A stretch of DNA of 37,570 nt, taken from positions 1-37,570 of the forward strand of contig JALOPH010000008.1 of the NCBI GenBank assembly GCA_025453995.1. Direction: 5' to 3'. Every line of letters begins with the position of its first letter. Position 1 is the stretch's first letter. The translations under genes were made by a program, and so were the position numbers. This document shows, piece after piece, positions 1-37,570 of this stretch. The stretch comes from Desulfobacterales bacterium (lineage in GTDB: Bacteria > Desulfobacterota > Desulfobacteria > Desulfobacterales > Desulfosalsimonadaceae). Under the pieces are notes generated by a model, which saw only the letters and a list, made by a program, of their open reading frames with translations, ran no database searches and was not told where the DNA came from.

Positions 1-1
1 T

Positions 2-64
2 TGCCAGAAGGATGGAATTGAAGAGGATTTTATTCATTATAGAAAAATAGGGGAGTGCTTTTGA
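2..64 (+). other. possible 3' end of an upstream gene
   Basis: An open frame runs in from the window edge and stops at a TGA at 62-64, giving 20 residues that end in RKIGECF. It could be the C-terminus of a gene lying mostly outside the window. The stretch is too short to recognise, and the other two forward frames are not open for longer, so this is only a possibility. Confidence 0.2.
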
Positions 65-140
65 TAGAAACCAGCATTTTTATGTGATAACAATCATCAA
101 TATTGATGGACTCGTAGTAAAACACCGGAGGTTATAGAGG

Positions 141-204
141 AGTGCAGCGACGAAGCAATCCCTCTGAAACTCGATTGGTTATGAGATTGCTTCGCTTCAC
201 TCGC
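141..204. repeat. dispersed inverted repeat (GCGACGAAGCAATC type)
   Basis: The arms CGAAGCAATC (151-160) and GATTGCTTCG (185-194) are perfect 10-bp inverted copies, with GC-rich flanks (AGTGCAGCGA on the left, CTTCACTCGC on the right). Sequences of this kind are scattered through intergenic regions of many environmental bacterial genomes as REP- or MITE-like elements. Here it fills the spacer upstream of the UDG-like gene. No transposase lies beside it. The identification as a dispersed element rests on memory of the motif; the inverted arms are visible directly. Confidence 0.5.
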
Positions 205-276
205 AATGACAAACCCAGACTTTTCAGACTTTTTTTAGATTGCCAAGTTTAAAGATCAGTCAAGGCGCCCAGAATA

Positions 277-996
277 ATGGAACCCATCCCGCAAGAAAGA
301 GAAATTAAGTCTCAACCCAATAACTCCTTTGGCGACCTGACCAAAGAGATCACATCCTACCTGAAGTATTTATCCCAATTCGGCCTCAGGGGTGTCGAAT
401 GTTCGGATAAAACGCTTAAAATCATCCGTTCCTGGGAATTGTCAGCGATTTTTCTGGATATGGTTTCTTGCAAAAACTGCAATCTGTCAGAGCATCGCAA
501 AAGAACTGTCTGCGGCAGGGGCGATGCCGGGGCTGATTTGATGATTATCGGCGGGATGCCGGAGCCTGAAGACGCCCGGACAGGAGAGCCTTACAGCGGC
601 AGGGAGGGAGAGCTTTTAAGCAAAATTTTAGCGGCAATGAATTTAAACCGGGAATCGGTTTACATCACCCCTGCCGTCAAATGCTGCGCGCCTGAAGCGC
701 CGGAGAGTGTTACGGCAAACATCAAAGCCTGCAAAGCCCATCTCCTCAAAGAGGTTGAGTTTGTAAAGCCGAAAATCATCTGCGCGTTTGGCGAGCGCGC
801 GTCAAGGGCGCTGCTGGGCGTTCCTTTGCCCATTCAGCGGTTAAGGGGGCGTTTCCATTCTTTCCAGGGCATCCAGGTCATGCCCACTTATTCCCTGGGC
901 CATTTGCTTGCGCATGCTGAAGATAAGCGGGCGACCTGGGAGGATATCAAGCTGGTGATGCGCAGCATGGGGCCGGCTGAGCAAACTGAATTGTGA
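277..996 (+). CDS. uracil-DNA glycosylase superfamily protein with altered catalytic motifs
   Basis: 239 residues related to family 4/5 Fe-S uracil-DNA glycosylases, which excise uracil from deaminated DNA. Cys65 and Cys68 (CKNC), Cys136/137 and Cys152 match the family's 4Fe-4S ligand pattern, and the body has the expected order: GRGD, motif 1, VKCC, LLGVPLPIQRLRG, motif 2. Both active-site motifs depart from the family. Motif 1 reads GGMPEPEDARTGEPYSG (92-108) where GEAPG...G.PFVG is usual, so the catalytic acidic position is Gly. Motif 2 reads MPTYSLGHLLAH (202-213) where a His-Pro pair (YHPS.LLR) is usual. About 60 extra residues precede the domain. The weak ribosome site (CAAGG, 261-265) leaves the start uncertain. 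It may be an inactive or retargeted paralog; the fold assignment is firmer than the activity. Confidence 0.8.
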   Translation: MEPIPQEREIKSQPNNSFGDLTKEITSYLKYLSQFGLRGVECSDKTLKIIRSWELSAIFLDMVSCKNCNLSEHRKRTVCGRGDAGADLMIIGGMPEPEDARTGEPYSGREGELLSKILAAMNLNRESVYITPAVKCCAPEAPESVTANIKACKAHLLKEVEFVKPKIICAFGERASRALLGVPLPIQRLRGRFHSFQGIQVMPTYSLGHLLAHAEDKRATWEDIKLVMRSMGPAEQTEL

Positions 997-1058
997 AGAA
1001 TCCAGTCATGCGGGATGAAAAAAGCTTTTTAAAGTCGCATGAAATTTGATTGACAATA

Positions 1059-1087
1059 TTCAAAAAAATTGATTAAAAATCTATAAC
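1059..1087 (+). promoter_or_regulatory. candidate sigma-70-type promoter for the Rho_N gene
   Basis: TTCAAA (1059-1064) and TATAAC (1082-1087) are separated by 17 bases, in an A/T-rich spacer about 85 bases before the start of the Rho_N-domain gene. A perfect TTGACA also occurs at 1050-1055 but has no -10 box at the right distance. Match quality is moderate. Confidence 0.35.
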
Positions 1088-1172
1088 ATACCTGAAAATT
1101 GGCGGGGGCATTTAACCTCCGCTTTATATTTTTTAAAGAAGACAAATCAATTAAAAGGAGCAGGGCAGGGAT

Positions 1173-1505
1173 ATGGGAAAAAAAGAAAAAGCAGCCAAGG
1201 AAAAACCCCTTGAGAAAATGACCGCTACGGAGCTTCGCGCCGTGGCAATGGAAATCCAGGGCATCACGGGCGCCCACGGCATGAACAAAGCCGAACTTTT
1301 GACAGCCATAAAAAAGGCAAAAGGGATTGAAGAGACGCCGAATAAAAACAATCGCGCGGATGTATCGATCCGGGTTGTGAAAGCCAAAATCAAGGAATTA
1401 AAAGAAAAGAAAGCCGCTTTTGCCGCTGAAAACAATAAGAAAAAGATCGATATTTTCAGGAGAAAGATCAGCCGGTTGAAGAAAAAAACAAGAAAGGCGG
1501 CATAA
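1173..1505 (+). CDS. small Rho_N-domain basic protein
   Basis: 110 residues, very rich in Lys/Arg. Residues about 12-52 (PLEKMTATELRAVAMEI...MNKAELLTAI) have the helix-extended loop-helix pattern of the Rho termination factor N-terminal domain, a small nucleic-acid-binding fold. The C-terminal half is a highly charged, probably helical coiled region. The start is supported by AAAGGAG at 1154-1160. It lacks the Rho ATPase, so it is not Rho itself; stand-alone Rho_N proteins of this size are common in Desulfobacterota and their role is unknown. A long antisense frame over the same bases is an artefact of the Lys-rich codons. Confidence 0.8.
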   Translation: MGKKEKAAKEKPLEKMTATELRAVAMEIQGITGAHGMNKAELLTAIKKAKGIEETPNKNNRADVSIRVVKAKIKELKEKKAAFAAENNKKKIDIFRRKISRLKKKTRKAA

Positions 1506-1516
1506 TCAGCTGCCGG

Positions 1517-2107
1517 ATGATGATGAAACGAGTCAAGATCCGTCCATCTGAGGTTGCCTTTGACATTGACGGCGTGCTGGCAGATACCATGTCCTTGTTT
1601 ATCGACATTGCTGAACGGGATTTCGGGGTCAGTGATCTGCGTTATGAAGATATCACCGAGTATGATATCGGCCAACTTGGGAGACTTGACAGGACCCTCT
1701 CCATCGAGATTCTGTGCCGTATTTTAGACGGTTCCCATGCATTGCCATTGGAACCTTTAACGGGCGCGCCGGATGTGTTGCGGCGCTTAAACCAGTATCA
1801 CCGGCCGACACTGTTTGTAACGGCCCGGCCCAATGGGGATCAGATTTTTGGCTGGATACGGGATGTGCTCGGTCTGGATGCCGATAATATCGAGGTGGTC
1901 GCCACCGGATCATTTGAAGACAAGAAGGACGTGCTGCTGGACCGGAAAGTCGTTTATTTTGTAGAAGACAGGCTTGAAACCTGTTTTCTGCTCAGCGATG
2001 CCGGCATTAAGCCGATCGTTTTCATACAACCGTGGAACCGCAAGCCGCATCCGTTTCCCGAAGTCGGGAACTGGCAAGAACTGGAGTCAATGATCGCGTT
2101 TGAATAA
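1517..2107 (+). CDS. HAD-superfamily phosphatase, 5'-nucleotidase (NT5C)-like
   Basis: 196 residues with the haloacid dehalogenase core. The nucleophile motif is FDIDGVLADT (Asp16, Asp18), motif II is FVTARP (Thr102), a Lys lies at 136/137, and the metal-binding acidic pair is VEDR (Glu150-Asp151). The long insertion after motif I and the overall size resemble 5'(3')-deoxyribonucleotidase-type HAD proteins, but the substrate cannot be read from sequence. Three ATGs in a row (1517, 1520, 1523) leave the exact start open. Its end overlaps the TTG start of the recombinase gene by 8 bases, suggesting cotranscription with xerC-hslVU. The TAA stop is at 2105-2107. Confidence 0.8.
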   Translation: MMMKRVKIRPSEVAFDIDGVLADTMSLFIDIAERDFGVSDLRYEDITEYDIGQLGRLDRTLSIEILCRILDGSHALPLEPLTGAPDVLRRLNQYHRPTLFVTARPNGDQIFGWIRDVLGLDADNIEVVATGSFEDKKDVLLDRKVVYFVEDRLETCFLLSDAGIKPIVFIQPWNRKPHPFPEVGNWQELESMIAFE

Positions 2108-3053
2108 GAATCCTTCATCCTTGAATCATTTGCTGGAATCTTTCATGGATTTCCTTTCAACTGAGAAAGGATATTCGGAGCATACCTGCCGCGCTTATGC
2201 CCATGATCTTGAGGATTTTATCTCATATTTTATGAATAATCGCGCGTTGTCCATCACATACGAGGAAGACGATAAAGAAACGGATCATGAGATTAATGTG
2301 GAAAACATCGGCAATTTGATCATCCGCGGATATCTGGGCCAGCTTCATAAACAGGAGATGAAAAAAACTTCCATTGCCCGGAAACTCTCCGCCATCCGTT
2401 CCTTTTTCAAGTTTCTTGAAAAATATGGCGTAATTTCAGACAATCCGACGGAATCGGTGCTGACGCCCAAGCAGGAAAAACCGATCCCGAAATATTTAAG
2501 CGTGGACGACATGTTCCGTTTGCTTGATTCCATTAAGCCCGCGGATATGACGGGCAAAAGAAACCGGGCGATTCTGGAAACGCTTTATTCCACGGGGATT
2601 CGCGTGTCGGAGCTGGTGGGCCTTAATCTGTCGGACGTCCATTTTTCCGGCAAAACAATTCGTGTGATTGGAAAAGGGAACAAGGAGCGGATCGTTCCCA
2701 TCGGCGCCACCGCGCTGGCGGCGATTCAGGACTACCGGGAGGGGCTTCATCAGGCCAGGATTGCCGCAAACCAACGCAGCCCTTTATTTTTGAATAAAAA
2801 CAAAGGAAGGCTGACTGCCCGGTCGGTGGCCCGGATATTAGATACCGCCGCCAGGGTGGCGGGGCTGACGGTTCCGGTGGCGCCCCATGATTTGCGACAT
2901 TCTTTTGCGACCCATATGCTCGACGCCGGACTGGATTTGAGAATGGTTCAGGAGCTTCTCGGTCATAAGCAGCTCTCCACGACCCAGCGGTATACGCACG
3001 TCAGCATTGATAAATTAATGGCCGCCTATGACCAGGCGCATCCAAGAAGGTAA
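2100..3053 (+). CDS. xerC: tyrosine recombinase XerC
   Basis: 317 residues. The N-terminal SAM-like core-binding domain (about 8-115) is followed by the catalytic domain with the complete tyrosine-recombinase set: Arg168 (STGIRVSEL), Lys192 (GKGNKER), His263-Arg266 (PHDLRH), His289 (GHKQLS) and nucleophile Tyr298 (TQRYTHV). XerC with XerD resolves chromosome dimers at dif. The start is a TTG inside the end of the HAD gene; no later Met preserves the whole core-binding domain. The xerC-hslV-hslU order parallels the codV-clpQ-clpY order of Bacillus, so this is the housekeeping enzyme and not an integrase. It carries a short acidic insertion at about 55-66 (EEDDKETDHE). Confidence 0.93.
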   Translation: MNKNPSSLNHLLESFMDFLSTEKGYSEHTCRAYAHDLEDFISYFMNNRALSITYEEDDKETDHEINVENIGNLIIRGYLGQLHKQEMKKTSIARKLSAIRSFFKFLEKYGVISDNPTESVLTPKQEKPIPKYLSVDDMFRLLDSIKPADMTGKRNRAILETLYSTGIRVSELVGLNLSDVHFSGKTIRVIGKGNKERIVPIGATALAAIQDYREGLHQARIAANQRSPLFLNKNKGRLTARSVARILDTAARVAGLTVPVAPHDLRHSFATHMLDAGLDLRMVQELLGHKQLSTTQRYTHVSIDKLMAAYDQAHPRR

Positions 3054-3601
3054 TGCAGTTCATGCAAATCAGAGGAACCACCATACTCGCGGTCAGTCAT
3101 AACGGGAAAGTCGCAGTTGCCGGAGACGGCCAGGTGACCAACAATGCATCGGTCATCAAGCACCGGGCGAAAAAGGTAAGGCGGATCTACAACGACCGGA
3201 TCATTGTCGGCTTTGCCGGGGCCACAGCCGATGCTTTAAACCTTTCCGAAAAGCTTGAAGAAAAGCTGGAGCGGTATAATGGAAATTTGGTCCGCGCCGC
3301 CGTGGAACTGGCCAGGGACTGGCGAACGGATAAATACCTGCGCAGGCTGGAAGCCATGATGATCGCCGTGGACGATTCCAAAATGCTGCTGATATCCGGA
3401 AGCGGCGATGTCATTGAGCCGGATGAGGGCGTCATTGCCATCGGCTCGGGGGGAGTCGCGGCCCAGGCCGCGGCCCAGGCCTTGCTGGGGCACGCGGACG
3501 CCATCGGATATGACGCCCGGAAAATCGTGGAACACGCCATGAAAATCGCCGCCCATATCTGCGTCTATACCAACGATTCAATCACCATTGAGGAAGTTTG
3601 A
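3053..3601 (+). CDS. hslV: ATP-dependent protease peptidase subunit HslV
   Basis: 182 residues. HslV is the N-terminal-Thr peptidase that forms the double-ring core of the HslVU (ClpQY) protease in the cytoplasm. The conserved beginning GTTILAV follows an eight-residue propeptide from the first ATG; Thr9 would be the nucleophile after processing. AGDGQVT, the GFAGATADA segment and the C-terminal TNDSITIEE are family hallmarks. The ATG shares one base with the xerC stop (TAATG), implying translational coupling. A second in-frame ATG at 3062 would shorten the propeptide and cannot be excluded. Confidence 0.96.
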
Positions 3602-3614
3602 AATAGCAAAAATT

Positions 3615-4994
3615 ATGAGCGACCTGAAACCATCTGAAATCGTCAAAGAACTGGATAAATACATTATCGGCCAGGCAAAAGCCAAACGGTCGGTGGCGAT
3701 TGCCCTTCGAAACCGCTGGCGCCGGCGTCATGTGGGAGAAGAACTGCGGGATGAAATCGCGCCCAAAAACATCATTCTCATCGGCCCCACGGGTGTCGGC
3801 AAGACCGAGATCGCCCGGCGACTGGCGAAAATGACGGATTCGCCCTTTATCAAAGTCGAAGCGTCGAAATTCACCGAAGTGGGGTATGTGGGCAGAGATG
3901 TTGAATCCATGGTCAGGGACCTGTTGGAGCTGGCCATCAATATGATTAAAACCAAGGAACGGGAAATCGTGCGGGAAAAGGCGAGGGAGAACGCCGAAGA
4001 GAGAATGCTCGATATTCTGCTGCCCGAATCCAAGGAGCGCCTCAACCGGGGCATTGAAGACGTCAGCGAACCCCAGGAAGTTGTTTTGCCGGCTTCAAAT
4101 GAAGCGAGTCCCTCCACGACACGGGAAAAACTTCGCACCATGCTCCGGGCCGGACGTCTGGACAGCCGGTTTGTGGATCTGGAAATGCCGGATCGCTCGG
4201 TGCCGGTGGTGGAGATATTCACCGGGGCCGGCATGGAGGAAATGGGGATCAACTTCAAGGACATGCTGGGCAGCATCATGCCCAAGGGGTCTTCTAAAAA
4301 ACGTAAAGTGAAAGTGGCCGAAGCATTGGATATTCTGGCCCAGGAAGAGGCCCAGCGCCTGGTGGATATGGATAAGGTCGTTAAGGAAGCCATTGAAAAA
4401 GTGGAGCAGTCCGGAATTATTTTTTTGGATGAAATCGATAAGATCATCAGCAGGGACAGCGGCCGGGGGCCGGATGTATCCAGGGAGGGGGTTCAGAGGG
4501 ATTTGCTGCCGGTGGTAGAGGGAAGCACGGTGAATACCAAGCACGGCCCTGTAAAAACAGATCACATTTTATTTATAGCATCCGGCGCGTTTCATTTAAG
4601 CAAGCCTTCGGATCTGATCCCGGAACTGCAAGGCAGGTTCCCCATCCGCGTGGAACTGGATTCCCTTGGGAAAAATGAGTTTGCCAGAATCCTTAAGGAA
4701 CCCCAGAATGCATTGATCCTTCAATATATCGGATTATTGAAAGTTGACGGCGTGAATATCGTCTTTGATGATGCGGCCATTGATGAAATCGCGGCCATGG
4801 CAGAACTGGTCAATACCCGGACGGAGAACATCGGCGCAAGAAGGCTTCATACCATGATGGAACATCTCCTGGAGGATTTTTTGTTTGAAGCGCCGGATAC
4901 CAAAGAAAAAAATATCCGCATTGACAAGCGTTTTGTAGAGAAAAAATTTAAAGATATAATAGAGGATCAGGATCTAAGCAGATACATTCTGTAA
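3615..4994 (+). CDS. hslU: ATP-dependent protease ATPase subunit HslU
   Basis: AAA+ unfoldase that feeds substrates to HslV. From ATG 3615 the protein is 459 residues and begins [20 protein letters not shown], the normal HslU N-terminus; an in-frame ATG at 3588 would add nine residues overlapping the end of hslV and is less likely. Walker A is GPTGVGKTE, Walker [10 protein letters not shown], and sensor II lies in the [10 protein letters not shown] region. The substrate-binding I domain sits between the Walker motifs, and the C-terminal tail [10 protein letters not shown] inserts into HslV. It closes the xerC-hslV-hslU operon; the gene after it is separated by a repeat tract. Confidence 0.96.
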
Positions 4995-5000
4995 TTTTTT

Positions 5001-5046
5001 ACTTGTACTCGTACTCGTTCTCGTACTCCTACTCGTACTCGAACAA
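5001..5046. repeat. degenerate TACTCG hexamer tract
   Basis: Imperfect tandem copies of TACTCG (variants TTCTCG, TACTCC, TACTTG) run from just after hslU to just before the four-helix-bundle gene. The ends CTTGT and ACAAG form a short inverted pair. A second tract of the same motif, in both orientations, lies before argG at 8418-8488. It is not a CRISPR, because there are no spacers. Such tracts look like a dispersed intergenic simple repeat. Confidence 0.75.
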
Positions 5047-5055
5047 GAATAGAAA

Positions 5056-5466
5056 ATGAAACAGTTTGATCACGAAAAATTAGATGTTTACAAACTGGCG
5101 CTTAAGTTTGCAACCTGGTCATATGAATTGAGCAAAGGGCTTTCGGGTATAGATCGATATGCACGAGATCAACTCTTACGCGCATCACAATCAATCCCAT
5201 TAAATATAGCAGAAGGCAACGGCAAACGACCAGGTCCTGACCGGCGTCGCTTTTTTGAAGTTGCACGTGGTTCTGCTTTGGAGTGCGCTGCTATATTGGA
5301 TATTTTATCATGTTGTGAAGTCATTGATTCCCCAATAAATGAATTTGGGAAAGATTTGTTGATTCGAATCGTTTCGATGCTGACTCGGCTGGCGGATTTG
5401 TTTTCTGAGGTTCACGAGAGTCTTGAACCCTATCAAGCAGTCGTGGTGAAAAAACATGACCCCTAA
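5056..5466 (+). CDS. four-helix-bundle protein (23S rRNA intervening-sequence protein family)
   Basis: 136 residues with the S23/IVS four-helix-bundle pattern: [20 protein letters not shown], then [13 protein letters not shown] (the family signature), then [19 protein letters not shown] and a last helix ending in [13 protein letters not shown]. Members occur within 23S rRNA intervening sequences and, as here, as free-standing genes scattered through genomes; their function is unresolved, and related bundles act as accessory variability proteins in diversity-generating retroelements. It splits hslU from argB, follows the TACTCG tract, and its stop codon overlaps the argB start by 11 bases. No strong ribosome site is visible. 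It is probably a late arrival at this locus. Confidence 0.85.
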
Positions 5467-6250
5467 TGTCGCAGACATACTCATTGAAGCCCTGCCGTAT
5501 ATCCGGTTCTTTTCAGGGATGACCATTGTCATCAAATACGGCGGCCATGCCATGGTGGATGAACAGTTGAAAATTGATTTTGCCCGGGATATCACCCTGA
5601 TGAAATATGTGGGCATGAACCCGGTGGTGGTGCACGGCGGCGGGATGGATGTGGTGGAAATGGTGCTGGGCGGCAAGGTGAACAAGGGGATCGTGGCGCA
5701 GATCAACCAGCAGGGCGGGAAATCCGTGGGCCTCTGCGGCAAGGACGGCGGGTTGATCTGCGCGGAAAAGCTCACGATCATGGATCCGGGGGATGAAAAC
5801 CGGCCGCCGGAAATTATTGATCCGGGGCTTGTGGGAAAAGTCACCCAGGTGAATCCCTCCATCATCAACACGCTCACCAACCAGGGCTTTATACCGGTGA
5901 TCGCGCCGGTGGGCGTCGGGGTCAACGGCGAGACATACAATATCAACGCGGATCTGGTGGCCGGGAAAGTGGCCGGCGCGCTGTCTGCAGGGAGGCTGAT
6001 TTATCTCACAGATGTGGACGGCATACTGGATGGATCGGGGAACCTGATTTCTTCCATGAACACGGAAAGCATCCATAAGATGGTGGAGGATCATACGATT
6101 TCCGGCGGCATGATCCCTAAGATTGAGTATGCCATGGACGCGTTGAAAAGCGGCGTCGGCAAGGTTCAGATCATCAACGGCACGCGGCGGCATGCATTGC
6201 TGCTGGAATTGTTTACGGATAAAGGGATTGGAACGGAAGTGGTGGAATGA
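5456..6250 (+). CDS. argB: acetylglutamate kinase ArgB with an internal in-frame gap
   Basis: ArgB phosphorylates N-acetylglutamate in arginine synthesis. The 264-residue product matches the family at [38 protein letters not shown]-like LTDVDGI and GGMIPK. However, Gly63 of VVHGGG is followed directly by MDVVEMVL. In other ArgB proteins about 27 residues lie between these points (GGGPxI...LGIE...GxRVTD..TM), including the Arg that contacts the substrate carboxylate (Arg66 in E. coli numbering). The junction is at bases 5644/5645 and the frame is kept on both sides. The N-terminus is fixed by an in-frame TGA at 5447-5449, and no ribosome site is visible, so translation may depend on the upstream four-helix-bundle gene. 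It could be inactive, rescued by a paralog, or an assembly collapse. Confidence 0.9.
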
Positions 6251-7434
6251 GTCAGGATTTTATAACAAAAGCCAACACCGTGTTGGCCGATACGTATAAG
6301 CGGTTTCCCCTGGCGATCGTTAAGGGGAAAGGAACCAAACTTTGGGATACGGATGGAAAAGAGTATACGGATTTTGTGGCCGGCATTGCGGTCTGCAACC
6401 TGGGCCACGCCTGTCCGGAGGTGGCAAAAGCCCTCTGCAATCAGGCAGGGCTGCTGTTTCATGTATCCAATCTGTATTATACGCTTCCCCAGGTGGAGCT
6501 TGCGGAATGGCTGGCCGGCCACAGCTTTGCGGATCGGGTCTTTTTCTGCAACAGCGGCGCCGAGGCCAATGAAGCGGCCCTTAAGCTTGCCAGAAAATAT
6601 TTTCATGTCAAAGGCGAGACGGATCGGTTCAGGGTCATTGCCATGAATCAATCCTTTCACGGCCGGACATTCGGCTCTTTATCGGCCACCGGCCAGCAGA
6701 AAATCCGGGAAGGATATGACCCTGTGCTGGTGGGGTTTGATTTTGTCGAATTTAACGACATTGAGGCTGTCCGGCGGCAGTTGAACTCTTCCGTGTGTGC
6801 GGTGATGCTGGAACCGATCCAGGGGGAAGGCGGAATCCGATGCCCTGAGCCCGGATATTTACCGTCGATTCGGGATCTGTGCGACCGGACCGGCACGCTG
6901 CTGATTTTTGACGAAGTTCAGACAGGGATCGGGCGTACCGGTAAACTCTTCGCCTATGAACATTTCGGCGTCGTGCCCGATATCATGACCCTGGCCAAAG
7001 CCTTGGGCAACGGGCTGCCCATCGGCGCCATGCTGGCCAAGGAAGATGTCATGTCGGCCTTTACGCCCGGATCACACGCATCCACGTTCGGCGGCACGCC
7101 GGTGATCACCGCAGCGGCGCTTGAAGTCATGCAGTATATGGAAAGAGAAAAAATTGTTGAGCATGGCCGGGCCATGGGCGAATATTTCAAGGAAAAGCTG
7201 CTGGGGTTAAAGGATCGGTATGGGATCGTGGAGGATATCCGCGGCATGGGTCTGCTGCTGGGCATGAAACTGAAGATCAGCGGCGCGCCCATTGTCAGCG
7301 CCTGCATGGAAAAGGGGTTTCTGATCAACTGCATCCAGGAAAACATCTTGAGGTTTGTCCCGCCTCTGATTGTTTCAAAAAATGACATTGACGCATTGAT
7401 TGATTGCCTCGATAAAATTTTCAAAGATATGTAG
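6247..7434 (+). CDS. argD: acetylornithine aminotransferase ArgD
   Basis: 395-residue class-III PLP aminotransferase that converts N-acetylglutamate semialdehyde to N-acetylornithine; members also often accept succinyldiaminopimelate in lysine synthesis. Visible features are [15 protein letters not shown] (phosphate-binding region, 102-116), [12 protein letters not shown] (221-232) and the PLP Lys251 in [13 protein letters not shown]. Its ATG overlaps the argB stop (ATGA), so the two are translationally coupled. Length and motifs are normal for the family. Confidence 0.95.
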
Positions 7435-7442
7435 GAGTTTGC

Positions 7443-8363
7443 TTGAAAAAAGATATTCTGACGCTGATTGAACTGGAACCGTCTGATTTTGATCTGTTGT
7501 TTGCACGCGCGGCGGAACTGAAATCAAGGCACAAGTCCGGAATTATGGATCATTCGCTCATGGGCAAATCCGTTGGGCTGATTTTCAACAAGCCTTCCAC
7601 CCGCACGCGGATTTCATTTGAAGCGGCCGCCATTCAGCTCGGCGGGGTCCCGGTTTTCATGAGCGTCGGCGACACCCAGATGTCCAGGGATGAACCGGTC
7701 GGTGATACGGCCAGGGTTTTGTCCAAATACCTCGACGCCGTGGCCATCCGCACTTTTTCCCAGGATTTTTTGGAAGAGTTTGCGGCGGCCGCTGAAATTC
7801 CCGTCATCAACGCGCTCACGGACACCCATCATCCCTGTCAGGTTTTAAGCGACCTGTTTACCGTGATCGAGAAAAAGGGAAGCTGCGCAGGGGTCAAAAT
7901 CGCGTGGATCGGCGATGGCAACAACATGGCCCATTCATGGATCAATGCCGCGGCGGTATTGGGAATGGATCTGTCGCTGGCCTGCCCCCCCGAATATTCG
8001 CCCGACAGGGACATTTTGGGCCGTGCGGTTGAAAAAAACAGCCGGATTCGCCTTTTCACCGACCCGATGGACGCGGCCAGGGGCGCGGATGTGATCAACA
8101 CGGATGTATGGGCGAGCATGGGCCAGGAAGACGAACAGGCGGCGCGCAAGTCTGTTTTTTCTTCCTATCAGGTTAACGCGGATCTCATGTCTGTCGCGGC
8201 GAATGATGCCATCGTCATGCATTGCCTGCCCGCACACCGGGGCGAGGAAATCACGGCCGATATTCTGGACGGCCCCCGGTCTGTTGTCTGGGATCAGTCA
8301 GAAAACAAGCTCCATATGCACAAGGCGATACTGGATCTTTTGCTGGGCAATTTTAATACTTAA
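7443..8363 (+). CDS. argF: ornithine carbamoyltransferase ArgF
   Basis: 306 residues. It condenses ornithine with carbamoyl phosphate to citrulline. The carbamoyl-phosphate loop KPSTRTRISFE, the HPCQVLSDL motif, the ornithine-binding MGQEDE segment (equivalent of SMGxE) and the Cys-containing HCLPAHRGEEI are all present. The start is TTG at 7443, with GGAG at 7435-7438 immediately before it; it lies eight bases after the argD stop. The length is typical of the anabolic enzyme. Confidence 0.96.
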   Translation: MKKDILTLIELEPSDFDLLFARAAELKSRHKSGIMDHSLMGKSVGLIFNKPSTRTRISFEAAAIQLGGVPVFMSVGDTQMSRDEPVGDTARVLSKYLDAVAIRTFSQDFLEEFAAAAEIPVINALTDTHHPCQVLSDLFTVIEKKGSCAGVKIAWIGDGNNMAHSWINAAAVLGMDLSLACPPEYSPDRDILGRAVEKNSRIRLFTDPMDAARGADVINTDVWASMGQEDEQAARKSVFSSYQVNADLMSVAANDAIVMHCLPAHRGEEITADILDGPRSVVWDQSENKLHMHKAILDLLLGNFNT

Positions 8364-8417
8364 AATTGATGGACTCCAAAGAACTTAATCTTACTCAGTC
8401 CTGTTTTATGGGACGGT

Positions 8418-8488
8418 TCTCGTACTCGTACTCGTAATCGAGATAAAAAAACCGAGTACGCGTACGAGTACGAGCAGGAGTACGAGTA
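8418..8488. repeat. TACTCG/CGAGTA inverted repeat tract
   Basis: Copies of CTCGTACTCGTA (from 8419) are followed, after a short A-rich spacer, by the complementary TACGAGTACGAG (8463-8474) and further CGAGTA units, so the tract can fold into a hairpin with a stem of at least 12 bp. It uses the same hexamer as the tract at 5001-5046. It sits in the argF-argG spacer, about 45 bases before the argG start, so it could affect transcript continuity between the two. Confidence 0.75.
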
Positions 8489-8534
8489 TGAAGTATAACT
8501 TTACATTAGTTTTGACACTATAAGGAGACGTAAA

Positions 8535-9761
8535 TTGGCAAAACAGGTAAAAAAAGTGGTGCTGGCCTATTCCGGGGGCCTGGATACATCGGTGATTCTG
8601 AAATGGCTGATTGAAACTTATCAGTGCGAAGTGGTGGCTTTTTCTGCAGACATCGGCCAGGGCGAAGAGCTGGACCATCTGGATGAGAAAGCCAGAAACA
8701 CCGGAGCGGTCAAGATCTATATCGATGACCTGAAAGAGGAATTCGTGCGGGATTTCGTCTTTCCGGCATTTCGCGCCAACGCCATATACGAAGGCCAGTA
8801 TCTTCTGGGTACGTCGCTGGCAAGGCCGTTGATCGCCAAGCGCCAGATGGAGATCGCCCGCATGGAGCACGCGGACGCGGTCAGCCACGGGGCCACCGGC
8901 AAAGGCAATGACCAGGTCCGGTTTGAGCTGACCTATTTCGCGTTTGACCCGAACATCAAAATCATCGCGCCCTGGCGGGAATGGGATCTGACATCCAGAA
9001 CCGCGCTGATCGATTTTGCCGAAAAGCATAAAATCCCGGTGCAGGCCACCAAACAGAAGCCCTACAGCACGGACAGAAACCTTTTGCATATCAGCTATGA
9101 GGGCGGTATACTTGAAGATCCTTGGAATCATCCGCCGGAAGATATGTTTGTATTGACGGTTTCCCCGAAAACCGCTCCGGATGAACCTGAAATCATGGAA
9201 ATTACATTTAAAGAGGGGAACCCGGTGGCCATTAACGATCATTACCTGGCACCGGCTAACCTTCTGGCTGAGTTGAATAAGCTCGGAGGACGCCATGGCA
9301 TCGGGCGGTGCGACCTGGTTGAAAACAGGTTTGTGGGGATGAAATCCCGGGGCGTTTATGAAACTCCGGGCGGAACCATTCTCAGATCCGCCCATATGGC
9401 GCTGGAATCGATCACCCTGGATCGGGAAGTCATGCACTTGCGGGACTCCCTGATTCCCCGATATGCAGAAATGATCTATTACGGGTTCTGGTTTGCGCCC
9501 GAGCGGGAATTGCTTCAAAACCTGATTGATGATACCCAGAAAAACGTCAGCGGTGTGGTGCGATTGGAACTCTATAAGGGGAATTGCCGGGTTTTGGGCC
9601 GCAAATCCGACAACTCTCTCTACAATGTTGATTTTGCAACTTTTGAAGATGATTCTGTCTACCGGCAGCATGATGCCGAAGGGTTTATCCGGCTCAATGC
9701 GCTGCGGCTCAGGATACGAAAATTATTGCATGACCGGTCAAAATCAATGCCATTAACTTAA
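8535..9761 (+). CDS. argG: argininosuccinate synthase ArgG
   Basis: 408 residues. It joins citrulline and aspartate using ATP. The N-terminal ATP-pyrophosphatase P-loop is [15 protein letters not shown], followed by [12 protein letters not shown] and the Asp/citrulline-binding core; VNDHYLAP-like INDHYLAP and the C-terminal multimerisation helix are also present. The start is TTG 8535 with a strong AAGGAG at 8522-8527. The length is normal for the family. A 421-residue antisense frame across this gene is a composition artefact. Confidence 0.96.
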
Positions 9762-9762
9762 G

Positions 9763-9840
9763 CCCCCCTTTCGCAAAGGGGGGTTGGGGGGATTTATGGC
9801 ACGCTTACAATCCCTCTAAATCCCCCTTTTACAAAGGGGG
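9763..9840. repeat. paired GC-rich hairpins (CCCCCTTT/AAAGGGGG repeat)
   Basis: Two hairpins flank a short core. CCCCCCTTT (9763-9771) pairs with AAAGGGGGG (9775-9783), and CCCCCTTT (9822-9829) pairs with AAAGGGGG (9833-9840). The intervening GGGGGATTTA and TAAATCCCCC are also complementary, so the whole unit could form a larger cruciform. This motif family is a widespread intergenic repeat. Located between argG and argH, it may attenuate or stabilise the transcript; no T-run follows, so it is not a classical terminator. Confidence 0.7.
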
Positions 9841-9927
9841 ACTTTGAAATCGAAGGTTTTTGCAATAATAGACATTGAGGCAATTTAGCCTTGCGATTAT
9901 ATTTTTGATGAAGAAAAGGCTTATCAC

Positions 9928-11316
9928 ATGACAGAAAAGCTCTGGGGGGGCAGGTTTGATGAAAAGACCGATGAAGGCGTGGAGGCTTTCACGTCTTCCA
10001 TCAACGTTGATAAGCGGCTGTATCCATATGATATCGACGGAAGCATCGCCCATTGCCGGATGCTCGCCAAATGCGGCATCATTACCGCAGAAGAGGCCTC
10101 GACGCTGACGCAAGGGCTTGAAGCCATCCGATTGGAAATCCAAAAAGGTCAGTTTGGTTTTTCCGACCGGCTTGAAGATATTCACATGCATATTGAGAGC
10201 CGGCTGGCGGAACTGGTCGGTGCAGTATCCCAGAAGCTCCATACCGCCAGAAGCCGAAATGATCAGGTGGCGCTGGATGTCCGGCTGTATCTCAAAGACG
10301 CAAGCCGTCAGGTGCTTTCCGGCCTTGCGGAACTCAGAAAGACCCTTGTCGGGCTTGCGGTCAAATATATTGATATGATTATGCCGGGCTATACGCACTT
10401 GCAGCGGGCCCAGCCGGTGCTTTTTTCCCATCACCTGATGGCCTACTATGAAATGTTTGAGCGCGATGCCGCAAGGTTTGCCGAAGGGATGACACGCATT
10501 GACGTGATGCCCCTGGGATCGGCGGCTTTGGCCGGCACCCCTCATCCCATTGACAGGCATTTTACGGCCGGCTTGCTCGGATTTTCCAAGGTGTCGGAAA
10601 ACAGCATTGATTCGGTGTCTGACCGGGACTTCATGATTGAATTTTTATCTTCGGCCAGCATCTGCATGATGCACCTGAGCCGGTTTTCCGAAGAGCTGGT
10701 GTTGTGGTCAACTGCGGAATTTGGGTTCATAGAGCTGTCCGATGCCTTTGCCACCGGCAGCAGCATCATGCCACAGAAGAAGAATCCGGATGTGCCGGAG
10801 CTGATCCGGGGAAAATCCGCAAGGGTTTTCGGCAGCCTGGTTTCCCTGCTGGTATTGATGAAAGGACTGCCCCTGTCTTATAACCGGGATATGCAGGAGG
10901 ACAAGGCGCCCTTGTTTGACGCCGCGGATACCCTTACATCCTGCATTCACATTTTCAATCGGATGCTGTCCCGGATGAATGTCCGCTCTCAAGTGATGGG
11001 AGATGCGGTGCTATGCGGCTTCATGAATGCCACGGATATGGCGGATTATCTCGTTGCCCGGGGCATGCCCTTTCGGGAGGCCCACGGATGCGCCGGTAAA
11101 GCGGTCGCTTATGCTTTGAAAAACAAGAAAGAGCTTCATGATCTGACATTGGATGAGATGAAATCCTTTTCAGGCCTGATCGGCGACGATATTTTCCAAT
11201 TCCTGACGCCCAGGGCCATGATTGATCGGCGGCGGTCATGGGGCGGAACAGCAACGGATAATGTCAGGGACGCCATCCAGAGGGCGCAGGAAGCATTGAA
11301 AAAAGAGACTTTCTGA
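9928..11316 (+). CDS. argH: argininosuccinate lyase ArgH
   Basis: 462 residues of the fumarase/aspartase superfamily; it splits argininosuccinate into arginine and fumarate. The signature GSSIMPQKKNPD contains the catalytic Ser loop, and the earlier ARSRNDQVALDVRL and GYTHLQRAQP segments are the other two conserved regions, with the catalytic His in THLQ. The start is ATG 9928 with an A-rich AAAGG shortly upstream. It is the last arginine gene of the run, following argG after the hairpin repeat. The length is normal. Confidence 0.96.
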   Translation: MTEKLWGGRFDEKTDEGVEAFTSSINVDKRLYPYDIDGSIAHCRMLAKCGIITAEEASTLTQGLEAIRLEIQKGQFGFSDRLEDIHMHIESRLAELVGAVSQKLHTARSRNDQVALDVRLYLKDASRQVLSGLAELRKTLVGLAVKYIDMIMPGYTHLQRAQPVLFSHHLMAYYEMFERDAARFAEGMTRIDVMPLGSAALAGTPHPIDRHFTAGLLGFSKVSENSIDSVSDRDFMIEFLSSASICMMHLSRFSEELVLWSTAEFGFIELSDAFATGSSIMPQKKNPDVPELIRGKSARVFGSLVSLLVLMKGLPLSYNRDMQEDKAPLFDAADTLTSCIHIFNRMLSRMNVRSQVMGDAVLCGFMNATDMADYLVARGMPFREAHGCAGKAVAYALKNKKELHDLTLDEMKSFSGLIGDDIFQFLTPRAMIDRRRSWGGTATDNVRDAIQRAQEALKKETF

Positions 11317-11494
11317 AGATTAATTTCGATAGCGTAGATTCATAGTGATTCTTAGAAGAATTTTTCGATTTAAAGCAAAACCAGGGGCGCGTTATTGCGG
11401 GCAAAGCGAAGAAGCCCCCTTGCAGGCGCTGGGATTGTTTTGCTTTGCCCCCAATGGCGGCCAATCGGAAGACAGTTGTGAAAAATTTTTCAAG

Positions 11495-11932
11495 ATGATT
11501 TTTATACGACGTTTTTTTCTGCCCGCAATATTAATTTGTGTCTTGCTGGCGGTCGCCTGCGGCAGAAAAGATTTACCGCTGCCGCCCAAAATCATCGAGC
11601 CGCCGGTTGTGGAAAAAATTAAAGCAGATCTGAACGGGGATAAACTGCAACTGACATGGCCCATCCCCAAAACAGATGAAGCTGATGCGCTGGCCGGGTT
11701 TTATGTCTACCGTTCAAAGGAAAAGGCAGGCGCGCCGCCCTGCAGCCAATGCCCGGTTCGATTTGACAGAGCCGCTGATATTGCCTATGACAGCGTCTCT
11801 TTGATGATTGAAAAAAATGCGGTATATTCGGAAAAACTTGAAAAAGGCTGCCAGTATAAGTATCGCGTGACCACTTATTCGGCCTATGGCGACGAGGGGC
11901 TGCCCTCTGAAGAAGTTACGGTAATATATTGA
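11495..11932 (+). CDS. lipoprotein with LptM-like N-terminus and Fn3-like domain
   Basis: From ATG 11495 the protein has 145 residues. It starts IRRFFLPAILICVLLAVAC, a typical lipoprotein signal, with the modified Cys followed by GRKDLPLPPKI, which resembles the CGxKGPLxLPP start of LptM/YifL lipoproteins. The rest looks like one fibronectin type III domain (LQLTWPIPK...GFYVYRSKE...YKYRVTTYSAYGDEG...). The frame is open upstream to 11345, but those 50 residues would bury the signal, so the internal ATG is preferred. Gammaproteobacterial lptM often lies by lysA; here it follows argH. It is inferred to be an outer-membrane-anchored periplasmic protein with unknown partner. Confidence 0.75.
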   Translation: MIFIRRFFLPAILICVLLAVACGRKDLPLPPKIIEPPVVEKIKADLNGDKLQLTWPIPKTDEADALAGFYVYRSKEKAGAPPCSQCPVRFDRAADIAYDSVSLMIEKNAVYSEKLEKGCQYKYRVTTYSAYGDEGLPSEEVTVIY

Positions 11933-11943
11933 CAATTTCAGAT

Positions 11944-12522
11944 ATGACAAACACTGCCTATATATCCTTCGGCTCCAACATGGGAGACAGGATCACCAAC
12001 TGCGCAACGGGCATCCGGCTCCTGGATGGAACCGCCGACGTAAATGTTGAGCGCATATCCGAATATTATCTTACGGAGCCCATGGATTTTGCGGACCAGG
12101 ACTGGTTTGTCAACGGGGCCATAAAAATCGGCACCCTTTTGGACCCGTTGAAATTATTGTCCGTGCTCAAATCCATTGAGATGAAAGTGGGAAGGAAGAA
12201 GTCGCGTGTACGCTTCGGGCCGAGGGTGCTTGATTTTGATATTATTTTTTACAATAATGAGTTTATCGACACCCCGCAACTCATTGTCCCGCATCCAAGG
12301 ATGCATTGCAGGGAGTTTGTGCTCCGCCCCATGTGCGATCTGGCGCCAGGCTTGATTCATCCGATTTTACATAAAAATATAAAGGATCTGATGCAGGGAC
12401 TCAAAGACAATCGCCCCCAGTGCATCAAAATTAATACCCGTTTGCAGGGGGAACCCATACCTGTTTTAAAATACCCAAATACGGCAGACCAGGAGGAGAC
12501 AGCCAATGAAGTTTTTTATTGA
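11944..12522 (+). CDS. folK: hydroxymethyldihydropterin pyrophosphokinase FolK
   Basis: Transfers pyrophosphate from ATP to 6-hydroxymethyl-7,8-dihydropterin in folate synthesis. Starting at ATG 11944 ([16 protein letters not shown]) gives 192 residues; a TTG at 11929 overlapping the preceding stop would add five. Hallmarks are SFGSNMGDR, the [14 protein letters not shown] block (Arg and paired Asp that bind ATP-Mg) and [16 protein letters not shown]. There is a C-terminal extension of about 25 residues rich in Pro/Asn/Glu. Its end overlaps the next gene by 17 bases. Neither candidate start has a strong ribosome site. Confidence 0.9.
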
Positions 12523-13150
12523 TACGGCAAACATTGATGAAATCAAAGAAGCAAACGCAATGGGAATGGTGGACGGCGTGACCACCAATCCTTCCCTGAT
12601 CGCGAGGGAAAAAGGAGATTTTAAAGAGATCATCGCTCAGATATGCCAGATTGTTGACGGTCCGGTCAGCGCGGAAGTCATCAGCCTGGATGAGAAGGGA
12701 ATGGTGAAAGAGGCCCGGGCGCTGGCCAAGATCCACAAAAACATTGTGGTGAAAATTCCCATGACCGTTGATGGCCTCAAGGCGGTCCGGACTCTGACCG
12801 GTGAAGGGATCAACACCAATGTCACCCTTGTTTTTTCTCCCCTTCAGGCGTTGATGGCGGCCAAGGCCGGCGCCACTTATGTAAGCCCGTTTATAGGCCG
12901 GCTGGATGATCTATCCCAGGATGGGTTAACCCTGGTCGATCAGATTGTGACCATATACGCCAATTATGATTTTGCCACTGAAATTATCGTCGCCAGCGTC
13001 CGGAACCCGCTGCATGTCCTTGAGTCTGCCATGATGGGTGCGGATATCGCCACCATCCCGTTTAACGTGCTTTCAAAGCTGGCGGCCCACCCCATGACGG
13101 ATAAAGGCATCCAGGCATTCCTGGCGGATTGGAAAAAGTCTAAGAAATGA
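12506..13150 (+). CDS. transaldolase / fructose-6-phosphate aldolase-like (TalC subfamily)
   Basis: 214 residues, the short class of transaldolase-fold enzymes (MipB/TalC). The TIM barrel starts [16 protein letters not shown], with [11 protein letters not shown] near strand 2; the Schiff-base Lys83 is in VVKIPMT, and [12 protein letters not shown] and SPFIGRLDD follow. Bacterial members act either as transaldolase in the non-oxidative pentose phosphate pathway or as fructose-6-phosphate aldolase; sequence alone leaves this open, though transaldolase is the more frequent activity. The start has a strong AGGAGG just upstream, inside the folK end, and the stop overlaps pgsA (ATGA). Confidence 0.92.
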
Positions 13151-13737
13151 TCAACAATGTATCAGGCAAAATGGAAATAAAACAAAAAATCTGGAATGTT
13201 CTGGCGCATCCCAACAGCCTGACGCTGTTCAGGGTGGCCGCTGTTCCGTTGCTTATTGTTCTGATGCTGTTCTCAAACCGGCTGAGCTGTTTTCTGGCCG
13301 CCGCCATGTTTACCACGGCCGCCATTACGGATTATTTTGACGGGTATGTGGCCAGACGCTTCGGGTTGGTGTCGAATCTGGGAAAAATCATGGACCCGCT
13401 GGCGGACAAATTGCTTGTATCATCGGCATTTATCATGATGATCCCCCATGGCTGGGTTCCGGCATGGATGGTCTGCGTGATCATCGGCCGGGAACTTGCA
13501 GTTACGGGTTTACGGCATCTCATCAGCGAGTCCGGGGAAGACCCGTCCGCATCCAAACTCGGAAAATTAAAAACCGGATTTCAGATTGCCTGCATCATTC
13601 CGTTGCTGATTCATCACCCGTATTTTGGGATTGATTTTTATGATATCGGTTATGTGCTGCTCTGGATCGCCCTGGCAGTCACCATATGGTCCGGTATAGA
13701 TTATTTTGTCAGATTCAGGAAGCTGCTGACTTTTTGA
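13147..13737 (+). CDS. pgsA: CDP-diacylglycerol-glycerol-3-phosphate 3-phosphatidyltransferase PgsA
   Basis: 196-residue integral membrane CDP-alcohol phosphatidyltransferase making phosphatidylglycerol phosphate. The catalytic signature D-G-x2-A-R-x8-G-x3-D-x3-D is complete at residues 65-87 (DGYVARRFG...GKIMDPLAD). The start [16 protein letters not shown] is typical once a leader of about 20 residues is passed; an internal ATG at 13171 may be the true start. It overlaps the transaldolase stop by four bases. Several hydrophobic segments span the sequence. Confidence 0.92.
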
Positions 13738-13838
13738 TGTTGCAAGCTTCCTTCCTGTGACAACTCCGCGCCGCGGGGTCGGGAGCTTTTCAGGAAACCG
13801 CCAATAATGGTATTTTAAATAAAAAAGGAAAGCCGATC

Positions 13839-14843
13839 ATGAACAGAGATATCTATCAACAGATGACGGATAAGATCATGCTCACCGGATCAAAACTGAT
13901 ACCGGAGCTTTTCAGAATGATCGTCAATGACGCTGAGGCCAGGCTTTTAATGGCCATGCCAGGGACGCCCGAACAGCTTGCCGAAAAAGTTCAGCGGCCC
14001 CTGGACGAAGTGATGAATATGTGTCAATTGCTCTACCATAAGGGCGTGGCATTTAAATCCTACAAAGGCGGCAGCGTCGGCTACAAGATGTGCCGGGATA
14101 TGATCCAGTTCCACGACGCGACCATTCTCTGGCCGGAAGCGCCCAGGGACTATCTGGATTTATGGCAGAAATTCATGGAGGAAGAATGGCCCGGCTTTGC
14201 GCGCCTTGCCGAGCAGTTTTTCCCAAAGGCCTTTACGCGGATTATACCGGTTGATCAATCCATAGATGCGGGTTCTCATCAGGTGCTGGATATTGACAGC
14301 GCCAACAACATTGTTGAAAAAGCTGACAAGCTGGCCGTCACGCGGTGCACCTGCCGCGTCATCGCGCATAAATGCGACATGCCGCTGGAAGTGTGCATCC
14401 AGGTGGACAATGCGGCGAAATACACCATTGACCGGGGATCAGGACGGGAGATTTCCAAAGAGGAAGCCCTTCAGCTCCTTCGTACCAGCGAGGAAAAGGG
14501 GCTGGTCCATGTGACCATGAACCGCGCCCATGCCGGGCATTTTATCTGCAACTGCTGCAGCTGCTGCTGCCAGGCGCTTCCATTGGTGATTTCCGATGGA
14601 TTGAAAATCCTGGATCCAAGCCGCTTCCAGGCGGAAATCGACAAGGGGTTGTGCAGCGGATGTGAAATATGCCTGGATCGATGCCATTTTCTGGCCATCG
14701 AATCGGTTACGCTCGACGATGGGGCAAGTGTCATGCAGGTCATACCGGAAAAATGCATGGGGTGCGGCGTCTGCCAGATCACATGCCCGGAAGGGGCCAT
14801 CGCGCTCAGGGAAGTACGGCCGGCGGATTTTATCCCGGCATAA
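13839..14843 (+). CDS. Cys-rich protein with C-terminal 2x[4Fe-4S] ferredoxin domain
   Basis: 334 residues. Residues 20-80 look like a winged-helix-type segment (AMPGTPEQLAEKVQRPLDEV). A middle region carries CTCRVIAHKC (Cys170, 172, 179) plus Cys186, then an unusual cluster NCCSCCC (238-244). The C-terminus is a two-cluster ferredoxin: Cys272/275/278/282 and Cys306/309/312/316-Pro. Such proteins are common in sulfate-reducing Desulfobacterota and are presumed cytoplasmic electron carriers or redox sensors; no biochemical role is established to my knowledge. The start is supported by AAAAAGGA before ATG 13839. It stands alone between pgsA and the tRNA pair. Confidence 0.85.
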   Translation: MNRDIYQQMTDKIMLTGSKLIPELFRMIVNDAEARLLMAMPGTPEQLAEKVQRPLDEVMNMCQLLYHKGVAFKSYKGGSVGYKMCRDMIQFHDATILWPEAPRDYLDLWQKFMEEEWPGFARLAEQFFPKAFTRIIPVDQSIDAGSHQVLDIDSANNIVEKADKLAVTRCTCRVIAHKCDMPLEVCIQVDNAAKYTIDRGSGREISKEEALQLLRTSEEKGLVHVTMNRAHAGHFICNCCSCCCQALPLVISDGLKILDPSRFQAEIDKGLCSGCEICLDRCHFLAIESVTLDDGASVMQVIPEKCMGCGVCQITCPEGAIALREVRPADFIPA

Positions 14844-14957
14844 GTGCCAAACTCCCTGGATGCTGCAGGTCTGCCGTGTTTATTTGGGGCATATAGGACC
14901 AGGGGGTATGGACTCAGCATTTACTGTATTTTCATTGGGATTTAGGGAATTTTTTTA

Positions 14958-14986
14958 TTGACAAAATCCAATCTGCCCATTAATTT
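14958..14986 (+). promoter_or_regulatory. promoter for the tRNA pair
   Basis: TTGACA (14958-14963, perfect -35) is followed after 17 bases by TAATTT (14981-14986). Transcription would begin about 8 bases before tRNA-Gly. The weak -10 is compensated by the perfect -35 and A/T-rich surroundings. Confidence 0.5.
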
Positions 14987-15000
14987 ACAATCTCTCATGA

Positions 15001-15075
<75 letters not shown>

Positions 15076-15086
15076 TTTTTTTTAAA

Positions 15087-15161
15087 GGCGGCATAGCCAA
15101 GTGGTAAGGCAACGGCCTGCAAAGCCGATATTCTCCGGTTCGAATCCGGATGCCGCCTCCA
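15087..15161 (+). tRNA. tRNA-Cys (anticodon GCA)
   Basis: The acceptor GGCGGCA (15087-15093) pairs with TGCCGCC (15151-15157). The anticodon stem CGGC/GCCG encloses the loop CTGCAAA, giving GCA. The T arm is CCGGTTCGAATCCGG, and CCA is encoded (15159-15161). It follows tRNA-Gly by 11 bases, so the two are probably cotranscribed. Confidence 0.97.
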
Positions 15162-15295
15162 TTCTTTTTTATTCTTGATAAACAGATTCGCTGTCGATAT
15201 AAATAAGCCATTTTAAAAGTGTTGTGCATTTTTGGGGAAAGTCGGCGAAGGCGTTTTCAAAATTCAAAAACGAACAAAATGTCGGAGGTGCATGA

Positions 15296-16168
15296 ATGAG
15301 GAAAGTTTTTAGCTGTATTTTATTCGCATTGATTCTTTGCGCATCAACCCTGTGGGCCGAGGAGCCCCTTCAACAGGCCATGGATTCCGCAGCAGAAGCA
15401 GAAAAGGCGGTCACAGAAACAGCGGGCGAAGCCGCCGTTCAGGCTGAGGATGCAGGAGCTAAAGTGAAGGAAGTCGTCGTAAAAGCCAAAGAGGACATGC
15501 TGTCCAAAGCCGATGCGCTCATTGACAAGGGAGGCGTTGACAACTGCAAGAAAGGTCTTGACCTGTGCCTGGAGGAAGTTAATAAGGACCCCAAAAGCTA
15601 TAGAGCTAACTGGATGGCGGCCAAGGCCTTCAGGGAATACGGAAATGAAACCAAAAAAGCGGAAACGCCGGGCTGGGAGGCTGTATGCAAGGAATACGGC
15701 AAAAAAGGCATGGGATATGCAGAAAAAGCCATTGAGCTGGATCCGAAGAAACCTGAAGCCCATTACTGGTACGGCACATCCGTGGGAACATATTCAGATG
15801 GCGTGAGCATTCTCACCGCACTGAAGGAAGGTTTGAAGGACAAGACCCAAACCAGTTTTGAAACCGCATATAAATTGGATAAACTGTATGAAAAGGGAGG
15901 GCCGATCATCGCGCTGGGGCGGTTTTGGCAGGTGCTCCCCTGGCCGTTGAACGACAAAGACAAGTCCCTGGAATATTTCCGTGAATTTCAGAAGACGAAA
16001 TTCTATAAACATCCGGATACGGTTGAGTTTAATGTCTATTTTGGCGAATTGCTGATGGAAAACTCCAATACAAAAGACGAGGCAAAAGCATTGCTGGAAG
16101 ATGTCCCCAAAATTTCAGATGACAAGTACTGGAATAAAAAAGCCAAAGCCCTCTTGGCTGACATGTAA
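15296..16168 (+). CDS. exported TPR protein, TatT-like
   Basis: 290 residues with a Sec signal peptide (residues 1-21, cleavage likely after LWA). An Ala/Glu-rich, possibly coiled segment (about 25-70) comes next, then tetratricopeptide-like helices: GLDLCLEEVNKDPKSYRANW, GYAEKAIELDPKKPEAHYWYG and YFREFQKTKFYKHPDTVEF. The segment GGPIIALGRFWQVLPWPL resembles the LPxP turn found in TatT, the TPR partner of periplasmic TRAP-type lipoprotein systems. No substrate-binding or TRAP subunits are adjacent, so the partner is unknown. It has a good ribosome site (GGAGG) before ATG 15296 and a hairpin terminator downstream. Confidence 0.8.
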   Translation: MRKVFSCILFALILCASTLWAEEPLQQAMDSAAEAEKAVTETAGEAAVQAEDAGAKVKEVVVKAKEDMLSKADALIDKGGVDNCKKGLDLCLEEVNKDPKSYRANWMAAKAFREYGNETKKAETPGWEAVCKEYGKKGMGYAEKAIELDPKKPEAHYWYGTSVGTYSDGVSILTALKEGLKDKTQTSFETAYKLDKLYEKGGPIIALGRFWQVLPWPLNDKDKSLEYFREFQKTKFYKHPDTVEFNVYFGELLMENSNTKDEAKALLEDVPKISDDKYWNKKAKALLADM

Positions 16169-16228
16169 TACACAAATATATCAGAGGGCGCTGAAACTTT
16201 CCTGTTTCTGTCATTCCTGTTTTCTGTG

Positions 16229-16284
16229 AGGGTCTTGATCCTGTTTAATTCTCCTGGGGAATTATTCATGTCAAGACCCTTTTT
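16229..16284 (+). terminator. rho-independent terminator after the TPR gene
   Basis: AGGGTCTTGA (16229-16238) pairs perfectly with TCAAGACCCT (16271-16280), followed by T residues. The enclosed AATTC/GAATT can extend the structure. It lies 60 bases after the TPR gene stop and separates it from the regulator gene. Confidence 0.75.
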
Positions 16285-16332
16285 ATTTAATGGTTTTGAG
16301 ACGCATCCTGTCCGGATATGAGGGGTAATATG

Positions 16333-17634
16333 ATGAATTCAGAACGCACGCGGATATCGACCGGGATCACAGCGCTGGATCCAATCCTTGGCGGGCTGCT
16401 GATTGGGGATAATGTGGTCTGGTATGATGATGCGGGAAGCCTGGCATCGGTTTTTTTAATGAATTTTCTGAAGGTTTCACAGGCCCAGAAAAAGCCTTTT
16501 ATTTACGTGAGTTTTGACCGGTCTCCGCGAAATCTGCTGGATAAGTTGGGCCCTCTGGCCGAATATGAAAATCTGACCATATTGGATTGCTTCACCTACG
16601 GAAAAGGCAAAGGGGTTGACACGTTTTTTCAGTTTTATAAAGACAAAAATTACCAGTGGCCGTGTCAACTGGTTCATGTAAACACGCCTCAAGACCCGGA
16701 CGCGGTCATGGATCATTTTCTATCCATCCATGCCGCCATGAAAAATGAAGTCAGGTTTGTGTTTGAAAGTTTGACCGGCATGCAGGAATTATGGGAGGGT
16801 GAAGATCAGATCAGCCGATTCTATTCCCACACATGTCCCCGGTTGTATGAGCTCAATACCGTCGGTTACTGGATTATGGAAAAGGACGCCCATTCCAAGC
16901 GCCTCAAAGCGTCGATCAACCAGATTGCCCAGGTCGCCATTGAACTCTCTTTGAAGCGCGGCAAAAATTCACTGTCGATTTTAAAAGCTGAAAACCGGGA
17001 GATCGATTCCGTCAACACCCCCTATTCATATTCGGCGAAAGGCTCTGCCGTTTCCTTTGATGAAAAGATATATGCCTCCGCCCAGGTTGATCTGGGAAAA
17101 CGGATCAAAGCGCTTCGGACAAAAAGAGGGATGTCCCAGACGGAACTTGCGCGCCTGATCGGGGTGACCCCCAGCAATATTTCCCAGATTGAAAGCAACC
17201 AGATTTATCCATCTTTGCCGGCCCTGTTTAAAGCCGCCGAAATTCTGTCCATTGATGTGGGTTCTTTTTTCCAGGAACTTCCGGATGTCAGAAATCGCAT
17301 TATTTTTTCCGGCGCGGAAGCGGTTGACATTCAAATACCGGACCTGCCCAGAGGCGTTGTCTCGGCAAAACTGCTTGCGCCAATGGACGCGGATATCAGG
17401 ACGGAACCTTATCTCATCGAGTTTGCGCCGAAAAAATCCCTGCCCGGTCATTTATTCATTCATAAGGGAGATGAGCTGGGTTATCTGATATCCGGAAAAC
17501 TGCAGATGAAGATCGGCAACACGGTTTATGCTTTGAGGGCCGGAGATGTTATTTATCTGAGTAAAGAAGTTCCTTCGCAGTGGAAGAATCCCGGCCCCGT
17601 TCCGGCGCAACTGTTTTGGCTTAAGTTAAAGTAA
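16333..17634 (+). CDS. KaiC-like (P-loop-less) / XRE helix-turn-helix / cupin fusion regulator
   Basis: 433 residues from ATG 16333, chosen because AGGGG (16321-16325) precedes it by seven bases; ATGs at 16318 and 16330 are in frame. Three domains are visible (numbers counted from 16318). Residues 12-225 follow the KaiC/Rad55 RecA-like pattern (RISTGITALDPILGG, FIYVSFDRSPRNL, VRFVFESLTGM), but the Walker A position reads YDDAGSLAS, with no GxGKT. Residues 258-317 are an XRE helix-turn-helix (GMSQTELARLIGVTPSNISQ). Residues 360-438 are a cupin_2 barrel (HLFIHKGDELGYLISGK). XRE-cupin proteins are transcription factors sensing small molecules; the added KaiC-like lobe suggests another input. It converges on the histidine-kinase operon. 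Confidence 0.85.
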   Translation: MNSERTRISTGITALDPILGGLLIGDNVVWYDDAGSLASVFLMNFLKVSQAQKKPFIYVSFDRSPRNLLDKLGPLAEYENLTILDCFTYGKGKGVDTFFQFYKDKNYQWPCQLVHVNTPQDPDAVMDHFLSIHAAMKNEVRFVFESLTGMQELWEGEDQISRFYSHTCPRLYELNTVGYWIMEKDAHSKRLKASINQIAQVAIELSLKRGKNSLSILKAENREIDSVNTPYSYSAKGSAVSFDEKIYASAQVDLGKRIKALRTKRGMSQTELARLIGVTPSNISQIESNQIYPSLPALFKAAEILSIDVGSFFQELPDVRNRIIFSGAEAVDIQIPDLPRGVVSAKLLAPMDADIRTEPYLIEFAPKKSLPGHLFIHKGDELGYLISGKLQMKIGNTVYALRAGDVIYLSKEVPSQWKNPGPVPAQLFWLKLK

Positions 17635-17653
17635 TCGTTTTAAGCCATTTGGA

Positions 17654-18760
17654 TTACAATGACATGGGATGTATCGGAAAGACCAGACAGAATGTGGACC
17701 CGGCGCCTTCGCTGCTTTCAAACTCGATAGTCCCGCCGTGGGCTTCCATTATTTTTTTGGTGATGGCAAGCCCGAGTCCGGTGCTTGTCTCGCCCGCGGT
17801 CGGCCGGATGCTCAGCCGGTGGAACTCGCTGAATAGAAGATGCTGCTCTTCCCTTGGTATGCCGGGGCCTTCGTCGCGCACGCTGAATTTTATGATATCC
17901 CCATCCTGTCTGAGAATTAAGTAGATGTTCGTGCCATAGGGCGCAAACTTGATGGCGTTGGAAATGAGATTGTCCACAGCCTGCCCGATGCGTTGAGAGT
18001 CAAACTCGATGGACGGAACGGTCAATAACTCCTGGTGGATGGAGATCTGTTTCTGGTTGGCTTGAAAGCTGTTTACGCGGACCTTGTCCTGGATGATCTT
18101 TATCAGTGATTCCGGTCGTTTGTTGATTTCCATCCGCCCGCTTTCGATCAAGGATACATCCAGGAGATCATTGAGCATGGCCAGCATGCCCCGGCTGGTG
18201 GTATAGATGATGGATAAAAATTCTTTCTGATCGTCGGTCAAATTGGAAGGATCCTTGAGCACAAGCTCGCTGAACCCCCGGATGGATATGATCGGGTTTC
18301 TGAGATCATGCGCGGCGATGCCAAGGAACTTGTTTTTCATCTGGTTGATGTCGAAAAGCTCCTTTTGCTTCTGCATCAGGGATTGTTCGAGTCCGATAAT
18401 CCTTTCGCCGACCTTGATTCTTGCCTGAAATTCCAGAAGATTTACGGGTTTTTTGACGTATTCGTCCACGCCGGCGGCAAATCCCTCCAGCAGATCGTCT
18501 CTTTCATTCTTTACAGTGAGCATGACAATAAAAACATAGCCTGACTGCTGTTCTTTCCGGATTTTTTTGCAAATATCAATTCCAGTCATATCCGGCAGTA
18601 TCCAATCAAGAATGGCAATGTTGATATTCTCTTTTTTGATTATCGCGTACGCTTCCAGTCCATTGGCGGTTTCAAACAGAGAGTATTTTTTTTCATCGAG
18701 ACACTGGGAGATCATTTTCCGGGTGGCGCCGTCATCATCTGCGATAAGTATCTTGATCAT
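17654..18760 (-). CDS. receiver-histidine kinase hybrid
   Basis: 368 residues with an N-terminal receiver (1-115: DDD at 8-10, phosphoacceptor Asp52, Thr82, Lys103/104), a coiled linker (about 118-145), a HisKA domain with phospho-His151 in AAHDLRNPI, and a HATPase_c domain (N264/N268, DEGPGIP at 296, GLGLA at 328). There is no membrane segment, so it is cytoplasmic and presumably receives phosphate or signal through its own receiver. Its ATG overlaps the stop of the GspE-like gene (ATGA), making it the last gene of the minus-strand signalling operon. Confidence 0.93.
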   Translation of the reverse strand: MIKILIADDDGATRKMISQCLDEKKYSLFETANGLEAYAIIKKENINIAILDWILPDMTGIDICKKIRKEQQSGYVFIVMLTVKNERDDLLEGFAAGVDEYVKKPVNLLEFQARIKVGERIIGLEQSLMQKQKELFDINQMKNKFLGIAAHDLRNPIISIRGFSELVLKDPSNLTDDQKEFLSIIYTTSRGMLAMLNDLLDVSLIESGRMEINKRPESLIKIIQDKVRVNSFQANQKQISIHQELLTVPSIEFDSQRIGQAVDNLISNAIKFAPYGTNIYLILRQDGDIIKFSVRDEGPGIPREEQHLLFSEFHRLSIRPTAGETSTGLGLAITKKIMEAHGGTIEFESSEGAGSTFCLVFPIHPMSL

Positions 18761-20460
18761 ATCTCTTTCCCCAAAATCTCTTTAAAAGTGGTAAGCCCCC
18801 TCAATACCTTTTTAATCCCATCGTATTCCTTGCTTTTAAATCCCAGCTGGGCGGCTGTCTGCACCATATGCTTCATAGGCGCTTTGCTGCTGATCAGGCG
18901 GAGCAGATTTTCATCTACGCTCAGGACTTCCTGCACGCCGATGCGGTCAAAAAAGCCAGTTTGACGGCAATAGGGACACCCTTTTTCGCGAAAGACGGTC
19001 ACTTCAGATGCCTGATCCCAGACAAACAATTTTTCAATTTCCGATGAGGACAGATTGTAGGGTTCTTTGCAGTGATCGCACAGGCGGCGAATGCACTGCG
19101 CGTTGATGATCACGGACACAATTTGATGAAGCCCCAGGCGGCTTGATTTTTCAAGCGCTTCCAAAGCATTTTCAGATTCCATGCCTCCTATAAAAAAGAT
19201 GTTTCTGTGTTCAGCCTCCCGTCGGACGATTTCAGCTATATCGGGATCATCCATGTTTTGAATGTAAATGACTTTTGGAAGAAGTTTGATGCATGACTCA
19301 AGGGCATCGGATCGATTAAACCCGGCCCTGGGATTTATCTGGAACTGGTCAATATCTTTTAAAAGCCGTTTGATGTTGTCTTCCACAGTCAGAATGCCAA
19401 TCTTTTCTGACCTGAGTTCCCTGAGGATGGCATACGCCAGGGTGGATTTTCCGGATTGCGGCGGGCCGGAAATGAGAATCATGCCTTTTTTCGACTTGAA
19501 TCCATTTCGGATCTGACGCATGTTTGAAAGAGACAAGCAGAGTTCTTTGAGATCCGGCGCGCGTTGAATCGGATGCCGATCCATCAGCTTGAGAAAAATC
19601 TTATCGCCGTAATCAGTCGGGAGGCATAAAAACTGAATATCAATTTTTTTCCCCGGCGTCGGAAAAATAATCCGCGAATAATGTGACTGGTTGTCCTTGA
19701 TAGCGTCCATCTTTGCCAGTTGTTTGAGCTTAAGCGCCAGTTTCTGGTACACGGGCTTATCCAGAGTGATCCGCTCTTTTAGGGATTCGCGGGTGACATG
19801 GTAAACTTTGGCAAAGTTATCTAAAGGTTCTATATGAATTTCACTGGCGTTCTCAATGACGCCAAAAAGGATCAGGGATATGTGGAATTGGTTGATCGCG
19901 TCTCTGCCGGCGATTTCAAAGAGTTTCTTTTCGTTGACAAAAATATCTTGCTTACATACTTGGCTTGCTTTGATTTTGGAAAAGAACTCATAAAGGGCGG
20001 CGTTTGTCTGATATTCATTTTCGATTGCCCATTCAATGTCCTGTGGCAGCGCAAAGACCAGATTGACCGGGGCGCCGACGACTTGCTGAATTTCTTTTTT
20101 GACGTTGTCATTATCCGGGGTAGCCGTGGCAACGGTAATCGTATCTCCCATTTGATAAACGGGAATGGCATAAACCTGCCTTGCCAGCCGTTCAGGTATT
20201 TTTCTGACCACATCAGGCTGAAACAATGATTTTTCCAGATCCACATGCGCGATCCCGATGGAATCACACCAGAGCTGACACAGTTGCCGCTTGGTTCCGA
20301 TTCTGCTTTGAATCAGGGTCGCAAGAACATCCAGCGCATTCCCGTCGAGCTCTTTGAGCAGGTCATGGATGAACTCATCGGGAATAAGCTGCTTTTTTTT
20401 CAGCAATTCAAAAAATTTCGGGTTTTCAATTTTCGGAGGGTTCATTTCAATCCACGGCAT
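18757..20460 (-). CDS. divergent GspE/PilB-like ATPase with degenerate catalytic motifs
   Basis: 567 residues. An N-terminal MshEN/T2SSE_N-like region (about 15-150) is followed by the type II secretion/type IV pilus ATPase fold (about 170-560). Walker A is GPPQSGKST (332-340), still with Lys338 and Ser339. The Asp box reads TVEDNIK rather than EDPVE, the Walker B region reads VIYIQNMDD (397-405) where GEIRD with a catalytic Glu is usual, and the His box is replaced by GGMESEN. The zinc tetra-Cys module is kept (Cys461/464, Cys495/498, with GFFDRIGVQEVL). It may bind nucleotide but hydrolyse poorly. No pilus or secretion genes are adjacent; it sits between receiver and kinase genes, pointing to a signalling or motility-control role. 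Translation is probably coupled to the overlapping 59-aa gene. Confidence 0.85.
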   Translation of the reverse strand: MPWIEMNPPKIENPKFFELLKKKQLIPDEFIHDLLKELDGNALDVLATLIQSRIGTKRQLCQLWCDSIGIAHVDLEKSLFQPDVVRKIPERLARQVYAIPVYQMGDTITVATATPDNDNVKKEIQQVVGAPVNLVFALPQDIEWAIENEYQTNAALYEFFSKIKASQVCKQDIFVNEKKLFEIAGRDAINQFHISLILFGVIENASEIHIEPLDNFAKVYHVTRESLKERITLDKPVYQKLALKLKQLAKMDAIKDNQSHYSRIIFPTPGKKIDIQFLCLPTDYGDKIFLKLMDRHPIQRAPDLKELCLSLSNMRQIRNGFKSKKGMILISGPPQSGKSTLAYAILRELRSEKIGILTVEDNIKRLLKDIDQFQINPRAGFNRSDALESCIKLLPKVIYIQNMDDPDIAEIVRREAEHRNIFFIGGMESENALEALEKSSRLGLHQIVSVIINAQCIRRLCDHCKEPYNLSSSEIEKLFVWDQASEVTVFREKGCPYCRQTGFFDRIGVQEVLSVDENLLRLISSKAPMKHMVQTAAQLGFKSKEYDGIKKVLRGLTTFKEILGKEI

Positions 20461-20626
20461 CAGGGGGCGTTGTTTTTTTCTTTTTCTTCAGGTTGTCAAG
20501 CATGAGATTGGTGATGACATCCTGCGATATGCCCTTTAGCTGTCTCACATCCGCTGTCTGGTCAAGAATATCGTCTTCGATCTCCGCCAGCATTCGGGCC
20601 AGGTCGTATTTTTCGTCAGGCATCAT
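20447..20626 (-). CDS. small acidic-N/basic-C protein, 59 aa
   Basis: This short frame begins with ATGATG, 11 bases after the CheY-like stop, and its TGA overlaps the start of the GspE-like gene by 14 bases, filling an otherwise empty slot in a tightly packed operon. The product starts MMPDEKYDLARMLAEIEDDI, probably one amphipathic helix, continues with DQTADVRQLKGISQDVI, and ends with a Lys-run KKKKK followed by TTPPDAVD. No homolog is recognised. It may be an adaptor between receiver and ATPase; that is inference from position only. Confidence 0.6.
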   Translation of the reverse strand: MMPDEKYDLARMLAEIEDDILDQTADVRQLKGISQDVITNLMLDNLKKKKKTTPPDAVD

Positions 20627-20637
20627 GAGCGCTCATC

Positions 20638-21036
20638 TTATGGTTTAAAGGTATCCCTGTAGGCTTGCCAGGTTTTCCGGATGATTTCCCTCATTTCATC
20701 GATCTCGATATCTTTGCGGATAAACCCGGATGCGCCGAGATTTATGCAGTCTTCTATGGTTTCCTTGTCTGAAAGGGAAGTCATCATGATGACAAAGGCA
20801 TTGGAATACCGCTGCAGTATTTCGGCAAGGGCTTCCTTGCCGGATTTCAGAGGCATGTTGATATCCAGCATCATAATGTTGGGTTTTAGCGTTTTAAACA
20901 GTTCAACGGCGTCCCGGCCGTTGGACGCTTCACCGACTACCTCGCAGTTCATGGTTGTCAGAACGGTCTTGATCAGCTTTCTGACATGGCTTTCGTCATC
21001 GGCAACAATGGCCCGTATTTTTTTTGTTTTCGTCAT
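20638..21036 (-). CDS. CheY-like single-domain response regulator
   Basis: 132 residues, a stand-alone receiver: Asp13-Asp14 (metal site), Asp58 phosphoacceptor in MMLDINMP, Thr86 (MMTS) and Lys108. No output domain. It is the first gene of the minus-strand operon and is followed by the 59-aa gene, the GspE-like ATPase and the REC-histidine kinase. It probably exchanges phosphate with that kinase and acts by protein contact, as CheY does. Its promoter should lie in 21037-21155, where no clear boxes were seen. Confidence 0.93.
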   Translation of the reverse strand: MTKTKKIRAIVADDESHVRKLIKTVLTTMNCEVVGEASNGRDAVELFKTLKPNIMMLDINMPLKSGKEALAEILQRYSNAFVIMMTSLSDKETIEDCINLGASGFIRKDIEIDEMREIIRKTWQAYRDTFKP

Positions 21037-21155
21037 AATGGGTCAATTTATCGAAAACATCCGGAGAATTCAATATGAAAACGCCGCCCTGAAGATTAAT
21101 CGCGCAGCATTGATATGATCCGGGTTTAAAACGCTTTTGAGTAACAAAAAATCTG

Positions 21156-23090
21156 TCAACCAATGGCTTTTGCCATCAATTCCCCGATGGTTTTGCTGAA
21201 ATGGGAGGGATTTTCAACCTTCCCGCCTTCGCCGATAACCGCGAGATCCAGCAGCAGATTACTGTAATCCGGCAGCGCTTCATCGTCTTTGTTCTTCTTG
21301 AAGATATCCTGGATTTTTTCCAGCACCGGATGGTTGATATTCAATTCCAGGATTCTTTTATTGTCGGGAATCGGTTGTCCTGCCGCCTTCAGAAGCTTTT
21401 CCATATAGGCGCTGGCGTCTGAAGCCTCTCCGGACAGGCAGGAGGGGGAGTCCTTTAAATGGGACGAAGGCCTGACCTCCTTGACCTTATCCTTCAGGCA
21501 TGATTTTATTTTTTCAAACAACGGCGCATAAGACTCTTTTTTTGTTTCATCCACCTTCTGAATATTCAAGTCGCCTTTTTCAGCGCTTTTGAATTTCTTC
21601 CCCTCGTATTCATTGAGGGAATGGATGGCGAATTCATCCACGGGATCTGTCATCAGCAGGACCTCATACCCTTTGTCTTTTAATACCTCCAGGTGCGGGC
21701 TGTTGATGATGGAGGTGATATTCTCGCCGGTGATATAGTAAATATCGCTTTGATCCGGGGGCATGTTTTTGACGTAATCATCCAGGGATACCCATTTGTC
21801 GGCTGAACGGGTGGTTTTAAACCGCGCGAGCTTTGAAATCTTTTCCTTATTCGCCCAGTCCGTGTGCAGGCCCTCTTTCAGCACGGAGCCGAACTCGTTA
21901 AAGAATTTCTCGAACTTTTCAGAATCCATGGCTTCAAGAGTATCCAATATTTTCTTGACCAGGTTTTTCCGGATGTTCCTCACAAGAGCATCCTGCTGAA
22001 GAATTTCGCGGCTGATATTGAGGTTTAAATCCGGGGCGTCCACGACCCCCTTTATAAATCTCAAATATTCCGGAATCAACTCCTTGCAGTCATCCATGAT
22101 GAACACCCGCCGGCAATAAAGCTGAATCCCGTGACGTCTCTGGGGGAAAAACAGATCAAAGGGCGCCTTGGAGGGGATGTACAGGAGGGCGTTGTATTCG
22201 GTGACGCCTTCCATTTTCAGGTGAATGTGTTCAAGGGGCGGATTCCAGTCATGGCTGATGTGTGAGTAAAAATCATTGTAGTCCTGGTCCGTGACATCTT
22301 TTTTGTCTTTTGCCCAGATGGCCTTCATGGAATTTAAGGTTTCCTCCTGGACTGTCTTTTCCTTCGGGCCTTCAATGGGTTTGCCGTCTTTGTCCAGAAT
22401 CTGTCCGGCGGCATCGTCTTTGGCTGCGGCTTCGCGCTCCACATCCATGACCACTGGATAGTTTACAAAATCCGAATGTTTTTTCACTATTTGCCGGATG
22501 GTCCATTCCTCAGTAAAGTCCTGCTCCTCTTTTTCAACGGCTTTCAAATGCAGGATGACATCTGTGCCCCTGGATGCCTTGTCGGCTGTTTCAATGGTAT
22601 AGGTGCCGTCGCCGGAGGATTCCCATTTAACGCCGCTGTCGGAACCGGCGGTCCGGGTGATCAGGGTGACTTTGTCGGCCACTATAAACGAACTGTAAAA
22701 TCCGACGCCGAATTGTCCGATGAGTTCAGGGGCCAGCATGTTCTGGTTTTTTGACTTTTCAAGGGCTTCCATAAACGCCGCCGTGCCGCTTTTGGCGATG
22801 GTGCCGATATTTTCAACCACTTCGTCATGGGTCATGCCGATGCCGTTGTCGGAAATCATCAGGGACCGATTCTTTTTATCCGGTGTGACTTTGATTTTGT
22901 ATGCCGTGTCATCGCCGCTGATTTCAGGGTCGGTCTGGGACTTGAACCGGAGGCGGTCAATGGCGTCGGAGGCGTTTGAAATAAGTTCCCGCAGAAAAAT
23001 TTCCTTGTTGGAATAGAGGGAATTGATAATCAGATTCATGAACTGCTTGACTTCTGTTTTGAACTGATATGTTATTTTCTTTTCTTCCAT
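21156..23090 (-). CDS. htpG: molecular chaperone HtpG (Hsp90 family)
   Basis: From ATG 23090, which has GGAG seven bases upstream, the protein is 644 residues, normal for HtpG; an in-frame ATG nine codons earlier would add MIIQFEEKV and lacks such a site. The GHKL ATP-binding domain shows [20 protein letters not shown] and GQFGVGFYS. The middle domain contains RGVVD-type [16 protein letters not shown], and the C-terminal dimer domain follows. There is no CIRCE element upstream; a TTGACA promoter facing this gene lies at 23155-23182. Confidence 0.97.
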
Positions 23091-23154
23091 AACTTTCTCC
23101 TCGAATTGGATGATCAATTGGATTGATTGAAGGTGATAACTCTTTTTTGCCTAT

Positions 23155-23182
23155 ATAATGGTTTCGGATTTCATTTTGTCAA
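23155..23182 (-). promoter_or_regulatory. candidate htpG promoter
   Basis: On the minus strand a perfect TTGACA (23182-23177) is followed after 16 bases by CATTAT (23160-23155), about 65 bases before the htpG start. The same short divergent spacer must also drive the rhomboid gene; on the plus strand TATAAT is present at 23154-23159, so the two -10 boxes would overlap back to back. Confidence 0.45.
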
Positions 23183-23198
23183 TCCCTTTTGAATTAAT

Positions 23199-24074
23199 AT
23201 GCCGATACTATATGAAAATTTGACAAAACCCCAGGCAGATTTATGCGGCCTGGTATTGGCCTCGTCCGGGATACTGTTCAGGCTGTCCAAGGACCGGAGC
23301 GGGATCGCCGTTTGGGTGTCAGCAGAGGAGTATGAGCGCGCCCGGCAGTGCATGGGGAGCTATTTTAGCGAGAACAGGTCGGCGGCGCCGTTTCCGGATA
23401 AAAGGTGGGGCGGGGTATCGGTTGGGACCATCTTGGCCAATGTCATTGCGGCGGCGGTTTTGCTTGTCTTTTACAGTAAAATCGCCGGAGCCGGCATAGA
23501 ACAAAAGATGACGGACCTGTATGGTTCATCCGCCAGAGCGATTGTGGGCGGCGATATTTACCGAGGCGTCACGTCATTGATGCTTCACGCGGACATGACC
23601 CATCTTGCGGGGAACATGGCCGGCATTATCCTTTTCGGCACAGCGGTTTGCGCGGTCTGCGGGTGGGGCGTCGGATGGCTGATGATCCTCATGTCGGGCG
23701 TAGCCGGCAACCTGATCAATGCGTATATGTACGAATCCGGCCATATATCCATCGGCGCGTCCACCGCTGTTTTCGGGGCCATTGGGATTCTTTCGGGGTA
23801 TCAGCTGATCAGCAGCCAACGGTTTCATCACAGGGGGTTGGCGTCCTGGGCCCCCCTTGCGTGCGGGTTGGCGCTGCTGGGCCTCTTCGGGTCGGGGCCT
23901 CATTCGGATATTGCCGCCCATTTTTTCGGATTTGCCGCCGGCGCCGCCCTGGGGCTGTGCTATGCCATGGCGGTCCGGCATCCATTAAAATTGTATATCC
24001 AAATAATTTCAATATGTTTAGTTTTTTTTATGATCGCAATATCCTGGTTCGCGGGGTGGCGGGGAATTGCCTGA
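23199..24074 (+). CDS. rhomboid-family intramembrane serine protease
   Basis: 291 residues. The core has about six membrane segments with HLAGNM (His135, Asn139), the nucleophile Ser188 in SIGASTAVFG and the catalytic His241 in IAAHFFGF. It cleaves membrane proteins within the bilayer. The usual GxSG is GAST, a variant seen in many bacterial rhomboids. The first 60 residues form a soluble domain (PQADLCGLVLASSGILFRL...VWVSAEEYERARQC) resembling the small DUF2007-type fold. It is divergent from htpG. Confidence 0.88.
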   Translation: MPILYENLTKPQADLCGLVLASSGILFRLSKDRSGIAVWVSAEEYERARQCMGSYFSENRSAAPFPDKRWGGVSVGTILANVIAAAVLLVFYSKIAGAGIEQKMTDLYGSSARAIVGGDIYRGVTSLMLHADMTHLAGNMAGIILFGTAVCAVCGWGVGWLMILMSGVAGNLINAYMYESGHISIGASTAVFGAIGILSGYQLISSQRFHHRGLASWAPLACGLALLGLFGSGPHSDIAAHFFGFAAGAALGLCYAMAVRHPLKLYIQIISICLVFFMIAISWFAGWRGIA

Positions 24075-24166
24075 CATAAAGGAATTGATATGGGCCTGTT
24101 TTTTGGTTATTGGTTATCAAAATAAAGGTATAAAAGGCGGGAGCCGACTGAAAACATCAAGGATGG

Positions 24167-24721
24167 ATGATGAAGAACATAGCGGATCTTTTGTTTGAGG
24201 CCAAAATCTTGAAATTTGTTCCCAGGGCGGGGTTTCATTTTCTGGGAGCCGGCAGGGAAACGGTTGCCGAGCATTCATTCTCCACAACCTTTATCGCGTT
24301 TGTGATGTCCAAACTCCAGCCTGAAGTGGACGCGCTCAAATTGATTTCCATGTGCCTGATCCACGATCTGGCCGAAGCCAGGACCGGCGACCATAATTAT
24401 GTTCATAAACGCTACGTTTCTGTGGATGAGAAACAGGCGGTTCTGGACGCGACAAAGGGCATTGACTTCGGTGATTCAGTGGTTGACCTTTTAATGGAAT
24501 TTAAGAGCCAGGACACCAGAGAATCTCTCCTGGCCCATGATGCGGACCAGCTGGCCTTCATCCTGGATCTAAAATCCATTTCAGACACCGGCCATTCGGC
24601 GCCCGATGAGTGGATACCGGTGGTGATCAAAAGGCTTAAAACAGAAATCGGCCGGAAAATCGCCGCCGGCATCATGAAAACCAAGTGGGACGCCTGGTGG
24701 ATGGATGATTATAAGGAATAA
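24167..24721 (+). CDS. HD-domain hydrolase, YfbR/5'-deoxynucleotidase-like
   Basis: 184 residues with the HD metal site: His36 (VAEHSF), His66-Asp67 (LIHDLAEA) and a later Asp in AHDADQLAF. The family includes 5'-deoxyribonucleotidases and other HD phosphohydrolases of about 180-200 residues; the AEHS and HDxxEx7GD pattern (HDLAEARTGDHNY) fits this group. The substrate is inferred. Two adjacent ATGs (24167, 24170) are candidate starts. It is monocistronic as far as can be seen. Confidence 0.82.
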   Translation: MMKNIADLLFEAKILKFVPRAGFHFLGAGRETVAEHSFSTTFIAFVMSKLQPEVDALKLISMCLIHDLAEARTGDHNYVHKRYVSVDEKQAVLDATKGIDFGDSVVDLLMEFKSQDTRESLLAHDADQLAFILDLKSISDTGHSAPDEWIPVVIKRLKTEIGRKIAAGIMKTKWDAWWMDDYKE

Positions 24722-25034
24722 TGATTTCATGGGCGGCATCAACAACCCGTCTCCCTTTGGTCTAAAGTTATCGGGATCAAAATCCTTTTGCGAATCCGTC
24801 AATTCTAAATCCAAGCACCTCAATCAATGCAGCATTTATGTCATAGCCATATGGAGACCGCCCTTCATAAACCGGAGTTCGGAAGCGCCTTTGGCGTTAT
24901 GAATCATCAGTTGAAACCCTTGCAAAAGAAGCATCTCGATGATATCCAGCACGATATGAAGCCGTTTCAGAACAATGCATGATTGCATTTGCGTGCTGTT
25001 GGGATCAATTGTTTAACTTAAACAAGGCAATGCC
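24722..25034. other. 313-base gene-poor stretch with a possible degraded reading frame
   Basis: No intact gene is evident. On the minus strand, 24988-24836 encodes an open frame of 50 residues (MQSCIVLKRLHIVLDIIEML at the start, ASELRFMKGGLHMAMT at the end) that reads like protein sequence. Shortly downstream another minus-strand frame (RCLDLELTDSQKDFDPDNF) continues in the same direction but is cut off by stops. This may be the remnant of one gene broken by stops; I do not recognise the family. Confidence 0.3.
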
Positions 25035-26231
25035 GTGAACAGTGACAATAATCAGACTATAAACCAAGGGGATGTTTCATATATCAGGCCTGTTGAGATG
25101 GAAACCGCAACAATGCCCAAGATGAATGAGGCAGATGCAGCGTGTGCGCCTGATCCAGGGATACTGGCAAACCACAAAATGGTGGTGGCGTTTTTTTTCT
25201 TTATTTTAGCGGTTATCCTGTTTCTTTCGTTTCAGATATTGCGTCCGTTTCTTGAGATTCTGATTGTCTCAGCCGCAGCCGCGAACTTGAGCTATCCGAT
25301 ATTCAAATGGATCACCCGGCGGCTGGGCGGCAGACCGAATTGGGGGGCGGTGCTGACCCTTTTGCTCCTTATTTTCATTGCGGTGATCCCGGTAACGATT
25401 TATTCCTCAATTCTTTCCCGGGAGGCGGTAAATCTGACTCGGGGGTTGAATGCGGCGACCATTCAGGAATATGTAAACCATGCGGCAGACCGCTTTCTGC
25501 CGGAAAAGTTTGACCTGAACGCATTCATTGAAGAACGCTTTGGTCCCGAGGGGATTCTGGGGAGCAAATATTTCAAGGAAAGCGTGAATCGCATCGCCGG
25601 CGCCGCCAACAAAATCGTTCAGGGGTTTATCTCCGGCATCGCCACTGCGTTTTTAAGCTTTCTTCTCTTTTTTCTGTTTCTATTCTTTCTGTTGCGCGAC
25701 GGTGAGACGCTTGGGAAAGAGTTGATGTCCTTAAGCCCCCTTGAGGATAAGGATGACCGTGAAATTTTCAATCACCTTTCAAAAACCATCCGGGGAACGC
25801 TCATCGGCGGGGTTCTGGTGCCCATTATTCAGGGGATGCTGGCCATGATCGGTTTTGCGGTATTCGGACTGCCGTCGCCGGTGCTGTGGGGGTCCATGGT
25901 GATCATCGGCGCGGTGATTCCATTTATCGGCAGCGCCATCATCTGGATTCCGGCGTCGGTTTATCTGGCTCTGACCGGCGCCACCTGGCAGTGGGTCGGA
26001 TTGATTTTGTATTGCCTGATTATTATCAGCACCGCGGATAATTTTTTAAAGCCGATCATCCTTAAAGGAACCGCCAATTTTCATCCGCTGTTTGCATTTA
26101 TCAGTGTTCTGGGCGGATTGGCGGCTTTCGGGGTGTTTGGGTTTATCCTGGGCCCCATTGTGGCCAGCCTGCTGCTTTCCCTTGTCAGGATTTACAAATA
26201 CGAAGTTCTCAAGCAAACAGCCGGTTCATAA
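25035..26231 (+). CDS. AI-2E family transporter (PerM-like permease)
   Basis: 398 residues of the PF01594 type, integral inner-membrane protein with about eight helices: paired helices at about 49-85 and 105-130, then after a soluble loop (140-195) the hydrophobic core FLSFLLFFLFLFFLLRDGE, the family motif FGLPSPVLWGSMVIIGAVIPF-like region, and the final helices (LAAFGVFGFILGP). Members export AI-2, indole or Na+ in different bacteria, so the substrate is not predictable. The start is GTG 25035 with AAGG seven bases before; the first 45 residues are hydrophilic and not conserved, so a later start is possible. Confidence 0.88.
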   Translation: MNSDNNQTINQGDVSYIRPVEMETATMPKMNEADAACAPDPGILANHKMVVAFFFFILAVILFLSFQILRPFLEILIVSAAAANLSYPIFKWITRRLGGRPNWGAVLTLLLLIFIAVIPVTIYSSILSREAVNLTRGLNAATIQEYVNHAADRFLPEKFDLNAFIEERFGPEGILGSKYFKESVNRIAGAANKIVQGFISGIATAFLSFLLFFLFLFFLLRDGETLGKELMSLSPLEDKDDREIFNHLSKTIRGTLIGGVLVPIIQGMLAMIGFAVFGLPSPVLWGSMVIIGAVIPFIGSAIIWIPASVYLALTGATWQWVGLILYCLIIISTADNFLKPIILKGTANFHPLFAFISVLGGLAAFGVFGFILGPIVASLLLSLVRIYKYEVLKQTAGS

Positions 26232-26233
26232 GA

Positions 26234-26383
26234 TCATTGATTTGCATCGGCATTTTTTGCTTCCGGCTTGTCCGGAAACAGAAAAAGAAGCGCTTTGATC
26301 GTAAAGAAAAAGATGATTAAGCAGGAGAAGACTCCGGCAAGACCGTATGCCATCACCTGAAAACCCAAACCAATCTGATTCAT
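26234..26383 (-). CDS. OadG-like small membrane subunit of a Na+-pumping decarboxylase
   Basis: 49 residues. One membrane helix (about 12-36: AYGLAGVFSCLIIFFFTIKA) is followed by a short charged, Pro/Lys-rich tail, the typical design of oxaloacetate/methylmalonyl-CoA decarboxylase gamma subunits, which hold the complex together. The start has a near-perfect GGAGG ribosome site (26391-26397 region). It lies 17 bases downstream of the beta subunit and ends two bases from the convergent transporter. The product is too short for a firm family call without its neighbour. Confidence 0.75.
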   Translation of the reverse strand: MNQIGLGFQVMAYGLAGVFSCLIIFFFTIKALLFLFPDKPEAKNADANQ

Positions 26384-26400
26384 CGGAAAATCCTCCTTTT

Positions 26401-27642
26401 TTACCAGTTGAGCAGCCAGGGGACCAGCGCCAGGACCATTGCGCCGGCCACAATCGATCCAAGCTGGCCGGCCACATTGGCGCTCACCGCCTGCATGAGA
26501 ATAAAATTTGTGGGATCCTCTTTTTGAGCCATCCTCTGAATGACTCTTGCGGACATGGGGAATGCGGATATACCGGCTGCGCCCACCATGGGATTGACTT
26601 TTTCTTTTGAAAACAGGTTGAGCAGCTTGGCAAAAAGCACGCCGCCCACCGTGTCGAAGATAAAGGCGACCAGTCCCATTCCCATGATCAGGAGCGTTTC
26701 CTTGCATAAGAATTTTTCATAGGACATGGTCGATCCGATGGTGATCCCCAATAATAAGGTGACCAGGTTGGCCAGTTCGCCTTGAGCTGCTTTTGAAAGG
26801 CGGTCTACGACGCCCGCTTCACGCAGCAGATTGCCGAACATCAGAAACCCGACCAGAGGGACGCTGATCGGGGCAAGGATCCCGGCAACAATTGTAACCA
26901 CAATGGGAAACATGATTTTTACGGTTTTGGAGATTTTAATGTCTTCATAGTCCATTCTTATTTTTCGTTCCGTGGAAGTAGTCAGCAACCGTATCACCGG
27001 GGGCTGGATGATCGGCACCAGGGACATGTAGGAATATGCCGCAACCGAAATCGGTCCGAGCCAGTCTTTGGCAAACTTCGAAGCCACAAAAATCGATGTG
27101 GGCCCGTCGGCGGCGCCGATGATGCCGATGGATGCGGCAGTGGGCAGATCAAATCCGAAGAACAGGGCGGCCAGCAGGGTGAAAAATATTCCGAACTGGG
27201 CCGCGGCTCCGAAGAATATCATTTTCGGACACTGAAACAGCGGTGAAAAATCGACCATGGCGCCCACAGCCAGAAATATAAGGACCGGGAAAATCTCCGT
27301 TAAGATTCCGGATTCAAAAAAGATTTTCAAAATGCTGGGTTCTATCTTAAACGCCTGTCCGTCCCGGATGATATAGTCGAGCTTTTCAGTGAAAAAAACC
27401 GCCATATCCGGATATCTCTGGATCAGAGCCGTCACGGTTTCATCCAGCACCGGATCAAACTGCCATACGGTTTTTAAGGGGATATTGACAAGAATCGCGC
27501 CAAAACCGATGGGCAAAAGCAGCATCGGTTCGTAGTCTTTTTTGATGGCCAGGTAAATCAGCAGCCCGCCAATGGCGTACATGACAAAATGTTCCCATCT
27601 CAGATGGATAATACCTTGAAAAAGTTCGGCAAAATTTTCCAT
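26401..27642 (-). CDS. Na+-translocating decarboxylase beta subunit (OadB/GcdB/MmdB type)
   Basis: From ATG 27642 (MENFAELFQGIIHL) the protein has 413 residues, close to the family's size; the frame is open 23 codons further upstream through a Lys-rich, non-conserved segment. It has about nine membrane helices and the family's ion-path motif GAADGPTSIF with the key Asp, plus VGAAGISAFPMSARV near the C-terminus. The beta subunit couples decarboxylation of a carboxybiotin to Na+ export. The carboxyltransferase and biotin-carrier subunits are not in this window, so the substrate (oxaloacetate, methylmalonyl-CoA or glutaconyl-CoA) is undecided. Confidence 0.93.
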   Translation of the reverse strand: MENFAELFQGIIHLRWEHFVMYAIGGLLIYLAIKKDYEPMLLLPIGFGAILVNIPLKTVWQFDPVLDETVTALIQRYPDMAVFFTEKLDYIIRDGQAFKIEPSILKIFFESGILTEIFPVLIFLAVGAMVDFSPLFQCPKMIFFGAAAQFGIFFTLLAALFFGFDLPTAASIGIIGAADGPTSIFVASKFAKDWLGPISVAAYSYMSLVPIIQPPVIRLLTTSTERKIRMDYEDIKISKTVKIMFPIVVTIVAGILAPISVPLVGFLMFGNLLREAGVVDRLSKAAQGELANLVTLLLGITIGSTMSYEKFLCKETLLIMGMGLVAFIFDTVGGVLFAKLLNLFSKEKVNPMVGAAGISAFPMSARVIQRMAQKEDPTNFILMQAVSANVAGQLGSIVAGAMVLALVPWLLNW

Positions 27643-27802
27643 ACCCGATCCGGCTCCTTTTTTTGTTTTTGTCGGAAACGTTTTGGATAAACTTTTGTCT
27701 TTTACTTGCATTATATAAGGTTAATCAATCAAAATTTTTTAATCGGGGTGCGTTCAAAGCTTTATCCTTGAAATAATCGCCTGTTTTAACTAAAAGACAG
27801 TC

Positions 27803-28588
27803 ATGGGATATGTTTTTGAATTTTCCGATGCCGTTGCGTATGAGAACTGGCTGAAACAGGACCGGAACCAGTCGGTTGTGCGGCTTGAGCACCGGCTGAT
27901 GCTCGAAATGATTCAGCCGGTGGTCGGGGAAAGCCTTATCGATATAGGCTGCGGGATCGGCGCGAGTCTGGAACCGTTTCTGGGGAAGGGAGTCTCCCTG
28001 ACCGGCGTGGACCCTTCCCCATATATGCTCGACATCGCCCGAAAAAAAATTGGGAATAAGGCGGATTTCCATCAGGCCCATGCGGAAGACCTGCCTTTTG
28101 AGGATAATTCATTCCATTATGCCTGTCTGTGCCTGACCCTGGAGTTTTGCGACAATCCCCAAAAAGCCCTGGAGGAGGCCTGCCGGGTGGCAAAAGACGG
28201 TGTATTCATCGGCATCCTGAATAAGTATGCACTGACGGCGGTGAAGCGAAGAATCAGGGGAATATTTCACGCGACTATTTATAATCGGGCCCGGTTTTTC
28301 AGTGTCGGAGAGATCCGGCAGATGCTGTTTTCAATTTTGGGTAACGCGCCGGTCTCCTCGAGAACCGTCTGCCAGTTCCCCGTAATGAACCATCCCTGGA
28401 TCACCCGTCTGGAATCGTCACGTTTTGCGCAGCGGATTCCTTTTGGCGTTTTTGCCGGCATTAAGGCGGTGCCGGCGCCTAAATTCCGGACAACCCCGCT
28501 GACCCTTAAATGCCCTGTGAACAAAACCGCTCCGTCGGGTTCACCCGCGGCAAGCTGCGCGGGAAAGCTCAAAAACAATTGCGAATAA
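27803..28588 (+). CDS. class I SAM-dependent methyltransferase (Methyltransf_11 type)
   Basis: 261 residues. Motif I is LIDIGCGIGASLEPFL, motif II GVDPSPYMLD, the acidic turn AEDLPFEDNSF and motif IV ACLCLTLEFCDNPQKAL; this is the small-molecule methyltransferase fold. The substrate is not predictable. The last 40 residues are Pro-, Ser- and Cys-rich and outside the fold. The gene is divergent from the decarboxylase pair and is followed by a strong hairpin. Confidence 0.85.
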   Translation: MGYVFEFSDAVAYENWLKQDRNQSVVRLEHRLMLEMIQPVVGESLIDIGCGIGASLEPFLGKGVSLTGVDPSPYMLDIARKKIGNKADFHQAHAEDLPFEDNSFHYACLCLTLEFCDNPQKALEEACRVAKDGVFIGILNKYALTAVKRRIRGIFHATIYNRARFFSVGEIRQMLFSILGNAPVSSRTVCQFPVMNHPWITRLESSRFAQRIPFGVFAGIKAVPAPKFRTTPLTLKCPVNKTAPSGSPAASCAGKLKNNCE

Positions 28589-28643
28589 AAAATTACGAAA
28601 AGAATGAATAAGGGCAGCCATTCATTCATCATTCGTAATTTTT
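28588..28643 (+). terminator. long hairpin terminator
   Basis: Outer arms AAAAATTACGAA (28588-28599) and TTCGTAATTTTT (28632-28643) pair perfectly over 12 bp; inner arms GAATGAAT (28602-28609) and ATTCATTC (28620-28627) add 8 bp. The first base is the last base of the methyltransferase stop. The A-start and T-end make it potentially bidirectional, and it ends 12 bases before the amrS start, so its right flank carries the amrS ribosome site (GGGGGAGG). Confidence 0.75.
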
Positions 28644-28655
28644 GGGGGAGGTGTC

Positions 28656-29669
28656 ATGGAAGCGTTGCTCTATGAAAAGTTGGCCGATCAAAAGCTCCAC
28701 TGCAAACTCTGCAATCACAGGTGCCTCATCAGGGAGGGGGCCCGCGGCATTTGCAATGTGCGGGAAAACAGAGACGGAATCCTCGAGACGCTTGTTTATG
28801 ACAGCGTGATAGCGGTCAACATTGATCCCATTGAGAAAAAGCCGCTGTTTCATTTTTATCCCGGCACATTGTCTTATTCCTTGGGAACTGTCGGGTGCAA
28901 TTTCAGGTGCAGATTCTGCCAGAATGCCGATATCGCGCAGATGGCCGCGGACCACAACGGGCGGATCATGGGGAGAAAATGCTCCCCGGAAGAAATTGTC
29001 AGCGGCGCGGTTCATGGGGGCTGCAAGACCATCGCTTTTACGTATACTGAGCCCACGGTTTTTTTTGAGCTGGCGTTTGAAACCGCCCGGCTTGCCCGCC
29101 AGCATGACATCAAAAATGTCTTTGTCACAAACGGGTACATGTCTCCCGAAGCATTGGAGATGATCGGCCCCTTTCTGGATGCGGCCAATGTGGATTTAAA
29201 AGCTTTTTCAGACGATTTTTACAAAGAAATGTGCGGCGCCAGGCTTGCGCCGGTTCTGGAGACCCTGCGCCTGATGAAGCGCAGCGGAGTTTTTGTGGAG
29301 ATCACCACCCTGATGATTCCCGGCCTAAACGACAATCCGAAGGAACTCGCAGAACTGGCTTCCTTTATCGTTGATGACCTGGGGGATGATACCCCCTGGC
29401 ATGTGAGCCGCTTTCATCCCACCTACCGCCTGACCGACCGGCCCCCCACGCCGGTGGCAACGTTGCTGACGGCAAGGGATATCGGATTAAAAGCCGGGCT
29501 CAAATACGTTTATACGGGCAACGTGCCGGGGGAATCCAGTGAGCATACGTTCTGTTATCACTGCGGAGGGCAGCTTGTTTCACGGCGGGGTTTCCTTGTG
29601 ATCCGCAATAATATGAAAAACAACACCTGCCCTAAATGCGGGGCCATTATTCACGGCGTATGGCAATGA
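28656..29669 (+). CDS. amrS: AmmeMemoRadiSam-system radical SAM enzyme
   Basis: 337 residues. An N-terminal Cys motif (CKLCNHRC, GICNVREN) precedes the radical SAM motif GCNFRCRFCQN (Cys81, 85, 88), then TYTEPTVFFE, TNGYMSP and NVDLKAFSD, and a C-terminal zinc-type pair CYHC...CPKC. This is the architecture of AmrS, the radical SAM member of the AMMECR1-MEMO-radical SAM trio, whose reaction is undefined. Its AMMECR1 and MEMO partners are not in the window. It heads a four-gene run with overlaps; AmrS and UbiA-like genes share four bases. The start is supported by GGGGGAGG. Confidence 0.92.
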   Translation: MEALLYEKLADQKLHCKLCNHRCLIREGARGICNVRENRDGILETLVYDSVIAVNIDPIEKKPLFHFYPGTLSYSLGTVGCNFRCRFCQNADIAQMAADHNGRIMGRKCSPEEIVSGAVHGGCKTIAFTYTEPTVFFELAFETARLARQHDIKNVFVTNGYMSPEALEMIGPFLDAANVDLKAFSDDFYKEMCGARLAPVLETLRLMKRSGVFVEITTLMIPGLNDNPKELAELASFIVDDLGDDTPWHVSRFHPTYRLTDRPPTPVATLLTARDIGLKAGLKYVYTGNVPGESSEHTFCYHCGGQLVSRRGFLVIRNNMKNNTCPKCGAIIHGVWQ

Positions 29670-30544
29670 TGCGAGACGCTTTTCGTAAAATAGCCCTTTA
29701 TGGCAAGATGATCAAATTCAGCCATACGGTTTTTGCCATGCCGTTTGCGCTCTCGGCGGTGGTGCTGGCACAGCGGGATCATCCGATGGCTGTCCCGGAT
29801 ATTTTCTGGATTTTAGTTGCCATGATCGGCGCCCGGTCGGCGGCCATGGGCTTTAACCGGATTGTCGACGCGCGGCTGGATTTAAAGAATCCGCGCACCC
29901 GCAGCCGTGAAATCCCGGCGGGAAAATTGTCTGTTGAATCGGCCGTGGGGTTTGTGGCGCTATCGTCCGCCGCGTTTATCGGGGCCGCCGCCATGCTCGG
30001 TCAATTATGCCTGATTCTTTCCATTCCGACGCTGCTGATATTGTTTGGCTATTCATACACCAAGCGGTTTACCCGGTGGTGTCACCTGTATCTGGGGTTT
30101 GCCATATCCCTTGCCCCCATGGGCGCCTGGATCGCGCTCACCGATTCGTTTTCCTGGGGAATCTTTTGTCTCTGCCTGGCATTGATGACTTATATTGCGG
30201 GGTTTGATATCATCTATGCATGCCAGGATGTGAATTTTGACAAAACCCATCAATTGCATTCGATCCCCGCCCGTTATGGCGTGAAAACAGCTTTGAGGAT
30301 TTCAGCATGGCTTCATGTCCTGTCATTTTGCTGTTTTGTGTTGATTTTTTTCATGTTTCAGATGCAGCATATTTACCTTGCTGCTGTGATCATCATTGGA
30401 ATTCTTTATATTGTTGAACACAAGCTGGTCAATCCGGATGATTTAAAGCATATCCATGTGGCGTTTTTTCATGTCAACAGTGTCATATCGATTGTTTTAT
30501 TCACAGGGATACTGGCCGATGAAGTCTTGAGGCGGCTGTCATGA
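29666..30544 (+). CDS. UbiA-family prenyltransferase, menaquinone type (MqnP-like)
   Basis: Membrane prenyltransferase that attaches a polyprenyl chain to an aromatic acid. From ATG 29666, which overlaps the amrS stop, it has 292 residues. The first Asp motif is NRIVDARLD (N-x3-D-x3-D) and the second is DIIYACQDVNFDKTHQLHSIP, with about eight helices. Because it is followed by a UbiX-type gene and the window also carries MTA/SAH deaminase and nucleoside phosphorylase genes, the futalosine-pathway enzyme MqnP is the most likely identity; UbiA of ubiquinone synthesis is unlikely in a strict anaerobe. Other in-frame starts lie upstream at 29636 and 29660. Confidence 0.88.
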   Translation: MMRDAFRKIALYGKMIKFSHTVFAMPFALSAVVLAQRDHPMAVPDIFWILVAMIGARSAAMGFNRIVDARLDLKNPRTRSREIPAGKLSVESAVGFVALSSAAFIGAAAMLGQLCLILSIPTLLILFGYSYTKRFTRWCHLYLGFAISLAPMGAWIALTDSFSWGIFCLCLALMTYIAGFDIIYACQDVNFDKTHQLHSIPARYGVKTALRISAWLHVLSFCCFVLIFFMFQMQHIYLAAVIIIGILYIVEHKLVNPDDLKHIHVAFFHVNSVISIVLFTGILADEVLRRLS

Positions 30545-31155
30545 ATCAGAAAAAAATTGTTGTCGCCATCTGCGGCGCGTCCGGCGCCATATATGGCATC
30601 CGTCTGTTGGCGGCTTTGATGAACATGCCTATGTCCGTCTATCTGATGATATCCCCGTCGGGCAGGGCGGTCCTGGCCCATGAATCAGGTTTTAGCCATC
30701 CATCCATGGCGGTTTTTTTAAAGGAACATAACTGTCAAACTCATGAAGATGCGCATCTTTATGAGTTTGATACGGATGATTTTTTTGCCCCCTTTGCGAG
30801 CGGATCATTCCGGCACGACGGGATGGTTGTCGCGCCCTGTTCCATGAACACCCTGGCAGCTATGGCATCAGGCGTGACCCACAACCTGATCCACCGGGCG
30901 GGGGATGTGTGTTTGAAAGAAAAAAGGCCCTTGATTTTAGTGCCGCGTGAAACGCCGCTGAATCGGATTCATCTTGAAAACATGATGCGTCTTGCGGATG
31001 CCGGAGCGGTCATCCTTCCGGCCATGCCGGGTTTTTATCATAACCCTCAAACCATCGAAGACCTTGTGGATTCTGTGTTAACCAGAGTTCTGGATCATCT
31101 CGGGATTGACCATCCCCTATCGCCGCGATGGGGAGACACGGACACCCCCAAATAG
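30541..31155 (+). CDS. ubiX: UbiX-like flavin prenyltransferase
   Basis: 204 residues. The FMN-binding start is VVAICGASGAIYGIRLL, followed by the mid motif DGMVVAPCSMNTLAAMASG and the conserved RETPLNRIHLENM. UbiX makes prenylated FMN, the cofactor of UbiD-type decarboxylases; a UbiD (MqnL-type) partner is not seen here. ATGA overlap with the UbiA-like gene indicates one transcript. A stand-alone PAD1-type role cannot be ruled out, but context favours menaquinone synthesis. Confidence 0.93.
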   Translation: MNQKKIVVAICGASGAIYGIRLLAALMNMPMSVYLMISPSGRAVLAHESGFSHPSMAVFLKEHNCQTHEDAHLYEFDTDDFFAPFASGSFRHDGMVVAPCSMNTLAAMASGVTHNLIHRAGDVCLKEKRPLILVPRETPLNRIHLENMMRLADAGAVILPAMPGFYHNPQTIEDLVDSVLTRVLDHLGIDHPLSPRWGDTDTPK

Positions 31156-31170
31156 TGTGTCTGGCATCAT

Positions 31171-32178
31171 ATGATAACAAAAAATACCCAACGATCACCG
31201 AAGCGGGAGTTGTCCTGGCGGGAGCTTTTGTTGAAAAGTATCGTCTCCCCTCATCAGTTGGCCGATTTTTTTCCTGTGGACATCGACGCGGTCCAGAGGG
31301 TAAACGAACTGTACCCCATGCGGATCAATCCCTATTATTTATCACTGATCCGGGACCAGGGGGATCCCCTTTGGATTCAAGCTGTTGCCGATATCCGGGA
31401 ACTCCAGGACCATTCGGCGATGCAATCTGACCCGCTTTTGGAAGAAGGTCAATCGCCGGTGCCTCATCTGATACACCGGTATCCGGACCGCGTTGTCTTT
31501 CTGGTGTCATCTCAATGCGCTATGTATTGCCGGCATTGCATGCGTAAACGTCGGGTGGGCCGGGGAATCAGGATTACCCCGAAAAGCCTTGAAAAAGGGA
31601 TTCATTATATCCGATCGACTCCTGTCATCCGGGAGGTTATTCTGTCCGGCGGCGACCCGTTCATGCTCGCCGACGATCATCTGGAATACATATTGCGCGC
31701 GATCCGAATGATCCCCCATGTTGAAATTTTAAGAGTTCATAGCCGGGTTCCGTGCGTGCTTCCCCAGCGGATCACCGTCGGATTGGTCCGGATGCTCAGG
31801 AGATTCCATCCGCTCTATATCAACATTCAGTTCAATCATCCAAATGAAATCACCCCGGAGTCAGCAACGGCCTGCGCCCGGATGGCTGATGCCGGAATCC
31901 CCCTGGGAAGTCAGACGGTGCTGCTCAAAGGAGTGAATGATGACGCGGACGTCATGACGAACCTGATGCGGAATCTTGTAAAAATTCGGGTGAAACCCTA
32001 CTATTTGCATCACGGTGATCCGGTATCCGGAACCGGACACTTTCGGACGACCATCGCAAAAGGAAAGGAAATCATGCGCGCGCTTTACGCAGCTATACCC
32101 GGTGAGGCAATACCGCAGTATGTGATTGACCTTCCGGGGGGGGGCGGTAAAGTGCCACTCGATCCAAATGATTCTTAA
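31171..32178 (+). CDS. KamA-family radical SAM aminomutase (EpmB or lysine 2,3-aminomutase type)
   Basis: 335 residues. The radical SAM triad is CAMYCRHC (Cys116, 120, 123), the SAM-binding SGGDPFML motif follows, and the C-terminus YVIDLPGGGGKVPL carries the PLP-binding Lys327. That combination defines the lysine 2,3-aminomutase/EpmB family. The short C-terminus after the Lys resembles EpmB, which acts on elongation factor P, more than the longer clostridial lysine aminomutase; no EF-P or EpmA gene is in the window to decide. The gene starts 15 bases after ubiX, so it probably belongs to the same transcript, though its role in that run is unclear. Confidence 0.9.
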   Translation: MITKNTQRSPKRELSWRELLLKSIVSPHQLADFFPVDIDAVQRVNELYPMRINPYYLSLIRDQGDPLWIQAVADIRELQDHSAMQSDPLLEEGQSPVPHLIHRYPDRVVFLVSSQCAMYCRHCMRKRRVGRGIRITPKSLEKGIHYIRSTPVIREVILSGGDPFMLADDHLEYILRAIRMIPHVEILRVHSRVPCVLPQRITVGLVRMLRRFHPLYINIQFNHPNEITPESATACARMADAGIPLGSQTVLLKGVNDDADVMTNLMRNLVKIRVKPYYLHHGDPVSGTGHFRTTIAKGKEIMRALYAAIPGEAIPQYVIDLPGGGGKVPLDPNDS

Positions 32179-32380
32179 AAATTTTTATCCCTTTTTTATT
32201 AAATAAAACGAAACACATACTACCTAATATTGTTTTTTAAGACTTTAATGTTGTTTTTTTTTATGCAGGAGATGTATCTTTAAAAAACCCAAAAAGCTGA
32301 AGTTATAAATACAAATCCTCAAAAATTGGGTTCCGCGTTTCCGGCTCTTTTGATTAATAGAAAAAAATGAAGGAGGGTTT

Positions 32381-33448
32381 ATGAGAATTAGAGTTCTGGT
32401 GGTGAGTCTTCTCCTTGTTTTGGGTGTCGCCGGGTGTCGGTGGATCAATTTAGATATCGACAATGTCGAGCAGCCCCGAGAGGTCTGTGCAAGGATGTCT
32501 TTTGATGCAGTGGTTCAAACCACCGGCTATGTCTGGGAGGTTGATGATACGGACTTCCCGTTTAATAACGATGAGGTGGTTGTCCTTGCTGAAGGCGTGG
32601 GGAGCGCAATTCTTCTGCCCGAGGGATGGAAAGTATCTTCATGCGTCGTCTCCGGCGCTGTCTCCGGCCCTTGCGCTGCAGAGGAGAGTGTGGCTGAAAG
32701 CGCAGATTTTTGGGCCACGAGTATGGGAATCTACACTGAAGTCTATGGCAGCGGTTCAATCCCGCCGGGGATGGTATGGCACGGATACAGTCGGGTTCTG
32801 GAAGGGGTAATGGTCAACGCCGATCAATATACTTTTACCTGGACCATCCGGCCGACCACCACTGGCTCTTTTACGATCCTTTACTTTGTCGGCGGCGGCT
32901 CCCTTTACGAGGATTCGGGCGAATCCTACTGGGACTGGGTCCCCGCCGATTTTCTGAGCACGAATGAAACATATTCGGGCTTCGCGGCCAGGCTAATTGA
33001 GTCGATTCCATGCGCTATTCCCGCGCTTTCCCCATCGGGTACAGTGATTCTTTTTGCCGTCTTCATCTTCGCCGGCATTTTCACCCTTGTCAGGAAACGA
33101 AAAAAGCCCGCCGGGACAGCCGCGGCGATCCTTTTTTTCACTGTTTTTTCTATACTTGCCGCGACCTTCCCTGCCCATGCAGACAGACTCCGGCCTTTCA
33201 CCCTGGAAGAAAGCGTTTTCCTCTTCAAGCAGCTTAGGCAAGACGCTGCCCTACAGTCGAAGTTCTTTGCGGATATTAAGGGATTCATGGCCTCATGGTT
33301 CGACCTGACGGAAAAACAGAAGCTCCTCCTGGGGAACATGTCGGAAGCCAAAATGGAGTCTGCCGCCCGGGCCGCCTTAACCTGCGATGGGGACTGTCCC
33401 CTGGTCTTTCTCGATCAGCTGATCCTGAAGGAAAAGACTCAGAAATAA
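32381..33448 (+). CDS. lipoprotein with internal IPTL-CTERM-like signal and second exported segment
   Basis: 355 residues with AAGGAGGG just upstream. Parts in order: lipoprotein signal (1-18, LGVAGC lipobox, Cys19); a beta-rich extracellular-type domain (20-205, Gly/Ser/Trp-rich); an IPALSPSG motif (213-220) followed by a hydrophobic helix (221-237) and VRKRKK, matching the IPTL-CTERM sorting signal; then directly a second hydrophobic stretch (246-262) ending TFPAHA, which looks like a signal-peptidase site; and an 88-residue alpha-helical tail (DRLRPFTLEESVFL...). IPTL-CTERM signals normally end a protein. No start codon exists between the parts, so they are one polypeptide. The family of either domain is not recognised. 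A/T-rich flanks suggest a transferred or fast-evolving gene. Confidence 0.7.
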   Translation: MRIRVLVVSLLLVLGVAGCRWINLDIDNVEQPREVCARMSFDAVVQTTGYVWEVDDTDFPFNNDEVVVLAEGVGSAILLPEGWKVSSCVVSGAVSGPCAAEESVAESADFWATSMGIYTEVYGSGSIPPGMVWHGYSRVLEGVMVNADQYTFTWTIRPTTTGSFTILYFVGGGSLYEDSGESYWDWVPADFLSTNETYSGFAARLIESIPCAIPALSPSGTVILFAVFIFAGIFTLVRKRKKPAGTAAAILFFTVFSILAATFPAHADRLRPFTLEESVFLFKQLRQDAALQSKFFADIKGFMASWFDLTEKQKLLLGNMSEAKMESAARAALTCDGDCPLVFLDQLILKEKTQK

Positions 33449-33478
33449 GCGACGTGCGGTTCTGAGCGGACTCAACCT

Positions 33479-33521
33479 GGGGACATCGATACGGACGCCC
33501 ATAAATCCGGGTCATGTCCCC
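33479..33521. repeat. GGGGACAT inverted repeat
   Basis: GGGGACAT (33479-33486) and ATGTCCCC (33514-33521) are perfect 8-bp inverted arms separated by 27 bases. Repeats of this form occur in many Desulfobacterota and are often linked to Y1 (RAYT) transposases, although none is adjacent. Because the ATG of the right arm is in frame with the acyltransferase gene, automatic start prediction here may be misled. Confidence 0.5.
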
Positions 33522-33561
33522 GGACACCAATCACCGTGAATGGTACAAAAAATTTTTTATA

Positions 33562-34452
33562 ATGACTGTTATAGAAACCATTGCCTACAGGGCAATCAAA
33601 GCAACATTAGATACTTTTGCCTTAATACCTCCCACGGTGGGTGAAAAGATATCGCTATTCATCTCCAAAATCTGGTATGCCGTGGATAAGCGGCACAGAG
33701 AAGTTGCAATTCAAAATATCACCCATGCGTTTGGTGATCAAATGACTCGCCATAAGATTAAACGCATGGCACGGAAAAGCTTTTTCTACGCTACAAACAT
33801 GTTTTTTGAAACACCCAGAGCATATGCATGGAAAGCCCGTGATCTTTCCAAACATTACACCGTCAGAGGACTTTCCCATTTAATGAATGCGCAGATGAAA
33901 GGCAAAGGTGTTTTGATGTTTTCCGGCCATATCGGTAACTGGGAGATATCTGTTCATCTCAATAACCTTTCCGGCCAGCAAGTCTGCGGTGTTTACAGAA
34001 AACTTGATTACGCTCCTGCGGAGAGGTATTTTCATGAAAAAAGGGAATCACAGGGAAGCAGGCTCTACCCCCTCAAAGGCGCGGTGCGTTGGATTCTCCA
34101 TGAGCTTGGCTTGGGGAACTGCATGGCGATGCTCATAGATCAGAATGTCAAACGGCACCAGGGTGTTTTTATTGATTTTTTCGGAAGAAAGGCGTGTGCC
34201 AACGCCGGGCCTGCCCACCTGGCCATGATGACGGGTGTGCCTGTAATTCCATACTTTTTCGTTCGTGAAAATGGCAAATACCGCCTGGAGGTTTTACCTG
34301 AAGTGCCCGTTGTTAATACAGGAGATCTGGAAAAGGACGTTTTTGTAAACACCCGGAATTTTAACAGGGTTATTGAAAGTATTATCCGGCGATATCCGGA
34401 TCAGTATATCTGGTATTATAATCGTTGGAAAACCCAGCCCCTGCCTGATTAA
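33562..34452 (+). CDS. LpxL/HtrB-type lipid acyltransferase
   Basis: From ATG 33562 the protein has 296 residues. The LPLAT signature SGHIGNWEIS provides the H-x4-E catalytic motif (His123, Glu128). DQNVKRHQGVFIDFFGRKA is the second conserved block and GVPVIPYFFVRENG the third. Members add secondary acyl chains to lipid A or similar acceptors at the inner membrane; an N-terminal helix (MTVIETIAYRAIKATLDTFAL) anchors it. An upstream ATG at 33514 would extend the frame by 16 residues but lies in the inverted repeat, so 33562 is preferred. The acceptor is not established. Confidence 0.9.
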   Translation: MTVIETIAYRAIKATLDTFALIPPTVGEKISLFISKIWYAVDKRHREVAIQNITHAFGDQMTRHKIKRMARKSFFYATNMFFETPRAYAWKARDLSKHYTVRGLSHLMNAQMKGKGVLMFSGHIGNWEISVHLNNLSGQQVCGVYRKLDYAPAERYFHEKRESQGSRLYPLKGAVRWILHELGLGNCMAMLIDQNVKRHQGVFIDFFGRKACANAGPAHLAMMTGVPVIPYFFVRENGKYRLEVLPEVPVVNTGDLEKDVFVNTRNFNRVIESIIRRYPDQYIWYYNRWKTQPLPD

Positions 34453-34549
34453 TTTTTTTTTCAATTCGATGCAACCATTCAAATGTCAGGATAAAATTCC
34501 TGTCAATCTTTTTGCCTGTGGTTTGATTTTTACGGTAATTCAAGGGGCT

Positions 34550-34993
34550 TTATGGCCGTACCTTTTTGCTGATTCTAATGATTTCCGGCCGAAAACCGCC
34601 GGATTTTTTCGCCTGCATGTCTTTTAATTTGACAAGGCCGAACGCGACAAAGAAAAACAGAAAGCCGAGGCCGGCGGCCATCATCGAAGGATCGGACGGA
34701 TAGGTTTTAGCAAGATGGTCCCCCAGCAGGGCGCCGGCAATCATCATCAGAATGGGAAAAATATAGAGCAGAAAAGAGGCCGTCATCAACTTTCCGGTTT
34801 TCAGGGCAACGGTCACCCGGTCGCCGACCTGGGCGTTGATCGGGTTGTCCGCTTCGAGTTCCATTTCCTGGCCGCTGCCGATGCTGGTGCAGGAATGTTT
34901 TTCGCTGCAGGATTCACACGCGGTTTTGCGGGACGTCCGGATGATCGCGGTTTTTTTGTCGAGTTTGACCACTATGCCTTCTTCAGTCACCAT
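34550..34993 (-). CDS. RseC/MucC-family positive regulator of electron transfer
   Basis: 147 residues. A Cys-rich cytoplasmic start (Cys26, 29 and 35 in CESCSEKHSC) is followed by a domain with GDRVTVAL and two membrane helices (about 72-90 and 100-120), ending KSGGFRPEIIRI. RseC-type proteins are encoded with Rnf complexes or in SoxR-reducing and sigma-E systems; this one stands alone, convergent with the acyltransferase and divergent from the purine phosphorylase gene. It has the full family length. Confidence 0.88.
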   Translation of the reverse strand: MVTEEGIVVKLDKKTAIIRTSRKTACESCSEKHSCTSIGSGQEMELEADNPINAQVGDRVTVALKTGKLMTASFLLYIFPILMMIAGALLGDHLAKTYPSDPSMMAAGLGFLFFFVAFGLVKLKDMQAKKSGGFRPEIIRISKKVRP

Positions 34994-35048
34994 GCCTGTT
35001 GCCTCATCGAAATACCTTAGTTATTGCAATATTATTATAATAGATTCC

Positions 35049-35083
35049 TTGACGAATAGCGGGGCGCAAGTTTAATATGCGCC
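35049..35083 (+). promoter_or_regulatory. promoter with overlapping inverted repeat before the phosphorylase gene
   Basis: TTGACG (35049-35054) and TTTAAT (35071-35076) are 16 bases apart, each a five-of-six match. GGCGCA (35063-35068) and TGCGCC (35078-35083) form an inverted repeat that straddles the -10 box, so a bound repressor would block it. The gene starts about 75 bases downstream. Confidence 0.55.
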
Positions 35084-35152
35084 TTGAATAATATAAGTTA
35101 TATAAATCAATATACGAGCAATTGAAAAAAGAAAAGGGTATTATCGCGATTC

Positions 35153-35992
35153 ATGCAAGCCTATGTCCAAAAGGTTCAAGCAGCAGCGGATTTTTTAAGA
35201 AAATATGCGGAAAAAGATCCGAAGATCGGCATTATCACCGGCACCGGGTTGGGGGAGAGCCTTGCGTCCCTTCAGGAGGAGGCATCCTTCAATTATAAGG
35301 AAATTCCGAACTTTCCGGAGTCAACCGTGCAGAGCCATGACGGCAGGTGTGTCATCGGCGCCATCCGGGGGTGCCCGGTGGCGGCCATGCAGGGCCGGCT
35401 TCACCTGTATGAGGGATATTCACCCCTTGAAGTCTCATTTCCGGTAAGGGTGATGCAGGAGATGGGCGTTGTATACCTGATCGTGACCAATGCCGCCGGC
35501 GGGTTGAATCTTGAATTTGAAAAAGGCGATATCATGGTCATCGCCGACCACATTAATCTCACGGGCGAAAATCCGCTGGCGGGAAGAAATGAAGAAAAAT
35601 GGGGCGAGCGGTTTCCGGATATGACGGCTGTGTATGACCGGCAGCTTGCAGGACTTGCCAGAAAAGCCGCCCAATCGCACCATATTCTATTACAGAAAGG
35701 AATTTATGCGGGATTGAAAGGCCCGTCCATGGAAACGCCTTCTGAAACCAGATATCTCAGGCGGATCGGGGCCGACGCCGTGGGTTTTTCCACAGTCATG
35801 GAAGTGATCGCCGCCGTTCATGGGGGGATGCGGGTCCTTGGCCTGTCCACGATCACCAATATCAATGATCCGGATCAGCCGGCCGTTCATACGGTGGACG
35901 CCATCATTGATGTGGCCCGCCAAACGGCGCCGAAGCTTTCTTTAATCATTGAAACCATCATCGGAAATTTGATCCATGACTCAAATTTTTGA
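35153..35992 (+). CDS. purine nucleoside phosphorylase (PNP/MTAP family)
   Basis: 279 residues. Phosphate-binding GTGLGES, MQGRLHLYEGYS, TNAAGGLN, LKGPSMETPSE (family: GPSFETPAE) and ADAVGFSTVMEVIAA with the purine-contact region are present. The enzyme splits purine nucleosides with phosphate. The family includes 5'-methylthioadenosine and futalosine-type phosphorylases; the purine-contact stretch NINDPDQPA differs from the common NMAAG form, so the base preference is open. The stop overlaps the amidohydrolase gene by 17 bases, suggesting one pathway. Confidence 0.92.
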   Translation: MQAYVQKVQAAADFLRKYAEKDPKIGIITGTGLGESLASLQEEASFNYKEIPNFPESTVQSHDGRCVIGAIRGCPVAAMQGRLHLYEGYSPLEVSFPVRVMQEMGVVYLIVTNAAGGLNLEFEKGDIMVIADHINLTGENPLAGRNEEKWGERFPDMTAVYDRQLAGLARKAAQSHHILLQKGIYAGLKGPSMETPSETRYLRRIGADAVGFSTVMEVIAAVHGGMRVLGLSTITNINDPDQPAVHTVDAIIDVARQTAPKLSLIIETIIGNLIHDSNF

Positions 35993-37295
35993 TATCCTGG
36001 TTTTTAACGGAACTGTTCTGACCATGGATGACCGGGGGCGGATCATTGAAAACGGTGCGTTGGCAATCGATGGCGATGCCATAGCCGATATCGGGCCGTT
36101 GGAAAAGTTTTCAAATTGCAAAACCGACAAGATTATTGACGCCCGGGGAGGCATTATCATGCCCGGATTGATCAATACCCACACCCATGCGTCCATGACA
36201 TGTTTCCGGGGACTGGCCGACGATCTGGACCTGATGACCTGGCTCAAGGATTATATTTTTCCTGCAGAATCAAGATTGACCTATGACAAGGTGCATGCCG
36301 GGGCATTGCTGGCATGCGCGGAAATGATCCTCTCCGGCACCACCTGTTTTTCTGATATGTATCTGTTTGAGGATGCGGTCGCCCAAGCCGCAAGCCTGGC
36401 AGGGGTGCGCGCGGTGGTGGGGGAGGTGCTTTATGATTTTCCCTCTCCCAACTACGGCTCCATTGACAAGGGATTTGAATATACCCAATACCTGATCGAT
36501 AAATGGAAAGGACACCCCATTGTCCGCATTGCAGTGGAGCCTCATTCGCCCTATCTGTGCGCACCGACATTGCTTGAAAAATCAGCTGAAATTTCATATA
36601 GATATAATATTCCATTGATTGTTCACCTGGCGGAAACAGAATCCGAGGTGGCCCAGCTTCAAAGCCGGTACGGAAAAACACCCGTTGCGCATCTGGCCGA
36701 TATCGGAGTGCTGTCTTCCAGGTTGGTGGCGTGTCACTGTGTGGCTCTCAATGATGAGGATATCGGCATGTTAAAAGACCATGATGTCAAGGTCTCCCAT
36801 AATCCGGAAAGCAACATGAAGCTGGCATCCGGCATTGCGCCGGTTCCAAAGCTCCTGGATGCGGGGGTCTGTGTCGGACTCGGCACGGATGGTCCGACCA
36901 GCAACAACAATCTGGACATGTTTTTGGAAATGGATATTGCCGCCAAAATTCACAAGGTCAACGGCCTGGACCCGACGGTGATGAACGCCCAAACGGTTCT
37001 GCAGATGGCAACCCGTCAGGCGGCCCGGGTGCTCGGATTGGAGAAGATCGCCGGGTCCCTTGAACCGGGAAAAAAAGCCGATGTAATTGTCATCGACACC
37101 CGTAAACCCCATCTGACGCCCATGTACAATATATGTTCGCATCTGGTATACTCTGCCTGCGGAAATGATGTGGCCGCATCCATAATCAACGGGCGGGTGG
37201 TGATGGAGGATCGAAAGCTGCTGACGCTGGATGTTGAAAAAATTATGGCGGATGTAAACCGGATTGCAGATGAAATCAAAAACCACAGAGGTTAA
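35976..37295 (+). CDS. 5'-methylthioadenosine/S-adenosylhomocysteine (or aminofutalosine) deaminase
   Basis: 439-residue amidohydrolase. Metal ligands are visible as THTHAS (His69, His71), the HLAETESE and CHCVAL segments and the TDGPTSNNNLDMF block with the metal-binding Asp. It deaminates the adenine ring of MTA, SAH, adenosine or 6-amino-6-deoxyfutalosine. The overlapping nucleoside phosphorylase upstream fits an inosine-type product handed on for cleavage. With the UbiA/UbiX genes nearby, the MqnX role is plausible. It is full length; the ATG lies within the end of the phosphorylase gene. Confidence 0.92.
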   Translation: MTQIFDILVFNGTVLTMDDRGRIIENGALAIDGDAIADIGPLEKFSNCKTDKIIDARGGIIMPGLINTHTHASMTCFRGLADDLDLMTWLKDYIFPAESRLTYDKVHAGALLACAEMILSGTTCFSDMYLFEDAVAQAASLAGVRAVVGEVLYDFPSPNYGSIDKGFEYTQYLIDKWKGHPIVRIAVEPHSPYLCAPTLLEKSAEISYRYNIPLIVHLAETESEVAQLQSRYGKTPVAHLADIGVLSSRLVACHCVALNDEDIGMLKDHDVKVSHNPESNMKLASGIAPVPKLLDAGVCVGLGTDGPTSNNNLDMFLEMDIAAKIHKVNGLDPTVMNAQTVLQMATRQAARVLGLEKIAGSLEPGKKADVIVIDTRKPHLTPMYNICSHLVYSACGNDVAASIINGRVVMEDRKLLTLDVEKIMADVNRIADEIKNHRG

Positions 37296-37299
37296 GTGA

Positions 37300-37570
37300 A
37301 TGCACCAAACGCTGACGGCATCGATAAAATTCAATGGTAAGAGAAAATGTAATTTGAAAAGGGTACGTTTGTTTTTCATATGGATAAGTGTGCTATATTT
37401 TTCGGCGTTCTTTGCACAGCCATCCGGCGCTGGGGATTTGCTGCCCGTTGAAACCCTTGAAGGAGTTGCCTCAAACACTGAAATCCATGACATTGAAACA
37501 TTTGATCAGTTTGAAGAGTTTGAGGAAGCGCCGGCGGACAATGGGTTCGATCCCCTGGAGCCGTATAACC
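37300..37570 (+). CDS. MlaA/VacJ family lipid-asymmetry protein, 5' part
   Basis: The reading frame starts at ATG 37300, five bases after the deaminase stop, with AGAGG eight bases upstream, and runs off the window after 90 codons. An N-terminal hydrophobic stretch (about residues 23-42, FFIWISVLYFSAFFAQ) is a signal or lipoprotein anchor; an acidic linker follows, and the last visible residues GFDPLEPYN are the start of the MlaA domain (usual motif FDPLEPFNR). MlaA removes phospholipid from the outer leaflet of the outer membrane. The main domain lies beyond the window. Confidence 0.85.
   Translation, partial: MHQTLTASIKFNGKRKCNLKRVRLFFIWISVLYFSAFFAQPSGAGDLLPVETLEGVASNTEIHDIETFDQFEEFEEAPADNGFDPLEPYN

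Follow-up and report, generated by a model that had tools for sequence, protein, structure and literature searches.

A conserved two-component operon with a probable pilus-motor pseudo-ATPase in Desulfobacterales

CheY-like control of pilus motor ATPases

CheY-like regulators act on pilus extension ATPases in Synechocystis, where PixE is proposed to bind PilB1 (PMC7690835), and in the Pil-Chp system of Pseudomonas, with its regulators PilG and PilH, where PilG controls the localization of PilB (PMC12632253). PilB can also signal without ATP hydrolysis: in Myxococcus, a Walker A mutant deficient in hydrolysis represents the signalling form of the protein and signals EPS production (PMC5544727).

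We analysed a stretch of DNA of 37,570 nucleotides (the window), from a bacterium of sulfate-reducer type, in which a CheY-like receiver, a 59-residue protein (p59), a PilB/GspE-like ATPase and a histidine kinase (HK) are encoded side by side. Compared with PixE-PilB1 and Pil-Chp, the module has an orphan HK instead of a CheA array, a separate p59 and, in the family to which the window belongs, an ATPase that is probably dead; no PATAN domain was found in the module. In Myxococcus a working motor was mutated in the laboratory, whereas here a pseudo-ATPase appears to have been fixed naturally in a two-component operon. With the extension ATPases PilB and GspE (TIGR02538, TIGR02533, PF00437) the module ATPase shares the fold, the domain order and a four-cysteine zinc module, and its copies from other families (the outgroup) have all catalytic motifs. 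It differs from them in forming a separate clade, in lying outside any pilus gene cluster, in being paired with CheY and p59, and in having lost catalytic residues in the window's family. No description of the module was found in the openly licensed literature searched and, as far as that literature shows, CheY-type control of pilus motor ATPases, itself already known, occurs here in a variant that has not been described.

Organization and conservation of the operon

The four genes lie on the minus strand in the order CheY-p59-ATPase-HK and are tightly packed, as had been predicted. The CheY-like single-domain receiver (20638..21036; 132 amino acids; Pfam Response_reg, E=1.9e-26) is followed after a gap of 11 bp by p59 (20447..20626; 59 amino acids), a candidate small two-helix adaptor according to its motifs, its profile and an AF2 model. 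The p59 gene overlaps by 14 bp with that of the predicted PilB/GspE-like pseudo-ATPase (18757..20460; 567 amino acids), assigned by PF00437, MshEN, motifs and AF2 fold, which in turn overlaps by 4 bp with the gene for a REC-HisKA-HATPase_c kinase (17654..18760; 368 amino acids; Pfam Response_reg, HisKA and HATPase_c). The htpG gene is located upstream, and synteny of the module with htpG and a rhomboid gene is kept in the window's family. A Pfam scan of 23 other genes in the window found no pilus or secretion genes, in agreement with the prediction. Elsewhere, the host genome (3.65 Mb, completeness 92%) encodes five canonical and catalytically ordinary T2SSE ATPases, as well as PilC/GspF-type proteins and PilT/PilU. 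The module is therefore not the basic pilus motor of the cell.

Homologous loci were collected by a search with the ATPase as query, which gave matches at E<=1e-90 in 37 of the 389 genomes from the order, and with a profile built on outgroup ATPase copies, which was run on samples of the phylum and class. Outgroup copies score above about 600 bits with this profile, and ordinary PilB at most 567 bits. The degenerate copies of the window's family score low (about 504-547 bits) and were recognized by the query search at E<=1e-90 and by their position in the tree, not by the outgroup profile.

Comparison of 39 loci from at least 11 families confirms that the four genes are linked. CheY adjoins the ATPase in 37 loci, L143 and L147 being the two where no CheY was found. 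Only L147 is without p59, which the other 38 loci have, three of them as a natural fusion (L141, L142, L143). A neighbouring HK was seen in 27 loci; locus L048 ends just past the ATPase, so that its HK cannot be scored. A p59 profile found matches in two of 297 genomes of the phylum, both of which have the module. The order seen in the window is typical of its family, and HK-CheY-p59-ATPase is found elsewhere; persistence of the linkage despite this shift of the HK from downstream to upstream argues for a shared function. CheY, p59 and HK are the sole neighbours kept widely across families. Two further groups of neighbours, a tRNA U5-methyltransferase-like protein (cluster 8) and subunits of a 2-oxoacid:ferredoxin oxidoreductase (clusters 11 and 12), look unrelated to the module. 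The only pilus genes linked to it are tandem PilT genes that one genome carries about 0.8 kb downstream. The ATPase does not reside within ordinary pilus clusters in the other genomes compared, its neighbours are conserved together, and the window operon is probably a conserved phosphorylation module.

The HK of the window contains HisKA and HATPase domains plus a REC domain, and the operon thereby holds both the kinase and the receiver of a two-component system; no sensor domain was recognized in this HK. CheY has the residues of a phosphorylation site (D14, D58, T86 and K108). Among 32 module CheYs, D14, D58 and K108 are invariant and position 86 is Thr in 31, and these residues are kept even alongside an ATPase that is probably dead. 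The phosphotransfer chain thus appears intact, consistent with the predicted control by phosphorylation. One genome (L076) has the HK joined to CheY in a natural fusion. Four loci (L072, L141, L142, L144) carry, immediately before the HK, a gene for an ODP di-iron protein of an oxygen-sensor family (PF19583), which is absent from the window operon. ODP is an oxygen sensor of Treponema chemotaxis (PMC7666581), but that system uses CheA and MCPs, whereas the ODP genes of the module loci are found with a HisKA kinase.

Domains and catalytic motifs of the ATPase

The window ATPase consists of an MshEN-like N-terminal domain (E=8e-13) followed by an N2D/CTD motor core (PF00437 T2SSE, E=1.5e-50). 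It scores well below the NCBIfam cut-offs for PilB (236.7 against 675.65, TIGR02538) and GspE (224.5 against 630.25, TIGR02533). In an AF2 model with pLDDT 86.6 and a pTM of only 0.55, the best matching PDB folds are GspE, PilF and PilB, with E-values down to 2.9e-37.

As originally predicted, alignment shows that the Walker A Lys is kept (GPPQSGKS), that the Walker B Glu is lost (GEIRD replaced by QNMDD) together with the His-box His (TxHTN replaced by GMESEN), and that the zinc module is retained, its cysteines C461, C464, C495 and C498 being invariant in a 30-row alignment. The Asp box, also predicted to be lost, is only partly so: VEDPVE has become VEDNIK, in which E360 and D361 remain and the P-x-E part is gone, and E360 is invariant across the ATPase alignment. 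Sensing of cyclic-di-GMP, for which binding assays had been suggested, is likely the wrong role for the MshEN-like domain. Although the MshEN fold is matched, no RLG of the tandem RLGxxL...Q motifs is recognizable by eye in the subfamily alignments.

All 20 aligned ATPases of the window's family are without the Walker B Glu and His-box His, and in ten of them (L049, L050, L052-L059) the Walker A Lys is gone as well. The P-loop, EDPVE, GE[IV]RD and H-[TS]-N are all preserved in outgroup ATPases, for example in L070-L073, L075-L077, L141, L142 and L144-L146. In a maximum-likelihood tree the 39 module ATPases form one clade (support 100/100), separate from the ten ordinary PilB-type sequences included. 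Mapping catalytic loss on this tree requires five changes, at least three of them forced by well-supported branches. Since outgroup ATPases in the same operon are intact, degeneration appears to have occurred later and repeatedly.

p59 and the output of the module

No Pfam or NCBIfam family was found for p59. Its recurring motifs are an N-terminal EKYDLxxMLxEIxxD and a C-terminal (L/I)SQDxIxx(L/M)(L/M), which in the window reads ISQDVITNLM and resembles the LSQDEVDSLL-like N-termini of FliM from the same genomes. Residues Q35 and I38 are invariant in a 28-row alignment, and SQxxI is kept in most copies. AF2 predicts helices at residues 9-30 and 35-52 (pLDDT 78), the second beginning just after the motif Ser. 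When p59 was scored with a FliM matrix and compared with shuffled sequences and 2307 control windows, outgroup copies reached 7-19 bits in most cases. The best score was 18.9 bits, whereas no control exceeded 15.1, and the median of the 28 aligned copies was reached by 2% of shuffled sequences and 2% of control windows. Compared with the FliM-type helix LSQ(D/E)E(I/V)DxLL, the motif is strong in outgroups. It is weak in the window's family, with 7.3 bits in the window itself and often less than 5 bits in its relatives, and ISQ or IPQ replaces LSQ there.

The N-terminal peptide of FliM is a known CheY ligand (PMC7355467), and an LSQ(D/E)x(I/V)xxLL-like helix is encoded beside CheY in outgroup p59. 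However, p59 is not FliM, its motif is only partly kept in the window's family, and its binding to CheY is putative. These sequence features make p59 a candidate CheY adaptor. A link to pilus-type motors comes from family f155, in which p59 is fused N-terminally to a PilT-like ATPase in all three members (L141, L142, L143); two of the fusions have an MshEN domain and one scores above the PilT cut-off (TIGR01420). A PilT homologue of 534 amino acids on contig C329, considered as a further fusion, contains no p59.

We hypothesize, with about even confidence, that the signal passes from HK through phosphorylated CheY and the p59 adaptor to a PilB-family ring, which would be a pseudo-ATPase in the window's family and intact in outgroups. 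The HK would phosphorylate the CheY-like receiver, the LSQ/ISQ helix of p59 would serve as the docking site for CheY~P, and the other helix (EKYDLxxMLxEI) would anchor p59 on the ATPase. Phosphorylation of CheY could then alter the conformation, assembly or localization of the ring. The ancestral form, kept in other families, would be a PilB-type motor with its full set of catalytic motifs, which most likely works with the type IV pilus machinery of the cell. In the window's family the pseudo-ATPase would do no hydrolytic work and would most likely be a phosphorylation-controlled scaffold or a regulatory partner of PilB/PilC. We infer the contacts of p59 with CheY and with the ATPase, as well as the type IV pilus as target. 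Of 29 module genomes tested, 28 have PilT/PilU and all have T2SSF, but PilT is also present in six related genomes that lack the module, and its presence is therefore uninformative about a pilus target.

It is possible, if rather unlikely, that CheY binds the ATPase directly, as proposed for PixE and PilB1 (PMC7690835), and that p59 is an accessory chaperone or stabilizer of the ATPase. The strict pairing of p59 with the ATPase and its fusion to a PilT-like ATPase fit such a role. An adaptor role, on the other hand, is favoured by the retention of SQxxI in most p59 copies, by the invariance of Q35 and I38, and by the likeness of the outgroup motif to a known CheY ligand.

We consider it improbable that the output is flagellar, or a general buffering of CheY, in which p59 on the ATPase ring would mimic FliM and compete for or sequester CheY~P, with ATPase and motif decaying after loss of flagella. 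Of 12 genomes whose ATPase is intact, 9 have FliM, as against 3 of the 30 whose ATPase is degenerate, a count confounded by relatedness and in which three of the 30 (G318, G336, G341) were classed by family, their motifs uninspected. Among p59 copies from other families, those of FliM-positive genomes are the more FliM-like (10 versus 9 copies, Mann-Whitney p=0.008, uncorrected for kinship), and the FliM-negative member of f155 lacks both catalysis and motif. Against a flagellar output, the operon is kept under selection in the window's family, which is mostly without FliM, and it contains a PilB-type motor (in f155 also a PilT-type one) and no flagellar parts. Individual genomes also depart from the trend: the ATPase is intact in G353 and G387, which lack FliM, and degenerate in G024, which has it. 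Together with G006 (intact ATPase, no FliM), G310 and G330 (both degenerate, with FliM), they show that FliM does not strictly predict whether catalysis is intact. The flagellar link to the module is suggestive only.

It is very improbable that the ATPase gene is merely a relic, left by a PilB paralogue of the ordinary kind that is in the course of being lost, although motif loss is progressive. The frames are intact and full-length throughout the window's family, the operon is kept, and the zinc cysteines and many other alignment columns are invariant. For close pairs of ATPases that lack Walker B, or also Walker A, dN/dS is about 0.15-0.17, similar to that of CheY (0.10-0.22) and somewhat higher than that of the HK (0.05-0.13). 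The intact frames and dN/dS values speak against a pseudogene; judged by sequence, the ATPase of the window's family is a maintained pseudo-ATPase under purifying selection. We give hardly any credence to p59 being a small DNA-binding protein of the ribbon-helix-helix type (CdbA-like) in an operon that regulates transcription, since its small size, Lys-rich C-terminus and weak profile match to CdbA (E=0.045, within chance for a library search) are set against an AF2 model with no beta strand and the fusion to an ATPase in f155.

A motor-like fold, the loss of catalytic residues and purifying selection agree with the prediction of a weakly or non-hydrolysing pilus-motor homologue. The original interpretation is partly supported, by the gene linkage, the catalytic loss, the selection and the phosphotransfer chain. 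Ring formation and the role of hub are putative, and the ATPase may instead be, for example, a regulatory subunit of the ordinary pilus motor. The original reading did not include the intact outgroup ATPases in the same operon, the FliM-like motif of p59, its fusion to a PilT-like ATPase or the ODP genes.

Our analysis suggests that a pilus-type motor has been converted to a signalling part in the lineage of the window. More tentatively, the module may stand for a class of CheY output that is new. HK, CheY, adaptor and PilB would form a self-contained unit, phosphorylation of the receiver would be coupled to the pilus-motor ring through the FliM-like peptide of p59, and several lineages would independently have made this ring a non-hydrolysing signalling scaffold; we regard this as possible but somewhat doubtful. 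How CheY-like regulators work on PilB, in Pil-Chp or in phototaxis, is not settled, and four adjacent genes make the coupling directly testable. If the proposal is true, one conserved operon would provide a natural series that leads from a working motor to a pseudo-ATPase, which would fit the idea, derived from the Myxococcus PilB mutant, of signalling by a pilus ATPase that does not hydrolyse ATP (PMC5544727).

Genes neighbouring the module operon

The operon encoding the CheY-like receiver, p59, PilB/GspE-like ATPase and histidine kinase converges with a gene (window 16318-17634, + strand) for a 438-aa protein combining HTH_3 and cupin domains with a KaiC-like N-terminus, the latter match being weak and under the Pfam cut-off. 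A relative (60%) is encoded near the module at locus L049. Synteny of the module with htpG, rhomboid and HD-domain genes (window 21156-24721) is seen in much of the window's family. Elsewhere in the window, a 421-aa protein (8406-9671, − strand) and a 195-aa protein (11345-11932, + strand) are without a Pfam match at 1e-5.

PilT proteins and p59

In genome G247, two PilT paralogues in tandem (L055:1216-3360, − strand), preceded by a small 84-aa gene, lie ~0.8 kb downstream of the module kinase. Genome G000 encodes a 534-aa PilT-family protein with an extended N-terminus (contig C329, L165:4396-6000), within or near which p59 was not found; several relatives likewise carry long PilTs.

Fusion of p59 to a PilT-like ATPase

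p59, the 59-aa adaptor candidate, is fused to a PilT-like ATPase at L143:4418-5905 (+ strand) and, with an MshEN domain also present, at L141:10406-12073 and L142:9826-11559 (both − strand), where the fusion genes adjoin ODP, a gene of a di-iron, O2-sensor family (PF19583). The fused PilT-like ATPase is a predicted second motor-type partner for p59.
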